This document shows, piece by piece, positions 1-64,000 of a stretch of DNA of 64,000 bases (position 1 is its first letter; each line of letters opens with the position of its first letter). The notes beneath the pieces are model-generated. The model had not been told where the DNA came from, did not search any database, and saw only the letters and a program-made list of their open reading frames with translations. Source of the stretch: Rhodoferax sp. (GTDB lineage Bacteria > Pseudomonadota > Gammaproteobacteria > Burkholderiales > Burkholderiaceae_C); contig JARLJH010000034.1 of NCBI GenBank assembly GCA_031291305.1, forward strand, positions 1 through 64,000, given 5' to 3'. The translations under genes were made by a program, and so were the position numbers.

Positions 1-457
1 GCCTGATAGAAAAAGAAGCCAAGAGAAACCAAGCCCAAAAACCGGGCACCGTAAACTTCCAGCTTTAACCCGGTCAAGCCACCAGTCAGAAGTTCTCAAC
101 TTCCTCCGCCTTCAGGCTCATACCTGGATTGGAAAATACTTGTTTATGGCACCCTAAAGTCTAGAAAAGTCTTGAACCCGTACTGCTGACCATCTTCGCT
201 TGGCTGGCATCATCCACCAACTAGCGAGTGGTTGTCTTTACCCCATGGCGTTGGTTGCACTTCTGGGCGATGTCTTGCTGGAAGTTGATGCCGGAAGAAT
301 GAAGCACGGGCTGAAAGCATTGCCAAAAATGGCTAAATTTGCATCAAAACCGAATTTTTGGGGTCTACCGGCACAAAACGGGCACACTCACGGCACAAGT
401 TTAATAAATGCTGGTGAATTTATTCACTGAGCGACATCTCGCCGCAAAACAGATGGA
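1..457. other. left edge without a recognisable gene
   Basis: I see no convincing gene here. A 76-codon open frame on the plus strand (200-430) has no ribosome binding site and no family resemblance, and its composition does not look coding. The stretch lies downstream of the minus-strand tRNA-Ser. Confidence 0.4.
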
Positions 458-500
458 CAAAAAAAATCCTTTGTAAATCTTTGATCTACAAAGGATTTTT
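458..500 (-). terminator. rho-independent terminator of tRNA-Ser
   Basis: Two perfectly complementary 14-base arms (462-475 and 487-500, containing CCTTTGTA/TACAAAGG) enclose an 11-base loop. Read on the minus strand, the stem ends in a run of eight T. It begins ten bases beyond the CCA end of tRNA-Ser, where a tRNA terminator is expected. Confidence 0.85.
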
Positions 501-509
501 CAAACCATC

Positions 510-599
510 TGGCGGAGCAGGGGGGATTCGAACCCCCGGAGGGTTTTACCCCTCGCACGCTTTCCAGGCGTGTGACTTAAACCACTCATCCACCGCTCC
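510..599 (-). tRNA. tRNA-Ser (anticodon GGA)
   Basis: On the minus strand the sequence folds as a class II tRNA of 90 nt. Acceptor GGAGCGG pairs with CTGCTCC, the anticodon loop contains GGA between pairing CACGC/GCGTG arms, the long variable arm is present, the T loop is GTTCGAATC, the discriminator is G, and CCA is encoded at 510-512. It reads UCC/UCU serine codons. A strong terminator follows directly. Confidence 0.96.
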
Positions 600-660
600 G
601 AAGCCCATTAGTTTAACCGAGCCAAGCCAAGGTTTTTGCCCAAGCGTTTATGCGCCCAAC

Positions 661-687
661 AAAAAGCCACCCGAAGGTGGCTTTTTT
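661..687 (-). terminator. terminator downstream of the livK-like gene
   Basis: The hairpin AAGCCACC-CGAA-GGTGGCTT is flanked by A-runs on the left and T-runs on the right, so it can work in both directions. It lies 17 bases past the stop of the minus-strand substrate-binding protein gene and also separates that gene from tRNA-Ser. Confidence 0.85.
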
Positions 688-703
688 GCAAGCACAGAAC
701 AGG

Positions 704-1834
704 TTAATTCAGTGGGATTTTCTTGCCATCCTTATAAGTGGACAAGGTCATGGACGGATTCTTCATTTCGCCATTGGGCTCGAACGCGATATTGGCGGTC
801 ACACCCTTGTAGTTGGTTGAAGAAATAAAAGGGGTGTAAACCTTAGGATCCACCGAGTTAGCACGCTTCATGGCGTCTACCAAAACAAAAGTAGCGTCAT
901 AGGTGTAAGGGCTGTAAATCTGGAACTGACCAGGGTACTTCTTGTCGTAGCGCGCTTTCCATGCCGTGCCACCTGGCATCTTGGCGATGGAAGAACCGCC
1001 TTCTGCGCAAATCACACCGTCAAGGCTCTTAGCACCGGAAGCAATTTTGATGATTTCATTGGTACAAATGCCATCACCACCAAAGTATTTCACGTTGGAG
1101 AGTCCCAATTGATCCATCTGACGCAACATTGCACCAGCTTGTGCATCCATACCACCGTAGAAAATACCGTCAGGGTGCTTAGACTTGATGGCAGTCAAGA
1201 TGGCCATGAAATCGGTTGCTTTGTCGGTCGTGTACTCCTGATCAACAATTTCAGCGCCTTTGGCTTTTGCGTCTTTGGCAAAAACCTCGGCGACACCTTG
1301 ACCGTAAGCGGTACGGTCATCAATCACCGCAATCTTCTTAAGCTTCAAAGTGTCAGTGGCATAGGTAGCCAAACCAGCACCCAAAGCGTTGTCATTGGCA
1401 ATGATACGGAAAGTTGTCTTATAACCAGGCTTGGTCAGGTTGGGGTTGGTCGCCGCACCGGTGATGTGGGGAATACCGCACTCGTTGTAAATTTTGGAAG
1501 CAGGAATGGTCGTTCCCGAATTCAGGTGACCCACGACGCCAGCCACTTTGGCATCGCACAATTTCTGTGCAACTGCTGTGCCCTGTTTTGGGTCAGCTGC
1601 ATCGTCTTCTGCTTCAATCTCAAACTTGATTTGTTTGCCGCCAATGACAACCTTTTGAGCATTCAGGTCGTCAATGGCCATACGCACGCCGTTTTCGTTA
1701 TCTTTGCCATAGTGGGCCTGGCTACCTGACATGGGGGCAACGTGGCCAATCTTGACAACCATCTCATCAGCAAGAGCGATACCGGCAACAGCTGCAATGG
1801 CAGCGGCCACAGTCAATTTCAATTTCATTTGCAT
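704..1834 (-). CDS. livK: branched-chain amino acid ABC transporter substrate-binding protein
   Basis: Periplasmic binding protein of the Leu/Ile/Val (HAAT) type, 376 aa, which captures amino acids or related amides for an ABC importer. Residues 1 to about 22 form a signal peptide (MKLKL then an Ala-rich core ending ALA). The mature N-terminus, with VKIGHVAPMSGSQAHYGKDN, is the typical start of type I periplasmic folds, and two alpha/beta lobes follow. I chose ATG 1834 because GGAG lies 6-7 bases upstream; an in-frame TTG at 1840 lacks that spacing. No permease or ATPase genes lie beside it, so it is an orphan binding protein here, and the symbol is by family only. A hairpin terminator (661-687) ends the transcript. 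Confidence 0.9.
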   Translation of the reverse strand: MQMKLKLTVAAAIAAVAGIALADEMVVKIGHVAPMSGSQAHYGKDNENGVRMAIDDLNAQKVVIGGKQIKFEIEAEDDAADPKQGTAVAQKLCDAKVAGVVGHLNSGTTIPASKIYNECGIPHITGAATNPNLTKPGYKTTFRIIANDNALGAGLATYATDTLKLKKIAVIDDRTAYGQGVAEVFAKDAKAKGAEIVDQEYTTDKATDFMAILTAIKSKHPDGIFYGGMDAQAGAMLRQMDQLGLSNVKYFGGDGICTNEIIKIASGAKSLDGVICAEGGSSIAKMPGGTAWKARYDKKYPGQFQIYSPYTYDATFVLVDAMKRANSVDPKVYTPFISSTNYKGVTANIAFEPNGEMKNPSMTLSTYKDGKKIPLN

Positions 1835-1969
1835 AGACAACTCCAGGTTAAAAAAAATTGTGAATTAAATAATTCAGCAACGTCAACGATACAGCAATTT
1901 TTACGCCAATCCCATAGGGTAGTCACCAAGGCCTCCGGTTTATGCAGTAAAAAAACTTGAATGGCAGTA

Positions 1970-2269
1970 CTACGGTGCGTTCTGGTCGTCAAGGGAGTCA
2001 ATTACCGCCTGTCGGACAAACATATCCATTTCTGCCTGCATTTTTGTGCTGATGTCGTTCCAATGTTTAGCAACCTGCATGCGGATTACGCGCTCAAACT
2101 CTTCCTGAAGCCGACGCTCAAAAATGGGTTGTATTTGCTGTCGTACGCGCTCAATGAGTGCTTCCACATCGGGCTTAGTCTGTCTGGCGGTACTGTTCAG
2201 GCTACTCGGATCGACCACTTCGGTCAGCGTCGGAATAAAACGAGGCAGTTGACGTGTGGGGGTATTCAT
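1970..2269 (-). CDS. conserved hypothetical protein, 99 aa, helical
   Basis: Small, mostly helical, charged protein with no motif I recognise. The central part (ALIERVRQQIQPIFERRL) reads like an amphipathic or coiled-coil helix, followed by RMQVAKHWNDIS. Its start overlaps the holC stop by four bases (ATGA type) and it is the last gene of the pepA-holC operon, so it is probably translationally coupled to holC. Similar small proteins follow holC in related Burkholderiales, as far as I recall. A function linked to DNA polymerase III cannot be claimed from the sequence. Confidence 0.65.
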   Translation of the reverse strand: MNTPTRQLPRFIPTLTEVVDPSSLNSTARQTKPDVEALIERVRQQIQPIFERRLQEEFERVIRMQVAKHWNDISTKMQAEMDMFVRQAVIDSLDDQNAP

Positions 2270-2700
2270 GAAGGTGTCCTTGGACTGAGATCATGATGAA
2301 TCAGCTCCGAACCCGCTTTTGAGTAATGTTTCCATCGCAGTCGGGCGTGGCCGCGCTCTACAGGATCCTCTGACACAACCTCAATCACGCGATCAAATGC
2401 CTCAAAGCCTGTCGGCACGTTTTCTGACAGATTGATCAGCACATCACGCACTGGCGCATCATCCAACGATTCACATAGCAGAACGGGGGATCTGTGTGCG
2501 AGAGATGTGGCGTCACCGACATGACCATGGGGCACGAACTCGGTGGCAGAAAACGTCCAGAGTTCGCGGTCAAACCGTTCCAGGATGGCACCCGGTCCAT
2601 TGACAACCAACGACGTACCAGCAGCAACCGCTTTACGCACCAGTCGGCAGGTGTAGTGCAGGCGGTCGTTCACATTGAAATGAAACGCAACGCTGGTCAC
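2266..2700 (-). CDS. holC: DNA polymerase III subunit chi
   Basis: HolC links the clamp loader, through psi, to SSB on the lagging strand. The 144-aa product matches the family length. The start (TSVAFHFNVNDRLHYTCRLVRKA) and the pattern ILERFDRELWTFSATEFVPH, then PVLL and later FDRVIEVVSED, are diagnostic of chi: a Rossmann-like fold with the conserved LWTF region in the middle. It overlaps the pepA stop by four bases (ATGA) and the following small gene by four bases, so the three minus-strand genes form a tight operon. The pepA-holC pairing is common in proteobacteria, which supports the call. Confidence 0.92.
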   Translation of the reverse strand: MTSVAFHFNVNDRLHYTCRLVRKAVAAGTSLVVNGPGAILERFDRELWTFSATEFVPHGHVGDATSLAHRSPVLLCESLDDAPVRDVLINLSENVPTGFEAFDRVIEVVSEDPVERGHARLRWKHYSKAGSELIHHDLSPRTPS

Positions 2701-4157
2701 GTCTTGTTGCCCGGTGCTTCGAGGTCCATCAGATAGTCCACCAGCAATCCGACAGGCCTCCCGGTTGCACCCTTGGCAGCGCCACCTTTCCAGGCTGTAC
2801 CGGCAATATCGAGGTGTGCCCAGGGAAATTTGTCAGTGAACCGCTGCAAAAACTTCGCCGCCGTGATGGCACCACCCGGACGCCCGGCGACATTGGCCAC
2901 ATCGGCAAATTGGGTCTTGAGACCTTCGGCGTAGTCATCGTCCAGTGGCATGCGCCAGCACAAATCCTGGGAGGATTCCCCCGCTTTCAACAGAGCTGCC
3001 GAGATAGTCTCGTCGGACGTGAAGAAAGCACTGCGCACGGCGCCAAGGGCAATCACACAAGCACCCGTCAGGGTAGCAATATCCAGCACCGCCTGCGGCT
3101 TGAAACGCTCAGAATAGGTGAGCGCATCGCACAATACCAAACGGCCTTCGGCGTCTGTATTGAGGACTTCAATGGTTTGTCCATTCATGCTGGTGATCAC
3201 ATCGCCAGGCTTGACGGAACGGCCACTGGGCAAGTTTTCGCAGGCCGGAATCAGGCCTACCACGTTGATACCTGGCTGCAAATCGGCCAGCGCCCTGAAC
3301 ACGCCCAGTACGCTGGCAGCACCGCACATGTCATATTTCATTTCGTCCATCTCAGCCGCAGGTTTGATGGAAATCCCCCCGCTGTCAAAAGTGATGCCCT
3401 TACCCACCAAAACCACAGGTGCCTTTGACTTGGGTGCACCGCTGTACTGCAAGACGATGAACCGCAGAGGTTCATCAGAACCTTGGGCGACTGCCTGAAA
3501 AGCACCCATACCCAGTTTGGCCACCTCTTTGGGGCCGAGTACTTCACATTTGATTTTTGGAAGTTCTGCCAGATCTTGCGCTGCCTGGGCAAGATGCTTA
3601 GGCGTGGCATGGTTGGCAGGCCGGTTACCCCATTCCTTGGCCAGTTCAATACCCGCCACCGCTGCGACGGCGCGATTGAAATCCACGCGACGGGCCTGAT
3701 CATCAGGCAGCACACAAGTTACTTTATGAATGGAGCGGCCTTCAGGTTTCGATTTCGTCAGGGTATAAGCATAGCTGACATCGGCCAATGTAGTCACTGC
3801 CGCACGCAGCGCTGGTGCCGCTGGTTGCCGCAAAAAACAGAGTATTAAAGCCTTTGGTTTCAGGGGCTTGAGCACGCCATAAGCCGCAGAAACTGCCTTG
3901 CGCACCTCGACGCCACCACCCTCACCCACGTGCAGCAGCAGCAGGCGTGTGCAAGCCATTCCCTGGGGGCGATAAATATCCAGCATTTGCCCGGTTTTGG
4001 GCGTCAGGTCGCCAGATTTGATGACCTTCGCGATCAACGTGGACAGAGCGTCTTTCTGCGGCGTGAACGCCGATGTCAAAAGCACCAATAATGCATCTGT
4101 TTTTTCGCTGATGAGGCTGCGCAGGTCGAGAGGTGTCAGAGCAAAGTTCATAATCAC
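2697..4157 (-). CDS. pepA: leucyl aminopeptidase (M17)
   Basis: Cytosolic hexameric di-metal aminopeptidase that removes N-terminal residues; PepA of the family can also bind DNA. The 486-aa protein has the M17 metal ligands and catalytic residues: K253 and D258 (GKGITFDSGG), K265, D276 (KYDMCG) and the signature NTDAEGRL at 333-340 with D335, E337 and R339. The N-terminal domain (1 to about 160) is the usual variable regulatory part. The start is either GTG at 4157 (AAGGA five bases upstream) or ATG at 4151; I kept GTG because of the spacing. It is divergent from lptF with only 17 bp between the starts, and heads the pepA-holC operon. Confidence 0.96.
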   Translation of the reverse strand: MIMNFALTPLDLRSLISEKTDALLVLLTSAFTPQKDALSTLIAKVIKSGDLTPKTGQMLDIYRPQGMACTRLLLLHVGEGGGVEVRKAVSAAYGVLKPLKPKALILCFLRQPAAPALRAAVTTLADVSYAYTLTKSKPEGRSIHKVTCVLPDDQARRVDFNRAVAAVAGIELAKEWGNRPANHATPKHLAQAAQDLAELPKIKCEVLGPKEVAKLGMGAFQAVAQGSDEPLRFIVLQYSGAPKSKAPVVLVGKGITFDSGGISIKPAAEMDEMKYDMCGAASVLGVFRALADLQPGINVVGLIPACENLPSGRSVKPGDVITSMNGQTIEVLNTDAEGRLVLCDALTYSERFKPQAVLDIATLTGACVIALGAVRSAFFTSDETISAALLKAGESSQDLCWRMPLDDDYAEGLKTQFADVANVAGRPGGAITAAKFLQRFTDKFPWAHLDIAGTAWKGGAAKGATGRPVGLLVDYLMDLEAPGNKT

Positions 4158-4174
4158 GGGTTTCCTTTAGCGCC

Positions 4175-5284
4175 ATGTTATTCCATTCTTCTTTACGCAA
4201 GGAGTTGTCCCGCAGTTTTGGCGCAACGCTGGTGGTGCTCGTCACTGTGGTGATGACCATGACGCTGATTCGCACGCTCGGTCAAGCCTCTCGCGGCAGT
4301 TTTAACCCGTCTGACGTGACCATGGTCATGGGTTACACCGTGCTGGCTTATATGCCTACGTTGCTGACTATGAGCCTCTTCATTGCGATTATTTCCACGT
4401 TGTCACGCATGTACCGGGAAAGCGAAATGGTGATCTGGTTTTGCAGCGGTAAGGGATTGAGCGCCTTGTTAGCGCCTCTGATGCAGTTTGCTTGGCCCAT
4501 TTTTGCTGTGGTTGCGGCCCTAGCGCTGTTGGTGTTGCCATGGTCGAATCAGCGCATTGAAGACCTGAAGACGCAATACGAACAACGCGGTGATCTGGAT
4601 CGCGTGGAGCCTGGCCAATTTCAGGAGTCTGGCAACGGGTCGCGCGTGTTCTTTGTCGAAAAAGCCACTGAAGGTCAGGTTTCCGGTTCCAACGTGTTCA
4701 TTGCCTCGACCGAGCGTGGCAAAGAGACGGTGACATCAGCACGTAGCGGTCGCATCGAATCGTTGCCACAAGGGCAGTTCTTGATGTTGAGCAACGGCCA
4801 GCGTCTGGAAAGCGTGGCGGGAACGACCGATTTAAAAATCAGTGATTTTGAAGTCTATGGCGCTCAGATCAGCGCCGATGTGTCGGCCAACGGAATCAAT
4901 ACCCAGGTCAACACAGCAACGACCCTGGCACTTTTGCAGGACCTGACTCCAGCACATTTGGGAGAACTTTCCTGGCGCCTGGGACTGTTGTTGGCAGCAG
5001 TCAATTTTGTTGTCATCGGTGTGGCCATCTCCAGCGTTAATCCCCGGGCCAACAAGAGCCTCAATCTTGTGTTTGCACTGTTTACCTTTGTTGTCTACGA
5101 CAACTTGTTGAACCTTGGACAAAGCTGGATTTCATCTGGTCAGCTTTCTTTTGGAGTCTACATATTTCTGTTGCATGGCAGCGTGTTTCTTCTGGCAGTG
5201 TTTTGGTTGGCAAAGGGGCATAACAACTGGCACTGGAAAAATCTGCTTCCAAAGAGATCATCCGGCCAGGAGACGGTTCAGTGA
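4175..5284 (+). CDS. lptF: LPS export ABC transporter permease LptF
   Basis: Inner-membrane subunit of the LptB2FG complex that extracts lipopolysaccharide and passes it to the LptC/A/D bridge. The protein has 369 aa. It has N-terminal transmembrane helices (about residues 15-115), a periplasmic beta-jellyroll domain (about 125-255, with ERGKETVTSARSGRIESLP) and C-terminal helices (about 265-350), which is the family layout. It starts 17 bp from divergent pepA. Its stop overlaps the GTG start of lptG (GTGA), so the pair is translationally coupled, as is usual for this heterodimer. Confidence 0.95.
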   Translation: MLFHSSLRKELSRSFGATLVVLVTVVMTMTLIRTLGQASRGSFNPSDVTMVMGYTVLAYMPTLLTMSLFIAIISTLSRMYRESEMVIWFCSGKGLSALLAPLMQFAWPIFAVVAALALLVLPWSNQRIEDLKTQYEQRGDLDRVEPGQFQESGNGSRVFFVEKATEGQVSGSNVFIASTERGKETVTSARSGRIESLPQGQFLMLSNGQRLESVAGTTDLKISDFEVYGAQISADVSANGINTQVNTATTLALLQDLTPAHLGELSWRLGLLLAAVNFVVIGVAISSVNPRANKSLNLVFALFTFVVYDNLLNLGQSWISSGQLSFGVYIFLLHGSVFLLAVFWLAKGHNNWHWKNLLPKRSSGQETVQ

Positions 5285-6387
5285 AGACATTACGGCGACT
5301 TCTTTATGGCGAGGTGATTCGCGCTGTGGCCTTTGTGGTGCTGGGCTTCATGTCGCTGTTCTTCTTCTTTGATTTCGTTGAAGAAGTCCAGTCGGTTGGG
5401 CGGCACGCCGCCACAGGCTACACGCTGCTGCATGCGCTGACGTACGTGGTGTTGATGATTCCTAATCACCTGTATGAGTTGATGCCGATTGCTGTGCTGA
5501 TCGGTACCATTTTTGTGATGGCCAGACTAGCACAGAGTTCGGAGTACACCATTTTGCGCACCAGTGGGCTTGATCCGTGGCGAGCGTTAAAAGCGTTGCT
5601 GGCACTGGGGATGGCGTTTGTCGTGCTCACTTTTGCCATTGGCGACTACGCGTCTCCGATCGCTGATCGCGAGGCTCAGTTGCTCAAGGCTCGTTATACA
5701 GGGCGCATCACCATTGGTCAGACCGGTGCATGGCTGAAAGAAAAGCAACCCTATGGCACCTTTGCTGTCAATGTGGGAGAACTCGCCGGGGACGGCAGCC
5801 TGCGATCAGTGCGTATCTTTGAATTTGACAACCATGGGCTACTGGCCTCCGTGACACAGTGCAAGTCGGCCAGCATCCAGGATGACAATGCTTGGTTGCT
5901 CAATGGCGTGAGCCGCACCGAGTTCTTCATCCGTGATGGCACCAATGCACAGATCGAACGCTTGGCTCTGCCTTCATTGCGATGGCCCAACAGCATCAGT
6001 ACTGAAATGGTCTCGGCTGCCTTGCTCAAGCCCGAACGCATGAATACCGTGGACCTTTTCCAGTACATCCAGCATCTGCATACCAACCAGCAAACGGCCC
6101 AACGCTATGAAATCGAGTTCTGGAAGAAGGTGTTTTATCCCTTGAGCTGCTTGGTGATGGTGGTTCTGGCGTTACCGTTTGCCTACCTGCATTTCCGATC
6201 GGGAGGGATTGCCACCTACGTCTTTGGCGGTGTCATGGCCGGTATCAGTTTCTTTTTGTTGAACAACGTATTTGGCTATATCGGAGACCTGCAAAACTGG
6301 CAACCCTGGCTGGCGGCTGCCATACCGGGGATCATCTATTCAGTTCTGTCACTCACGGCATTTGCCTGGCTGGTTTTGCGACGGTAA
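5281..6387 (+). CDS. lptG: LPS export ABC transporter permease LptG
   Basis: Partner permease of LptF in LPS transport, 368 aa, with the same layout: N-terminal helices (about 12-120), a periplasmic jellyroll (about 130-260) and C-terminal helices (about 275-365). The N-terminal FFFFDFVEEVQSVG and NHLYELMPIAVLIGT stretches are characteristic of LptG. The start is GTG at 5281, overlapping the lptF stop. A CysB-like regulator gene follows after 12 bp; whether it is co-transcribed cannot be told from sequence. Confidence 0.95.
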   Translation: MKTLRRLLYGEVIRAVAFVVLGFMSLFFFFDFVEEVQSVGRHAATGYTLLHALTYVVLMIPNHLYELMPIAVLIGTIFVMARLAQSSEYTILRTSGLDPWRALKALLALGMAFVVLTFAIGDYASPIADREAQLLKARYTGRITIGQTGAWLKEKQPYGTFAVNVGELAGDGSLRSVRIFEFDNHGLLASVTQCKSASIQDDNAWLLNGVSRTEFFIRDGTNAQIERLALPSLRWPNSISTEMVSAALLKPERMNTVDLFQYIQHLHTNQQTAQRYEIEFWKKVFYPLSCLVMVVLALPFAYLHFRSGGIATYVFGGVMAGISFFLLNNVFGYIGDLQNWQPWLAAAIPGIIYSVLSLTAFAWLVLRR

Positions 6388-6399
6388 GGGCGTAGCTCC

Positions 6400-7353
6400 A
6401 TGAATCTGCATCAATTTCGGTTTGTCCAAGAGGCAGTGCGGCGTGACCTGAACCTCACCGAGGCCGCCAAAGCCCTGCACACGTCACAGCCAGGTGTGTC
6501 CAAAGCCATCATTGAACTTGAAGACGAACTCGGCATCGAGATTTTTGCCCGCCATGGCAAACGGCTCAAACGCATCACGGAACCCGGCCAGCAGGTCTTG
6601 AAAAGCATCAACCTGATCTTGCGTGAGGTAGGCAACCTCAAACGCATCGGCGAGCAGCATTGCCTGGGTGACAGCGGCACCTTGTCGATTGCCACGACAC
6701 ACACCCAGGCGCGGTACTTTTTGCCAGAACCCGTGGCCAAGCTGCGCCAGAACTTTCCCAAGGTCAACATCAGTCTGCATCAGGGTTCACCGGACGAAGT
6801 CGCGCGCATGGTGCAGGACGAGGTGGCTGAAATCGGCATTGCCACCGAATCGCTGGCCAGCTATGACGATCTGGTCACCCTGCCCTGCTATGAATGGCAG
6901 CATGTGCTGGTGTTGCCCGCAGGCCACACCCTGGTTGGCAAGGAGCACATCACGCTGGAAGACATCGCCAAGGAACCCTTGGTGACTTACCACCCCTCCT
7001 ACAGCGGGCGCACCAAAATCGACCGTGCGTTTGCCACCCGTAAACTTGAACCCCGAATTGCGATGGAAGCGATTGACTCGGACGTCATCAAAACCTATGT
7101 GCGCCTCGGTTTGGGCATCGGCATCGCCGCAGAAATGTCAGTGCGCGATGTGCTCGAAGAAGGTGGCAAAAGCGCTCTCGTGATCAGGCCTGTAGGGCAT
7201 CTGTTTGGCCAGAACGTGGCGCGGGTGGCTTTCAAGCGCGGCGCGTACCTGCGCCTGTTCGTCTATCAATTTGCTGAATTGCTTAGCAGCAGGCTCGATC
7301 GCAACCTAGTGGCCCGCGCTATGACAGGCCACATCAACGACTACGAACTCTAA
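6400..7353 (+). CDS. CysB-type LysR family transcriptional regulator
   Basis: LysR regulator of the CysB/Cbl branch, 317 aa. The winged helix-turn-helix at residues 1-60 (NLHQFRFVQEAVRRDLNLTE, then LHTSQPGVSKAI) carries the EAVRR-NLTEAAK signature of CysB proteins. The rest is a type 2 periplasmic-like effector domain, with HTQARYFLPEPVAKLRQNFP at about 104-123. CysB responds to O-acetylserine/thiosulfate and controls sulfur assimilation. It lies 12 bp after lptG and 2 bp before a methionine-type aminotransferase, so a sulfur-amino-acid role for the pair is plausible but inferred. No sulfate genes are in the window. Confidence 0.9.
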   Translation: MNLHQFRFVQEAVRRDLNLTEAAKALHTSQPGVSKAIIELEDELGIEIFARHGKRLKRITEPGQQVLKSINLILREVGNLKRIGEQHCLGDSGTLSIATTHTQARYFLPEPVAKLRQNFPKVNISLHQGSPDEVARMVQDEVAEIGIATESLASYDDLVTLPCYEWQHVLVLPAGHTLVGKEHITLEDIAKEPLVTYHPSYSGRTKIDRAFATRKLEPRIAMEAIDSDVIKTYVRLGLGIGIAAEMSVRDVLEEGGKSALVIRPVGHLFGQNVARVAFKRGAYLRLFVYQFAELLSSRLDRNLVARAMTGHINDYEL

Positions 7354-7355
7354 CC

Positions 7356-8507
7356 ATGCCCTGCCCTGCCCTGCCCTCCCGCTTGCCCCATGTGGGCACC
7401 ACCATTTTTACCGTCATGTCCGCCTTGGCGGCTGAAAAAAAAGCCGTCAATCTGGGTCAGGGTTTTCCTGACTTTGGTTGTGACCCGAAGCTGGTGGATG
7501 CGGTCACCCACGCCATGCAGCAGGGCTTGAATCAGTACCCACCGATGGCCGGTGTGCCTGTGCTACGCGAAGCCATTGCTGCGAAATTGGAAGCAATGTA
7601 TGGCTGCAGTTATTCGGCTACAAGTGAAATCACCGTGACAGCCGGGGCAACACAGGCGATTCTCACGACCATCCTGGCCGTGGTTCACTCTGGCGATGAA
7701 GTCATCGTACTGGAGCCCTGCTACGACAGCTATGTGCCCAATATCGAATTGGCCGGTGGCGTCGCGGTGCGAGTGCCGCTGACACCTGGCACCTTTCGCC
7801 CGGACTTTGACCTGATCGCCGCAGCCCTCACACCGCGTACCCGTGCGATCATTGTCAACACCCCGCACAACCCCAGTGGCACCATCTGGTCGGCTGACGA
7901 GATGCAGCGCCTGGAGGCTTTGCTGGCGCCCACTAACGTACTGCTCATCAGTGATGAGGTCTACGAACACATGGTTTTTGACGGTCAGCAACACCAGAGC
8001 GCTGCCCGCTTTTCTGGCTTGGCCGAGCGGGCGTTTGTGATTTCCAGCTTTGGCAAAACCTACCATGTCACCGGCTGGAAAGTGGGTTATGTGGCCGCAC
8101 CCACCGCGCTGACGCACGAGTTTCGCAAGGTGCATCAGTTCAATGTATTCACCGTGAACACCCCGGTGCAATACGCGCTGGCCGACTACATGGCCGATCC
8201 AACGCCTTACCTCGGCCTGCCCAATTTTTACCAGCAAAAACGCGACCTGTTTCGCACTGGACTTGAAAAAACCCGCTTCAAGCTGCTGCCCTGCGAAGGC
8301 ACCTACTTCCAGTGCGTGGACACCTCGGCCATCAATGACCTGGGCGAAGCGGAGTTTTGCAAGTGGCTGACCTCGGACGTAGGCGTGGCGGCAATTCCGC
8401 TCTCTGCGTTTTACGGCAATGGTTTTGACCAGCAGGTAGTACGGTTTTGTTTTGCGAAGAAATCTGAGACCCTGCTGCTGGCACTGGAAAAGTTGCAGAC
8501 GATTTAG
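7356..8507 (+). CDS. PLP-dependent aminotransferase, methionine aminotransferase (YbdL) type
   Basis: Fold-type I aminotransferase, class I/II, 383 aa. Diagnostic elements are NLGQGFPDF near residue 32, the TAGATQAI nucleotide-anchor helix, NTPHNPSGT, ISDEVYEHMVFDG with the PLP-ring Asp and Tyr, and the Schiff-base lysine in SSFGKTYHVTGWKVGY (about 228-243). GQGFPDF together with KVGY is typical of the YbdL/kynurenine aminotransferase subgroup, which transaminates methionine and aromatic amino acids. The start codon lies 2 bp after the CysB-like gene, so the two are probably co-transcribed. Exact substrate specificity is inferred from the subgroup only. Confidence 0.88.
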   Translation: MPCPALPSRLPHVGTTIFTVMSALAAEKKAVNLGQGFPDFGCDPKLVDAVTHAMQQGLNQYPPMAGVPVLREAIAAKLEAMYGCSYSATSEITVTAGATQAILTTILAVVHSGDEVIVLEPCYDSYVPNIELAGGVAVRVPLTPGTFRPDFDLIAAALTPRTRAIIVNTPHNPSGTIWSADEMQRLEALLAPTNVLLISDEVYEHMVFDGQQHQSAARFSGLAERAFVISSFGKTYHVTGWKVGYVAAPTALTHEFRKVHQFNVFTVNTPVQYALADYMADPTPYLGLPNFYQQKRDLFRTGLEKTRFKLLPCEGTYFQCVDTSAINDLGEAEFCKWLTSDVGVAAIPLSAFYGNGFDQQVVRFCFAKKSETLLLALEKLQTI

Positions 8508-8509
8508 AA

Positions 8510-8566
8510 AAGCTCTTAATATGAGAGCTTAAACCCGTTTAGATATGGGGGCTAAAGGCAAATTTT
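8510..8566 (+). repeat. hairpin and short dispersed repeat, copy 1
   Basis: Directly after the aminotransferase stop lies a perfect 7-bp stem (AAGCTCT/AGAGCTT, 8510-8530), possibly a weak terminator. It is followed by CCC-N10-GGGGGCTAAAGGCAAATTTT, which matches the copies at 24311-24350 and 31301-31347 in pattern. Confidence 0.4.
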
Positions 8567-8713
8567 GTACATAAAGCATTGGAAGCCAAAAACTGGTACG
8601 AAGCAGCGCCCGCTGGCAGGTAGTACTAGGTGATGCGGTGTTGTGATAGAACAGCGAGACGCCCTGATTCCCACCTCGCTGACGCTGACAGAACATCGCC
8701 AAGGAGTTATTTC

Positions 8714-10357
8714 ATGCATCTAAAGTTCAACCAGATTGGCCTGTCATGGGGTGTGACGCTCATCTTGTCGGGCTGCACACTGCTGCCTTCCCAAGGCCCC
8801 CAGTCAGACAAGGTCTATCACCTGACGGTGATGCACACCAATGATCACCACGGCCATTTCTGGCGCAACAATGACGGTGAATATGGCATGTCTGCCCGCA
8901 AAACGGTTGTGGATGACATTCGCCGTGAAGTGGCTGCCCAAGGGGGCTATACCCTGCTGCTTGACGGTGGCGATGTCAACACCGGCGTGCCCGAGTCTGA
9001 CCTGCAGGATGCCGTGCCGGACTTCAAAGGCATGAATCTGTTGGGCTACCAGGCGATGGCGGTGGGCAACCATGAGTTCGACAAGCCCCTGGCGGTGCTC
9101 AACATGCAGCGCCAACTGGCGCAGTTCCCCATGCTCTCGGCCAATATTTACCAGAACGGTCAGCTCATGTTTGAGCCCTACAAGGTCTTCAACCTGGGTG
9201 GTCTGCGCGTCGGCGTACTGGGCCTGACCACAGAAGACACGCGCAAGATGGCGCTGCCCGACAACGTGGCTCACCTTGATTTCCGCAACCCCATTGCCGA
9301 GGCCCGCACTCTCGTGCCTGAATTGCGTGCCAAGGCAGATGTGGTGATTGCTACCACCCACATCGGGTATTACGAAAACGCCCAGCACGGCACCCAGGCA
9401 CCGGGCGACGTGGCATTGGCGCGAGCCGTGCCTGGCATCGACCTGATCGTCGGTGGTCACACCCAGAACCCGGCCTGTATGAAAGCTGAAAACGTGCTGG
9501 ACCGCGCCTATGTACCCGACACTGCCTGCCAGCCGGACCGCCAGAACGGCAGTTGGATTGTGCAAGCGCATGAATGGGGAAAGTACGTTGGTCGAGCAGA
9601 TTTTGAGTACCGTAACGGTCAATTCACACTGGTCAAATACGCGCTGATTCCGATCAACCTGAAAAGGCAAGTCAAGGCAGCTGACGGCGCATCCACGCTG
9701 GTGAATGACTCCAGCGCCATTGCCGAGAACCCGGACATGTTGGCACTGCTGACTCCGTATCAACAATTTGGTCAGGACAAACTCAACATCCAGATCGGTA
9801 TCACCGATGCACGCCTCGAAGGTGATCGCAAAGTGGTGCGCAGTCGACCCACCAATCTCGGCGTATTGATTGGCCGCGCCATGATGGACAAAGCGCAGGC
9901 GGATCTGGCCATCGTCAACGCTGGCGGTGTGCGTGACGCCATCGGACCCGGCAGCATCACCTACAAGGACGTCTTGAAAGTCCAGCCCTTTGGCAACACC
10001 GTGTGTACGGTCGACTTGACAGGCCAGGAGCTTCTCGGCTATCTGAATGCTGCTGCCAGAATGATGCCCGGATCAGGTTCTTTTGCGCAGTTCGCTGGTG
10101 TGGAAATGAACATCAGCTCTGGCACGGTCAGCCAGGTACGCATTGCCGGGCAGGCACTGGAGACAGGCAAAACCTACCGCCTGGCAGTCAACAATTTCCA
10201 GGCGAGCGGAGGCGATGGCTACCCCAAACTGACAGATCATCCGAGTTTTGTCGATACAGGCTTTGTGGATGCGGCCGTTCTGCGTGCGTACATTAGCAAC
10301 AAGAGTCCTTTGAAGGTCGCTGATTTTGCACCGGATAGTGCCGTGGTACGCAGATAA
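8714..10357 (+). CDS. 5'-nucleotidase / 2',3'-cyclic phosphodiesterase family lipoprotein
   Basis: UshA/YfkN-type nucleotide phosphohydrolase, 547 aa, expected to release phosphate and nucleosides in the periplasm. The lipoprotein signal LILSGC (Cys about 22) follows a short hydrophobic helix. The N-terminal metallophosphatase domain shows HTNDHHGHF, LDGGDVNTG and GNHEFD metal ligands, then a VGGHT motif. The C-terminal 5'-nucleotidase domain has NAGGVRDAI, QPFGNTV and ASGGDGYP substrate-binding motifs. I chose ATG 8714 because AAGGAG lies 8 bases upstream and because it puts the lipobox in place; the open frame begins further up at 8630. It appears monocistronic. Confidence 0.93.
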   Translation: MHLKFNQIGLSWGVTLILSGCTLLPSQGPQSDKVYHLTVMHTNDHHGHFWRNNDGEYGMSARKTVVDDIRREVAAQGGYTLLLDGGDVNTGVPESDLQDAVPDFKGMNLLGYQAMAVGNHEFDKPLAVLNMQRQLAQFPMLSANIYQNGQLMFEPYKVFNLGGLRVGVLGLTTEDTRKMALPDNVAHLDFRNPIAEARTLVPELRAKADVVIATTHIGYYENAQHGTQAPGDVALARAVPGIDLIVGGHTQNPACMKAENVLDRAYVPDTACQPDRQNGSWIVQAHEWGKYVGRADFEYRNGQFTLVKYALIPINLKRQVKAADGASTLVNDSSAIAENPDMLALLTPYQQFGQDKLNIQIGITDARLEGDRKVVRSRPTNLGVLIGRAMMDKAQADLAIVNAGGVRDAIGPGSITYKDVLKVQPFGNTVCTVDLTGQELLGYLNAAARMMPGSGSFAQFAGVEMNISSGTVSQVRIAGQALETGKTYRLAVNNFQASGGDGYPKLTDHPSFVDTGFVDAAVLRAYISNKSPLKVADFAPDSAVVRR

Positions 10358-10411
10358 TCCACACACTTCGGACCTTAAAGGTTCGCAGGCAAATCATCCA
10401 GGAGAAAGATC

Positions 10412-10558
10412 ATGGCCAAAGGTCAGCAAAGTAACAAAATGGTTAAAAAGCCCAAGAAGGACACCTCACCGCCAAAACCGGTGTCTGCAGACGCCGTTCG
10501 GCCAACCGTGGTCACAGTCGTTCCAGTACGCGGCAAGCTCAAGAACGCACCGCGTTGA
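10412..10558 (+). CDS. small basic protein, 48 aa
   Basis: Short reading frame starting MAKGQQSNKMVKKPKKD, ending VRGKLKNAPR, with a good ribosome binding site (CAGGAGAAAG) six bases before ATG. The composition is rich in Lys and Pro with a hydrophobic TVVTVVPV stretch in the middle. I do not recognise the family, but the strong Shine-Dalgarno sequence and coding-like codon use support translation. It lies between the nucleotidase and the sensor kinase. Confidence 0.6.
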   Translation: MAKGQQSNKMVKKPKKDTSPPKPVSADAVRPTVVTVVPVRGKLKNAPR

Positions 10559-10573
10559 TCTTGTCATGATGCT

Positions 10574-12781
10574 GTGGATGGCCGGTTTGCATGCTTGGCC
10601 GTCCAACCGTTGCCGCGTATGAGAAAGCCGCTGAGAGCCCGTCCACACAAGATCAGCCTACCTCCAGGCCTGAAAAGTCGGCTCGGTGGACCTGCTCGGC
10701 AGGTCAGACCTGCGGCTGGCAGCGTAACCGCTGCGCGATTGGTAGATGATCTTCGTCATTACCAATCAGAACTGGAGATTCAGAACAAAGCTCTGCGTTT
10801 CAGTCAGAGTGCGGCAGAAGACGCCTACGAGAGGTTTGTCACGCTTTTCTCCAATGTCCCGCTGGCTTTGATGGTGGTGGACGATAGCGGCCAGATTCTT
10901 GAAAACAATGCCCGCGCGCTGGCCCTGTTGCGACCGGTAGAGAGCGACCCGCCACTTACTTATTTTCAGCCGCTAGTGGCCACCAATGATCTGGATGCGC
11001 TTCAGAATGCCTTTGCAACGGCCAGAATCGAAGGTGCGTGTGAACTCAATGAACTGATTTTTGAGGGTGGATCCAACGGAGCAATCGTCGGTGACCTGCA
11101 CATTTCGCGAATTGAAACCAACCAGGAGGAGCGCACGAGTTACATCTGCGCCATCATTGATCAGGGACCATTGTTAGCCCAGCGTAGTGCTCTGCAAGCG
11201 AGCGCTGACACCCTGCAGCAACGCAATGATGAGCTTTTGCAGAGCAAGACACAACTGGCAGCCATCATCAACTCATCACTGGACGCCATCATTTGCGTAA
11301 ACCAAGATCAGCGAATCATCGTCTTCAACCCGACAGCAGCTACGCTTTTCCGGTGCCCAGCGGACCATGCCATTGGCAAGCAACTTGTTGAATTTGTGCC
11401 TGATGCAGTGCGTGCACTGTCCTACAGCGACATCACCAGCCATGCCCAGTTAGGAGAAATGTCAGGCATCACGTCCGAAGGAGAAACGGTGCCTCTGGAC
11501 ATCAGTCTGTCGTTCGAGCGCCATCCGGAAGGCGACACCGTTACCCTGTTTGCACATGACCTGACGGCTCAGAAAAAGATGGAAGCCCATCGTGCCACGC
11601 TGGAGTCTCAGTTGCGTGAATCGCAAAAAATGCAGGCCATCGGCACCATGGCGGGCGGCATCGCCCACGACTTCAACAACATCATCAGTGCCATTCTTGG
11701 CAATGTGGAACTGGCCAGAGAAGATGCTCATATCGATTCTGCCGTAGGCGCCAGTCTGGCCGAGATCGACAAGGCGGGGCGGCGTGCGCGCGATCTGGTC
11801 CGCCAGATTTTGACCTTCAGCCGCAACGAGCCACCGCACAGGGTGCCCTTGCAACTTGCTGATGTGGTGATGGAAACAACTCGACTACTCAAGGTCACGC
11901 TACCGCCTCATGTCGACCTGCTCATAGACATCGACCCACAAACACCGCCTGTGATGGCGGATGCTACGCAGATTGAGCAGGTCTTGCTTAACTTGTGTAC
12001 CAATGCCATCTACGCCATTGGCAAACACAAAGGCACGATCCGGGTCGAGTTGAGCTGCAAGCTGCCCAATCGAGATAACTCGGCAGAGCGTCGGGGTGGA
12101 TTGCGCGCGCAACACATCAAACTCACCGTCAGTGACACTGGTTCTGGCATGTCAGAAGCCGTGTTGCAACGGGTATTTGAACCCTTCTTTACCACCAAAC
12201 CAGTGGGGCAAGGTACCGGCTTGGGGCTGTCCGTGGTGCATGGCATCATGCATGCACACCAGGGAAGCATCCACGTGCAGAGTGAACCTGACATCGGCAG
12301 TGCATTCACCCTATATTTTCCGCTCTCCGGTAATGTCATACAAGCTCATCCAGTGGCAGTGGACAAACCAACGACATCACCCAATGCGCCTACCGGGTCA
12401 GGGCAAAAAGTAATGTATGTGGACGACGACGAAGCTCTGGTTTTTTTGGTCAAACGTCTGCTCACGCGCCGAGGTTATGCGGTCAGTACGTTCACAAACC
12501 CAAAACTAGCACTGGAAGCGCTTCGCGCCGACCACACGCTAGCGGACCTGTTGGTCACCGACTACAACATGCCGGGCTACAGCGGTGTTGACCTGATTCG
12601 CGACGTCACGCAATTGCTGCCTGATTTGCCCATGGCCTTGGCTTCAGGTTATGTCACCCCCGAGATTGAGCGGGACGCGCTGGCAGTCGGAGCCAAGGCC
12701 CTGATCCACAAGCCCAACGACATAGATGAACTGTGCGACACGGTTCAAAAGCTTCTTGAAAATAGCCATCTTGACCACTGA
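10574..12781 (+). CDS. hybrid sensor histidine kinase with PAS domains and receiver
   Basis: Soluble two-component hybrid kinase, 735 aa, with no membrane segment visible. Layout: N-terminal basic region and helix (1-85); PAS-like domain (about 86-200); coiled coil (205-228); second PAS domain (about 229-335); HisKA with phospho-acceptor H365 in GGIAHDFNN; HATPase with N box N477, DTGSG at 521-525 and GTGLGL at 547-552; then a receiver domain (about 612-735) with acidic DDD at 617-619, phospho-acceptor D663 and K713. The GGIAHDFNN H-box is typical of hybrid kinases of this class. No DNA-binding partner lies beside it, so output is unknown. The start is uncertain (ATG 10574 or 10619); neither has a clear ribosome binding site. 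Confidence 0.9.
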   Translation: MDGRFACLAVQPLPRMRKPLRARPHKISLPPGLKSRLGGPARQVRPAAGSVTAARLVDDLRHYQSELEIQNKALRFSQSAAEDAYERFVTLFSNVPLALMVVDDSGQILENNARALALLRPVESDPPLTYFQPLVATNDLDALQNAFATARIEGACELNELIFEGGSNGAIVGDLHISRIETNQEERTSYICAIIDQGPLLAQRSALQASADTLQQRNDELLQSKTQLAAIINSSLDAIICVNQDQRIIVFNPTAATLFRCPADHAIGKQLVEFVPDAVRALSYSDITSHAQLGEMSGITSEGETVPLDISLSFERHPEGDTVTLFAHDLTAQKKMEAHRATLESQLRESQKMQAIGTMAGGIAHDFNNIISAILGNVELAREDAHIDSAVGASLAEIDKAGRRARDLVRQILTFSRNEPPHRVPLQLADVVMETTRLLKVTLPPHVDLLIDIDPQTPPVMADATQIEQVLLNLCTNAIYAIGKHKGTIRVELSCKLPNRDNSAERRGGLRAQHIKLTVSDTGSGMSEAVLQRVFEPFFTTKPVGQGTGLGLSVVHGIMHAHQGSIHVQSEPDIGSAFTLYFPLSGNVIQAHPVAVDKPTTSPNAPTGSGQKVMYVDDDEALVFLVKRLLTRRGYAVSTFTNPKLALEALRADHTLADLLVTDYNMPGYSGVDLIRDVTQLLPDLPMALASGYVTPEIERDALAVGAKALIHKPNDIDELCDTVQKLLENSHLDH

Positions 12782-13436
12782 TCAGATTGGTATTTCACTC
12801 GTTTATGAGGACGACACACTGCTGGTATTGGACAAGCCGTCAGGGTTGCTGAGTGTGCCGGGCCGCGGTCAGGACAAGCAGGATTGTCTGTCTTCGCGGG
12901 TTCAAAGACACTATCCTGATGCTAGCATCGTTCATAGGCTGGATATGGGTACATCGGGTCTGATGGTGATGGCACGTAGCGCCACAGCGCAACGCATGCT
13001 CAATGATGCGTTCGCCCATCGAATGGTGAGAAAACGCTATGAAGCTGTGGTTGAAGGTGTGGTAGTACCACCGGTCTCTGCCATTGACAACCTCTGGCAG
13101 GAGATCAATCTGCCCATAGCGCTGGACTGGCCCAATCGCCCTCTGAGGGTGATCGATTCTCTGCTTGGTAAACCCAGCCAGACCCGCTGGCAAGTCATGT
13201 CGGTGAACCTAACTTCGGGCACTAGCCGTTTGAAACTAGAACCACTGACCGGGCGTTCGCACCAATTGCGAGTACACCTGATGGCCATTCACCACCCGAT
13301 ACTAGGCGACCACCTTTACGCGCCTGCTAACGTGGCGGCCAAGTCTGATCGCCTGCTGTTGCATGCGACCACGCTTGAACTGACTCACCCTATCAGCCAG
13401 CAGTGCATGCGTTTCACCAGCGCTGCTCCGTTTTAG
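12726..13436 (+). CDS. RluA family RNA pseudouridine synthase
   Basis: Pseudouridine synthase that isomerises uridines in rRNA and/or tRNA. It carries the RluA pattern: VLDKPSGLLSVPGRG, then the catalytic aspartate motif HRLDMGTSGLMVMA, and near the end LEPLTGRSHQLRVHL. The length (about 220-236 aa) and the absence of an S4 domain fit the RluA/YqcB-like short branch; the exact target cannot be read from sequence. The annotated ATG overlaps the kinase gene by 56 bp. An in-frame TTG at 12771, just before the kinase stop, would also give a normal family N-terminus (TDQIGISLVYEDD). It ends one base before the convergent HPF-like gene. Confidence 0.9.
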   Translation: MNCATRFKSFLKIAILTTDQIGISLVYEDDTLLVLDKPSGLLSVPGRGQDKQDCLSSRVQRHYPDASIVHRLDMGTSGLMVMARSATAQRMLNDAFAHRMVRKRYEAVVEGVVVPPVSAIDNLWQEINLPIALDWPNRPLRVIDSLLGKPSQTRWQVMSVNLTSGTSRLKLEPLTGRSHQLRVHLMAIHHPILGDHLYAPANVAAKSDRLLLHATTLELTHPISQQCMRFTSAAPF

Positions 13437-13437
13437 C

Positions 13438-13755
13438 TCAAACCCGAGCTGTTTTGCCAAGTGTGCTGTCAATCAAGCGGTCCATCTTTTCGATGGCCCC
13501 TTCAATCGCTTGGTTCAAATTTGCACCTTGGTGTTTCAACACCAGCGGCTGATGGCCTTCCAAGCGAGCTTCAAGCGTGCATTGGATGCTGTCCGGCTTG
13601 TTCTTCTTGCCTCCATTTTCGTCGCTCAGATAGGCTTCCACCCGGGTAATCTGTCCGCTAAAGCGTGCGAGTGAATCTTTAATGGTACTGGTGGCCCATT
13701 GCGCCATCGCTTCTGTACCTTCAATGTGGTTATCTGTATGAAACTGGACTTGCAC
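13438..13755 (-). CDS. HPF/RaiA family ribosome-associated protein (short form)
   Basis: Small protein of the sigma-54 modulation / ribosome hibernation family, 105 aa, which would bind the 30S decoding region under stress. The sequence VQVQFHTDNHIEG at the start, the VEAYLSDENGGK motif and the C-terminal HQGANLNQAIEGAIEKMDRL helix match the fold. It lacks the C-terminal dimerisation domain of long HPF. I chose GTG 13755 because AAGGAG lies 6-7 bases upstream and the beta-strand start follows directly; the frame extends upstream to 13845 but that part looks non-coding. It is convergent with the pseudouridine synthase gene. Confidence 0.82.
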   Translation of the reverse strand: MQVQFHTDNHIEGTEAMAQWATSTIKDSLARFSGQITRVEAYLSDENGGKKNKPDSIQCTLEARLEGHQPLVLKHQGANLNQAIEGAIEKMDRLIDSTLGKTARV

Positions 13756-14288
13756 TTTGTTCTCCTTATGAAAATAACCACTTTGGTTAGTGCGAATGAT
13801 AGTGGCTTGGGAGGGTCGCCAGTTGACACCCGTCAACAAACACATCGTGACGATTCATCTTTTCATACGCGCGGGTGTCTCTATCAGTTCCATAGCATGA
13901 GTCTGCACTATGGGCCGCTCACCGATCCAAGGGGATAGACCACGTTCAAGCGTCTTTTCGGTATTTCCAGAACGATCGCTTTGACCCAGCTGGGCTTACC
14001 TCAAGGTACAAACCACCGGCATCAGTGAAGCGGGCGCGGGCCTGGTCAGGTGGGCAAGTGGCGTTTCTACATTGGGCATTGGTCAACATTCTGACGGCTC
14101 CTACCGGGGAACAATGCTCACCTTTTAAGCAACTTACCCCGGTTGTTCCCCGGTATGCTCCCCGGTTTCGTGCTGGCCGTCAACGAACGACTATGGACGT
14201 TCACGGACTTGAAACGCCTGTAAACCCATGATTTGACAAAGAAAAAGGTCGTTTGCTGGACTTCAGCGAACAACCTTGGACTTATGTA
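13756..14288. other. intergenic stretch between the HPF-like gene and ssrA
   Basis: About 530 bases without a supported gene. The left part must hold the promoter of the minus-strand HPF-like gene. The right part lies downstream of ssrA and contains a repeated CCCCGG(T) motif (near 14104, 14138 and 14150) with no obvious terminator. Open frames here (13699-13938, 14025-14231) have no ribosome binding site or family resemblance. Confidence 0.4.
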
Positions 14289-14665
14289 TGGTGGAGCTGG
14301 GGGGATTTGAACCCCCGTCCGCAAACCTTCTTCGAACAGTTCTACATGTGTAGCCGTCTGATTTGGATCTCGCTTTTTGCATCGCGCAGTGGCACGCTAT
14401 GCAAATCGCCAGTAACCTATTTTCTTGACCAACCCTAAGTCACCCAAGGCTGGCCCAGCCGAATGAAATTACCCCACAGCCTGGACAGCTTGCGCCGCCC
14501 TTGCCCAGCCTATCGGCTTGCTGTTGTGAGGCTCACTAGCAATTAAGCAGCGAGTGCGAAACGTTCGTCGTTTGCAGTTAGTTTTTTTGAATCAGTTTTA
14601 CGAGCACATTCAGCTCGACATGCCCTGCTGCGCGTCCGAATCCACGTCGAAACCAGTGCAGCCCC
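14289..14665 (-). ncRNA. ssrA: tmRNA (transfer-messenger RNA)
   Basis: Trans-translation RNA that rescues stalled ribosomes, 377 nt on the minus strand. The 5' end GGGGCTG and the 3' end CAGCTCCACCA (CCA at 14289-14291) form the alanine-tRNA-like acceptor, with GGGATTTGAACCCCC giving the T arm. The tag reading frame at 14543-14575 encodes ANDERFALAA followed by TAA, which is the known betaproteobacterial degradation tag. The gene lies immediately downstream of gph on the same strand, with its promoter apparently inside the gph 3' end. Confidence 0.97.
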
Positions 14666-14674
14666 AGGTCTTCT

Positions 14675-14701
14675 ATTTTAGTCCGCTGCAATCAATTGCA
14701 A
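14675..14701 (-). promoter_or_regulatory. putative ssrA promoter overlapping the gph stop codon
   Basis: On the minus strand TTGCAA (14696-14701) and TAAAAT (14675-14680) are separated by 15 bp, and TAAAAT lies nine bases before the tmRNA 5' end. The TAA of the -10 box is the gph stop codon. The spacing is shorter than ideal, so the -35 assignment is tentative. Confidence 0.45.
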
Positions 14702-15361
14702 GAGCTCATGGGCCGAATTAATCGTGGCGTGGGCGCCCCATTGGCTGATATCGGACTTTTGACCCAAATAACCATAGGTTGCGGCCACCGTCCTCATACC
14801 TGCTGCCAGCCCGGCCACGATGTCACGTTCATCATCGCCTACGTACACACAGCGCTCGGGCGCAACGTTCAAACGCCGCGCCGCCTCCAGCAAGGGCAAG
14901 GGGTGCGGTTTGGCATGCGCCGTGGTGTCGCCACTGACGATGGCGCCAGCGCTTGCAAACAAGGGCATGGCCTGGGTCAACGGCAGGGTGAAGCGCTCAG
15001 CCTTGTTGGTGACCACGCCCCAAGGGGTGCCCTGCTGCACCAGCTTGCCGAGCATGTCCGCAACGCCAGGGAAGATCAGGGTATCTTGTGTCAGACGCTG
15101 TTCATAGTTGACAAAAAATTCCTCACGCAAGGTGTTGTAGTCAGGATGGTCTGACGTCATGCCAAACGCGACACCCAGCATGCCACGGGCACCCGCACCC
15201 GCCATGGATCGATAGGCGGACATGGCAATTGGCGGCAAGCCGCGTGATGTGCGCATCAAGTCGGCCGCAGCACCAAGGTCCGGAGCGCTGTCGATCAAGG
15301 TGCCATCCAGGTCAAACAAGACCGCGTGAACATCCGTGAAACCGGGGAGGTTCGTTGTCAC
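14678..15361 (-). CDS. gph: phosphoglycolate phosphatase (HAD family)
   Basis: HAD-superfamily phosphatase that removes 2-phosphoglycolate, 227 aa. Motif I FDLDGTLIDSAPDLG (nucleophile and acid/base Asp near residues 16-18), motif II TNK in GVVTNKAERF, motif III Lys in HAKPHPLPL and motif IV GDDERDI are all present, with the small helical cap after motif I. It follows ubiG by 10 bp on the minus strand; the ubiG-gph pair is common in Burkholderiales and supports the specific name over a generic HAD hydrolase. The stop codon lies inside the presumed ssrA -10 element. Confidence 0.92.
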   Translation of the reverse strand: MTTNLPGFTDVHAVLFDLDGTLIDSAPDLGAAADLMRTSRGLPPIAMSAYRSMAGAGARGMLGVAFGMTSDHPDYNTLREEFFVNYEQRLTQDTLIFPGVADMLGKLVQQGTPWGVVTNKAERFTLPLTQAMPLFASAGAIVSGDTTAHAKPHPLPLLEAARRLNVAPERCVYVGDDERDIVAGLAAGMRTVAATYGYLGQKSDISQWGAHATINSAHELLQLIAAD

Positions 15362-15371
15362 TTGCCAAATC

Positions 15372-16082
15372 TCACAACGGCTTTTGAGCAGCCAGCATGT
15401 AATTCACACTGGTGTCGGCGTTGAGCCAGAAGCGTTGGGTGATCGGGTTGTAAGACAGACCCTTGCTGTGGGACACGTTAAGCCCTGATTGGCGGCAAAA
15501 GGCAGCGAGCTCACTGGGGCGCAACAGCTTGGCGTATTCGTGCGTGCCGCGCGGCACCATGTTGAGCACATATTCCGCCCCCACAATGGCCATAACGAAT
15601 GACTTGGGATTGCGGTTGATGGTGGAGAAGAAAACCCAACCACCCGGTTTGACCAGCGTAGCGCAGGCCTGCACCACTGAGGCTGGATCTGGCACATGTT
15701 CCAGCATTTCCATGCAGGTGACCACATCGAACTTGGCAGGCTGCTCGGCCGCCATCACCTCGGCACTGATCTCCCGGTATTGCACGTTCGGGGTTTGCGC
15801 ATCCAGAGCGTGCAATTGCGCCACACGAAGCACTTTGGTAGACAGGTCGATGCCAGTGGCAACGGCACCCATGCGCGCGATTGAATCCGTCAAGATACCG
15901 CCGCCGCATCCAACATCAAGCACATTCAAACCGCTCAGGGGACACAGGCCATTGATCCAGCCCAAACGCAATGGGTTAATTTTGTGTAGGGCATGCATTT
16001 CCCCTTCAGCATCCCACCATTGATTGGCAAGGTCAGAAAATTTAGCCAGTTCGGTTGCGTCCGCATTGATCGTTGTATTCAT
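15372..16082 (-). CDS. ubiG: ubiquinone biosynthesis O-methyltransferase
   Basis: SAM-dependent methyltransferase for both O-methylation steps of ubiquinone synthesis, 236 aa. The N-terminus FSDLANQWWDAEGEMHALHK is the UbiG signature, followed by NPLRLGWI, SAM motif I LDVGCGGGILTD, MEMLEHVPDP (motif II) and FSTINRNPKSF. The open frame extends to 16181, but I chose ATG 16082 because it gives the normal UbiG start (MNTTINADATELAKFSDL) and the upstream part contains the HiPIP terminator. It is followed by gph 10 bp downstream. Confidence 0.95.
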   Translation of the reverse strand: MNTTINADATELAKFSDLANQWWDAEGEMHALHKINPLRLGWINGLCPLSGLNVLDVGCGGGILTDSIARMGAVATGIDLSTKVLRVAQLHALDAQTPNVQYREISAEVMAAEQPAKFDVVTCMEMLEHVPDPASVVQACATLVKPGGWVFFSTINRNPKSFVMAIVGAEYVLNMVPRGTHEYAKLLRPSELAAFCRQSGLNVSHSKGLSYNPITQRFWLNADTSVNYMLAAQKPL

Positions 16083-16143
16083 GAGTGAATTATCGGAAAT
16101 TTGTGGCCCCAAAAGCCTAGACGACTGGGTGTATCCACAAAAA

Positions 16144-16169
16144 CAAAACCCACCAAAAGGTGGGTTTTG
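16144..16169 (-). terminator. hairpin terminator between the HiPIP gene and ubiG
   Basis: Perfect 11-bp stem CAAAACCCACC/GGTGGGTTTTG with loop AAAA, followed on the minus strand by a T-rich run (TTTTG). It lies about 50 bases past the HiPIP stop and upstream of ubiG. Confidence 0.7.
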
Positions 16170-16220
16170 TGATTGATGCACCCCAAATCTGAGTGCACCC
16201 CGGGGAGACCGGATCGGTTT

Positions 16221-16526
16221 TTAAGCCTTCTTGGCGTAAGCGCTGCACCAGCCAGTGGAATGCACTTCCTTGCCGGGATACAGAGGGCAACCACCCGACG
16301 CGGCTCCTGCCTTACCTTGATACAGAGCACAGTTGCTGCACATTTGTTCTTTGGTGTGCTTGGGGTATTTGGCTTGATCAGCCTTGGCGGATTCAGACAC
16401 ATAGCCCAAGCTCTTGGCGTTTGCATCTGTTTCAGCAACCATAGGAGCTGCGGCCATTGCCATGCCAGAAGCCAGAGCGGAAGTGCCGATCACCGATTGC
16501 AGAATAAATACGCGACGATTTGTCAT
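16221..16526 (-). CDS. high-potential iron-sulfur protein (HiPIP)
   Basis: Small periplasmic electron carrier with one [4Fe-4S] cluster, 101 aa. An N-terminal NRRVFILQ twin-arginine type motif with an Ala-rich hydrophobic stretch (residues 3-27) would direct Tat export of the folded protein. Cluster ligands C63, C66, C80 and C94 have the HiPIP spacing (CxxC, 13 residues, C, 13 residues, C). ATG 16526 places the RR motif at residues 4-5; the frame extends upstream without sense. HiPIPs of this kind donate electrons to reaction centres or terminal oxidases; no such partner lies nearby. Confidence 0.92.
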   Translation of the reverse strand: MTNRRVFILQSVIGTSALASGMAMAAAPMVAETDANAKSLGYVSESAKADQAKYPKHTKEQMCSNCALYQGKAGAASGGCPLYPGKEVHSTGWCSAYAKKA

Positions 16527-16739
16527 AGGTTTGTTTCCTGAGTAGTTAAGAGAACTGCCGCTGTCACACCTTGATTGCAGCTGCGACGCGCATTGTGAAC
16601 CATGACAGCTCAAATTTCTTTGTTAGTTGTCAAATAACCTATTAAATAAGTCGACTCTTAACAAAAAATACTGTCCTGGTAAAAATTGTCTTTCACGTGT
16701 GAGTGACAACCCACAAGTTCAAAAAACCATCTATCAGTT

Positions 16740-17759
16740 TCAGGCCATCAGTTGCCGTTCAAACTCGGTCTTCAACTGGTTGACTGCGCTTTGACTAAGC
16801 CGATTGCCCACCTGTGAGACAACGCGACCAGCGCATTGATTGGCAAGTAACGCCGCTTGAGCGTGACTGTGACCATGCGTGACAGCGTACAAAAAGGCGC
16901 CGGCAAACATATCGCCAGCACCATTAGTATCAACGGCGTTGACTGGCACAGCGGGCACCTCGGTGCGTTGAGTGCCCTCGATCACCACACAGCCTTTCGC
17001 GCTACGCGTTAGGCACACCACACGCGCCTGATGACTGAGTTGTTGGCAGATTTGCGTCAAGTCCTGACTGCCACACCAAACCTGGGCTTCTTCCTCGTTG
17101 CAAAACAGGTAGTCAAGCGTTCCGGTTTCGGGGGTGCCCACCATGGCATCAAGGCCAGCGCGGCAGAAGTTGATCATGGTCATGTCGCTGAGCGTTGTGG
17201 CCAACGCGACCCCCGCCTCACGCGCGATAACCCGCCCCTTGATAGCGGCATCCAGCCCGGTGGGCGACGCTGCCAAATAACCTTCCATGTAATAGACCTT
17301 GGACTTGGCGATGTCCAGCGGCTGCAGCGCTGTCGCGTCTATCTCAGCCGTGGCACCCAGAAAGGTGCTCATGCTGCGCTCGGCATCAGGCGTCACCATC
17401 ACCATGCAGCTGCCCGTCTGCCCTTCTGGCGCACGGGTGTGGGTCAGATTGGTGGCCACGCCATGACTGAGCAGGTCCTGGGTGTAAAACTCACCGAGTT
17501 CATCGTCTGCCACGCGGCAAGAGTAAAACGCCTTGCCACCCAACTGGGCAACGGCCACCACCGTGTTGCCGGCGGAACCGCCGCCGGTACGACGCGTTGG
17601 CAGTCCATAGACGTGACTGAGCAACTCGGTGCGCCGAGCTGCGTCAATCAAGGTCATGTGCCGTTTTTCAACGCCCGCTGCCATTAACTGCGCGTCACTA
17701 ACCGCGTACTCAGAGTCAACCAGCGCGTTACCGATGGCGTAGACGTCGTGGTGGCTCAT
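16740..17759 (-). CDS. PfkB family carbohydrate/nucleoside kinase (adenosine kinase-like)
   Basis: Ribokinase-fold sugar or nucleoside kinase, 339 aa. The N-terminal substrate site shows YAIGNALVDSEY, then RRTGGGSAGNTVVAVAQLGG (PfkB signature 1). The C-terminal signature 2 is VDTNGAGDMFAGAF at about 281-294, with the catalytic Asp in GAGD. The NALVD start resembles the adenosine kinase-like subgroup, but the true substrate is not decided by sequence. It begins 2 bp after the fpr stop on the minus strand, so the two may be co-transcribed. Confidence 0.87.
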   Translation of the reverse strand: MSHHDVYAIGNALVDSEYAVSDAQLMAAGVEKRHMTLIDAARRTELLSHVYGLPTRRTGGGSAGNTVVAVAQLGGKAFYSCRVADDELGEFYTQDLLSHGVATNLTHTRAPEGQTGSCMVMVTPDAERSMSTFLGATAEIDATALQPLDIAKSKVYYMEGYLAASPTGLDAAIKGRVIAREAGVALATTLSDMTMINFCRAGLDAMVGTPETGTLDYLFCNEEEAQVWCGSQDLTQICQQLSHQARVVCLTRSAKGCVVIEGTQRTEVPAVPVNAVDTNGAGDMFAGAFLYAVTHGHSHAQAALLANQCAGRVVSQVGNRLSQSAVNQLKTEFERQLMA

Positions 17760-17761
17760 GC

Positions 17762-18538
17762 TTATTGCTCCACGAACGCGCGTTCGACCACAAAGTCACC
17801 TGGTTTGGTGGTATTGCCCTCCAGGAAACCACGCTTCTCCAAGATGTGCTTCAGGTCTTTCAACAAGGCCGGGCTGCCACACATCATGGCGCGGTCATAT
17901 TCGGGGTCAAACTTGGGCAGACCAAGATCTGCCTGCAGCTTGCCAGATTCGATCAGGTCTGTGATGCGGCCTTGATTCTTGTAGGGCTCACGCGTCACGG
18001 TGGGGTAATACAGCATTTGCGCGGTGACCATCTCGCCCAGAAACTCGTGTTCAGGCAGTTCGTGCGTCAGATAGTCGTGGTAAGCCAGTTCGGCCACCTC
18101 ACGCACGCCGTGCACCAGAATGACCTTTTCAAACTTTTCGTAGGTCTCTGGATCACGGACGATGCTCAAAAACGGCGCCAGTCCAGTGCCGGTACCAAAC
18201 AAATACAGGTTTTTGCCGGGCAGCAAGTAGTCGATCAGCAGCGTGCCAGTTGGCTTTTTGCCAACCACAATCTGGTCGCCAACCTTGATGTGCTGCAACT
18301 TGGAGGTGAGCGGACCATCCTGCACCTTGATGCTCAGGAATTCCAGGTGATCTTCGTAGTTCGGGCTGACGATGCTGTAAGCGCGCAACAGCGGCTTGCC
18401 GCCTTCCAGGCGCAGACCAATCATGGTGAAGTGCCCATTTGAAAACCGCAAAGCCTGATCACGCGTGGTGGTAAAACTAAATAGCCTGTCAGTCCAGTGG
18501 TGAACGCTTAAAACGGTTTCATTCAGAAATGCACTCAT
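17762..18538 (-). CDS. fpr: ferredoxin/flavodoxin--NADP+ reductase
   Basis: FAD enzyme that exchanges electrons between NADPH and ferredoxin or flavodoxin, 257-258 aa. FAD-binding motif RAYSIVSPNYEDHLEF is near residue 50, the NADP motif GTGTGLAPFLS is near 110, then VHGVRE and MCGSPALLKDL. The short C-terminus ending FVERAFVEQ is the bacterial subclass II type. I chose ATG 18538 (MSAFLNETVLSVHHWTDRLF) because it matches the family start; upstream codons to 18610 look like leader. The PfkB kinase gene follows 2 bp downstream. Confidence 0.93.
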   Translation of the reverse strand: MSAFLNETVLSVHHWTDRLFSFTTTRDQALRFSNGHFTMIGLRLEGGKPLLRAYSIVSPNYEDHLEFLSIKVQDGPLTSKLQHIKVGDQIVVGKKPTGTLLIDYLLPGKNLYLFGTGTGLAPFLSIVRDPETYEKFEKVILVHGVREVAELAYHDYLTHELPEHEFLGEMVTAQMLYYPTVTREPYKNQGRITDLIESGKLQADLGLPKFDPEYDRAMMCGSPALLKDLKHILEKRGFLEGNTTKPGDFVVERAFVEQ

Positions 18539-18652
18539 GGGTCGCCTTGAATTGAGGATAAAAACGAAAGTTTGCGAGTGTAAAAGACCAGACCATGTGT
18601 AGCCTGACATAAATCAACTCGGCGGATAAAGTTACATAAAAAATATGCCTCT

Positions 18653-18673
18653 AACCCTTTAGTAATAAGGGTT
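18653..18673 (-). terminator. putative alaS terminator
   Basis: Seven-bp perfect stem AACCCTT/AAGGGTT with a seven-base loop, 24 bases past the alaS stop, followed on the minus strand after about ten bases by a run of six T. The stem is short and the T-run distant, so the call is tentative. Confidence 0.4.
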
Positions 18674-18696
18674 ATTAGCTAGTATTTACAGAGCAT

Positions 18697-21327
18697 TTAC
18701 AGCTTCAGCTGAACCCAGGAAGCCACACTCGCCAACGCATCAGCCAGTTTGCCCGGCTCGGTGCCTCCAGCCATCGCCATGTCTGGTTTGCCGCCGCCCT
18801 TGCCGCCGACTTGCGCCGCCACATAGTTCACCAATTCACCGGCTTTGACCTTAGACGTGGTGTCGGCCGTCACGCCCACGGCGATCTGCACCTTGGCACC
18901 ATCAACAACGCCCAGCACAATCACCGCAGTTTTCAGCTTGTCCTTGAGCTTGTCCATGGTGTCGCGCAGCGTTTTCACGTCGGCACCGTCCAAGCGCGCC
19001 ACCAGCAGCTTGACGCCGTTGATATCTTGCGCCTGGCTCAGCAACTCGTCCCCCTGGGCGCTGGCCAGCTTGCCCTTGAGGGCAGTGATTTCCTTCTCCA
19101 GAACCTTAGCGTGTTCCAGCACCGAGAGAAGGCGCTCGTTCACCTCGGCCACCGGCGCTTTCAGCATGTCAGCGGTCTGACCAACGGTGTCTTCCAAATG
19201 CTGCAGGTAATGCAACGCGTTTTCGCCCGTGACCGCCTCAATACGGCGCACACCGGACGCCACGCCACTCTCTGCGATCACCTTGAACAAGCCGATGTCA
19301 CCCGTGCGCTGCACATGGGTGCCACCGCACAGTTCACGACTACTGCCGATGTCAAGCACGCGAACGGATTCGCCGTACTTTTCGCCAAACAGCATCATGG
19401 CGCCAGTCTTCTGCGCGGATTCAATGTCCATCACACGCGCTTGTGTGACGGCGTTGCTCAGGATCTCAGCGTTAACAAGGGCTTCAATCTCGCGAATTTC
19501 AGCATCGGTCACCGGCGCGTTGTGTGCAAAGTCAAAACGCGTGCGATCAGCATTGACCAAGCTGCCCTTTTGCTGCACATGACTGCCCAGCACCTCACGC
19601 AAGGCCTTGTGCATCAGATGGGTCACCGAGTGATTGCGCTGGGTGGCCGCACGCAGGCCGGCGTTCACGTGCGCGGTGACGCCATCGCCCACTTTGAGGG
19701 TTCCAGTTTTGAGCACGCCGTGGTGACCAAACACATCAGCCTTGATCTTCTGGGTGTCAGCCACCTCAAACAAAGCGTGGTCCGAGAAGATGGCCCCGGC
19801 ATCACCCACCTGGCCGCCGCTTTCGCCGTAGAACGGGGTGGAGGCCAGCACCACCACGCCAGACTGACCTTCTTTTAAGGCTTCAGCCCTTGTTCCATCT
19901 ATATAAATAGCTACTACTTCTGTAGTCGTTGTGAGGTGCTCGTAACCGACAAATTCGTTGCCAGCGCCGGTGTACTCCAGCGATTTGTCTTGTTTGAACT
20001 TGCCAGCGGCACGGCCTTTGGCTTTTTGCGCTTCCATGGCGGCGTGGAAACCGGCATCGTCCACAGCCACGCCACGCTCACGGCACACATCAGCCGACAA
20101 ATCCAGCGGGAAGCCAAAGGTGTCGTGCAGCTTGAAGGCCACGTCACCCGGGAGCGTCTTAACGCCACTGGCCAGCGCCTCGTCCAGTATCTGCATGCCA
20201 ATCTCAAGCGTCTCGTAAAACCGTTCTTCCTCCACCCGCAGCACGTCCATGATGCGGTCCGCTTGTACCGCCATGTTCGGATAGGCGTCGCCCATCTGGG
20301 CCACCAGATCGGGCACCAATTTGTGAAAAAACGGCGTTTTCTGGCCAAGCTTGTAGCCGTGGCGAATGGCGCGGCGGATGATGCGGCGCTGCACGTAACC
20401 ACGGCCCTCGTTGCTGGGCAGCACGCCATCGCTGACCAGGAACGATGTCGCACGGATGTGGTCGGCAATCACCTTGAGTGAAGGGTTGGCCAGGTCGGTG
20501 GTATGTGTTTCGCGGGCAGCGGCTTTGATCAGCGCGTCAAAAATGTCGATCTCGTAATTGCTGTGCACATGCTGCAAGATGGCGGCCAAGCGCTCTAGGC
20601 CCATGCCGGTGTCCACGCAAGGTGCGGGCAGCGGCGTGACCGAGCCGTCTTCAGCCATGTCGAACTGCATGAACACGTTGTTCCAGATTTCGATGAAACG
20701 GTCGCCGTCTTCATCCGGGCTGCCAGGCGGGCCGCCGGGAATGTGGTCGCCATGGTCATAGAAAATTTCTGAACATGGGCCGCACGGGCCGGTGTCAGCC
20801 ATCATCCAGAAGTTATCGGACTTATATCGGGCACCCTTGTTGTCGCCAATACGGATCACGCGGTCGGCGGGCAGGCCAATCTCCTTGGTCCAGATGTCGT
20901 AGGCTTCGTCGTCTTCGGCGTACACCGTAGCCAGCAGGCGCTCTTTGGGCAGCTTGTAGACCTCGGTCAGCAGTTCCCAGGCCCATTTCAGGGATTCACG
21001 CTTGAAGTAGTCGCCGAAGCTCCAGTTGCCCAACATTTCAAAGAAGGTGTGGTGGCGCGCGGTGTAGCCAACGTTTTCCAGATCGTTGTGCTTGCCACCG
21101 GCACGCAGACAAGCCTGCACAGACGCGGCGCGCACATAGCTGCGCTTGTCGGTACCCAGAAACACATCCTTGAACTGCACCATGCCGGAGTTGGTGAACA
21201 TCAGTGTCGGGTCGTTGCCCGGTACCAGCGGGCTCGACGCCACCACGGTGTGACCCTTGGAAGCGAAGAAATCGAGGAAGGTCTTGCGAATGTCGGCGAC
21301 GCTAGCTGGAGAGACAGTTGAATTCAT
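18697..21327 (-). CDS. alaS: alanyl-tRNA synthetase
   Basis: Charges tRNA-Ala and edits mischarged Ser/Gly. The 876-aa length is standard. The catalytic core has the class II motif 1 region [19 protein letters not shown] near residue 31; a tRNA-recognition domain follows. The editing domain shows HSVTHLMH (HxxxH) and the [11 protein letters not shown] metal motif. The C-terminal oligomerisation/C-Ala domain ends with [12 protein letters not shown]. The GGxxGDxGAIF linker and [13 protein letters not shown] region are intact, so the enzyme should be functional. It is monocistronic on the minus strand, upstream of fpr. Confidence 0.98.
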
Positions 21328-21426
21328 GGCTTGAAAAACCTGGTTGACAAAATAGGAGCTGGCAAAGAACCAAACAAACCCGCCGCTACTGCAGGCGCGA
21401 ATGCCAAAATCGTCGATTTTAGGGGA

Positions 21427-22821
21427 TCAAGCTGATTTGCACTGTTCTTCCAGAAAGGCAAACAGCGCAGGTTCATTGCAGAAGATCACATTGAAGCGCA
21501 GCCACGGGCTGGTGCGCAGGTCCGGGCTGAAAAGGTGGCCTGGGCCGAGCAGAATGTCTTGTTCGGCTGCCTTATAGGCCAATTCGGCAGAATCGGGCAG
21601 GTTCGGGTGTCGCGCCCATAGAAAAATCCCTGCCTTGGGCTCACAGAAAATTTCAAAACCTGCCTTGAGCAACAGTGAGGCAGTGGTCACATGGGCTTTG
21701 GCCAAACGTTCACGCACACCTTTGACGTGTTTGCGACAGCGTCCGTCGGTCAAGGCACCATGCGCCAGACGCTCGCTGAACTCGCTGGAGGTCAACCCGG
21801 AAATCATCTTGAGTTGCGCTAGGTCCTCCAGCAGATCGGGGTTGGCAGCCACATAGCCGACACGGATGTTGGGTGAAATTGTTTTGGAAAAGCTGCTGAT
21901 GTAAATCACCCGGTTCAACTGATCCAAGCTCGCCAGTGATGGGCGGGGTTCGGGGTCCAGATCGACATAAATATCGTTCTCAACCACCAGGAAGTTGTAT
22001 TTATCTGCCAACTGCATCACACGATGCAGATGCGAGAGTTGGGCCGTCGAACCCGTCGGGCTGTGCAGGCGCGGCTGGGTAAAAAACACCTTGGGTTGTT
22101 CTTCGATCACCAATTTTTCCAACGCAGCCAGGTCATAACCAGTCGGAGTACGTGGCACACCGATCAGACGCGCGCCCAAAAAGCGTAACGAAAACAATAG
22201 ATTTGGGTAACCAGGGTCATCTACGAGCACGGCATCACCCGCGCGCACCAAGCGGCGGGCCACCAAATCCATCGCCTGGCTGGACCCATGCGTCAACAGA
22301 ATTTGTTCGGCAGGTACAGATATTTCATGCTCCGCCAGCATTTCGCACACCAATTGACGCAGCGGCGGATAGCCTTTGGGCTCGCCGTAGCCACTCAGGT
22401 CCGTTTCCTCGGCTGCCAGACTGCGCAAGCTGCGACGTACACCATCCTGAAACAGCCAGTCGCCCGGCAACCAGCCACATCCCGGTTTGAGATGTAACGC
22501 CCTATTTTCGAAAATACGCCGCAGATACCACATCGAGTCAAAACTGAAGTTGGGGCTGTTGCCAGGTACCGCCGTCACGGACAAGGGCCGCTTCTTGACG
22601 AAAAAGCCGGAATGCGGCCGCGAGGCAAAGTAGCCCTGAGCCACCAGGCGGTCATAGGCATCGACCACGGTGAATACGCTCACGTTATGAGCGTGGGCAA
22701 ACTGGCGTATGGACGGCGCTTTGGAGCCTGGGCGCAGCGAGCCATCTTCTATGTCCGCACGAAAGCCCGCCACGATCTGCAGGACGAGGGGCGTGGAACT
22801 TTGGGGGTTCAGTGTCAGCAT
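21427..22821 (-). CDS. MocR/GabR-type PLP-dependent transcriptional regulator
   Basis: GntR-family helix-turn-helix fused to an aminotransferase-like domain, 464-465 aa. Residues about 12-78 form the winged helix (LRPGSKAPSIRQFAHAHNVS, then VVDAYDRLVAQGYF). The remainder is a fold-type I domain with HGSSQAMD, DDPGYPN and the PLP lysine in SSFSKTISPNIRVGYV. GabR-type regulators sense GABA plus PLP and activate gabT/gabD. The gene is divergent from gabT, with direct and inverted repeats between them (22858-22914), so it most likely controls the whole gab/pot/ureohydrolase locus. ATG 22821 is used; an upstream TTG is possible. Confidence 0.9.
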   Translation of the reverse strand: MLTLNPQSSTPLVLQIVAGFRADIEDGSLRPGSKAPSIRQFAHAHNVSVFTVVDAYDRLVAQGYFASRPHSGFFVKKRPLSVTAVPGNSPNFSFDSMWYLRRIFENRALHLKPGCGWLPGDWLFQDGVRRSLRSLAAEETDLSGYGEPKGYPPLRQLVCEMLAEHEISVPAEQILLTHGSSQAMDLVARRLVRAGDAVLVDDPGYPNLLFSLRFLGARLIGVPRTPTGYDLAALEKLVIEEQPKVFFTQPRLHSPTGSTAQLSHLHRVMQLADKYNFLVVENDIYVDLDPEPRPSLASLDQLNRVIYISSFSKTISPNIRVGYVAANPDLLEDLAQLKMISGLTSSEFSERLAHGALTDGRCRKHVKGVRERLAKAHVTTASLLLKAGFEIFCEPKAGIFLWARHPNLPDSAELAYKAAEQDILLGPGHLFSPDLRTSPWLRFNVIFCNEPALFAFLEEQCKSA

Positions 22822-22857
22822 GAGCAAGGGAAAAATTCAATCCTAAGGCTAAGGGTT

Positions 22858-22914
22858 TGACTGTATTGTGCGCCGCGCCTGCACAGTACATCCCCCAAAA
22901 AGGCTTAACTGTAT
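22858..22914. promoter_or_regulatory. putative MocR/GabR operator region
   Basis: In the gap between the regulator and gabT, two direct boxes TGACTGTAT (22858-22866) and TAACTGTAT (22906-22914) lie 48 bp apart. The first overlaps a near-perfect inverted repeat TGTATTGTGC/GCACAGTACA (22862-22871 and 22881-22890, one mismatch). Paired direct boxes are typical of MocR-type regulators. Confidence 0.5.
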
Positions 22915-22985
22915 ATGGTTGATGTGAGTCAACAAATATAAAGTCAATCAACTTTGCCTCTAACCAACCACCGTTCAGGAGAAAT

Positions 22986-24278
22986 ATGCTTACCAAAACC
23001 CAAAAAACCAACGCTGACTTGATGGCCCGCCGCAAGGCCGCCGTTCCTCGCGGCGTTGGCCAAAGCCACGAAGTGTTCATTGCCCGCGGCGAAAACGCCG
23101 AAATCTGGGACGTGGAAGGCAAACGCTACATTGATTTTGCCGGCGGCATCGCCGTGCTCAACACCGGACACTGCCGCCCCGAGATCGCGAAAGCTGTCAA
23201 GAAACAAATTGACCTCTTCACCCACACCTGTTTTCAGGTTTTGGCCTATGAGTCGTATGTGGAGCTGGCTGAGCGCGTCAACGCACTGGCACCCGGCAAC
23301 TTCGCCAAGAAAACCCTGTTTTTGACGACCGGTGCCGAAGCTGTTGAAAACGCCGTCAAGATCGCACGTTCTCACACCAAACGCAGCGCAGTGATCGCCT
23401 TCACCAGCTGCTACCACGGTCGTACCCTGCTGACCCTGGGTCTGACTGGCAAGGTCGCACCTTATAAGACTGGCTTTGGCCCGTTCCCTGGCGAGATTTA
23501 CCACGCAAAATTCCCCAATACAGCCCATGGTGTGAGCGTGGACGATTCCATTGCATCCATCGAGCTGATTTTCAAGAACGATGTCGAAGCCAGCCGCGTG
23601 GCGGCCATCATCGTGGAACCGGTACAAGGTGAAGGCGGCTTCAACGTCGCTCCTACCGACTTTTTGCAACGCCTGCGTGCCTTGTGTGACCAGCATGGCA
23701 TTCTGATGATTGTTGACGAAATTCAAACCGGCGCGGGTCGCACCGGCACCTGGTTTGCCATCGAGCAAAGCGGCGTGGCTCCAGACATGATCACCATGGC
23801 CAAGTCCATGGGTGGTGGCTACCCGATCTCTGGCGTGGTTGGTCGCGCCGAAGTGATGGATGCACCTGCGGCAGGTGGCCTGGGTGGCACCTATGCTGGT
23901 AGCCCGATTGCCTGCGCTGCAGCGCTGGCAGTTTTGGACGTGTATGAAAAAGAAAATCTGCTGGAGCGCAGCCGCACACTTGGCGCGCACATGATGAGTC
24001 GCCTGAAAGCGGCGGCGGCCAAAGACAAGCGCATCACCGACGTGCGCGGTTTGGGTGCCATGGTGGCCTTTGAATTGTGCAAGGACGGCGATCCGCACCA
24101 GCCCAGTGCAGAGCTGGCCAAAGCCCTGGCGGCAGAAGCCACCAAACGCGGCCTGATTTTGCTGACTTGTGGCACCTACGGCAATGTGGTGCGCATTTTG
24201 GTGCCGCTGACGGCCAGCGATGCCATCATCAATGAAGGTTTGGACATCATTGAAGCATGCCTGGCAGCGATTGCCTGA
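22986..24278 (+). CDS. gabT: 4-aminobutyrate aminotransferase
   Basis: Class III PLP aminotransferase that moves the amino group of GABA to 2-oxoglutarate, giving succinate semialdehyde; 430 aa. It carries IDFAGGIAVLNTGHCRPEI, TTGAEAVENAVKIAR, SCYHGRTLLTLGLTG, the DEIQTGAGRTG motif, and the PLP lysine in TMAKSMGGGYPISGV at about 268. AGGAGAAAT lies just before ATG. Divergent from the MocR/GabR-like regulator and followed by transporter, ureohydrolase and gabD genes, the context supports GABA or another omega-amino acid such as 5-aminovalerate as substrate. Confidence 0.93.
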   Translation: MLTKTQKTNADLMARRKAAVPRGVGQSHEVFIARGENAEIWDVEGKRYIDFAGGIAVLNTGHCRPEIAKAVKKQIDLFTHTCFQVLAYESYVELAERVNALAPGNFAKKTLFLTTGAEAVENAVKIARSHTKRSAVIAFTSCYHGRTLLTLGLTGKVAPYKTGFGPFPGEIYHAKFPNTAHGVSVDDSIASIELIFKNDVEASRVAAIIVEPVQGEGGFNVAPTDFLQRLRALCDQHGILMIVDEIQTGAGRTGTWFAIEQSGVAPDMITMAKSMGGGYPISGVVGRAEVMDAPAAGGLGGTYAGSPIACAAALAVLDVYEKENLLERSRTLGAHMMSRLKAAAAKDKRITDVRGLGAMVAFELCKDGDPHQPSAELAKALAAEATKRGLILLTCGTYGNVVRILVPLTASDAIINEGLDIIEACLAAIA

Positions 24279-24310
24279 CTGGCACAATATTTGCATACTA
24301 AAACAGCTTG

Positions 24311-24350
24311 TAGCCCTTATATCACGGGCATTGAGTGCTTTTGAAAGAAT
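24311..24350 (+). repeat. short dispersed repeat, copy 2
   Basis: Between gabT and the ABC ATPase gene. The core is GTAGCCC, nine bases, GGGCATTGAGTGCTTTT. It shares the CCC-N9-GGG core with the copies after the aminotransferase (8510-8566) and before gabD (31301-31347); the similarity of the tail is weaker here. Confidence 0.3.
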
Positions 24351-24358
24351 AGCAAATA

Positions 24359-25453
24359 ATGGCATTGTCTGAACCCCTTGTTCGCTTCACCGGCGTCCAA
24401 AAAACATACGACGGCAGCACCCTGGTGGTGCGCGACCTGAATCTGGACATCCAGAGTGGTGAATTTTTGTCGCTGCTGGGGCCTTCGGGGTCTGGCAAGA
24501 CCACCACGCTGATGATGCTGGCCGGTTTTGAGTCCCCCACCTCTGGGGAAATCATGCTGGCGGGCAAAGCAATCACCAAAACGCCGCCGCACAAGCGCAA
24601 CTTTGGCATGGTGTTCCAGAACTACGCACTGTTTCCGCACATGACGATTGCCGACAACGTGGCCTACCCGTTGACGGTGCGCAAGGTGGAAAAGTCCGAG
24701 CGTGAAACCCGTGTGAAGAAGGCGCTGGATATGGTGCACCTGGGCGGTAAGGGTGACCGCTACCCAGGTCAGCTCTCAGGCGGGCAACAACAGCGGGTGG
24801 CATTGGCCCGCGCACTGGTATTCAACCCGCAACTGGTGCTGATGGACGAACCGCTGGGCGCGCTGGACAAGCAGCTTCGCGAACACATGCAGATCGAGCT
24901 GAAAGAACTGCACCGCGAGCTGGGCCTGACCTTTGTCTATGTGACGCACGACCAATCCGAAGCGCTGACCATGTCAGACCGAGTGGCCGTGTTCAACGAC
25001 GGTCTGATCCAGCAGATTGACCCGGTGAGCACGTTGTATGAAACCCCTGTGAACCGCTTTGTTGCCAGCTTTGTGGGCGACAACACAGTGCTGGACGCGC
25101 ACCTCGTGTCCAGCGAACGCGGCGCTGGCGGTAACTGCCAGGTGAGTCTGCCCGGTGGTGCCACCTTGCACGGGTTGGACATCAACGGCGCGCCGCTGAA
25201 TTACCCGGTGCAGGCCTGCATTCGCCCCGAACGGGCGCTGATATGCCCTGGCAACCAGAGCGCTCCGGCCAATAGCCTGAGTGCCCGGGTGAACGACGTC
25301 ATTTATTACGGCGACCACCTGCGCATGCGCTGCCAGGTGGACGGCCAAGCTCCGGCCACCGTCAAGATTGCGCTTTCCAGCCCCAACATCCCGCAAGCCG
25401 GGGATGCCATCTGGCTGGTGCTGCCCCCCGAGCATTTGCGGGTCTATGCCTGA
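24359..25453 (+). CDS. potA: polyamine/GABA-type ABC transporter ATP-binding protein
   Basis: ATPase of a PotABCD-like importer, 364 aa. Walker A GPSGSGKTT (about 41-49), Q-loop FQNYALFPHMT, signature LSGGQQQRVALARAL (about 139-153), Walker B LVLMDEPLGALD and switch His in VTHDQSEAL are intact. The C-terminal TOBE domain (about 280-364) is typical of the PotA/CysA group. It is the first of four consecutive transport genes (ATPase, binding protein, permease, permease). The symbol reflects the subfamily; the real ligand may be putrescine, GABA or a guanidino compound, as the flanking gabT, ureohydrolase and gabD suggest. Confidence 0.9.
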   Translation: MALSEPLVRFTGVQKTYDGSTLVVRDLNLDIQSGEFLSLLGPSGSGKTTTLMMLAGFESPTSGEIMLAGKAITKTPPHKRNFGMVFQNYALFPHMTIADNVAYPLTVRKVEKSERETRVKKALDMVHLGGKGDRYPGQLSGGQQQRVALARALVFNPQLVLMDEPLGALDKQLREHMQIELKELHRELGLTFVYVTHDQSEALTMSDRVAVFNDGLIQQIDPVSTLYETPVNRFVASFVGDNTVLDAHLVSSERGAGGNCQVSLPGGATLHGLDINGAPLNYPVQACIRPERALICPGNQSAPANSLSARVNDVIYYGDHLRMRCQVDGQAPATVKIALSSPNIPQAGDAIWLVLPPEHLRVYA

Positions 25454-25504
25454 CCCTTGTGCATTTTTAGCCTTGTTCTTCACCCCAAATAAAGGAAACT
25501 GTCG

Positions 25505-26536
25505 ATGAAACTTACTCCCCTGGTTGCGGCCTGCGCCGCGTTGTTTACCCTGTCTGTCCAAGCTGAAACCCAGCTGACCGTAGTCAACTTTGGCGGTGCC
25601 AATGGCAACGCCCAAAAAGTCGCCTACGTTGCCCCTTTCGAAAAAGCCACAGGCATCAAAGTGGTTGGCGTTGAATACAACGGCGAACAAGCCAAGATCA
25701 AAGCCATGGTGGAAGCTAAGCAAGTGAACTGGGACGTGGTTGAAGTCGAATCCCCCGACGAGGCGCGCGGCTGTGACGAAGGTCTGTTCGAGAAAATGGA
25801 CTACAGCAAAATCGGCAACAAGGCTGACTTCCAACCCGCGGCTGTCCATGAATGCGGCATTGGAACCTTCGTCTGGTCGACCGTGATGGCCTACAGCGGC
25901 GACAAGCTGAAGACTGCTCCCACCACCTGGTCTGACTTCTGGGACGTGAAGAAATTCCCTGGCAAGCGCGGCATGCGCAAAGGCGCTCGCTACAACCTTG
26001 AGTTCGCTCTGATGGCGGACGGCGTGGCGCCAGCAGATGTGTACAAAGTGCTCAAAACCAAAGAAGGTGCTGACCGTGCCTTCAAGAAGCTGACTGAACT
26101 CAAGCCCAACATCCAATGGTGGGAAGCCGGTGCCCAGCCGCCCCAGTTCCTGGTGGCCGGTGACGTGACCATGACCACCGCCTACAACGGTCGCATTGAT
26201 GCCGCCAACCGCGAAGGCAAAAACCTCAAGATTACCTGGACCGGTGGCATTTATGACCTGGACTACTGGGTCATGCCCAAGGGCACGCCCAACAAGGAAG
26301 CGGCTCTGAAGTTCATCTCCCTAGCCAGCAGCCCCGATGCGCAAGCCGTGTACGCCGAGCACATCGCCTACGGCCCGATCAACACCAAGGCACTGGCCAA
26401 GCTGGACAAGAAAGTGCTGAACGACTTGCCTACGGCTGCCGCCAATTCCAAGACTGCACTGCAGTTCAACGTGAGCTTCTGGGCTGACCAAGGCGAAGCG
26501 CTTGAAAAGCGTTTTACCGCTTGGGCCGCACAGTAA
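25505..26536 (+). CDS. potD: polyamine/GABA-type ABC transporter substrate-binding protein
   Basis: Periplasmic binding protein of the PotD/spermidine-putrescine family, 343 aa. The signal peptide (residues 1-20, LVAACAALFTLSVQA) precedes the mature start ETQLTVVNFGGANG. VGVEYNGEQAKIKAMVEAKQ and DVVEVESPDEARGCDEGLF are characteristic of this subgroup, and ITWTGGIYDLDYWVMPKG is the hinge/ligand region. An AAAGGAAACTG sequence lies just upstream of ATG. Four cysteines are not conserved as a set. The position between the ATPase and the permeases fits an operon. Ligand identity is inferred from neighbours. Confidence 0.9.
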   Translation: MKLTPLVAACAALFTLSVQAETQLTVVNFGGANGNAQKVAYVAPFEKATGIKVVGVEYNGEQAKIKAMVEAKQVNWDVVEVESPDEARGCDEGLFEKMDYSKIGNKADFQPAAVHECGIGTFVWSTVMAYSGDKLKTAPTTWSDFWDVKKFPGKRGMRKGARYNLEFALMADGVAPADVYKVLKTKEGADRAFKKLTELKPNIQWWEAGAQPPQFLVAGDVTMTTAYNGRIDAANREGKNLKITWTGGIYDLDYWVMPKGTPNKEAALKFISLASSPDAQAVYAEHIAYGPINTKALAKLDKKVLNDLPTAAANSKTALQFNVSFWADQGEALEKRFTAWAAQ

Positions 26537-26563
26537 TCTGACCTCAGAGAGAAGGTAAAGACC

Positions 26564-27808
26564 GTGACAACCATGACTGCAGCCGTGATACCCGGCAACC
26601 TGGCGGCACAGCTGCGGCGCTCACAACGTCGCAAAAAAGCCTTTGCCATCTCTCTGACCCTGCCTTTGCTGATATTTCTGCTGGTCACCTTTATCGTGCC
26701 CATTGGCGCGCTGCTGATGCGTGCAGTGGAAAATCCCGAGGTGGCCGGTACCGTGCCGCACACCGTCGCTGCCCTGAAAAAGTGGGACCGCAAATCGACC
26801 CCGCCCGATGAGGCCTATGCCGCGATGATCACAGATCTGTCCGCCATCTCCGAGCAAGCCGATGCGGGTGGACTGGCCCGCCGCCTGAACAGCGAAATCA
26901 GCGGTGCCCGCTCACTGATCATGAGTACCTACCGCGCCCTGCCCTTTGACGCTGGCCTGACACCGGCCCAGACCAAAGCCCATATGCTGGAGCTGGACCC
27001 CCGTTGGGAAGAGCTGGGCTACTGGCAGGCTATCGCCAAAAATGGCTCACGCTGGACGCCTGACTATCTGCTGGCGTCAATCGATATGAAGCGCAACATT
27101 GAGGGCAAGATTGTCAATGTCGATCCCGAATCAGCCGCATTTTTCAAGATTTTGATGCGCACCTTCAGCGTCAGTGCCATAGTGACGATATGCTGCCTAC
27201 TGTTGGGTTATCCACTGGCCTACTGGCTCTCCACGCTGAGCCCGCGTCGGGCCAATATCTTGATGATTCTTGTGCTGGTGCCGTTCTGGACTTCGGTGCT
27301 GGTGCGCTCTGCCGCCTGGATTGTGCTGCTGCAGACCAATGGGGTGGTCAATCGATTCTTCCTGGAGCTGGGCCTGATCCACGAGCCCCTGCCGCTGCTG
27401 TTTAACCGTCTCGGCGTCATCATCGCCATGGTGCACATCCTGCTGCCCTTCATGATCTTGCCGTTGTACAGCGTGATGAAATCCGTACCGCCCACCTATT
27501 TGCGTGCCGCTGTGTCGCTGGGCAGCTCGCCCCTGGCCGCATTTTTCCGGGTTTACATGCCACAAACCTTTCCGGGCATGGGGGCTGGCGGCTTACTGGT
27601 TTTTATCTTGAGCATCGGTTACTACGTCACACCGGCGCTGCTGGGCGGGGCCGATGACCAGATGCTGAGCTACTACATTGCCCAGTACACCAATGTCACC
27701 GTCAACTGGGGCATGGCCTGTGCACTGGGTGCCGTGCTGCTATCTGCCACGCTGGTGCTGTATGCGCTGTACCGCCGCGTGGTGAAATCTGAATTGAGTT
27801 TGGGGTAA
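26564..27808 (+). CDS. potB: polyamine/GABA-type ABC transporter permease (PotB-like)
   Basis: Inner-membrane permease, 414 aa. TM1 lies at about 27-47. A long extracytoplasmic segment of about 130 residues follows (about 60-190), then the binding-protein-dependent permease core with five further TM helices (about 198-405). The EAA loop (about 302-330) contains YLRAAVSLGSSPLAAFFRVYMP. The loop between TM1 and TM2 is larger than in E. coli PotB, as seen in several putrescine/GABA permeases. The start is GTG 26564, with AGAAGGT upstream. It is followed by the second permease after 4 bp. Confidence 0.9.
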   Translation: MTTMTAAVIPGNLAAQLRRSQRRKKAFAISLTLPLLIFLLVTFIVPIGALLMRAVENPEVAGTVPHTVAALKKWDRKSTPPDEAYAAMITDLSAISEQADAGGLARRLNSEISGARSLIMSTYRALPFDAGLTPAQTKAHMLELDPRWEELGYWQAIAKNGSRWTPDYLLASIDMKRNIEGKIVNVDPESAAFFKILMRTFSVSAIVTICCLLLGYPLAYWLSTLSPRRANILMILVLVPFWTSVLVRSAAWIVLLQTNGVVNRFFLELGLIHEPLPLLFNRLGVIIAMVHILLPFMILPLYSVMKSVPPTYLRAAVSLGSSPLAAFFRVYMPQTFPGMGAGGLLVFILSIGYYVTPALLGGADDQMLSYYIAQYTNVTVNWGMACALGAVLLSATLVLYALYRRVVKSELSLG

Positions 27809-27812
27809 TCAC

Positions 27813-28637
27813 ATGTCACTTCCTGCCCGCCCCATGTTCCCGGCTTATGCCACTTTTGCCGACAAGCTAGGCTGGTACGCCCTGCGCGGTGTTGGCGTGT
27901 TGGTGCTGCTGTATTTGCTGCTGCCCATTCTGGCCATCATTCCGTTGTCGTTTTCGTCCAGCACCTTCTTGTCTTACCCCATGCCCGGTTGGTCCCTGCA
28001 GTGGTACAACAACCTGTTTACCTCCGAAGCTTGGGGCCGTGCCACGCGCAACAGCTTTATCGTCGCACCTCTGGCGACTGTGCTTGCCACCGTTTTGGGC
28101 ACCCTGGCGGCCGTCGGCCTGGCACGCATCCAGTTCTGGGGCAAGGGCCTGTTGATGAGCTTGCTGATCGCCCCGATGGTCGTGCCGATTGTGGTGGTGG
28201 GCGTAAGCACCTATCTGTTCTTCGCCAAGATCGGGCTGAACGACAGTTATACCGGGCTGATTCTGGTGCATGCCGCTCTGGGCGCCCCATTTGTGCTGAC
28301 CACGGTGCTGGCCACGCTGCAAAGCTTTAACGAAAACCTGATCCGTGCTTCGCTAAGCCTGGGCGCGGGCCATGTTGCCACTTTCTTCCGCGTCACCCTG
28401 CCGATCATTGCACCGGGCGTGATTTCGGGCGCCCTGTTTGCTTTCGCCACTTCGTTTGACGAAGTGGTGGTCACGCTGTTCATCGCCGGGCCCGGCCAGG
28501 TCACCCTGCCGCGCCAGATGTTCACCGGCATCCGCGAGAACATCAACCCCACCATTGCGGCTGTGGCAACACTGCTGATCATCTTTACCTCCGCACTGAT
28601 GCTAGGGCTGGAGTGGTTGCGCGGACGCAGGCGCTAA
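27813..28637 (+). CDS. potC: polyamine/GABA-type ABC transporter permease (PotC-like)
   Basis: Second permease of the importer, 274 aa, six TM helices. An N-terminal helix lies at about 27-47, and the EAA loop NLIRASLSLGAGHVATFFRV (about 176-195) docks on the ATPase. The region around FATSFDEVVVTLF (about 210-222) is typical of PotC-like permeases. ATG lies 4 bp after the potB-like stop, so the two are translationally linked. Together with the ATPase and binding protein the complex is complete. Confidence 0.9.
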   Translation: MSLPARPMFPAYATFADKLGWYALRGVGVLVLLYLLLPILAIIPLSFSSSTFLSYPMPGWSLQWYNNLFTSEAWGRATRNSFIVAPLATVLATVLGTLAAVGLARIQFWGKGLLMSLLIAPMVVPIVVVGVSTYLFFAKIGLNDSYTGLILVHAALGAPFVLTTVLATLQSFNENLIRASLSLGAGHVATFFRVTLPIIAPGVISGALFAFATSFDEVVVTLFIAGPGQVTLPRQMFTGIRENINPTIAAVATLLIIFTSALMLGLEWLRGRRR

Positions 28638-28667
28638 ACAAACTCCACGTTTCATAGTGTCAAAATC

Positions 28668-30299
28668 ATGCGCCTTGTAATCAACCTGAATAAGATGAAG
28701 TTGGGCACACGCTTGGCGTGGAGTTTCGGCTTGCTGCTGGTGCTGCTGATCGCGGTGGCCATCATGGCCGCCCGGCAGATCAGCGTGATTCATGATGCGC
28801 TGACCTACTACACCGCCACCACCACGCCCTCGCTGGAAGCCGTCAAGTCATGGCAGGAAAAAGTGGCAACCATCCGCATGCTGCAGGCGCAACACCTGAT
28901 GACCGTGTCGGCAGACGAAATGGGCGTGCTCGAAGGCACGATTGATCAAGCTTACGTCCAGCTAAACAAAGCGCTGGCCGATCACGAAAAGCTGCTGGTC
29001 AATGACGAAGACCGCAGCTTGTGGAAAGATGTCAGCGAACGCACGGCACTGAGCATGGAGAACTGGAACAAGCTCAAAACCATCGCCCGCGAGTCTCTGA
29101 CCGATCCCGACAAAGTCGAGGAAGCCCGCCGCCTCTTCACCGGCAAGACAGAGCGTCTGTTCAAAGCCTCCATGTCAGCCATTGACCAGGAGTGGGCGTT
29201 CAAATCGTCGGTGGCCGCCCTGCTCACTGAAAAAGGCAACGCCACCTACAAGTTGTCTGTATCCATGCTGGCCATCGCCTGTGCCCTGGCGCTGGCCTCG
29301 GGGGTAGCAGCTGCCGTGGTGGTGGTGCGCTCCATTGCCCGTCAGATGGGCGGCGAACCGGCGGAAGTTGCACGTATTGCCTTGTCAATCGCTGAAGGCG
29401 ATCTGACCCAGCAGGTGCAAACTCGCCCCGGTGACCACAGCAGCGTCATGGCCGCCATGGCCACCATGCGTGAGCGGCTGGCATCTCTGGTCGGTGAAGT
29501 GAGTCAAAGCAGTGACAGCATCGCCACCGGCTCGGCGGAAATCGCCACCGGCAACCTGGACCTGAGCCACCGCACCGAAGATCAGGCCAGCGACCTGCAG
29601 CAGACCGTCAGCGCCATGGAGCAACTCACCCAAACCGTCAAGCACAACGCCGACACCGCCGAAGAGGCCAACCGCCTAGCCGCAAGTGCATCTACAACAG
29701 CGGTGGCTGGTGGACAGGCCGTGGCCCAGGTGGTCACCACCATGCAGGGCATTGCAGCTTCGTCCAGAACTATCAACGACATCACCGGCGTGATTGACGG
29801 CATTGCCTTTCAAACCAATATCCTGGCGCTCAACGCCGCCGTGGAAGCGGCCCGCGCTGGTGAACAGGGGCGAGGCTTTGCCGTGGTGGCCAGCGAAGTG
29901 CGCTCCCTGGCACACCGCTCTGCCGAAGCCGCCAAAGAGATCAAAAAACTCGTCAGCGACAACGTCGGCAAAGTGGAAATTGGTGCCCGCCAGGTCGATG
30001 AAGCAGGCCTATCGATTCAGGCCATCGTTACCCAGGTGCAGCATGTCAGCGAACTGATCCATGACATCCACAGCGCTACCGCCCAGCAGTATCAGGGCAT
30101 CAGCGACGTTGGCAGTGCGGTTGCTCGCATCGACCAAGTCACCCTGCAAAACGCCGCCCTGGTCGAACAAAGCAGCGCGGCGGCTGACAGCTTGCGCACC
30201 CAAGCCACCCGGCTGGCTGAAGTGGTGGGACAGTTCCGTCTGAACCGCGAAGCTGACTCCACCCCTGCCACGCACAACCCCAAACTATTGAAGGCCTAA
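28668..30299 (+). CDS. methyl-accepting chemotaxis protein
   Basis: Membrane chemoreceptor, 543 aa. TM1 lies at about residues 16-37. A periplasmic ligand-binding domain of the four-helix-bundle size (about 38-195) follows, then TM2 (about 200-222) and a HAMP-like segment ([12 protein letters not shown]). The signalling domain ends in the hairpin [20 protein letters not shown], with flanking methylation helices. I see no C-terminal NWETF-type CheR/CheB tether. It sits 30 bp after the PotC-like permease and before the ureohydrolase, so a ligand shared with the importer (a polyamine, GABA or guanidino compound) is a reasonable inference. An alternative start is ATG 28695. Confidence 0.92.
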
Positions 30300-30339
30300 T
30301 GCTGCACGGGAACCCGTCACGCACTGTCCGCACCTGACC

Positions 30340-31284
30340 ATGCTTAGAAACCACCCCCTGTCCGGCAACGCCATGCCGCGCTTTGGCGGCATCGCCAGCA
30401 TGATGCGCCTGCCTGTCGCCACCAGTGCGGCTGGGTTGGATGCGGCTTTTATTGGCATACCGCTGGACATTGGCACCAGCCACCGACCTGGCACACGTTT
30501 TGGCCCGCGTCAGATTCGTGCGGAATCCAGTCTGATCCGCCCCTACAACATGGCCACCGGTGCTGCGCCGTTTGACACGCTGCAGGTGGCCGATGTGGGC
30601 GACGTGCCGATCAACACCTATTCACTGACAAAGTCGCTGCCTATCATCACCGACTACTATGACGAGCTGCTGGCGCACAACTGCATCCCACTGACGCTGG
30701 GCGGCGACCACACCATTGCGCTGCCGATTTTGCGGGCCATGGCGAAGAAACACGGCCCGGTGGCGCTGATCCATGTCGATGCACACGCCGACGTGAACCC
30801 GGACATGTTTGGTGAGCAAATTGCCCACGGCACGCCGTTTCGCCGCGCGGTGGAAGAAGACCTGCTGGACAGCTACAAGGTGTTCCAGATCGGCCTGCGC
30901 GGCAGCGGCTACGCATCGGACGACTTTGACTGGCCGCGTCAGCAAGGCTTCACGCTGGTGCCCGCGCACGAGGTTTGGTACCAGTCGCTGGCTCCTTTGA
31001 TGGAGCGGGTGCGCGCCCAGATTGGCGACGCGCCGTGTTACCTGAGTTTTGACATCGACGGCATTGACCCGGCCTACGCGGGTGGCACCGGCACACCAGA
31101 GATCGGCGGCTTGAGCGTGCCGCAGGCGCTGGAGATTATTCGCGGATGCCGCGGGCTGAACATCGTCGGCGCGGATCTGGTGGAAGTCTCACCACCCTAT
31201 GACCCCACGGGCAATACAGCCTTGCTGGGTGCCAACCTGCTGTTTGAAATGCTGTGTATCCTGCCCGGTGTCCCGATTCGTTGA
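30340..31284 (+). CDS. ureohydrolase: agmatinase or guanidinobutyrase
   Basis: Arginase/agmatinase family, 314 aa, two-Mn enzyme releasing urea from a guanidino compound. The metal-binding motifs are complete: LGGDHTIALP (His), HVDAHADVN (Asp, His, Asp) and SFDIDGIDPAYAGGTGTPE (Asp, Asp). The N-terminal PRFGGIASMMRLP segment is typical of the SpeB/GbuA group. Two products fit: putrescine (agmatinase) or directly GABA (4-guanidinobutyrase). Because gabT and gabD flank it and no putrescine oxidase or aminotransferase is seen, guanidinobutyrase is the better contextual guess, but sequence alone does not separate them. Confidence 0.88.
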   Translation: MLRNHPLSGNAMPRFGGIASMMRLPVATSAAGLDAAFIGIPLDIGTSHRPGTRFGPRQIRAESSLIRPYNMATGAAPFDTLQVADVGDVPINTYSLTKSLPIITDYYDELLAHNCIPLTLGGDHTIALPILRAMAKKHGPVALIHVDAHADVNPDMFGEQIAHGTPFRRAVEEDLLDSYKVFQIGLRGSGYASDDFDWPRQQGFTLVPAHEVWYQSLAPLMERVRAQIGDAPCYLSFDIDGIDPAYAGGTGTPEIGGLSVPQALEIIRGCRGLNIVGADLVEVSPPYDPTGNTALLGANLLFEMLCILPGVPIR

Positions 31285-31300
31285 TTACTATCCCTTTAAT

Positions 31301-31347
31301 AGCTGCTAGCTCCCGTATTACCTGGGCTAGAGACCGATTTTCTTTAT
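31301..31347 (+). repeat. short dispersed repeat, copy 3
   Basis: Between the ureohydrolase and gabD genes. It reads AGCTGCTAG, CTCCC, nine bases, GGGCTAGAGACCGATTTTC. The CTAG/CTAG arms pair imperfectly. It matches copy 1 in CCC-N9/10-GGG and the GCTA(A/G)AG tail. Confidence 0.4.
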
Positions 31348-31363
31348 AAATTCAGGAGTATTC

Positions 31364-32845
31364 ATGTCTGCCTCACCCCTCTCACTGCTTAAAGACCCCA
31401 GCCTGCTGAAAACCGATGCACTGATCAACGGTGAATGGGTGCCAGGCCGCAGCCGCTTTGCCGTGACCGACCCGGCTACCGGCGCTCATCTGGCCGATGT
31501 GGCCAATCTGGGTGCCGCCGATGCAGAGGCCGCCATCGCCGCTGCCAACGCTGCCTGGCCCGCATGGAGAGCCAAAACCGCCAAAGAGCGCAGCATCATC
31601 CTGCGCAAGTGGTACGACCTGATCATGGCCAACCAGGATGATCTGGGCCGCATCATGACCGCCGAGCAGGGCAAGCCATTGCCCGAAGCCAAGGGCGAAG
31701 TCGCCTACGGTGCCAGCTTTGTCGAGTGGTTTGCCGAAGAAGCCAAGCGTGTCAACGGAGAAACTCTGCCCCAGTTTGACAACAACCGCCGCCTGATGGT
31801 GCTCAAGCAACCGATTGGCGTGTGCGCCGCCATCACACCGTGGAACTTCCCCATTGCCATGATCACCCGCAAGGTGGCTCCGGCTCTGGCTGCAGGCTGC
31901 CCGGTGGTCATCAAACCGGCTGAACTCACCCCGCTGACTGCCCTGGCGGCGGCCGAGCTGGCGATTCGTGCTGGAATCCCCGCTGGGGTGCTCAACATGG
32001 TCACGGCCGATGCCGATAACTCGATTGCCGTGGGCAAAGCGATTTGTGCCAGCGACATCGTGCGCCACATCAGCTTCACCGGCTCCACCGAAGTGGGTCG
32101 CATCCTGATGGCCCAAAGTGCGCCGACCGTCAAGAAAATGTCGCTGGAGTTGGGCGGCAATGCGCCCTTCATCGTGTTTGACGATGCCGACATCGACAGC
32201 GCTGTGGAAGGTGCCTTCGCCAGCAAATACCGCAACGCGGGCCAAACCTGCGTCTGCTCCAACCGCCTGTACGTGCAGGCCGGGGTGTATGACGAGTTTG
32301 TGGCCAAGTTCGCCGCCAAGGTCAAGACCGCCAAGGTCGGCAATGGCTTTGATGCCGATATCAACCAAGGCCCGCTGATCGAAGAAGCCGCGCTGCAAAA
32401 AGTGCAGCGCCATGTGGACGATGCCGTGGCCAAGGGTGGCCGCGTGCTGGCCGGTGGCAAGCGCCTGCCGGGCCTGTTCTACGAGCCCACCGTGGTGGCC
32501 GATGCCACCGCCGACATGCTGTGCGCCCGTGAAGAAACCTTTGGCCCGTTTGCCCCGGTATTCAAGTTTGAGACCGAAGCCGAAGCCATTTTTGCCGCCA
32601 ACAACACCGAGTTTGGCTTGGCCAGCTACTTCTACAGCCGGGATATTGGCCGCATCTGGCGTGTGAGTGAAGCGCTGGAATACGGCATGGTGGGAGTCAA
32701 TGTGGGTATTCTGGCCACCGAGCACGTGCCGTTTGGCGGTGTCAAACAGTCCGGCCTGGGTCGTGAAGGCTCGCACTATGGCATGGATGACTATGTGGAA
32801 ATCAAGTACGTGTGCATGGGCGATATTGGGGTGATCTCGGTTTAG
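31364..32845 (+). CDS. gabD: succinate-semialdehyde dehydrogenase (NADP+)
   Basis: Aldehyde dehydrogenase that oxidises succinate semialdehyde to succinate, 493 aa. The catalytic Cys lies in NAGQTCVCSNRLYVQ (about 292-306). The active-site Glu lies in LELGGNAPFIVFDDADID (about 259), and the cofactor region FTGSTEVGRIL is present. NAGQTCVCSNR and SREGSHYGMDDYVEIKY are features of GabD. It completes the GABA route begun by gabT, so the locus turns GABA into succinate. ATG 31364 has AGGAG seven bases upstream. Confidence 0.94.
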   Translation: MSASPLSLLKDPSLLKTDALINGEWVPGRSRFAVTDPATGAHLADVANLGAADAEAAIAAANAAWPAWRAKTAKERSIILRKWYDLIMANQDDLGRIMTAEQGKPLPEAKGEVAYGASFVEWFAEEAKRVNGETLPQFDNNRRLMVLKQPIGVCAAITPWNFPIAMITRKVAPALAAGCPVVIKPAELTPLTALAAAELAIRAGIPAGVLNMVTADADNSIAVGKAICASDIVRHISFTGSTEVGRILMAQSAPTVKKMSLELGGNAPFIVFDDADIDSAVEGAFASKYRNAGQTCVCSNRLYVQAGVYDEFVAKFAAKVKTAKVGNGFDADINQGPLIEEAALQKVQRHVDDAVAKGGRVLAGGKRLPGLFYEPTVVADATADMLCAREETFGPFAPVFKFETEAEAIFAANNTEFGLASYFYSRDIGRIWRVSEALEYGMVGVNVGILATEHVPFGGVKQSGLGREGSHYGMDDYVEIKYVCMGDIGVISV

Positions 32846-32902
32846 GTGCTATTTGTAACGGTTTGAAGTGCGGGTAAACCCCAGTATTGCGGATGGGACC
32901 AG

Positions 32903-33085
32903 TCACCTCAGCCTAGGGACCGGCTGCAAACCATTGACGAATGCGAAGACTCTCGCGGAAAGTACTTCGAAGTCGCCATCACTTAGTACATATAGAATTT
33001 TTGTGCATACCCCTTCGACCTCCATGAGTCGCTGAGTGCTCTTATTCATCCGGGCACCGTCCAAAACTGTGTTCAATACATCCAT
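32903..33085 (-). CDS. doubtful small open frame, 60 aa
   Basis: The frame starts MDVLNTVLDGARMNKSTQRL and ends VNGLQPVPRLR. I see no ribosome binding site; the start overlaps a short inverted repeat (TTCAAT-N6-ATTGAA). I do not recognise the product. It lies in the gap after gabD where the chromosomal block changes into the island, so it may be a remnant of the disrupted locus. Treat as possible only. Confidence 0.2.
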   Translation of the reverse strand: MDVLNTVLDGARMNKSTQRLMEVEGVCTKILYVLSDGDFEVLSARVFAFVNGLQPVPRLR

Positions 33086-33236
33086 TGAAGTCGCTTGTCT
33101 TGAGGGGCGGCCGGGATTCGTGTTTTTTACGCCAAAGTTAAGTTAAGCCATTGATTAAAAGCAGGAATCTCGAATTTGTTGACAGACGAGTTTTCCCACT
33201 TTCAGGCTAAGGGTGGAAATGACACATAAGCCTTGA

Positions 33237-34217
33237 TCAACCGCGTTTCTTACCGCTGGCGGGCAGCTTGGCCGCCGCTGCTGCGCTCAAACTGTCCTGC
33301 AGCCTAACCACGTCCTGCTCCAGCGCGTGAATCCGGGCGTCACGCTGCACAATCTCCTGTCCCGCGTCCTTGAAGCGCGCCTCCGCCACCTCCGCGTTCA
33401 TGTGTTCAGCGCTGGCCATCTCGTTGGCGGACGCCAGTTGCTCGGCAAGGAGCGACGCCCGGCCCGCGTGGGCGGCGCCGACGGTGATCGCCTCATCAAG
33501 TCGCGCCTGCAGGTTGTTCTTTTCGGTCCTCAGTGTCGCCAGCGCCTCGCGGTGGTCGCCAAGATGCCCCCGCACCTGCGCCAGCTCCCGTTCTAGGGCG
33601 GCGGCGCGGACGTCGGCCGCCTGCTTGTCGCTCTCCCGCCGTTCGGCCGCTTTGTCCTGGAAGTGCTCGAACTGCTGCCGGGCGTGGGCCAGTTGGTCGG
33701 CCAGCAATTTGATTTCGGCCGCGCGGTCGGCCAGGCGCTCGGTCAGTCCAGCCTGCTCGGCCTGCAGTGCCGCCATCGTCACGGCGGCGTGCTGCTGCTC
33801 CTCGCGCTCGTGCCTCAGCGCTGCCTTCATCTGGGCCAGTTCGGTGGCCTGGGCGTCGCGCTCGGCACGCATCTGGCGTGCGGCGGTGCGTTCCGCCTCC
33901 AACTTCTGGGCGCTCGCCTGGCGAGCCTGCTCGTGCTCGGCGCGCAACTGCTCGACCTGGACCTGGGCGGCGGCCTCCAGCCGCTGGTGCACGGCCTGCA
34001 CCGCTTCCAGCAAATCTGTCGGCAGTCCGGTGCTGGCGGCCACGGCCTGGCTCTCGTGCTCGGCTTTCCAGCGTTTGAGCAACGGTGCGATGGTGCTCTT
34101 GCTGCCGGTGTCGCCCAGCGCGGCGCGAACGGTGTCCACGGTGGGGTTGGTGCCGGCGGCGGCCAGCGCGGTGGCAGCCTTGGCCACATGGGAATAGAGA
34201 ATGCCGGCGCGTGCCAT
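33237..34217 (-). CDS. tnpT: TnpT-like cointegrate-resolution protein (KfrA-type N-terminus, coiled coil)
   Basis: 326 aa. Residues 1 to about 60 resemble the KfrA_N DNA-binding domain (GTNPTVDTVRAALGDTGSKS). From about 60 to 320 the protein is one long Ala/Gln/Glu/Arg-rich coiled coil. In Tn4651-type Tn3 transposons TnpT is a DNA-binding coiled-coil protein of about this size, encoded divergently from the tyrosine recombinase TnpS with a recombination site between them. That exact arrangement exists here (tnpS at 34409, 191 bp gap with core repeat at 34258-34279). A plasmid KfrA-like protein is the alternative. High GC and long coiled coil make the length hard to compare. Confidence 0.8.
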   Translation of the reverse strand: MARAGILYSHVAKAATALAAAGTNPTVDTVRAALGDTGSKSTIAPLLKRWKAEHESQAVAASTGLPTDLLEAVQAVHQRLEAAAQVQVEQLRAEHEQARQASAQKLEAERTAARQMRAERDAQATELAQMKAALRHEREEQQHAAVTMAALQAEQAGLTERLADRAAEIKLLADQLAHARQQFEHFQDKAAERRESDKQAADVRAAALERELAQVRGHLGDHREALATLRTEKNNLQARLDEAITVGAAHAGRASLLAEQLASANEMASAEHMNAEVAEARFKDAGQEIVQRDARIHALEQDVVRLQDSLSAAAAAKLPASGKKRG

Positions 34218-34257
34218 GATGAAATCTCCGTGAAATAAGATAACGTATTCCGTGCTA

Positions 34258-34279
34258 CGTAATATAACGATATATTACG
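34258..34279. promoter_or_regulatory. core tnpS/tnpT recombination (resolution) site
   Basis: In the AT-rich 191-bp gap between the divergent genes, a perfect inverted repeat CGTAATAT-AACGAT-ATATTACG has 8-bp arms and a 6-bp spacer. That spacing suits a tyrosine recombinase crossover site. Accessory repeats such as GGCATGCTAT/GGCGTGCTAT (34334-34362) lie nearby. A 6-8 bp spacer between short inverted arms is the usual core architecture for such enzymes. Confidence 0.6.
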
Positions 34280-34408
34280 CATTGACATTGTCACTGTCAC
34301 GTTATGTTTTATGGTTTCGATAACCTCACTTATGGCATGCTATTCCGATTCTGGCGTGCTATGCTGCCCGTAATCTCGTTACGAACGCACATTTTGTGAC
34401 ACGTCCTC

Positions 34409-35428
34409 ATGGTCACCATGCCCGCATCATCCGAGTCCGAACATACAGCCGCCACCGCGTCGCCGCTGGATAGTTGTACCGCAGTTACGCCGCTGGAGGA
34501 CCACACGCTGACCGAGCGGCACCGAGCTTTTCTCTCCGCCGCTACCTCCGACAACACTCGCCAGGCGTACCGCTCCGCGATCAAACACTTCCTGGACTGG
34601 GGCGGGCTGCTGCCGGCCGACGCGGCGGCGGTCATCCGCTACCTGGTACATTTCGCGGACAGTCTCAGTCCGCGCACACTGGCCTTGCGCCTCACTGCAC
34701 TCTCTCAGTGGCATGTCTATCAAGGCTTTACCGATCCCGCTGCAGGCGCCACCGTGCGCAAGACCCTGACCGGGATCGCGCGCACCCATGGACGGCCCAA
34801 GAAAAAGGCGAAGGCGCTGCCGATCGAAGATCTGGAACTGATCGTGGCGGCGCTTTCTAGCCTGGGCACGCTGAAAGCGAAGCGCGACAACGCGCTGCTG
34901 CAGGTGGGGTTTTTCGGCGGATTTAGGCGAGGCGAGCTGGCCGGCATAGCCGTTGAGCACTTGGCCTGGGATGCGCATGGCGTGGTCATCACGCTGCCGC
35001 GCTCAAAGACGGACCAGACCGGGGAAGGCATCATCAAGGCGATTCCGTACAGCGAGGGGCCCTGCTGCCCGGCCACGGTGCTGCGAGGATGGCTCGGCGC
35101 AGCCCGCGTGGCCAGCGGCCCGGTGTTCCGTGCGATCACCAAGTGGGGGGTGGTGGGCACCGATTCGCTGCACCCGGCCAGCGTCAACGCCATCCTGGCA
35201 GACGCCGCGCAACTCGCCAAGCTGGATTATGTGCCGGAGCTGTCAAGCCACAGCCTGCGACGAGGCATGGCCACCAGCGCACACCGGGCCGGCGCCGAGT
35301 TCCGTGATATCAAGAAGCAAGGTGGCTGGCGCCACGACGGCACGGTGCAGGGCTATATCGAAGAAGCAGAGATGTTTTCAGCCAATGCTGCGGGCAGTCT
35401 GCTCCATTCGCGCACCAAGCCGGGCTGA
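34409..35428 (+). CDS. tnpS: tyrosine recombinase, TnpS-like
   Basis: Site-specific recombinase, 339 aa, that would resolve cointegrates formed by Tn3-type transposition. The SAM-like N-terminal DNA-binding domain covers about 30-130. The catalytic residues are R174 (RRGEL), K200 (RSKTD), H281 and R284 (SSHSLRRG), W307 (GGWRHD) and the nucleophile Y316 (GYIEEAE). It is divergent from the coiled-coil tnpT gene with a candidate crossover site between them, so I call it TnpS and not a phage integrase. No excisionase lies nearby, and an attachment site at a tRNA is not seen at this side. The start is ATG 34409 or 34418. Confidence 0.85.
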   Translation: MVTMPASSESEHTAATASPLDSCTAVTPLEDHTLTERHRAFLSAATSDNTRQAYRSAIKHFLDWGGLLPADAAAVIRYLVHFADSLSPRTLALRLTALSQWHVYQGFTDPAAGATVRKTLTGIARTHGRPKKKAKALPIEDLELIVAALSSLGTLKAKRDNALLQVGFFGGFRRGELAGIAVEHLAWDAHGVVITLPRSKTDQTGEGIIKAIPYSEGPCCPATVLRGWLGAARVASGPVFRAITKWGVVGTDSLHPASVNAILADAAQLAKLDYVPELSSHSLRRGMATSAHRAGAEFRDIKKQGGWRHDGTVQGYIEEAEMFSANAAGSLLHSRTKPG

Positions 35429-35574
35429 CCACCGCAGGATGGGCAAAGGTGCTTTACCCGTAGCGTTTGTACGCATTGATGCGCAACATGCAGCGGCGGG
35501 CTTTGCAGACCCATACCTACATGGCTATTCCTTCAGACCACGGACTGACCGCGGCTACCGCACGGTTCCCGGCC

Positions 35575-36474
35575 CTATTCACGAAATCGAAGGGTATCGA
35601 TAAGAATGCGAAATGCTTGGGAGTTTTGGCGTCGCACTGGAAAATATAGCTGATAGCCATCAAAAGCTGGGCACCAGCCGTCTAAGACCTGAACCAAAGT
35701 TCCGTCATCTAAAAACGGTCGGACAGCGCATTCGAGCAGATAGCCTATGCCGTGTCCTGTACGAGCCGCCTCTATGACCAGATGAGCACGATTGAACACC
35801 AATTGACCGTCCGTTTTGACCTTGAATTCGCGCGCACCGGTGCTGAATTCCCACGCATATCTGCTGGCGTCAGGTGTTAAGCGCAGGTTGATGCTGTGAT
35901 GATGAGCAAGCTCGGCCGGGGACTGGGGAACCCCGTACTTCTTTATATACAAGGGTGAGGCGAATGCAGCCATCCGCAGTTTCGGGCTGATCGGAATTGC
36001 GACCATGTCCTTTGGAACCGGTCCGCCAATGCGCACGCCGGCATCAAAGCGTTCCTTCACGATATCGATGAACGCATTGTTCACTTCCAGCTCGATGTTG
36101 ATTTCAGGATATTGTGAAACGATGCGACTAATGGCCGGCCACAAGATTGAGGATGCGACGTATTCCGATGACGAAATTCGGATCGTTCCTGCGGGTTTCT
36201 CGCGGAAATGCGTCAGATCAGAGATCCGCTCGTCAATATTGGCCAAAGCTGGGACCAAGGTTTCAAGCAGTCGGGATCCAGTTTCTGTCGGAGTGACGCT
36301 TCGCGTCGTGCGAGCAAGCAAACGCATACCGAGGCGTGCTTCAAGTCTCCGGATAACGTGGCTCAAGGCGGATTGCGAGAGTCCCAATTTCTTCGCAGCC
36401 GCCGTAAAGCTTCTTGCTTCCGCGACAGCAACAAAAATCGTCAAATCTGCCAAGTCTTCACGTTCCACGTACAC
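35575..36474 (-). CDS. LysR family transcriptional regulator (block 1)
   Basis: LysR regulator, 299 aa. Residues 6-65 form the winged helix (DLTIFVAVAEARSFTAAAKK, LGLSQSALSHVIRRLEARLG). The effector domain follows, with PAGTIRISSSEYVASSILWP near 94. It is divergent from the SDR gene at 36640 across 165 bp that contain a perfect LysR-type box (36486-36506). LysR proteins usually autoregulate and activate the divergent operon, so the six genes 36640-43113 are the likely target. The inducer is unknown. Confidence 0.9.
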   Translation of the reverse strand: MYVEREDLADLTIFVAVAEARSFTAAAKKLGLSQSALSHVIRRLEARLGMRLLARTTRSVTPTETGSRLLETLVPALANIDERISDLTHFREKPAGTIRISSSEYVASSILWPAISRIVSQYPEINIELEVNNAFIDIVKERFDAGVRIGGPVPKDMVAIPISPKLRMAAFASPLYIKKYGVPQSPAELAHHHSINLRLTPDASRYAWEFSTGAREFKVKTDGQLVFNRAHLVIEAARTGHGIGYLLECAVRPFLDDGTLVQVLDGWCPAFDGYQLYFPVRRQNSQAFRILIDTLRFRE

Positions 36475-36485
36475 CCCATTAATGA

Positions 36486-36506
36486 AATTGAGTCATGAGT
36501 TCAATT
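36486..36506. promoter_or_regulatory. LysR-type operator palindrome
   Basis: AATTGA-N9-TCAATT is perfectly symmetric and contains the LysR T-N11-A signature. It lies 11 bp upstream of the LysR start at 36474 and 133 bp before the SDR gene, in the divergent promoter region. Confidence 0.65.
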
Positions 36507-36639
36507 ATAAAAATGACCCTAGTTTATTGAATGAGGACGGATTAGTCTACTAGCTGACTCGGCACGCGGGCAAATCGCACAAATCGCAGGTGAATTTGTG
36601 TTGCCATTTTTTTACGGGTAACAATCTACGGAGAACATC

Positions 36640-37476
36640 ATGAAAGAAGTAGTAGTCGTCGTCGGAGCAGGTTTCATCGGCCAAGCGATTGCACGCCGGG
36701 TCGGTGCTGGCAAACATGTGCTGCTTGCCAATGTCACAAAAGAAAGCGCTGTCAAGGCTGCCGAGGCGCTCGCCAACGCCGGATTCGAAGTTAGTGCGGC
36801 AGCCGTTGACATCTCGTCGCGCGAATCGGTAAAGGCGCTTGTCAACAAGGCCCAAGAACTGGGAACTGTCACCGGCCTGATCCATGCGGCAGGCGTATCG
36901 CCATCACAGGCGCCCATTGAGACCATCTTGAAGGTCGACCTGTATGGGACAGCGCTCGTTCTTGAATTGTTTGGCGAAATCATTGCGCGTGGCGGATCTG
37001 GGGTTGTCATATCCTCCCAGTCCGGCCATCGCTTGCCGGCCCTGACGCAGGAGCAGAACCAGGCGCTGGCGACCGTGCCAACTGAAGATCTGCTTAAGCT
37101 TGACATACTGCAGCCAGGGAAAGTGACCGATACGCTACATGCCTATCAGCTGTCCAAGCGTGGGAATTCCCTGCGCGTGATGGCCGAGGCAGTTCGGTGG
37201 GGAGTTCGTGGCGCTCGAATTAACACGATCAGTCCAGGCATCGTCATGACGCCACTGGCGCGTGACGAGCTCACCGGCCCACGTGGCGCGGGATATCGCC
37301 GCATGATCGAGACCTGCGCCGTCGGCCGTGCTGGCACGCCTGACGAGATCGGCAACCTAGCTGCATTCTTAATGGGCCCGGATGGTGGGTTCATTACGGG
37401 CAGCGATATCTTGATGGATGGTGGTGTGACCGCTGCCCATTGGTTCGGTGCGCAAACAGGGAAGAATACCCAATGA
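36640..37476 (+). CDS. SDR family oxidoreductase with S-Y insertion (block 1)
   Basis: Short-chain dehydrogenase, 278 aa. The cofactor motif is VVGAGFIGQAIARR at 8-20 (GAGxIGxA), and IHAAGVSPS supplies the NNAG-like strand. The catalytic pair is S (SSQSG, 125-128) and YQLSK (Y169, K173); about 41-44 residues separate them instead of the usual 12-13, because of an insertion at about 130-165. SPGIVMTPLAR and MDGGVT are typical of the C-terminus. It is closely similar to the gene at 47811-48653 (roughly three quarters identical by eye), so the two blocks contain a duplicated gene. It begins the likely LysR-controlled operon. Confidence 0.88.
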   Translation: MKEVVVVVGAGFIGQAIARRVGAGKHVLLANVTKESAVKAAEALANAGFEVSAAAVDISSRESVKALVNKAQELGTVTGLIHAAGVSPSQAPIETILKVDLYGTALVLELFGEIIARGGSGVVISSQSGHRLPALTQEQNQALATVPTEDLLKLDILQPGKVTDTLHAYQLSKRGNSLRVMAEAVRWGVRGARINTISPGIVMTPLARDELTGPRGAGYRRMIETCAVGRAGTPDEIGNLAAFLMGPDGGFITGSDILMDGGVTAAHWFGAQTGKNTQ

Positions 37477-38081
37477 CGAAGGTCCTAGTTCTTGGCGCCA
37501 ACGGGCAAATCGCACATTGGGCGATCGACCTCTTTCTCGAGCGCGGTGAGGTCAAGCTCACACTCTTCTGCCGTCGTGCGAAGCGCTTGCAACAGTACGC
37601 TGGCAATCCCCTTGTTGAGGTAGTCGAAGGGGATGTGCTCGACGCACAGGCGCTGGCCACGGTGATGCCCGGCCACGATGTCGTCTATGCCAATCTCGCC
37701 GGAGACCTCGTACAAATGGCGTGGACGATTGTTATTACGATGAAGGGCGCCAGGCTAAAGCGCCTGGTCTTCATCAGTTCGATGGGTATCTACAACGAGG
37801 TGCCGGGAGCTCACTATGACAAGGCGCTCGATCCGTATCGTGATGCGGCTGCTGTCATCGAAAGTTCTGACCTCGACTACACCATCTTGCGTCCATCATG
37901 GTTGAGCAACAGGGACGAAATCGAATACGGCATCACCCAAAAGGGTGAGGACTTTCGCTTTTCCGGTGACCTAGTTTCGCGCAAGAGCGTTGCCGATCTC
38001 GTCGTGCAACTGGCGACGGTTCCAGGCATGGAGACGCGCCGCAGCTTGGGCGTTCACAGAGATGTTGGCCATGGACGCTAG
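37473..38081 (+). CDS. NAD(P)H-binding (NmrA/SDR-a type) protein (block 1)
   Basis: Atypical SDR of 202 aa. The Rossmann start TKVLVLGANGQIAHWAIDLF has the GxxGxxA pattern, then EGDVLDAQAL, YANLAGD and FISSMGIYNEVPG; no classical YxxxK is seen. It starts at ATG 37473 overlapping the SDR stop (ATGA) and ends inside the MFS start region, so the three genes are tightly coupled. A paralogue with the same neighbour order (MFS) exists at 43863-44447. Confidence 0.85.
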   Translation: MTKVLVLGANGQIAHWAIDLFLERGEVKLTLFCRRAKRLQQYAGNPLVEVVEGDVLDAQALATVMPGHDVVYANLAGDLVQMAWTIVITMKGARLKRLVFISSMGIYNEVPGAHYDKALDPYRDAAAVIESSDLDYTILRPSWLSNRDEIEYGITQKGEDFRFSGDLVSRKSVADLVVQLATVPGMETRRSLGVHRDVGHGR

Positions 38082-39504
38082 TTCGTCGGCGCCATCCTCG
38101 TCCCATCATGGCGCACTTGTCGCAACGATCCTGGTCAGCTACGCGATGATCGTGATCGATAACTCGATCGTGATTACCGGCTTGCCATCCATCCGTGACG
38201 GCCTCCACTTCTCTGCCGCCGGCTTGTCGTGGGTACAAAACGCCTATGCACTCGCGTTTGGTGGCTTCATGTTGCTTGGCGCGCGCGCGGGTGATTTGCT
38301 GGGGCGACGTTTTATCTTCAACCTCGGGCTGGGGATTTTCACCTTGGCTTCATTGGCTATCGGCCTGGCGACATCGCCGGCATGGCTGGTTTGCGCACGC
38401 GCTGTGCAAGGCGTCGGCGCGGCCATCTTGTCCCCATCCACACTAGCGTTGCTGGCTATAAGTTTCTCGGAGGGGCCCGAGCGCAATCGCGTTCTTGGAT
38501 GGTACGGCGCCGTAGGAGGCATTACAGCAAGCATCGGCTTGGTGCTCGGAGGCATTCTTGCGGATTTGGTCTCCTGGCGAGCCGGGTTCTTTGTCAATGT
38601 TCCGATCGGAGCCGTGTTGATGTGGTCAGCACGACGCTATATCGCTGAAACACCAAAGCAGTCAGGTCGATTTGATATTGCGGGCGCCGTATTTTCGACC
38701 GTGGGCGTTGTCGCCTTGGTGTATGGCTTGGTCCACGCTGCTGAGGAAAGCTGGTTGCACCCAGGAACCGCACTTCCGTTGGCGATCGGGCTGACGCTGC
38801 TCGCAATGTTTTTGAAGATCGAGAACAAGGCAGAACAGCCAATCCTCCCACTGCGGTTGTTCTCAAGCACAGTTCGTTCAGGCGCAAATGCTGCAAGAGT
38901 CCTATTTATTGGCGCCGCGATGGGCTTTTTTTTCTATGCCACGCAGTACCTGCAGGGCGTGCTGGGAATGCGCCCTATGTGGGCGGGTCTTGCGTTCTTC
39001 CCATCGATGCTTGCTAATTTTTTTGGTGCCTTGGCGACTCCTCGTCTCGCAAAGCGCTTTGGGCACAATGCTGTGCTGGTAAGTATGCTGACGATCTCGC
39101 TTATTGGTATGGGATGGCTCGGACAGCTTGGTGTGGATACATCTTTCTTGCTCGGTGTGGCACTGCCAATGGTGTTGATTGGCACAGGCATGGGTTCAAC
39201 ACTGGCGCTCCTGACCATTAACGGGGTTGCCGGCGTCATGCCAAGAGATGCTGGTTCGGCCTCCGGCCTGGTAGGTGTGGCCCATCAATTAGGCGGCGCT
39301 TTTGGCCTAGCGATCCTAGTCGTTGTATTCGCCACGCCAGTTATTCCGGCCGGAACTGCGGCAAACGTCGAGCTTGCGCACCGTATTGGCGTGTCGCTGA
39401 CTGGGGCGGCAGTCCTGTTGTCCATCTCGCTCTTTTTGGTCCTTTGGTATGTGGTTCGCCGCCCAGTCCTGGCGGGGGCAAAAGCCACGGGATCTTCCGA
39501 TTAA
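38071..39504 (+). CDS. MFS drug exporter, DHA2 (EmrB/QacA) family
   Basis: Major facilitator, 477 aa, with about 14 hydrophobic helices, which is the DHA2 drug:H+ antiporter layout. SYAMIVIDNSIVITGLPSI in TM1 and GARAGDLLGRRFIFNLGLGI (motif A) near 70-90 are diagnostic. Motif C is visible as WYGAVGGITASIGLVLGGIL. The gene starts at ATG 38071, overlapping the previous gene by 11 bp. It may export a substrate or product modified by the reductases around it. A truncated paralogue is at 44444. Confidence 0.9.
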   Translation: MDASSSAPSSSHHGALVATILVSYAMIVIDNSIVITGLPSIRDGLHFSAAGLSWVQNAYALAFGGFMLLGARAGDLLGRRFIFNLGLGIFTLASLAIGLATSPAWLVCARAVQGVGAAILSPSTLALLAISFSEGPERNRVLGWYGAVGGITASIGLVLGGILADLVSWRAGFFVNVPIGAVLMWSARRYIAETPKQSGRFDIAGAVFSTVGVVALVYGLVHAAEESWLHPGTALPLAIGLTLLAMFLKIENKAEQPILPLRLFSSTVRSGANAARVLFIGAAMGFFFYATQYLQGVLGMRPMWAGLAFFPSMLANFFGALATPRLAKRFGHNAVLVSMLTISLIGMGWLGQLGVDTSFLLGVALPMVLIGTGMGSTLALLTINGVAGVMPRDAGSASGLVGVAHQLGGAFGLAILVVVFATPVIPAGTAANVELAHRIGVSLTGAAVLLSISLFLVLWYVVRRPVLAGAKATGSSD

Positions 39505-39534
39505 TAGTAGCCACAAACAAACGAAAGTGAAAAC

Positions 39535-40527
39535 ATGAAATACATCAAACTCGGAAATACTGGTCTCGATGTTTCGAAAATCTGCCTCGGGATGATGAGC
39601 TTCGGCAAACCTGGGAGCGAACACGGCCTCTTCCCTTGGGCGCGCGATTTTGAGGATGCCAAACCAATCTTCAAAAAAGCGATAGAGCTGGGCATTAACT
39701 ACTTTGACACCGCCAACGTGTATCAGCTTGGCACCAGCGAAGATGTGACTGGCAAACTCATCCGGGAATTTAATCTTGACCGGGACGACATTGTCGTGGC
39801 AACCAAAGTGCGCATGGAGATGCGCCAAGGCAAGCCGAATGGCAGTGGCCTTTCGCGCAAGGCCATTCTCAGCGAAATCGACAAGAGTCTGAAGCGTCTG
39901 GGCCTGGATTACGTGGACCTGTACACGATCCACCGGCTCGACCCGCTGACGCCCATGGAGGAAATTATGGAGGCACTTCACGATGTTGTGAAGAGCGGCA
40001 AGGTACGATACATCGGCGCTTCGACTATGTATGCGTGGCAGTTCGAACGCATGCAAAACATCGCGAAAAAAAATGGTTGGACGAAGTTCGTCGCCATGCA
40101 GAACCATTACAACCTTATCTATCGGGAAGAAGAACGCGAGATGATTCCGCTCTGTGAGGATCGCAAGATTGCGCTGACACCATGGAGCCCACTTGCAGGC
40201 GGTCGCTTGGCGCATCCGTGGGGAACTTCCACACCCCGCGTCCAGATCGACGAAGTGTCCAAGTGGGTTTGGGACGGCACCAACCCAATGGACAAGGTAG
40301 TCATCGACAACGTTCAAGAAATGGCGCATGCACGCGGTATTTCGATGGCTCAAATGTCTCTGGCTTGGATGCTCAGCAAGCCATACATCACCGCACCGAT
40401 CGTTGGAACAACCGCCATCAAGCATGTGGAAGAAGCTGTGGCGGCCCTTGATATTCAACTCTCCAGCGATGAAATAGTGGCGCTCGAAAAGCCCTATGTC
40501 ACGCATCCTGTGCTGGGGATGATGTAA
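39535..40527 (+). CDS. aldo/keto reductase (block 1)
   Basis: NADPH-dependent carbonyl reductase of the (beta/alpha)8 AKR family, 330 aa. The catalytic tetrad is in DTANVYQLGTSE (Asp, Tyr), VVATKVRM (Lys) and TIHRLD (His). The cofactor pocket includes SPLAGGRLAH and VGTTAIKHVEEA. It resembles the YajO/IolS-type AKRs. It lies 30 bp after the MFS gene and its stop overlaps the next start by one base, so it belongs to the same operon. Substrate unknown. Confidence 0.92.
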   Translation: MKYIKLGNTGLDVSKICLGMMSFGKPGSEHGLFPWARDFEDAKPIFKKAIELGINYFDTANVYQLGTSEDVTGKLIREFNLDRDDIVVATKVRMEMRQGKPNGSGLSRKAILSEIDKSLKRLGLDYVDLYTIHRLDPLTPMEEIMEALHDVVKSGKVRYIGASTMYAWQFERMQNIAKKNGWTKFVAMQNHYNLIYREEEREMIPLCEDRKIALTPWSPLAGGRLAHPWGTSTPRVQIDEVSKWVWDGTNPMDKVVIDNVQEMAHARGISMAQMSLAWMLSKPYITAPIVGTTAIKHVEEAVAALDIQLSSDEIVALEKPYVTHPVLGMM

Positions 40528-41501
40528 TGCGGCCACATTGGAAGAAGCCGCTTGTTACGGCGATAATCGGCGGCATCATGCACCTCTCTGCTGGGGCTGA
40601 TCCACTGCCAGATGCAATCACGTTCCATGCCGATCAGGCATACCCTGAAAGTGTGGCATGGTCGCCGCGCCAAAATGCCTTTTTCGTCGGCTCCCTTCGT
40701 TTGGGGACCATTGGGATTGTTTCGCCTTCCGGCGGCTATCGGCAATTTGCTTCAGACAAATTGATGTTCGGTTCAGGTGGTATCAAGTACGACGCTAAAC
40801 GCAACTGGGTTTGGGCTGCACTCTGCGATATTGGGGTCTCGACGGCCAGCTCACCGCAGACACAGGGTAAGACTGCCGCCGTGATTGCTTTTGATGCGAA
40901 GTCTGGAAAGCGGAAGCGATATATCGATCTCGCGCCTCTCGTGCCAGGTGCTCACTGCGCCAATGATCTTGCGTTCGACGGCGCAGGCAACATCTACGTG
41001 ACCGACAGTTTTGCACCGGTCGTCTATGTGATCGATCAGAAGATGAAGGCGCGGGTATTGGTCAGCAGCGAGAAATTCGAAGGGCAAAACTTCAACCTAA
41101 ATGGTATCGCTTATCACGGTAGCGGATATCTGCTCGTCGGGAAGCACAATAGCGGCGATTTCTACAAAATAACGCTCAAACCAAGAGTCGAGGTCCAGAT
41201 CGTTGAATTGTCGATCAAGGTTCCCGGCGCCGACGGTATTGAATTGTTGGGCAAGACTTCGATGATCGTGGCCCAGAATCAAGGGCATGATCGCGCCATG
41301 CTGTTGACGAGCATCGACGATTGGAAGTCCGCCAAGGTTCAAGAGCTGGCTAAGAGCGTGGTATCTTTCCCTACGGCTGTGACAACGAGGGGAAAGGACA
41401 TCTACATGCTGAATAACCGTGTTGATACGCTCATCGATGCTTCGGCAAATAAGGTCAGCGATTACGTCCTGCAACGCTTGCCAGCGGTGAAGAACGAGTG
41501 A
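40527..41501 (+). CDS. exported SMP-30/gluconolactonase-like beta-propeller protein
   Basis: 324 aa. Residues 1 to about 24 form a signal peptide (basic start, VTAIIGGIMHLSAGA). The rest has repeated propeller strands, such as GGIKYDAKRNWVWAALCD, NDLAFDGAGNIYVTDSFAP and NLNGIAYHGSGYLLVGKHN, a pattern of six-bladed SMP-30/strictosidine-synthase-type proteins. Such folds often act as lactonases, but I see no complete catalytic metal set. The stop of the reductase gene overlaps its start by one base. It is probably periplasmic; function unassigned. Confidence 0.75.
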   Translation: MRPHWKKPLVTAIIGGIMHLSAGADPLPDAITFHADQAYPESVAWSPRQNAFFVGSLRLGTIGIVSPSGGYRQFASDKLMFGSGGIKYDAKRNWVWAALCDIGVSTASSPQTQGKTAAVIAFDAKSGKRKRYIDLAPLVPGAHCANDLAFDGAGNIYVTDSFAPVVYVIDQKMKARVLVSSEKFEGQNFNLNGIAYHGSGYLLVGKHNSGDFYKITLKPRVEVQIVELSIKVPGADGIELLGKTSMIVAQNQGHDRAMLLTSIDDWKSAKVQELAKSVVSFPTAVTTRGKDIYMLNNRVDTLIDASANKVSDYVLQRLPAVKNE

Positions 41502-41547
41502 GATACGCGCTCAAGGTAAAGCAAGTAATTCTCGGTGGGGAGTGAAA

Positions 41548-43113
41548 GTGGAAACGTTTGAATGGGTTCTAGTACTGCTCCTCGCTGCGGCGGCCTTGGC
41601 CGAATTTGCTCGCCGTTTTGGCGCACCTTATCCGACGATGTTGGCGCTCGGCGGTGTAGGCGTCGGACTCATTCCAGGCAGCCCGCGCTGGACACTTGAT
41701 CCGCAACTGGCGCTGACTCTATTTGTGGCCCCCGTTCTGCTTGACGCGGCCTATGATACGTCTTTGCGAGACTTGCGTCGGCAGTGGAAGCCGGTTGCCG
41801 GTCTAGTTGTCGCGGCAGTTGCTACGACGGTCGTTGGGGTTGCTCTGGTTTGCCGCTGGCTGGTGCCTGGCACGCCGTGGGCGGTCGCAATTTGCCTCGG
41901 CGCAATCGTAGCGCCGCCTGACGCAGCCGCCGCGACCGCCGTAATGCGCCAAGTCGGACTCCCTCATCGGGTGCTGAGCGTACTTGAAGGCGAGAGCCTA
42001 CTCAATGACGCAAGCGCACTATTGGTCTATCGACTCGCGTTGATGGCCATCACTACCGGGCCATTGGGTCTGAGCGATTACCTACCGGTTTTTCTTCTTA
42101 CCGTGTTCGGAAGCATTGGTGCCGGAATTGGCGTAGGGTTTGTCATTCGGCCGGTGGTGAGTGCGCCCAGGCATGTCCCAACATCATTAATATTGCAGTT
42201 CGTTGTCACGTTTGGAGTCTGGATACTCGCTGAGCGTGTCGGACTTTCAGGAATTCTGACCGTGGTCGCGTTCGCCATGACAATGGCGCGAGACGGCGGA
42301 CCGAAGATTCCTGCAAGCATGCGCGTCCCCATTCTGGCTGTTTGGGAGACAGTTGTTTTCATTCTCAATGCACTGGCCTTTGTCTTGATAGGCATGCAAC
42401 TGCGGCCGATCTGGGAGCGGCTTGGTAACGGCCCTGGGCGCGTAGAATCTGTCACTGTTGCAGTGTCCGTTTTGGTCGCTGTGATAGCGACCCGCTTTCT
42501 TTGGGTCATGACCTACAGTGCAATTTCCAAGCGTCAGGAACGGGGGCGCCCAACTGGCGGACGAGCGAAGCGGACCTGGGGCGGTAGTGTTGTCGTGTCC
42601 TGGGCAGGGATGCGCGGCATCGTCACCTTAGCGGCCGCCTTTGCGATCCCGGAAACCCTACCGAACGGCTCAGCCTTCCCTTATCGAGACTTGATATTGC
42701 TCAGCGCATTTTCGGTCGTATTTGGGACGCTGGTAATCCAGGGGCTCACCATGAAGCCGATTATTCGCATGCTGAAGCTAGATGAAGATGACGCAGTGGC
42801 GAATGAAGTACGGCTTGGTCGAGCGCAAATGTACCAGACCCTGATTGACTTCATCCAGGACGACGATTCTCTGCATGCGAAGCTATTGCGCAAGGAGTAT
42901 CAGGCGATTGTGGATCTAAATGTCGGTGGTGATCGGTTTCACCCGCTCAATGAGGTCCCCGGCGGACCGTTGATAAGATCCGCGCTGGCGCAGGCGCGGC
43001 ATAAGGCCATTGAACTTCGGAATTTGGAGATCATTGGTGATCAGGCATTTCGCGTGCTTATTCAAGAATTGGATTGGGCAGAGCTATCGGCCGGCGGGAA
43101 CGCGGTGAAATAG
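41548..43113 (+). CDS. CPA1-type Na+/H+ antiporter (NhaP-like)
   Basis: Cation/proton antiporter with about 12 TM helices, 521 aa. The conserved TM5-6 region is LGAIVAPPDAAAATAVM, with the ion-binding D, then LEGESLLNDASALLVYR, hallmark motifs of the NhaP/CPA1 family. A C-terminal cytoplasmic tail (about 420-521) follows the last helices. I chose GTG 41548, because GGGGAG lies five bases upstream; an in-frame GTG at 41542 is too close. It is the last gene of block 1. Confidence 0.87.
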   Translation: METFEWVLVLLLAAAALAEFARRFGAPYPTMLALGGVGVGLIPGSPRWTLDPQLALTLFVAPVLLDAAYDTSLRDLRRQWKPVAGLVVAAVATTVVGVALVCRWLVPGTPWAVAICLGAIVAPPDAAAATAVMRQVGLPHRVLSVLEGESLLNDASALLVYRLALMAITTGPLGLSDYLPVFLLTVFGSIGAGIGVGFVIRPVVSAPRHVPTSLILQFVVTFGVWILAERVGLSGILTVVAFAMTMARDGGPKIPASMRVPILAVWETVVFILNALAFVLIGMQLRPIWERLGNGPGRVESVTVAVSVLVAVIATRFLWVMTYSAISKRQERGRPTGGRAKRTWGGSVVVSWAGMRGIVTLAAAFAIPETLPNGSAFPYRDLILLSAFSVVFGTLVIQGLTMKPIIRMLKLDEDDAVANEVRLGRAQMYQTLIDFIQDDDSLHAKLLRKEYQAIVDLNVGGDRFHPLNEVPGGPLIRSALAQARHKAIELRNLEIIGDQAFRVLIQELDWAELSAGGNAVK

Positions 43114-43200
43114 TAGTCCCGCGTTATGCCGACTGGGATATTTCGTCGCCGGTCATTTGGGGCTTGTGAAGAAGGTCGGCGGTCGACGCGCAGAGGCCAA

Positions 43201-43216
43201 TTTCCAACGTTGGAAA
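43201..43216. promoter_or_regulatory. 16-bp perfect palindrome
   Basis: TTTCCAACGTTGGAAA is a perfect 16-bp inverted repeat in the 275-bp gap between the antiporter and the transposase fragment. No regulator gene is adjacent; it may be an operator stranded by rearrangement. Confidence 0.3.
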
Positions 43217-43388
43217 TCATAGGCCGGGCCGTAGCTCGGCAGGCGCAAAAGGATCTGCCAGCACTCTACACAAGGTTTCGACGATCGCCAGCGAATAAAG
43301 GGCAACATGAATTATTCGTTGACAAGGTGAAATCATGCAGTCAAGCTTAATCTTGTTCAATTGACTATAAAGGCCAAGGGCACCAGCA

Positions 43389-43850
43389 ATGAGCAGCGTT
43401 CACGAAACCGCGTATCCTCGCCTGAAAGACGAGTTCACGGAACAGGAACTTTTTGCCATCTATACGCCCACGCCAGAAGAGTTGCGCTTTGTTGCGGCGC
43501 GGTACCGGCAAGTTACGCTGCAAACCTTCCTACTCATTCAGCTCAAGCTGCTGCAGCGTCTGGGATATTTCATCATGCTCGGCAGCGTCCCTCGTGAAGT
43601 CATCCAGCACATTTGCAGCCGGGCCCAGGTCCGGGTGCCGACAAAATCAGCACTGACGCGGTACGACAAGTCCGGCACCAAGCAGCGTCACCGGACCCAC
43701 CTGCGCCAATTCGTCGGCTTCCGCGAATTGCTCCCGCTCGATGAGGTTTGGCTTAAGGAGCAGGCTTTTCAGGCGGCTAGGACCAAGCAAGAGCGTCTCC
43801 TTTTTGGTGATGCAAACCGGCAGATTTACAACGCCAGATTGAACGCATAA
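43389..43850 (+). pseudogene. truncated Tn4651-type Tn3 transposase (5' fragment)
   Basis: Only the N-terminal DUF4158-like part remains, about 135 codons (start SSVHETAYPRLKDEF, then TPTPEELRFVAARYRQVTLQ and LLIQLKLLQRLGYFIML). The full protein is near 1000 aa. Similarity stops near AARTK (about 43790), and the last codons (FGDANRQIYNA) look like a foreign gene end. Tn4651-type transposases of this kind go with tnpS/tnpT, which lie 8 kb to the left. It therefore marks a second relic of the same transposon group and the edge of a rearrangement. Confidence 0.8.
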
Positions 43851-43862
43851 GGACAAGTACAC

Positions 43863-44447
43863 ATGACCCGCATTCTCGTCCTGGGTGCCAATGGCCAGTT
43901 GGCGCGAAACACGATTCCCTTCCTCTTGCAGCACAGCGAGGTGGAACTCACGCTATACCTGCGGCGCGCCAAACGTCTCGCTAATCCTGACGCGGCTCGC
44001 GTCAGGATCGTAGAGGGTGATGTTTTGGAACACAACACGGTTGAAGCAGCTATGCGCAAGCATGACGTGGTGTATGCCAATCTCGCCGGAGACATGGAGG
44101 AGCAGGCGCGAACCATTGTTGCGGCGATGAAATCGACAGGTCTCAAGCGGCTGATCTTCGTCAGTTCCATGGGCATTTACGGTGAAGTTCCTGGAGAGAA
44201 ATACCGCAGTGTGCTCGACCCCTACCGCGATTCTGCCGCCTTGATAGAGGCATCCGATTTGGACTACACCATCCTTCGTCCAGGTTGGTTTACCCATGAT
44301 GCTGCGGTTGATTACCAGATTACGCAAAAGGGACAGTCGTTCAAAAGACATGACGTTTCCTTGAACAGTCTTTCGGATTTGATTGTGAGGCTATCGTTGT
44401 CGCTTGCGCTCGAAGTGCGTCGAAGTTTGGGCGTCAGTCGCGCATGA
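43863..44447 (+). CDS. NAD(P)H-binding protein, paralogue of 37473-38081
   Basis: 194 aa with the same motifs as the block 1 copy: TRILVLGANGQLARN at the start, EGDVLEHNTV, YANLAGDMEE, LIFVSSMGIYGEVPG and YTILRPGWF, ending RRSLGV. Amino-acid similarity to the 37473 product is strong over the full length. It overlaps the start of an MFS stub by four bases (44444-44447), the same order as in block 1. So a second copy of this gene pair entered next to the transposase fragment. Confidence 0.82.
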   Translation: MTRILVLGANGQLARNTIPFLLQHSEVELTLYLRRAKRLANPDAARVRIVEGDVLEHNTVEAAMRKHDVVYANLAGDMEEQARTIVAAMKSTGLKRLIFVSSMGIYGEVPGEKYRSVLDPYRDSAALIEASDLDYTILRPGWFTHDAAVDYQITQKGQSFKRHDVSLNSLSDLIVRLSLSLALEVRRSLGVSRA

Positions 44448-44629
44448 AGTCCGAATACAACTCACAGCAAACCGCGATTCTGGCCATCATCGTTACAAGC
44501 TACTTGATGCTGGTGGTCGATATTTCCATCGTGCTTACAGGTTTGCCCAATATCCATGCAGAGTTGGGCTTCTCTCACGCTGAGCTTTCCTGGGTACAAA
44601 ACGCCTACCGCGCGCAACGAGGCTTTTAA
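44444..44629 (+). pseudogene. truncated MFS exporter (N-terminal stub)
   Basis: About 55 codons match the start of the DHA2 exporter at 38071 (IVTSYLMLVVDISIVLTGLP, then LSWVQNAY). At about 44608 the frame leaves the family and ends after a few codons (RAQRGF). The break joins directly to the last part of a different gene, so this is a deletion or recombination junction. Only the first TM helix remains. Confidence 0.85.
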
Positions 44630-44882
44630 TATCGTCAATGGTGACTTGTTTCGCTGGATTTGGCTGTAGGGTCGGCTTGCGGACTGGTTTGGCGTGCAGT
44701 CGGCAGGGTTTACCAACTCCACACAATCGCTCGAAGCCATCATGGCTGGTTACCATGCGCTGTGGCGTCAGATAGCGCAGAAACACGGCTTGGCCGAAAC
44801 CTCGCTGGAGCGCCTGGCCTCGCCGTGGCATACCGATCTTGATTTGGGCCGCCCACTCAAAGTGATGGCTTGCTTTTTTTGA
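44607..44882 (+). pseudogene. C-terminal remnant of a PRISE-like SDR reductase
   Basis: In the frame beginning at 44607 the sequence reads ARNEAFNIVNGDLFRWIWL, then an in-frame TAG at 44667, then GRLADWFGVQS and later LGRPLKVMACFF before TGA. NEAFNxxNGDxFRWxWLW is a signature of progesterone-5-beta-reductase/iridoid-synthase-like (PRISE) SDR proteins; the TAG replaces the expected Trp (TGG). The 5' part of the gene is missing. It is a decayed fragment fused behind the MFS stub. Confidence 0.75.
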
Positions 44883-44976
44883 CTTGTTCGCTCAGCTGCG
44901 GGCTGAGCGGCTCATCCCTTAAGGCTGTTACAGCCGCAGAGTCATAGCCATATTCTGTATTTGAGTATTGAACTTC
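44883..44976. other. short gap with hairpin after the pseudogenes
   Basis: A perfect 8-bp stem CGCTCAGC/GCTGAGCG (about 44889-44909, loop TGCGG) is present, but no T-run follows on either side in a suitable position, so I do not call it a terminator. Nothing else is seen before the convergent FGE-like gene. Confidence 0.4.
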
Positions 44977-45819
44977 TCAGTCTGCCTCGCGTAACAGTCG
45001 AAACCCGATACTGATACCACGGTAATCTGTCGCATAGGGTTTACGGACCGCTGAACGCCAACTGCCCCCCGTCACATGCCAACTGCCACCTCGCACCACT
45101 TTGCTGCTACCAATGGCCGGGCCGCTGGGGTCAGTTACCGGGGCGCTTCCTGGGTAGCCGTCGGCGTACCAGTCCTGCACCCACTCCCACACATTGCCAT
45201 GTATGTCGTATAGACCCCAAGGATTGGGCAGTTTCTGGCCGACTGGGTGCATTGAGCCGTCGGAAAAATCTTCGCCGTGCCAAGCATAACGGCTGAGTAA
45301 ACTGGCGTCGTCACCAAAGGAGTAGGCGGTGTTTGTTCCTGCACGCGCCGCGTACTCCCATTCGGCCTCAGTCGGCAGGCGATAGCGATGCCCACTCTCG
45401 CGCTGATTCAGCCGCTCGATAAAAACTTGTGCGTCTTTCCACGAGACCGTCACCGGGTTGTCCGGCCTGCGTACCCGCTCGGCCATTCCGGGCAATCCAT
45501 AGAACGGATTGGAGCGCGATAGGGTGTAGGCGCTGGCACCCATCACCAGCTCCCGCTGGGCCTGTGTGACTTCGTACCGAGCAAGGTAAAAGGAACGGCT
45601 GATTCTCACCGCATGACGTGGTTGCTCATTCGGCAAGGCGTCTTTGTCGGTTTCGTCTGAGCCCATTTGAAAGCTGCCCGCCGGAATGCGGACAAAGTCC
45701 ATGCCCTGGCTGTTGGTGAAACCGGTGGGATCAGCAGCCAGGGCCGCCGGTGCCAGTACAGCCATCGCCAGCGCTGGCAGCACACAGCGGGTCAGGGTGA
45801 TGGAGATGGAGATGGTCAT
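44977..45819 (-). CDS. exported formylglycine-generating-enzyme-like (SUMF1) protein
   Basis: 280 aa: signal peptide (about 1-28) followed by a C-type-lectin-like FGE fold, with DFVRIPAGSFQMGS, YEVTQAQ, LPTEAEWEYAARAG and NVWEWVQDWY motifs. True FGE enzymes have two catalytic cysteines in the segment after RGGS; here it reads RGGSWHVTGGSWRS without cysteine. It may therefore be a non-catalytic or differently acting relative. No sulfatase gene lies nearby. ATG 45819 is the start that gives a sensible signal peptide. It is the last minus-strand gene of the run 48653-44977. Confidence 0.85.
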   Translation of the reverse strand: MTISISITLTRCVLPALAMAVLAPAALAADPTGFTNSQGMDFVRIPAGSFQMGSDETDKDALPNEQPRHAVRISRSFYLARYEVTQAQRELVMGASAYTLSRSNPFYGLPGMAERVRRPDNPVTVSWKDAQVFIERLNQRESGHRYRLPTEAEWEYAARAGTNTAYSFGDDASLLSRYAWHGEDFSDGSMHPVGQKLPNPWGLYDIHGNVWEWVQDWYADGYPGSAPVTDPSGPAIGSSKVVRGGSWHVTGGSWRSAVRKPYATDYRGISIGFRLLREAD

Positions 45820-45903
45820 TTCAGCTTGCGGGTTGGGGACAGCATCTAACCGGCTGTGCCACAACCGGTACGCGACGGATGATGGCGACTCGCCAACCGC
45901 TGG

Positions 45904-46707
45904 TCATGCTTCATGCGCTTGCGGCGATGCCAGTCGACGCAGGTCTTCTCTCACACGCTCGGGTTCCTGCGACAAGGGCATGTTGTCTGCGTCACGCACG
46001 CCATCAACATCGCCGGTGGTGTCGGCAGCCAGTGAAGCAAACAGGGAATTGAAATCCTCCTGCGCATAACCGCGCTCAGCGACCAGTTCGAATGTCTTGC
46101 GCGTGGCGCTGGCAGAGGTGAGGCTGTGCACCAGCACCTGTGCAATCTGCGTCCGCGCCACGACACCGTCACTCGGGTCACCGGCCTGGCGGGTATCGCC
46201 CTGCAGCAGCACCAGACGGTGCTGGTCGGCGGTGTTGTAGTCGAACCAGCCGGGGCGCACGATGGTGTAGGGCAGTCCACTGGTGCGCAGCAAGCGTTCG
46301 CTGCGGCGTTTCCAGTCGTGCGCTTCAGTGCTGCGGTTGTATGACCCGGTGCGATTGGTGACACCGATGGCAGTCATCAGGGCAATGCGTACCTGTCGGC
46401 CATGCAACGCCGCCAGCACATTGCGCACGCCGCCGTAGCTGACCTGTTCGGCGCCGACCTTGCCGCCACCATCGGCACCATGGGCGAACACAATGGCATC
46501 GACCCCGTCGACGGCCGCGATCAAGGTGTCGGTTCGGGTGAGGTCGCCGACCACCCGCTGAGCACCCTTGTGCAACTGACTGGCCCGGCGCAAGTCCCGC
46601 ACAAGTGCACGCACGTCATGGCCTTGGCGGATGGCCTCATCCACCACCAGTCGGCCAATGCTTCCGGTGGCACCCACCACCAATACTTTCAGCGCTGCCT
46701 TGCTCAC
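45904..46707 (-). CDS. NAD(P)H-binding SDR-a type protein
   Basis: 267 aa, Rossmann start KVLVVGATGSIGRLVVDEA (GATGxIGxxV), then VVGDLTRTDTL, DAIVFAHGADGG and YTIVRPGWFDY. The pattern is the NmrA/SDR-a5 type without a clear catalytic YxxxK, so it may be a redox sensor or reductase. The start overlaps the stop of the zinc alcohol dehydrogenase gene by four bases (ATGA), so the two are coupled. Confidence 0.88.
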   Translation of the reverse strand: MSKAALKVLVVGATGSIGRLVVDEAIRQGHDVRALVRDLRRASQLHKGAQRVVGDLTRTDTLIAAVDGVDAIVFAHGADGGGKVGAEQVSYGGVRNVLAALHGRQVRIALMTAIGVTNRTGSYNRSTEAHDWKRRSERLLRTSGLPYTIVRPGWFDYNTADQHRLVLLQGDTRQAGDPSDGVVARTQIAQVLVHSLTSASATRKTFELVAERGYAQEDFNSLFASLAADTTGDVDGVRDADNMPLSQEPERVREDLRRLASPQAHEA

Positions 46708-47768
46708 GCGGCGACCTCTTCCTTCAGCGAGCTCATGTCGATAACAAAGCGGTACTTGACATCGGCATTTAGCAGGCGCTCATAGGCTTCGTTGATGTCC
46801 TGAATCCTGATCATCTCAATGTCGGAGGTGATGCCGTGCTGGCCGCAGAAATCCAGCATCTCCTGCGTCTCGGCGATGCCGCCAATCAGCGAACCAGCCA
46901 GGGCCTTGCGGCTGAACACCAGCGGGCCGGTGTTGAAGTCCTCCAGCGGGCCGAGGTAGCCCACCATCACCATCGTGCCGCCAACGGCCAATGTGGGCAC
47001 GTAGGGGTTCACGTCGTGTACATAGGGCACGGTGTCAATGATCAGGTCAAACTGGCCTGCCACGTCTTCCATCTGCGCCGCATCGGTGGAGATCACGATG
47101 TGGTCGGCCCCCAGGCGACGTGCATCGGCTTCCTTGCCGGGCGAGCGGCTGAACAGAGTCACCTCAGCGCCCATGGCTTTGGCGAGTTTCAGGCCCATGT
47201 GGCCGAGCCCGCCCAGGCCGACGACAGCAACCTTGCTGCCAGCGCCCACTTTCCAGTGGCGCAGCGGCGAATAGGTGGTGATGCCGGCGCACAGCAGTGG
47301 CGCAGTGCCCGCGAGGTCCAAACTGTCGGGCACTTTCAGCACGAAATCCTGTTTGACCACGATCTTCTCCGAGTAGCCGCCGTGGGTGCGGCTACCGTCG
47401 ACCGGGTCGGTGGCGTTGTAGGTGTAGGTGGCTCCGTTCTCGCAGTACTGCTCCCAGCCTTTGCCGCAAGGGGCACAGTGCTGACACGAGTCCACCATAC
47501 AGCCCACACCGACGCGGTCCCCGGCCTTGAAGCGTTTCACACCAGGGCCGACCTCGACCACACGGCCGATGATTTCGTGGCCCGGCACCATAGGGTAGTT
47601 GGCATTGCCCCAATCGTTACGCACGTTGTGCAGGTCAGAGTGGCAGACGCCACAGTAAAGAATCTCGATGACCACGTCATCCGCGCGCGGGCTGCGGCGA
47701 TCAAAGTTGAACAAGCCCAAGCGACCGGAGGCGGAATGCGCTGCGTAGCTGCGTACTTTGAATGTCAT
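46704..47768 (-). CDS. zinc-dependent alcohol dehydrogenase (CAD/YahK type)
   Basis: Medium-chain dehydrogenase, 354 aa, reducing aldehydes with NADPH. Catalytic zinc ligands are in CGVCHSDLHN and GHEIIG; the structural zinc site is CQHCAPCGKGWEQYC (four Cys). The cofactor loop GLGGLGHMGLKLAKAMGAE is a typical NADP(H) region, and the C-terminal IQDINEAYERLLNADVKYRF is a CAD-family end. It lies 42 bp downstream of the SDR gene and overlaps the next gene. Confidence 0.94.
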   Translation of the reverse strand: MTFKVRSYAAHSASGRLGLFNFDRRSPRADDVVIEILYCGVCHSDLHNVRNDWGNANYPMVPGHEIIGRVVEVGPGVKRFKAGDRVGVGCMVDSCQHCAPCGKGWEQYCENGATYTYNATDPVDGSRTHGGYSEKIVVKQDFVLKVPDSLDLAGTAPLLCAGITTYSPLRHWKVGAGSKVAVVGLGGLGHMGLKLAKAMGAEVTLFSRSPGKEADARRLGADHIVISTDAAQMEDVAGQFDLIIDTVPYVHDVNPYVPTLAVGGTMVMVGYLGPLEDFNTGPLVFSRKALAGSLIGGIAETQEMLDFCGQHGITSDIEMIRIQDINEAYERLLNADVKYRFVIDMSSLKEEVAA

Positions 47769-47810
47769 GATGTTTCCTTGGGTAAATTAAAATAGGTTTG
47801 CGGACCGGGA

Positions 47811-48653
47811 TCAGGCCGCTGCAGCGGGCTTTGCCAGCTCGCCAAAGCGCCAGGCAGAGGTCACCCCGCCGTCCATCAAAAAGTCGCTTCCGGTGATGAA
47901 CGCTCCATCTGGTCCCATCAGCAAGGCTGCCACCTGCCCGACCTCGTCGGGTGTACCCGCGCGACCCACCGGGCAGCCTTCGATCATCCGGCGGTAACCG
48001 ACGCCGCGTGGCCCGCTCAGCTCGTCCTTGGCCAGTGGCGTGATGATGATGCCGGGGCTGATGGTATTGATCCGTGCGCCACGCTTTCCCCACTTGACGG
48101 CTTCAGCCATCACGCGCAGCGAATTGCCGCGTTTGGACAACTGGTAGGCCAGCAGCGGGTCGATCACATGCTCGGGCTGCAGAAAGTCCAATTGCAGTAG
48201 TTCTTCGACCGGCGTGGTCGCCAGGGCTTGGTCCTGGGCGGGCGTCAAGGCCGGCAGGCGGTGGCCGGACTGCGAAGAGATCACCACACCCGAGCCACCC
48301 CGGGCCATAACCTGACCAAACAGCTCCAGCACCAGGGCCGTGCCGTACAGGTCAACCTTCAGGATGGTGACGGGCGTCGCCTGCGAAGGCGAAACCCCGG
48401 CGGCCTGGATCAGACCAGTGACATTGCCCAGTCCGCTAGCCAGCTTGACCAGTGCCTGCACCGATTCCCGCGACGCGATGTCGACCGCGGCGACGCTGAC
48501 CTTAAATCCGGCGTTGTCAAAAGCCTTGGCTGCCTCGGCAGCTTCCTGCTCGCGCAGGCTCGCCAGCAGCACATGTTTGCCTGCACCAACGCGCCTAGCG
48601 ATGGCCTGGCCGATCGAACCAGCCCCTACAACCACAATCACATCTTGTGTCAT
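47811..48653 (-). CDS. SDR family oxidoreductase with S-Y insertion (block 2)
   Basis: 280 aa, paralogue of the SDR at 36640. Shared elements include VVGAGSIGQAIARR, ASRESVQAL, IQAAGVSPSQA, SSQSGHRLPALT and the catalytic YQLSKRGNS, with the same long insertion between Ser and Tyr. ATG 48653 was chosen because it aligns with the block 1 start (TQDVIVVVGAG); the frame runs on to 48704. It is divergent from the LysR gene at 48787 across 133 bp, as the first SDR is from its own LysR gene, and leads the run SDR, alcohol dehydrogenase, NAD(P)-binding protein, FGE-like. Confidence 0.9.
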   Translation of the reverse strand: MTQDVIVVVGAGSIGQAIARRVGAGKHVLLASLREQEAAEAAKAFDNAGFKVSVAAVDIASRESVQALVKLASGLGNVTGLIQAAGVSPSQATPVTILKVDLYGTALVLELFGQVMARGGSGVVISSQSGHRLPALTPAQDQALATTPVEELLQLDFLQPEHVIDPLLAYQLSKRGNSLRVMAEAVKWGKRGARINTISPGIIITPLAKDELSGPRGVGYRRMIEGCPVGRAGTPDEVGQVAALLMGPDGAFITGSDFLMDGGVTSAWRFGELAKPAAAA

Positions 48654-48786
48654 CTCATACTCCTTGAATTGGCTATAACCTAAGACGTCACTGTAAGTGG
48701 CCAACTCTTCATTGAATAGCCGTCAAAGAGTTGCGCGACAATCAATAAAAAATTGATACTGATGCCGTCTGCGTCGACCTACCACA

Positions 48787-49740
48787 ATGCCCATCAATGA
48801 ACTTCGTGCCATCGACACTTTTGCCAAGGCCGTTACCTTGGGCAGTATTCGCCGTGCGGCCATCGCGCTAGGGGTGTCACCACAAGCGGCGAGCCAATCG
48901 CTGGCCCAACTGGAACAGCACTTAGGGGTGCGTTTGCTGCACCGCACCACCCGCAGCCTGGCGCTCACCGACGAGGGGCAGCGCTTTCTGGAAGCCACGC
49001 AGCCTGCTCTGGCGGCATTGGAACGGGCTCTGAGTCTCGCCCGCGAATCCAAAGATGAGATTGCTGGACCGCTGCGCATTGTGGGTCCTAGGTCGTCCTT
49101 TGCGAGCATCTTGATGCCGGTGATCGACGAGTTCTGTCGACTTTACCCAGATATCCAGCCGGATGTGCAACTCGATGACGGGATCGGCAATTGGGTGCTG
49201 GACCGCGTGGACGTGGGCTTCCGGATTGGAACCTCACCGGAGGAAGGCGTCATTGCCCGCCGGTTGTTCCCGATTCAATTGATCATCTGCGCCGCACCAA
49301 GTTACCTAGCGCGTTTTGGCATCCCGAAGACCGTGGACGACTTGGTGTCGCACCGCTGCAGCGTTTTTCGCCACCCGGCCACCGGTCAGATCCTGCCCTG
49401 GTACCTCAATGTCGATGGTGAAGTTGTACACCACCACGTCACGCCTACGCTTTCAAGCAACGACACCGAACTGGAAATGCAGGCGGTGTTGGACGGCCAG
49501 GTGATGGGCCAGATTTCCAACATGTCGGCGGCCGGACCCATTCGCGGTGGTCAACTCGTGCCGGTACTGCTTCAGCATATGAGTGAGCACATCGGTCTGC
49601 ATATCTACTATGGCAACCGCACTGCACAGCCCAAACGCGTGCGCGCCTTCATCGATCTAGCGCTGGAACGTCTTTTGAATACACCCGACTATGTTTTGAG
49701 CGAGAAGGAGTTGGACCAAGCAGGAGGCACCGCTGGGTAA
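48787..49740 (+). CDS. LysR family transcriptional regulator (block 2)
   Basis: 317 aa. HTH at residues 1-62 (LRAIDTFAKAVTLGSIRRAA, LGVSPQAASQSLAQLE) and an effector domain with GPLRIVGPRSSFASILMPVI. It belongs to the same broad CrgA-like subgroup as many quinone/xenobiotic regulators. It is divergent from the SDR-ADH run; the gap contains ATCAAT-N5-ATTGAT and TTGA-N7-TCAA elements as candidate boxes. It may control both the minus-strand runs on either side. Confidence 0.9.
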   Translation: MPINELRAIDTFAKAVTLGSIRRAAIALGVSPQAASQSLAQLEQHLGVRLLHRTTRSLALTDEGQRFLEATQPALAALERALSLARESKDEIAGPLRIVGPRSSFASILMPVIDEFCRLYPDIQPDVQLDDGIGNWVLDRVDVGFRIGTSPEEGVIARRLFPIQLIICAAPSYLARFGIPKTVDDLVSHRCSVFRHPATGQILPWYLNVDGEVVHHHVTPTLSSNDTELEMQAVLDGQVMGQISNMSAAGPIRGGQLVPVLLQHMSEHIGLHIYYGNRTAQPKRVRAFIDLALERLLNTPDYVLSEKELDQAGGTAG

Positions 49741-49887
49741 GTTGAGTCGACGTCGCCTACTGTCCAGAAGCAGTGAGGGTTGAACACGGGCCATTCATTG
49801 ATGCCCTATTCTCTCTGGACCTGGTGTCAAAAAGCTCACTCATTCCATCGATTCGCAATGGGTTTTTGTTTTAATTGATCAGGTGTA

Positions 49888-51147
49888 TCACACGGATTGG
49901 AGCGTGCCTGTCCTTTCCGCAGTGCCGCGAGGCCCACGACGGGTTTGGAGCATGGCAGTCAGCAGGCAGCCGATGCCAGCAGCTGCAACGATCCAGCCCA
50001 TCGTCCAGGGTGTGCCGTCGGCAAACCAGCCGAGCATGGCGGCGCTGAACACGCCGCTGCCGTAGTGCATGGCGCCGACCAGAGATGAGACTGAACCCGC
50101 TTGTTTGGGGAAGGCCGCGAGAGCACTTGCCACCGAGTTGGCGACGATCAGGCCGCTGACCGACATGTAGCAGAAGATCGGCAGTGCGAGCCCAGCCAGG
50201 CCGCCCCAGCCGAAGTAGGCATTGACGGCCAGTGCGATGCCCGAGCCGGCGGCGATCCAGGTGCCAAAGCGAAAGATCTCGTTGGCGCGGAATCGCCGCA
50301 GAAGCCGGGTGTTGAAGTAGTTCACCCCCATCAGGCCGATGATATTGGCGCCAAAGATCAGGCCGTAGTAACGCGGCGAGAGTTGGTAGTAATCAACATA
50401 GGCAAATGGCGTGCCTGCGATGAAGGCATAACACCCACCATAGTAAAAACCGCCGGATACTGCATAGACCAGCAACTTGCCGTTGAAAGCAAGCTGCAGG
50501 TAGGCGCGCAACGTGTAGCCAAGCGATGCATTGCTGCGTTTGGCGGGTGGCAACGTTTCAGGCAGCAGCTTGAGCGCGAACAACGTGGCGAGACCCAAAG
50601 CGGTCAGCACCCAGAAGATCACTCGCCAGGTCCAGAAATGGATGATCTGGCCGCCCAGCAGCGGGCCGATCAGAGGTGCTGCCGCCATCATCAGGATCAG
50701 CACCGACAGCATGTGCGCCGAGCGTTCGCGGGCGTACAGGTCGCGCACCATGGCCCTTGCCAGCACCGGCCCGGCGCAGGCGCCGAGCGCCTGGACCACG
50801 CGCCAGATAAGCATTTGGGAAGCCGTTGCCGACATCGCGCAGCCGACCGAGCCCAGAATGAACAATAGCAGGCCGATGGCAATCGGTCGCCGACGGCCGT
50901 AGGTGTCGCTGATCGGACCCCAGAACAGCTGGCCAAGGCTGAAACCGATCAGGAAGGTCGAGACGGTGAGTTCGATGCGCGCCATGTCAGCATGAAGATC
51001 CACGACCAAGGTCGGTAGGGCGGGCAGGTACATGTCGACAGAGATCGACGCGAAGGACATCAGCGCGCTGAGAATGATCAGGATGCGCAAATCGTGCTCG
51101 TGCGGCGCTTCAGAGGTTGTGGCTTCGATGGTGCTGGATGGGCGCAT
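49888..51147 (-). CDS. MFS transporter, Bcr/CflA drug resistance type
   Basis: Twelve-TM major facilitator, 419 aa. SVDMYLPALPTLVVDLHA and the following LSTFLIGFSLGQLFWGPISDTYGRRRP-like region (motif A in loop 2-3) are typical of Bcr/CflA multidrug exporters, as is the proline-rich motif C region around LGACAGPVLARAMVRDLYA. It lies on the minus strand downstream of the MBL hydrolase, so it may be the last gene of that run or independent. Confidence 0.9.
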   Translation of the reverse strand: MRPSSTIEATTSEAPHEHDLRILIILSALMSFASISVDMYLPALPTLVVDLHADMARIELTVSTFLIGFSLGQLFWGPISDTYGRRRPIAIGLLLFILGSVGCAMSATASQMLIWRVVQALGACAGPVLARAMVRDLYARERSAHMLSVLILMMAAAPLIGPLLGGQIIHFWTWRVIFWVLTALGLATLFALKLLPETLPPAKRSNASLGYTLRAYLQLAFNGKLLVYAVSGGFYYGGCYAFIAGTPFAYVDYYQLSPRYYGLIFGANIIGLMGVNYFNTRLLRRFRANEIFRFGTWIAAGSGIALAVNAYFGWGGLAGLALPIFCYMSVSGLIVANSVASALAAFPKQAGSVSSLVGAMHYGSGVFSAAMLGWFADGTPWTMGWIVAAAGIGCLLTAMLQTRRGPRGTAERTGTLQSV

Positions 51148-51201
51148 GGTATTTTTTACAGGCCAAGTCGTACCGCCGCTGTGAGAGACGGGTTACTAGG
51201 C

Positions 51202-52341
51202 CTAGGGTGTGTCGGCAAGAACGAGATTTACTGGAGACGGTGTTCCGTCAAGCCACCAGGCGCTACCGCGCTGGGGATCAAGGAATCTGATGCGCTCACC
51301 CATGACCGGTGTGGTCACCAAAGCCTGGTTTGCGGCGGCGAGCTGGGTTATCTGTTTGAGTGGATCATCCCAGACATGCATGGCGAGATCAAAGGTGCCG
51401 TTGTGGATCGGGAACAGCCACTTGCCGCGCAGGTCGCGAAATGCCTGGAAGCTTTCTTGCGGCTGAATGTGCACGTAGGCCCATTTGCGGTCATAGGCAC
51501 CAACCTCGATAAAGGCCATGTCGAACGGACCATAACGATCACCGATGGTTTTGAAACCATTGAAATAGCCACTGTCGCCGCTGAAGAACAGGTGGAACTG
51601 CGCGTCCAGCATGACCCACGACGCCCACAGCGTGCGATCACTGTCGGAGAAGCCGCGCCCCGAGAAGTGTTGCGCGGGGGTGGCGACGAAGCGGATGCCG
51701 TCGACCTCGGTCTCATCCCACCAGTCCAGCTCGCGCACCTGCTGCGCTGCAATGCCCCAGGAGACCAAGAGGTGTCCCACACCCAGAGGAGCAAGAAAAG
51801 TCTTCGTCTTGGCTGCCAGTTTGAGCACGGCGTCATGATCAAGATGGTCGTAATGGTTATGCGAAAGGATCACTGCTTCGATCGGCGGCAGTTCTTCCAG
51901 CGTGATGGGTGGCGCGTGAAAGCGCGCCGGGCCGAACCATTGCATGGGTGAGGCACGTTCACTGAATACTGGATCAGTTAGCCAGAACTTGTTGTGCATT
52001 TTCAACAGCAATGAGGAGTGACCCAGGCGATAGACGCTGTTGTCTGGTGCGTCAAGAAGCTCGGCCTGGGTGATGGTGCGGACAGGAATGGTGCGATCCG
52101 GCACCGTTCCAGGTGGTTTCTTGAAGAAGAACTCGTAATAGAGCTTCATGTGCTGTATGAAGCTCTGTGGCGGGCGCGGCACGGGGTTGTGAAACCTACC
52201 GTCATAGAACTGGGCGGAGGCTGAATAGTCAGGATCGGCAGGCAAAAGCAGCGAGGCAGCAGCGGTCAAGAAAAGGACTCCGAGCAGGAGGGCAGCAAGA
52301 GACTTGCCTGCCCAGGTGTGGATGACGGGTATTGTTTTCAT
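51202..52341 (-). CDS. MBL-fold metallo-hydrolase, NAPE-PLD/UlaG-like, membrane-anchored
   Basis: 379 aa. An N-terminal hydrophobic helix (about 12-33) anchors or exports the protein. The metallo-beta-lactamase motif ILSHNHYDHLDHD supplies metal ligands, with further His in ATPAQHFSGRG, an Asp in SGDSGYF and the C-terminal FPIHNGTFD. The pattern matches the NAPE-PLD/UlaG-like lactonase or phosphodiesterase branch. It follows the DUF4405 gene by 9 bp. The substrate is not predictable; it may act on a lactone or phosphodiester made by the redox enzymes beside it. Confidence 0.85.
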   Translation of the reverse strand: MKTIPVIHTWAGKSLAALLLGVLFLTAAASLLLPADPDYSASAQFYDGRFHNPVPRPPQSFIQHMKLYYEFFFKKPPGTVPDRTIPVRTITQAELLDAPDNSVYRLGHSSLLLKMHNKFWLTDPVFSERASPMQWFGPARFHAPPITLEELPPIEAVILSHNHYDHLDHDAVLKLAAKTKTFLAPLGVGHLLVSWGIAAQQVRELDWWDETEVDGIRFVATPAQHFSGRGFSDSDRTLWASWVMLDAQFHLFFSGDSGYFNGFKTIGDRYGPFDMAFIEVGAYDRKWAYVHIQPQESFQAFRDLRGKWLFPIHNGTFDLAMHVWDDPLKQITQLAAANQALVTTPVMGERIRFLDPQRGSAWWLDGTPSPVNLVLADTP

Positions 52342-52350
52342 TGGGCTGGC

Positions 52351-53115
52351 TCAGTCAGTCTGTTCACGCATGGACGTGGTGCAGTAGCGCCTGCAGAAAC
52401 CACCACAGGTTGAACGAAGCCAGAAGAAAGTGCGGACAAACGGGTTTTTGTAGCCTTTGTAGGCTTGCAACGCGTAATACGCCAAGCAAGCATAGAGCCC
52501 CATGATGGTCAGATACTGAATGAAAAATCCAGCCACTGATTCATCGAAATCCCAGTAATCAAACGAGTAGTACGCCACCAACTTGGACAAAATGCCACGC
52601 TCGAACGAGGCGTAGATGCCAGTGACAAGGATGGCGCAGGTGGTGGCATGCAGCACAAAGCTGCGTTGTCGAGAGGGTTGATGGACATCGACAACACGCC
52701 GACCCTCGGCCATGACCATCTTCCAGTGCATGCCAAGATGGATACCGGCCAGGATCAAGAACCAGTGGGCAGAGGCGGTATGGAATTCTCTCGATAGCAG
52801 GTCAAGCTCGACATGAGTTAGTGAAAACAGCAGGTCCGAATTCAGCAAGCCGCTCACAAGCATCAGCAGGGCAGAGATGAACACTGCGCTGTTGATTACC
52901 AGCGTGGTGATGCGCAGGCCGCTGTAGCGGCCCTTGAAGAGGGCTCCGAACCATTTCCAGTTCAATCCACCGTGCAGTACGAACAGCAGGAACATCGAGA
53001 TGCCGAGCCATTCATGGACCGTGCTACCGGTGAGTTCATAGGCGAACTCCACCAGAATCAGCGTCGTCATGATGGCGTCAAGCGAGAGTTTCCTGGACAG
53101 ACTACGGGTCAACAC
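52351..53115 (-). CDS. DUF4405-like cytochrome b-type membrane protein
   Basis: 254 aa, with about five TM helices. His residues spaced in helices (VHEWLGISMFLLFVLHGGLN, FHTASAHWFLILAGIHLGMHWK, VLHATTCAIL) look like haem b ligands of the DUF4405/cytochrome b561-like group. It is in the middle of a tight run: 15 bp after the cyclophilin-like gene and 9 bp before the hydrolase gene. An electron-transfer role with the exported flavodoxin is plausible but inferred. Confidence 0.78.
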   Translation of the reverse strand: MLTRSLSRKLSLDAIMTTLILVEFAYELTGSTVHEWLGISMFLLFVLHGGLNWKWFGALFKGRYSGLRITTLVINSAVFISALLMLVSGLLNSDLLFSLTHVELDLLSREFHTASAHWFLILAGIHLGMHWKMVMAEGRRVVDVHQPSRQRSFVLHATTCAILVTGIYASFERGILSKLVAYYSFDYWDFDESVAGFFIQYLTIMGLYACLAYYALQAYKGYKNPFVRTFFWLRSTCGGFCRRYCTTSMREQTD

Positions 53116-53130
53116 CTTGGGTTTCTCCGG

Positions 53131-53586
53131 TCAGCGCGCCAGCTCAATGCGCATCTCGACCACTTCGCCCAGCGCGTCAAACAGCGTGAGATCTGAGCTG
53201 ACTTTGCCGATGACGATCAGGTCCGAGATGTCCGGGTTAACCTTGTTGTTGAAAAAGATTGCAAAGGAGCCACCGCTGGGCCACCAAGCAACGTCACCGT
53301 TGTCGAAACCATTGCGTCTGGGTGATTGGTCAGACAGTTTCAAGCCGGGTTTGCCGTAGTATTCGCGGTCACCCCAACGCGTCATTTTCAGAGTGATCGG
53401 CAAGGCAGCGATGAATTCGCGAGCCGTATTGTTGTCGTTGAGTTTGGCGTTGAACACGGCGTTACCGGCATGAATCGTGATTGAGGTGCTGGTTATCGCA
53501 GCGGCAGTGCTCATACCTGTCGTGAGTGCGGTGGCTACCATCAATGCGCCAAGATTGGTAGATGTTGATGCCATCGTTTCAGACAT
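53131..53586 (-). CDS. exported cyclophilin-like fold protein
   Basis: 151 aa. Residues 1-34 form a signal-like hydrophobic start (LGALMVATALTTGMSTAAA). The rest shows the Cyclophil_like beta pattern: ARLNDNNTAREFIAALPITL-like segment, REYYGKPG, FDNGDVAWWPSGGSFAIFF and MRIELAR at the end. The family often lies beside flavodoxin and aldo/keto reductase genes; its function is unknown. ATG 53586 overlaps the flavodoxin stop by eight bases (ATGTCTGA), so the two are coupled; ATG 53574 is an alternative. Confidence 0.82.
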   Translation of the reverse strand: MSETMASTSTNLGALMVATALTTGMSTAAAITSTSITIHAGNAVFNAKLNDNNTAREFIAALPITLKMTRWGDREYYGKPGLKLSDQSPRRNGFDNGDVAWWPSGGSFAIFFNNKVNPDISDLIVIGKVSSDLTLFDALGEVVEMRIELAR

Positions 53587-54280
53587 TGAGCATGCCCAGC
53601 TTGTGTAGCCAGTCGCTGACATCGCGCTGGGCCGAATCCGATTGCACTTTGTCGATGCCGCCGCCACGCAGGGCAAGTCCTTCAAGAAGGGTGGCATTCG
53701 GACAGATGGCACGGACATCGCTTAAGCTGCTGCCAAAGTGGCTGCCTTCGTGCGTGCAGAACGGGATCAGCGTTTTGCCAGCAAAACGGTATTGCTCAAG
53801 AAAGCTGAAGAAGGCCATTGGCAGCGTATCCCACCAGTTTGGGAAACCGATGAAGACAAGATCGTAAGAAGCCGCGTCTTGCACTTCGGCGGTAAGCTTT
53901 GGCCTAAAGGCTGCTTGTTGCTCTTTTTTGGCCTGGTTGGTGGTCGCGCGGTATTCCTTCGGATAACTGTGGGTGGTTTGCAGCTCGAACAGCGTGCCAC
54001 CCGTCTGGCGCTGAATCTGGTTTGCCACCTCGCGCGTAGTGCCAGTGCGAGAATAGTAGGCAATCAGGATTTTGCCGCTACGGCGCGGCGCGGCGAACAC
54101 CGAGGCACTGCCGGTTATCAGCGGGACAGCAACGCCGGCGACCAAGCCGGTTGTGGCTGCATGCAGGAACTTGCGTTTGGATGCCTTCACCCCTGCTTTG
54201 CTGGAAACGGCGTCATTTTCATCATTGGCAGAGACTGCCGCATGAGCATGGATGTTTTCAGTCAAAGCAGTGCCTTTCAA
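53579..54280 (-). CDS. exported flavodoxin family protein
   Basis: 233 aa. The N-terminus has a long leader with KASKRKFLHAATTGLVAG (Tat-like KR-x-F-L), then a hydrophobic core ending VFA. The flavodoxin fold follows: LIAYYSRTGTTREVANQI is the FMN phosphate loop, then FIGFPNWWDTLPMAFFSFLE and CTHEGSHFG. The WWDTLP region is typical of Flavodoxin_4 proteins. Tat export would let FMN be loaded before transport. It lies between an aldo/keto reductase gene and the cyclophilin-like gene, in the same run. Confidence 0.86.
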   Translation of the reverse strand: MKGTALTENIHAHAAVSANDENDAVSSKAGVKASKRKFLHAATTGLVAGVAVPLITGSASVFAAPRRSGKILIAYYSRTGTTREVANQIQRQTGGTLFELQTTHSYPKEYRATTNQAKKEQQAAFRPKLTAEVQDAASYDLVFIGFPNWWDTLPMAFFSFLEQYRFAGKTLIPFCTHEGSHFGSSLSDVRAICPNATLLEGLALRGGGIDKVQSDSAQRDVSDWLHKLGMLNV

Positions 54281-54304
54281 AAGTTGGTGTGATGAGACGG
54301 GAGG

Positions 54305-55748
<1,444 letters not shown>

Positions 55749-55765
55749 ATTCATGTCCTTTGGTT

Positions 55766-56509
55766 TCAGTATTCCTGCCTTGTCGGGCGAAACAGGATTT
55801 CGTTGATGTCCACGTCATCCGGCTGGCTGATCGCGAAGGCCACCGTCCGGGCGAACGAATCGGCAGGAATTGCATAGGCGTCGTAGAAGTCTTTCAAGCG
55901 CTGGGCCACATCGGCTTCGGTTGCGCTGCCGGGCAGCTCGGTGGCGACGGCGCCCGGTGAGATGATGGTGCTGCGGATGTTCCAGGCCTTGACCTCCTGG
56001 CGCAGGCCCTCAGACAGGGCGCGTACCGCATGTTTGGTGGCGGAGTAGACCGCACCACCCGGGCCGACCTTGTGACCGGCGACCGACGACACATTGATGA
56101 TGTGCCCGGCCTTCTGACGCTGCATGTGTGGCAGGGCTGCGGCGATGCCATACAGCACACCCTTGATGTTGACGTCGATCATCTGGTCCCAGTCATCGAC
56201 CTTGATGCGGTCCAGCGGCGACTGCGGCATCAGCCCGGCGTTGTTGATCAACACGTCGATCCGGCCGAAATTCTGCACGGCCGCGTCGACCAGCGCCGAC
56301 ACCTGTGTACGCTGGGTGACATCGGTGGCACGGGCCATTGCTCGGCCGCCCTTTGTGATCAGCTCGTCGGCCAGTGCCTGGATGCGCTCCAGGCGGCGCG
56401 CACCCAGCACCACGGTCGCGCCCTCGGCGCTGAGCAGCCGCGCAGCGGCCTCGCCCAGCCCGCTGCTGGCGCCGGTGATGACAATGACTTTGCCTGAAAT
56501 GTTATCCAT
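55766..56509 (-). CDS. classical SDR oxidoreductase
   Basis: 247 aa, NADP-preferring SDR of the YdfG-like type. Motifs: [13 protein letters not shown] (TGxxxGxG) at 12-23, [11 protein letters not shown], catalytic Ser in [16 protein letters not shown] (Y, K), and SPGAVATEL. It is the first gene of the minus-strand run to the MBL hydrolase. A perfect 9-bp hairpin overlaps its ribosome binding site (56512-56539). Substrate is unknown. Confidence 0.93.
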
Positions 56510-56511
56510 CG

Positions 56512-56539
56512 GTTCAACTCCTATAACGCTGAGTTGAAC
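56512..56539 (-). promoter_or_regulatory. hairpin or operator over the SDR ribosome binding site
   Basis: Perfect inverted repeat GTTCAACTC-N10-GAGTTGAAC directly upstream of the SDR start (56509). On the minus strand the second arm contains the AGGAG Shine-Dalgarno. A folded RNA would mask it; equally, the same repeat could be a protein operator (T-N11-A-like half-sites). Confidence 0.6.
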
Positions 56540-56563
56540 TTTAGATGGGTACTTATCAATTAA

Positions 56564-56930
56564 CTAGCGGTCAAATGCTTGAATGAGAGTAAAGCAAATA
56601 TTGCCAATCAACAACCAACGACTCAGCATAATCCAAATTCCGTGTGAAATAAGTGCCGCGAAAGCGGCCACCTGGGAGCACCTGCTATTGGTCGTCACGA
56701 GACGACCACTTTGAGGATGGGCAACCTCGGTAGCGGACATTGGTGGCAAAAAAACTGTAGACGCGTGAATGTCGGCTATCAGGCATCGATTTGGGTATTT
56801 GCTACGACAGCAATGGGTCGCTATGTAGAGCTCTCCATAGCGACCCCTATGCACAGGTCTCAACTATGTGTAGTTTGTGGTTCGGTCGGTTGTTACGTCG
56901 AAAGGCAAAGGCGCCGACCTCCCCAAGTAG
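56564..56930. other. intergenic, repeat-rich
   Basis: No gene is supported in this stretch of about 370 bases. It contains a strong palindrome GGGTCGCTATG...CATAGCGACCC (56815-56846, 11-bp perfect arms) and the left arm of a longer inverted repeat (56841-56868). Confidence 0.5.
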
Positions 56931-57185
56931 CTATTCATAGTTTTCGCTGACCTCTGGTCGATGATTGTGGATGCCATTCGCAGCACGGGTGCTCGCCGGA
57001 AGAAGGGCCGTTCTCCCGACCCGAGATAACTGTCCAGTAATCCCCGCTCTCGCATCGGTCCACCTGGAACGTGGCCCATAGCCCCGGCTCAGCCTATGGC
57101 GCGGAATTATGTATAGGTCTGCATGCGCCTTAACAAGAAGGCTTCCTCCAAACTCTCCATAGTTGAGGTCTGTGCATAGGGGTCG
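56841..57185. repeat. 345-bp segment bounded by 28-bp inverted repeats
   Basis: The arms 56841-56868 and 57158-57185 are inverted copies matching at 26 of 28 bases (ATAGTTGAG..CTGTGCATAGGGGTCG). The left arm is preceded by a palindrome starting GGGTCGCTATG. The segment cuts through the 3' part of the Ntn-hydrolase frame. It may be a miniature inverted-repeat element or an invertible segment; no transposase is inside it. Confidence 0.55.
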
Positions 57186-57800
57186 GGTCCTGCTCATGGT
57201 AACCTTGGCAAACGCCTCGTCAAACCATGCCAATCGCTGCTCCAAGTCCAACCCTTCGTACAGCCGCTTCACGAAACTATTGATTTCCTCCAGTCCAACG
57301 GCTTTTTCAAAGTTACTGCTACCGCTACCAACGTGAAGCAGTATGGGACTGGCGTTCGCCCGTCTGGCATAGAGCTGCACAGCGTGGGTAAACGGTGTGA
57401 ACAGGTACAGGCTGGAGAAAAATGCGCCTTTGTCCGGGTCAAAAAATGTCACGATGGGCTGGTTTTCCATCACCGCCTCGTTATTAAGCATCCGGTCTCG
57501 GGCGTCGAAGTCGAATGCCAAATGAACAAAATCACTGACGCACTCCAGCGCGGTCTGGCCATCGCTCACCTCGGAAAAAGCTCCTAGATAGCCATGGTCA
57601 CCAACGGTGCCCGCAATCCCAACGGCCTGATCAGCGTTCTTGCTCAAGTAGATTTTCTGAACACCGTCGATCCCGGTGTTGCCCGACGTAGTGATGGAGA
57701 TGCCGGCGGCGAAGATGCTGACCGGCCCATCTGACTTCCCCCTGCGGTCGGCCGCGAGCAAAGAATAGTCCTTGTGCAAGATGTTGAGTACAAAGGTCAT
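56931..57800 (-). CDS. proteasome-type Ntn-hydrolase protein (3' end displaced)
   Basis: N-terminal-nucleophile hydrolase related to proteasome beta/HslV proteins. From ATG 57800 the second residue is Thr (MTFVLNILHKDYSLLAADRR); after Met removal it would be Thr1 with Asp17 at the usual place. Lys48 in VQKIYLSK matches the proteasome Lys33 with an insertion, and GSGSS near residue 182 matches Ser129. VGIAGTVGD is the usual beta-strand pattern. The frame runs on to 56931 through the inverted-repeat segment (57185 leftward), so residues beyond about 205 are probably not native. No ATPase partner lies beside it. A GTG at 57938 lies inside a repeat and is unlikely as start. Confidence 0.72.
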   Translation of the reverse strand: MTFVLNILHKDYSLLAADRRGKSDGPVSIFAAGISITTSGNTGIDGVQKIYLSKNADQAVGIAGTVGDHGYLGAFSEVSDGQTALECVSDFVHLAFDFDARDRMLNNEAVMENQPIVTFFDPDKGAFFSSLYLFTPFTHAVQLYARRANASPILLHVGSGSSNFEKAVGLEEINSFVKRLYEGLDLEQRLAWFDEAFAKVTMSRTRPLCTDLNYGEFGGSLLVKAHADLYIIPRHRLSRGYGPRSRWTDARAGITGQLSRVGRTALLPASTRAANGIHNHRPEVSENYE

Positions 57801-57920
57801 GTGTTCAAAAAACAGGTAAATGCTGTTGTTGTGGGTCAAAAAGTGCCCGGATGGGCACGGGCCAAAGGAGTCCGAATGCACCGAAAAATGCGCCGTCTCG
57901 ACGGACTGCTGGAAAAGGCT

Positions 57921-58047
57921 AACCGCTACAATTTGCACGAAAATCAGTAACTCTCAAAATTTAGGTACTTCATAAGTCATTGATTTATATAGGTTGTTAT
58001 TTTGAAACCGCTACAATTTGCACGTAAATCAGTAACGCTTAAATTTT
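57921..58047. repeat. two direct copies of a Tn3-end-like repeat
   Basis: Copies 57921-57963 and 58006-58047 share ACCGCTACAATTTGCACG, then (A/T)AAATCAGTAAC. The second abuts the tnpA stop. A related piece, GCGACAATTTGCACGAAAA, lies in the same orientation upstream of tnpA (61092-61129). Direct, not inverted, orientation is unusual for ends of one Tn3 element. Confidence 0.55.
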
Positions 58048-60997
58048 AAGCACCACCGCTAGCTCTGCGTTTTTGGGGCGGCTGATCCAGCAAAGCATCG
58101 GCATATCGCTCCACGCCAAAGGCCATCAGCCCGCGGAAATTGATGTGCTCGAAATGTACCGGCCCCATGCGACGCAGCCAGGCGTCTTCAATCGAGTGCT
58201 TTTCCTTGCGCCAGCGATCGACGACTTGCTGCATCTTCATGGTGTTCCAGGCAATGACCAGATTGGTCAAGAGCGCGTGTGAACCGGAAACCGCCCGGAT
58301 TTCGTCCCGCCGGCGTCCTCGCTCCGCAGCCAGCCGCCCGAAATAGATAGCCCGCTGCAGCTGGTGGACCGACTCTCCGCGGTTCAACAGGGTGTGCATT
58401 TCACGCCGAAATTCAGGATTACTGAAGTAGTCACACAAAAACAATGTCCGCAACAGGCGCCCCAGCTGGTCCGCTGCCTTGTGCATGGGATCACCCTGAG
58501 CTGAGGAGCCCATCTTCTCCAGCGCTTCCTTGGGTGTCAACCGGCCGCTACGAATGGAGGCAATCAGTCGCAACAGCTCATCCCACCCTTTGTGAATCGC
58601 GCGCTCCGACACATTGGTGAGCGCGATGCGTTCCAGGTTCTCTGGCAGTTTGACGGATCGGGGCAGGTAAAGCCGACGCTCTGAAAGATCCCGCATCTGG
58701 GGACACAAATCAAACCCCAGGAACTTGCTCATAGTCATCGCAACAAAGGTATACCCGTGGGTATCAACGGCCAACATGGACAGACGCATGTTTTCATCGG
58801 TCTGTGCCGCGTTGTATTCCTCAACACCACTTACGGCCACGGACCCTTGCCGTTCGTTGTGGACGATAGGCTCGTCATGGGCAACTCCGTACACATCCAG
58901 GACGTGGGTGTAGAGACCAATCGCTCGGGTGCGACGCCGTGGATCGGTTCTGGAGTTGTAGAGGTGCCGGGAAGCATCCAGCGCCATCATGTCCGAAGAC
59001 GCCTTGGTGCCAGAGCCCCAATTGGCCGTGATGGAGTGCTGGCGCTGGAACTCCACCACACGATCGTTAGCACGGCGCAGGCGCCCATGGGCTTCCAGGG
59101 AACGCATCGCAGCAGAAATATGGGCGACCTCGACACCAGGAATCATCGCGGCCACGCCCTTGGCATCGTTCTCCGTACCGTGGGCCAATAGCGCCGCGTA
59201 GCAGGAGACCAGCTCCTGGGTGGACTTAGCGCGCCGCCCCAACAGAACTTCGCTGAATCCGGTTGCGGCGTCCATTTCGACAATGATGTCGCCGATCTGA
59301 ACCTCCCCGATACTGGCAAACATCATGTTTCGGCTCGCGTCAATAGCCTTGTCTTGTGCCAACGCCTCTATCTAGGGCAAATGCACAAGGCCACTGTCGT
59401 CAATGCTGACTTCACCAGCCTCGACTGATTCCGATAGGGCTTGCAGACCTGCCTCCAGGTGGGCGTACAGCCGGGTGAGGAATTTTTCTGGATCCGCATT
59501 CAGGCTCAAAGCGCTGATCAAGCGCAACCGGTCTTTCTTCCATTGCGCCGGTGGGATGAGCAAGTCCTCACGGTTTCGGTAATCCCAGCTGTGATCCACC
59601 CAAAGCCGGGAACTGCGAAAACCATGACGCACTGCCATCATGGTGGCCGCCTTCAATGCTGCGAACGCTTTGCTCCGATCCTTGACGTTGAGCATTTCAT
59701 GCCAGACTGGATCGACAATGCTCACATCAAAGTCAGCTGGTAGCTCCTTAATACCTTTGGCATCCAGCTCCCGGAGTGCCATCACCTGTTTGAGCGGCCG
59801 TTGCGCAGCATCACCCTTGATCTCCAGATCAGAGAAGACATTCAGCAGGGACGTCACCTTCGTGGTGTCGTCTATCAGAGACTGGCGAACCAGGGCGGAG
59901 TGCCCAATTGCTGCAATGGGCTCATCGTTGGGAATGAGCTTTTTGAGGGCTTCGATCTTTTCGTCAGACGTGCTTCCTTCTGCGTGGATGATCAATCGCA
60001 TTTCATCCCGCTGCTGCCGGTATTCGACAGCGGTACGTGCCTGCTTGCTAAGAACACGCCCCGATGCATGCCGATACAAATCATTGACACGGCGCCCGGT
60101 CAAATACATAAGGGTGTCGGTGAGATCCAACAGGGTGACTCGCAAGAAGCAGATGACCTCCAACATCTGGGTGTCATCGCTTAGGCGCCGGGTGTCAAAA
60201 GGCGGCCGGTTGGCTACGGCTTGGGCATAGGCGCGCATTCGTGCGGTGGAGATGTGACTCAAAGGCCACTTATCGACTTCAAGCGTCTTGAGATAGGTGA
60301 TCTTTTCTGAGACTTCCGACAGCGTGGTCGGGCTGTGTTTACCTGGTGGAGTCTTGAGCCATTCCAGCATGGTGCCGCCCGTGCGCCCTCGGCGTGGTGA
60401 AAACACTGCGGAAACCATGTTCTTGCGCACCGAAGCAGGAATTTCCTTCTTGATTCCTGCCATGGCCAAGGCCTCTGTGGAGGCAAAAGATTCGCGGGCG
60501 AGATCGCGCAAAACCCGGTCTGAAGGGAGAAGATAACGGCGATCAAATAGCCATCGCTCAGCAGCCTGAACCAAGTCATCCACAGAAACTGCCGTATTGC
60601 TCAGCTCGGCCAACGCTATTGCTAACTCAGCCAAAACAGCGTCGTCGGCATCGCTTATTCCTGCGGTATCACGGGCCCATTTTTGATGGTCATAGAGAGT
60701 TGCGCGGCGCTCATAGATGGTCTTGAGAGAGGCTATCGCTGTTTCGCCCAAGACTAGGGAATGACACAAAGATCTGAGTAGGCTGCGCGGGAGATAGGTC
60801 GCTCGGTCAAGAACTCGACCGGTGGCACGTAGTACAACGAGCTGAACTGCAGCACCAAGCCTGCGGTCTGTCCGAAAGCGTTCGCGGATTGCCGCGATGT
60901 CCCCAGAACTCAGCTTAAAAGACTGCTCGACATCAAAGTCTGAAAGTGACTTTGGAAGCTCCTTGGAGCCGACGAATCGCAAATGAAATCCGGCCAA
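58046..60997 (-). pseudogene. tnpA: Tn3-family transposase interrupted by one amber codon
   Basis: DDE transposase of Tn3 type, about 980 codons in all. The N-terminal part (60997 to 59375, 540 codons) ends GLVHLP, then TAG (59372-59374); the same frame continues at once (IEALAQDKAID) to the stop at 58046, giving the C-terminal catalytic part. That part contains ANWGSGTKASSDMMALDASR (first Asp) and later HNERQGSVAVSGVE. The frame before and after the TAG is intact, so a single nonsense change, and not a frameshift, splits the gene. Unless the codon is read through, the element cannot transpose on its own. It lacks an adjacent resolvase; tnpS/tnpT lie at the other end of the island. Confidence 0.9.
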
Positions 60998-61091
60998 AGC
61001 ATCTCCCTGTGGGGTTGCAGTTGCCGAACACTATAACTGGCGACGGGATGGCTATTTTGAGAGCTTTTCAAGCAAGGGTTTACCCTTGGTT

Positions 61092-61129
61092 GAAAGCGCG
61101 ACAATTTGCACGAAAACCTAGATCACCCC
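61092..61129 (-). repeat. candidate Tn3 terminal inverted repeat (right end)
   Basis: On the minus strand the 38 bases begin GGGGTGATCTAGGTTTTCG and run inward towards tnpA. GGGG at the outer tip and a length near 38 bp are typical of Tn3 ends. The outer tip is 18 bp from the -10 box (TATAAT, 61147-61152) of tRNA-Gly. The matching left end has not been found with certainty. Confidence 0.5.
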
Positions 61130-61146
61130 TGAAGCGAAGGGCGTTC

Positions 61147-61152
61147 TATAAT
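61147..61152 (+). promoter_or_regulatory. -10 box of tRNA-Gly
   Basis: TATAAT lies nine bases before the tRNA-Gly 5' end. No good -35 hexamer stands 16-18 bp upstream (the place reads near CACCCC), which falls where the mobile element ends, so the original -35 may have been replaced. Confidence 0.55.
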
Positions 61153-61160
61153 GGCGGCAC

Positions 61161-61234
61161 GCGGGTGTAGTTCAATGGTAGAACGGCAGCTTCCCAAGCT
61201 TCATACGAGGGTTCGATTCCCTTCACCCGCTCCA
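61161..61234 (+). tRNA. tRNA-Gly (anticodon CCC)
   Basis: Class I tRNA, 74 nt with encoded CCA-like TCCA end. Acceptor GCGGGTG pairs with CACCCGC; the D arm is GTTC/GAAC. The anticodon loop TTCCCAA gives CCC, with a C-T mismatch in the stem (GCAGC/GCTTC). The T loop is GTTCGATTC. It decodes GGG. The island ends just upstream of its promoter; its 3' end does not carry the island, so this is not integrase-type insertion into the tRNA. Confidence 0.95.
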
Positions 61235-61307
61235 AGCGCAGCGTTTGATATCCCAAAAAAGCGATGAAATCTCAATTAATTCAATGAATTACATCCGAGA
61301 CTGCATC

Positions 61308-61520
61308 CTATTTGTCACGAGCCTTATTCTCTGCTGCGTCATCCCAGGTCGCCCAATCTACTTCAAGAACTTCCGGAACTGGTAGCGTACGCGGAAATTC
61401 ACGCCGCTCTCGCAATGCCGTTGCCCATGTATTGGCAGACTGGTCAGTACGTGTTGCGGCCCTATTTGCCACTTTGGCGTGCTCAGTATCCGAGGGTTTC
61501 AAAAGTTTTTTAAATAACAT
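61308..61520 (-). CDS. conserved hypothetical protein, 70 aa
   Basis: Small, charged protein (LFKKLLKPSDTEHAKVANRA at the start). An AGGCAAC sequence lies just before ATG. The composition is rich in Ala, Arg, Thr and Asp with no membrane helix and no motif I recognise. It lies on the minus strand opposite tRNA-Gly. Confidence 0.45.
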   Translation of the reverse strand: MLFKKLLKPSDTEHAKVANRAATRTDQSANTWATALRERREFPRTLPVPEVLEVDWATWDDAAENKARDK

Positions 61521-61606
61521 GTTGCCTATACTTTAAGTGCAACAAACCATAACGCCAAGTCCGACACCGCAACAGGGTTAAAGCAAGCCCGAGGGAGCTA
61601 GGCAAC

Positions 61607-61939
61607 TTACTCTTTTGGTTTGTCGCTATGTGACACCTCATATCCATCGGCGACGTAGGCTGGCCCTTTCATCAGCCAGACGATGATGCAGCCAATGCCT
61701 ACCGTCAAACCAGTTGCCCAAATAAAGGTGGCAACCCCCAGCATGATGAAATCAAAAATTTCAATTCGATGCTCAATCTCCGAGGCACTACCTTCGGTGA
61801 ATGCAAGACGGGCCATCCAAGACGACAGCGCTGGTAACACCGCACCCGCCAGTAGTATCTGTGGCATCAACCGCAACAGACGCAGCTCAAACCCATAAGG
61901 GGTTCGCTGGAATCCAGGCAGTTTGTTAAGCCACTTCAT
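61607..61939 (-). CDS. small membrane protein, 110 aa
   Basis: Two hydrophobic helices: about residues 26-45 (LLRLMPQILLAGAVLPALSS region) and about 66-90 (FIMLGVATFIWATGLTVGIG). The soluble ends are charged. I do not recognise the family. It lies 22 bp after the GNAT gene on the same strand and may share its transcript. Confidence 0.6.
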   Translation of the reverse strand: MKWLNKLPGFQRTPYGFELRLLRLMPQILLAGAVLPALSSWMARLAFTEGSASEIEHRIEIFDFIMLGVATFIWATGLTVGIGCIIVWLMKGPAYVADGYEVSHSDKPKE

Positions 61940-61960
61940 AAAGTCATTGTAGGCAAGACC

Positions 61961-62464
61961 TCAAAGCCACTTCTGCATGAACAGGGCGTGGCCCAGGCTG
62001 GGCTCCAACTGATAGTTTTCAAAGCCGATACGACGGTAAAGCCGCGCCGCAGGTGCGTTGCCAGACAACACTTCCAGGGTGAGCTTGCAGGCACCCCGAT
62101 CAAGTGCCAGTTGTTCCACCAGCCCCAGCATCTGCTCGCCAATGCGTTGCCCGCGGTGAGAGGCAGCCACCACCACGTCGTGAATATTCACCAAAGGACG
62201 GCAGGCGAACGTCGAAAAGCCCTCGACACAGTTGACAAGGCCAACCGGCAATCCACCCAGCGCGTCATCAAATGCCAGTACGCTGAACATAAAGGGGCGT
62301 GCCCGCAAGGCCGCTGGCAGATTGGCTTTGGTGAAGTCGGACAAGGGCTCCGCACCGCCCGCGTTGTCGCGAGCATAAGCGTCCAGCAGGTCGACCAGCG
62401 CAGCCGTGTGTGCTGGGTCGTTGTAATCGGCGCGAATCAGTCTCAAGGATACGGCTTGACTCAT
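61961..62464 (-). CDS. GNAT family N-acetyltransferase
   Basis: 167 aa. The acetyl-CoA loop is [13 protein letters not shown] (Q/RxxGxG/A-like) at about 103-115, and the fold ends with [21 protein letters not shown], both typical of GNAT enzymes. The start overlaps the glmM stop by four bases (ATGA), so it is translationally coupled to glmM. Substrate unknown. Confidence 0.88.
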
Positions 62465-63807
62465 TCCAAACTCTCCGGCTGAACGATAGTTTTGGCGATA
62501 CGCTGCGCACAGGCCTTGGCTTGGGCGGCATCACGTGCTTCTACCATGACGCGTAACAGTGGCTCCGTGCCGCTGGCACGGATTAACACGCGTCCGCTTT
62601 GACCTAATTCAGTCTCTACGGCGCGGGTTTCCTCTTCCAGTCTCGGGCTGGCTTTCCAGTCCTGGCCGGGTTGCAAGCGCACATTGAGCAGGGTTTGTGG
62701 GAACAAGGTGACATCTTTGAGCAACTCCGTGAGGCGCTGGCCGCTACGCACCACTGTCTGCAACACCTGCAGCGCAGATATCAGACCGTCGCCCGTTGAA
62801 TGTTTGTCCAGGGCCAGCAGATGACCAGAGCCTTCGCCACCTAGCAGCCAACCGTTCTTATCCAACTCTTCCAGCACATAGCGGTCACCCACTTTGGCGC
62901 GTACAAAAGCGACGCCACGTGATGTCAAAGCCACTTCAACCGCCATGTTGGTCATCAGGGTACCCACCACACCAGGCACAGCTTCACCACGGCGCAGCCG
63001 GTCAACCACCATCAGGTACAGCAATTCGTCGCCATTGAACAGACGGCCCTGGGCATCGACAATTTGCAGCCGGTCAGCATCGCCATCGAGTGCCACGCCC
63101 ATGTCTGCACGGTGTGCCTTGACAGCGTCGACCAACGCATCTGGGTGCGTGGCTCCTACGCCGCGATTGATGTTCAGCCCGTCGGGCGCACAGCCAATCG
63201 AAATCACCTCTGCGCCCAATTCGTGAAACACCTTGGGCGCAATCTGGTAAGCCGCACCGTGGGCGGCGTCGACCACAATGCGTAGACCCTTGAGCGTCAG
63301 GTTGTTGGCAAACGTACTCTTACAAAATTCAATGTAGCGCCCTGCCGCATCGTCAAGGCGACGAGACTTGCCCAGGTTGGCCGAGTCCACCCAGACCGGA
63401 TCCATGGCCAAAACTGCCTCTACATCACGCTCCCACTCATCCGACAGCTTGGTGCCCTGTGCGCTGAAAAACTTGATGCCGTTATCGTCAAATGGGTTAT
63501 GGCTTGCGCTGATGACCACACCCAGCGAAGCACGCTGCGCACGTGTCAGGTACGCCACGCCGGGTGTGGGCAAGGGGCCAAGCAGCACCACATCAACCCC
63601 CGCCGAGTTAAAACCACTCTCCAACGCGCTTTCAAGCATGTAGCCCGAGATACGAGTGTCCTTGCCGATCAGCACTGTGGGCCGTGCCTCCGAGCGCTTA
63701 AGCACCCGGCCAACCGCATGCGCCAAGCGCAATACAAAATCCGGCGTAATGGGCGCTTGCCCCACCGTGCCACGAATGCCATCTGTTCCAAAATATTGAC
63801 GCGTCAT
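62461..63807 (-). CDS. glmM: phosphoglucosamine mutase
   Basis: Converts glucosamine-6-phosphate to glucosamine-1-phosphate for peptidoglycan and LPS, 448 aa. The active-site Ser lies in [17 protein letters not shown] (about 98-114), the Mg loop is [12 protein letters not shown], and the C-terminal phosphate-binding motif is [14 protein letters not shown]. The [10 protein letters not shown] start is typical. It lies between folP (upstream) and the GNAT gene (downstream) on the minus strand, the usual folP-glmM order. Confidence 0.97.
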
Positions 63808-63842
63808 GAGGGAATATGTCCTTGTGAATCAATCTGTGTTGG

Positions 63843-64000
63843 CTAAGCTGATCTTATCGCCTCAAGCACCTTTAAAACCTGCACGGTTTCCTTGACATCG
63901 TGTACGCGAACAACCGAGGCCCCTTGCTGCACAGCGCACATTGCCGCCGCCAGACTGGGAGCCAGGCGCTCTTGGGGAGCTAGTTTTTCGCCTTGGTCGG
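63843..64000 (-). CDS. folP: dihydropteroate synthase, C-terminal part
   Basis: The last 52 codons of folP before the window edge. They end in SLAAAMCAVQQGASVVRVHD followed by VKETVQVLKVLEAI and a TAG stop at 63843-63845. RVHDVxET is the conserved end of DHPS, which joins p-aminobenzoate to a pterin. The gene runs beyond the right edge. glmM follows 35 bp downstream. Confidence 0.92.
   Translation of the reverse strand, partial: DQGEKLAPQERLAPSLAAAMCAVQQGASVVRVHDVKETVQVLKVLEAIRSA

Follow-up and report, generated by a model that had tools for sequence, protein, structure and literature searches.

A predicted proteasome-like hydrolase gene as passenger of a Tn3-family transposon, with a truncated copy in Rhodoferax sp.

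The stretch of DNA analyzed here, hereafter the window, comprises 64,000 nucleotides of a Rhodoferax sp. genome (GenBank assembly GCA_031291305.1, contig JARLJH010000034.1). On its minus strand an open reading frame beginning at ATG 57800 encodes a protein with the N-terminus M-T-F-V-L-N-I-L-H-K-D, and a Tn3-family transposase gene, tnpA, lies directly upstream (table 1). A reading of the bare sequence (the original prediction) had taken this frame for a mobile, ATPase-free proteasome-type Ntn hydrolase adjoining a Tn3 transposase, and the sequence features that it named are present: the M-T start, an Asp and a Lys at places 17 and 48 counted from that Thr (residues 18 and 49), the stretch VGIAGTVGD downstream of Lys49 and a GSGS segment at residues 158–161. 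The gene end, which it had placed at 56931, proved to lie elsewhere.

Table 1. Features of the hydrolase gene and of the surrounding element, in positions of the window
Feature	Positions	Strand	Basis or remark
Proteasome-like Ntn-hydrolase gene, native part, codons 1–201 of 241	57198..57800	−	90–94% identity to intact 241-aa relatives
Foreign 3′ end of the frame (88 codons plus stop), brought in by a rearrangement	56931..57197	−	match to relatives ends at ~codon 201
Codon for Thr2, candidate nucleophile (Thr1 once Met is off)	57795..57797	−	invariant in 6/6 rows
Codon for Asp18, proteasome Asp17 place	57747..57749	−	invariant in 6/6 rows
Codon for Lys49, proteasome Lys33 place after ~15-residue insert	57654..57656	−	invariant in 6/6 rows; assigned by motif
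Codon for Ser161 of GSGS, proteasome Ser129 place	57318..57320	−	invariant in 6/6 rows; assigned by motif
Tn3-family transposase gene tnpA, 983 codons, in-frame TAG at codon 542 (59374–59372)	58046..60997	−	relative in L002: DDE_Tnp_Tn3 2.3e-106, DUF4158 3.6e-23
First of two ~47-nt direct repeats, overlapping the last tnpA bases	58006..58053	−	85-bp spacing in window, L002, L003 and L007
Second of two ~47-nt direct repeats, 85 bp apart	57921..57968	−	in window, L002, L003 and L007
Terminal inverted repeat beside tnpA, outer 33 nt GGGGTGATCTAGG...	61097..61129	−	pattern scan
Terminal inverted repeat at far end of element, outer 33 nt GGGGTGATCTCGG...	32828..32860	+	only other pattern copy in host genome
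Tyrosine recombinase gene, probable cointegrate resolvase (tnpS-like)	34409..35428	+	Phage_integrase 7.5e-12
KfrA_N-domain DNA-binding gene, divergent from recombinase, tnpT-like by place	33237..34217	−	KfrA_N 9.6e-18

Two relatives found by contig scan, one in a beta-proteobacterial metagenome-assembled genome (L002) and one in Curvibacter sp. CHRR-16 (L003), both encode an intact protein of 241 residues, which settles where the native gene ends. Residues 1–201 of the window protein are 94% and 90% identical to these, respectively, and the match stops at approximately codon 201 (57198), so that the window gene is truncated at its 3′ end and the remaining 88 codons of the frame are foreign. 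The truncation has removed the last ~40 residues, including the places that would match proteasome Asp166 and Ser169, and the window gene itself is probably nonfunctional. Two plasmids match 68–70 bp of the truncating sequence. A 37-bp inverted pair, 86% complementary (56841–56877/57149–57185), lies within the foreign sequence that replaces the 3′ end.

Terminal inverted repeats (TIRs) bound an element of ~28.3 kb in the window (32828–61129). With up to two mismatches allowed, the TIR pattern occurs in the host genome (4,984,719 bases in 69 contigs) only at 32828 (+) and 61129 (−), and the reversed control pattern gave 0 matches. Matching 5-bp flanks were not found at the two ends of the window element (outer bases ATATT and TGAAG), a difference indicating that this copy is rearranged or old. 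From the premature stop in tnpA we infer that the element is probably immobile on its own, and the window copy of the hydrolase gene is a decaying remnant in a transposon with a broken transposase. At their core, the two direct repeats are similar to the inner portion of the TIR, in the orientation that it has at the tnpA-side end. The ten cargo open reading frames scanned encode a LysR regulator, a short-chain dehydrogenase, two NAD(P)-binding proteins, a zinc alcohol dehydrogenase, an aldo/keto reductase, two MFS transporters, one Na/H transporter and one matchless product. A cargo frame of 324 residues at 40527–41501 has no Pfam match at 1e-5.

The KfrA_N gene and divergent tyrosine recombinase of the window are arranged like tnpT and tnpS in Tn4651-type elements, as far as these are described in the available text of PMC7157771 and PMC4619425. 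TnpT is given there as having no evident relatives (PMC7157771), and the KfrA_N gene is therefore called tnpT-like by its place only. A gene similar by eye to the window recombinase lies near the same end in Curvibacter (L063 11130–12086), where a KfrA_N gene and the recombinase are ~30 kb apart.

The Curvibacter copy is carried by a complete Tn3-family transposon of ~43.3 kb. Its left TIR lies at 268816 and its inverted right TIR at 312135 of the contig; these are inverted GGGG ends, and GTGTC stands directly outside both. The intact hydrolase gene is inside, directly downstream of tnpA. The Curvibacter unit thus combines GGGG inverted ends, a 5-bp target duplication and a DDE_Tnp_Tn3 transposase, whereas the window copy lacks the duplication. 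The mobility that had been claimed for the gene is supported by this transposon and by copies in phages (below). A GGGGTNATCTAGG... terminal repeat, a tnpA of 983 codons and then two ~47-nt repeats are common to the window, L002, L003 and a plasmid of Comamonadaceae bacterium OS-4 (L007), and the order TIR, tnpA, two repeats, hydrolase gene is kept in the first three. On the OS-4 plasmid, where the tnpA copy is annotated as IS882, the hydrolase gene is absent after the repeats despite the similar tnpA. The two repeats between tnpA and the hydrolase gene are possible TnpA-binding or immunity sites. A right-hand TIR near the gene was sought in the DNA scanned of L002 and L003 and not seen, the actual end being ~40 kb away in Curvibacter; a candidate at L003 11218 (−), with four mismatches and without GGGG, was taken as a chance match. 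Two overlapping genes of 108 and 445 residues in the Curvibacter transposon (L003 7874–9534) have no Pfam or PADLOC match at 0.01.

Tn3-family transposons with TnpS and TnpT (Tn4651 type) and IS882 share with these elements the GGGG inverted ends, tnpA, a tyrosine recombinase and variable cargo; a cargo gene of the hydrolase kind was not found for them in the literature searched (available text of PMC7157771 and PMC4619425). The literature search, which left most subscription papers outside its range, likewise returned no account of a proteasome-like protein on a Tn3 transposon, no Ntn hydrolase as a Tn3-family passenger gene among the matches listed, and no link of Ntn-hydrolase or proteasome-like proteins to antiphage defense.

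Purifying selection acts on the hydrolase gene: L002 and L003, compared over 241 codons, give a Ka/Ks of 0.125 (range 0.115–0.158 overall). The original prediction had made its case depend on the conservation of Thr2, Asp18 and Lys49 among homologues. These residues, together with Gly64 and Ser161, are invariant in all six rows of alignment A5, in which the other rows are 30–46% identical to the first. (Alignments A4–A6 leave out L006, which is truncated, and L012, which is the same protein as L013; A6 also leaves out L013.) Thr directly follows the start codon in every row, the start being GTG in L013 and L059. The places of proteasome Asp17, Lys33 and oxyanion Gly47 are thereby filled by Asp18, Lys49 and Gly64, the Lys and Gly being assigned by motif. 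Near the C-terminus, Asp204 is found in four of the five full-length rows (L010 has Ala204) and Ser or Cys207 in all five (Cys in three). The pattern S-x-x-D-x-G-(S/C) formed there resembles the proteasome Asp166/Ser169 stretch, and Ser161, Asp204 and Ser/Cys207 may correspond to proteasome Ser129, Asp166 and Ser169. Conserved in two other genomes and keeping its putative catalytic positions at 30–46% identity, the gene is more than a chance open reading frame.

Family and sequence searches did not place the protein among proteasomes. The window protein has no match in Pfam or NCBIfam at E ≤ 1, and neither it nor the relatives tested gave anything above cut-off in Pfam, NCBIfam or PADLOC; the cut-off of the proteasome family PF00227 was not reached, with no Pfam match for P0001, P0002, P0003 or L013 and two sub-cut-off matches for P0004, both to other families. 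The best PHROGs match was an uncharacterized family (E 0.0054). Against PDB sequences, phmmer named no proteasome (best E 0.067 and 0.16), and neither did profile A5 (best E 0.09) or profile A4, whose best match (E 0.00066, with no single stretch passing) was to designed armadillo repeats and comes from a short helical segment that recurs in the target sequence. Comparing profiles with those of HslV, Anbu and a BPH-like protein produced no signal; the HslV–Anbu positive control failed as well, and HslV–BPH and Anbu–BPH were weak (probability 3–11% in local mode), so this null result says little. Pairwise z scores to HslV (3 of 31 sequences) were 2.2–4.6 for L010, P0002 and P0003, with 4.6 for P0002, and 0.2–2.3 for the window protein, L059 and L013, against at most 2.1 for five unrelated proteins (the range over the divergent members is 0.2–2.7); among known relatives, HslV and the BPH-like protein gave 2.6–4.0 and HslV and Anbu at most 1.4. 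In the best HslV alignment the N-terminal register is another one and Thr does not fall on Thr. Scores over the N-terminus only, left out of our verdict, were 3.5–5.2 for P0002, 0.8–2.1 for the window protein and at most 1.4 for the unrelated proteins. Scores to two of six Anbu sequences were −0.5 to 1.7, in a comparison where HslV–Anbu also scores near zero.

The AlphaFold models represent two relatives, L002 and L010, rather than the window protein itself; their mean pLDDT values are 36.0 and 39.9. Among the 50 Foldseek matches to the PDB listed for model 1, HslV ranks first, Anbu third and 24 are of proteasome type, all with E > 1; among the 50 listed for model 2, the top six are all 20S proteasome chains and 37 are proteasome (best E 0.051, probability 0.80). 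The PDB holds many proteasome chains, a few percent at our guess, so these proportions are an enrichment and not proof. In a viral fold library, the one named proteasome subunit among the 50 matches listed stands at rank 50. We take the strand and helix order of both models to fit a proteasome beta subunit plus a hairpin (27–31/34–38). The ~15 additional residues that had been noted before the Lys are real; in both models, low in confidence as these are, they take the form of this beta-hairpin. The predicted Ntn sandwich fared less clearly: the models of the two relatives point to the four-layer alpha-beta-beta-alpha arrangement, but at such pLDDT values it is suggested only. We consider a proteasome-like fold likely, and catalysis by Thr1 somewhat less so, if still the favored view.

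Among known systems, HslV shares the Thr1, Asp17, Lys and GSG places and a G-N-T-V...K-K stretch before the Lys strand. It differs in its length (~175 residues vs. 241 here), in having no counterpart to the insert of ~15 residues after the Asp, and in being matched by PF00227, which the transposon protein is not; no HslU was seen beside our gene, and the host has its own HslV. BPH has a like pattern (Thr1, Asp17, Lys37, Gly50, Ser139), with variable Asp–Lys spacing, and has neither a propeptide nor a known unfoldase, according to the available text of PMC5777263. The transposon protein is set apart from BPH by its extra insert and by carriage on mobile elements. A protein of another genome of the same order (L050, G406) starts M-T-T, is matched by PF00227 and looks like a BPH; it shows no clear sequence similarity to the transposon protein (z −0.4 to 2.3). 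Anbu loses its start Met and, like BPH, is described without propeptide or ATPase partner in the portions available of PMC5666114 and PMC5777263. The absence of a propeptide and of an ATPase partner, offered earlier as setting our protein apart, was seen here but is therefore not distinctive. Fuchs, Alva and Lupas (2021) described 22 further proteasome-like families, two of them phage-linked, with no co-occurring AAA+ partners in the text available (PMC8665760). Of these, the phage-borne PPH/AAH likewise occur in phages and hosts, PPH having ~140 residues, and GPH, DPH and RPC are also found in Proteobacteria with no known partner; the main text of that paper contains no word beginning "transpos." We regard our protein as a mobile variant within the proteasome-like proteins, of which the window copy is a remnant.

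The gene proved rare in the sets searched. In overlapping samples of genomes, it was found in 1/89 of the host genus (the host only), which is as expected from a recent acquisition, 2/399 of the host's family (host and Curvibacter), 3/399 of the order (host, G446 and G489), 1/369 of the class and 1/398 of the phylum (the host each time); both genomes available for the family of G446 carry it (2/2). The divergent copies lie on two phage contigs (L010, 46% identical, and L059, both from pattern scans of viral contigs) and in two genomes of the same order. Next to the G446 gene there is, by eye, an IS-type transposase, and the G489 gene lies 143 bases from the beginning of its contig. The last pattern matched four viral contigs, of which L060 and L061 were rejected as coincidental. 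The phage search gave no match for P0002, P0004 or the L059 protein, and the plasmid search none for P0001 or P0004 and one Pseudomonas aeruginosa fragment for P0002 and L013. The relative on that P. aeruginosa plasmid, 168 residues (L006 11887–12399), lies between insertion sequences; it is 37% identical to L013 over 130 residues, truncated, and without the Thr after Met or the insert.

Both phage copies lie near tail or lysis genes. The L010 gene is 635 bases from a contig end; it converges with a gene for an Rz-like spanin, and endolysin and tail protein genes are close by. The L059 gene follows tail genes on the same strand and adjoins an AbiGi-family gene (1122–1808; Pfam 9e-10, PADLOC 3.3e-12), with a Phd/ParE toxin–antitoxin pair further on (388–909). 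The AbiGi gene and the Phd/ParE pair form a small accessory island behind the tail genes. No HslU- or Mpa-type ATPase was seen by eye in the open reading frames of the window, L002, L003, L010, L013 and L059, a check in which Pfam was run on selected neighbors and in which L002 and L010 end ≤0.8 kb from the gene on one side.

Our best reading, at a probability of roughly 0.7, is that the gene encodes a rare, mobile, ATPase-free proteasome-like hydrolase carried by a Tn3-family transposon. It would be a passenger of an element whose tnpA is related to IS882 and whose cointegrates are probably resolved by the tyrosine recombinase. By analogy with BPH (PMC5777263) and Anbu (PMC5666114), as described in the text available, removal of Met1 would expose Thr2 as the nucleophile. 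Lys49 and Asp18 may then activate Thr2, with Gly64 lining the oxyanion hole and Ser161 assisting. Peculiar to this protein would be the insert that separates strand 2 from the Lys strand and probably folds as a beta-hairpin. Lacking a dedicated ATPase or unfoldase, the enzyme would be expected to be limited to small or unfolded chains or to a single specific partner. Of this reading, carriage by the transposon, conservation, purifying selection and the truncation in the window are shown, and the fold, the catalysis and the role are inferred.

That the protein is an unrelated alpha/beta protein, its M-T start, Asp18 and Lys49 resembling a proteasome by chance, would agree with the lack of any family or PDB sequence match to proteasomes for it or its relatives, with the low confidence of the models, and with a viral fold library that does not favor proteasomes. 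Such coincidence is unlikely, however, given five residues that do not vary across rows of 30–46% identity and the preponderance of proteasome chains (37/50) among the PDB matches listed for model 2. A proteasome-like fold need not mean a protease, and a connectase-like, monomeric and highly specific ligase or amidase using Thr1 would suit both the lack of a partner ATPase and the insert between the Asp17 and Lys33 places; connectase shows that members of the proteasome-like family can be ligases and monomers, in the available text of PMC8665760. The models draw helices where connectase lacks H1 and H2, albeit at low confidence, and we hold a ligase or amidase to be improbable.

A service to the transposon itself, such as control of the transposase or of target immunity through TnpA proteolysis, as Tn3-family toxin–antitoxin pairs are thought to provide, is suggested by the position of the gene, which in three genomes comes straight after tnpA and the two TIR-like repeats, and toxin–antitoxin pairs in Tn3 elements likewise adjoin the transposition genes (PMC7157771, in the text available). 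The OS-4 plasmid has a similar tnpA and the repeats without the gene, however, and the divergent relatives L010, L059 and L013 show no tnpA of this kind, by eye, in the DNA listed; these observations make such a service quite improbable. For the proteasome-like hydrolase that we prefer, the presence in mobile elements, beside tnpA or at the end of phage tail and lysis genes, argues that the protein would most likely serve the element or its host in an accessory capacity, for example in lysogenic conversion or with an antiphage function. The accessory-gene places and the abortive-infection neighbor make defense or superinfection exclusion the first candidate, which we put forward tentatively. 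It is equally speculative that the gene represents a new proteasome-like subfamily with its own active-site insert, residing mainly on transposons and phages and acting as an ATPase-free protease in conflicts between mobile elements (superinfection exclusion, defense or counterdefense).

Many bacterial relatives of the proteasome, and all phage-borne ones, are without a known role. Taken with the relatives at accessory sites of phages, a copy in a complete Tn3-family transposon would show that such enzymes are exchanged among mobile elements, and the gene offers a small, ATPase-free member for direct tests of assembly and specificity.
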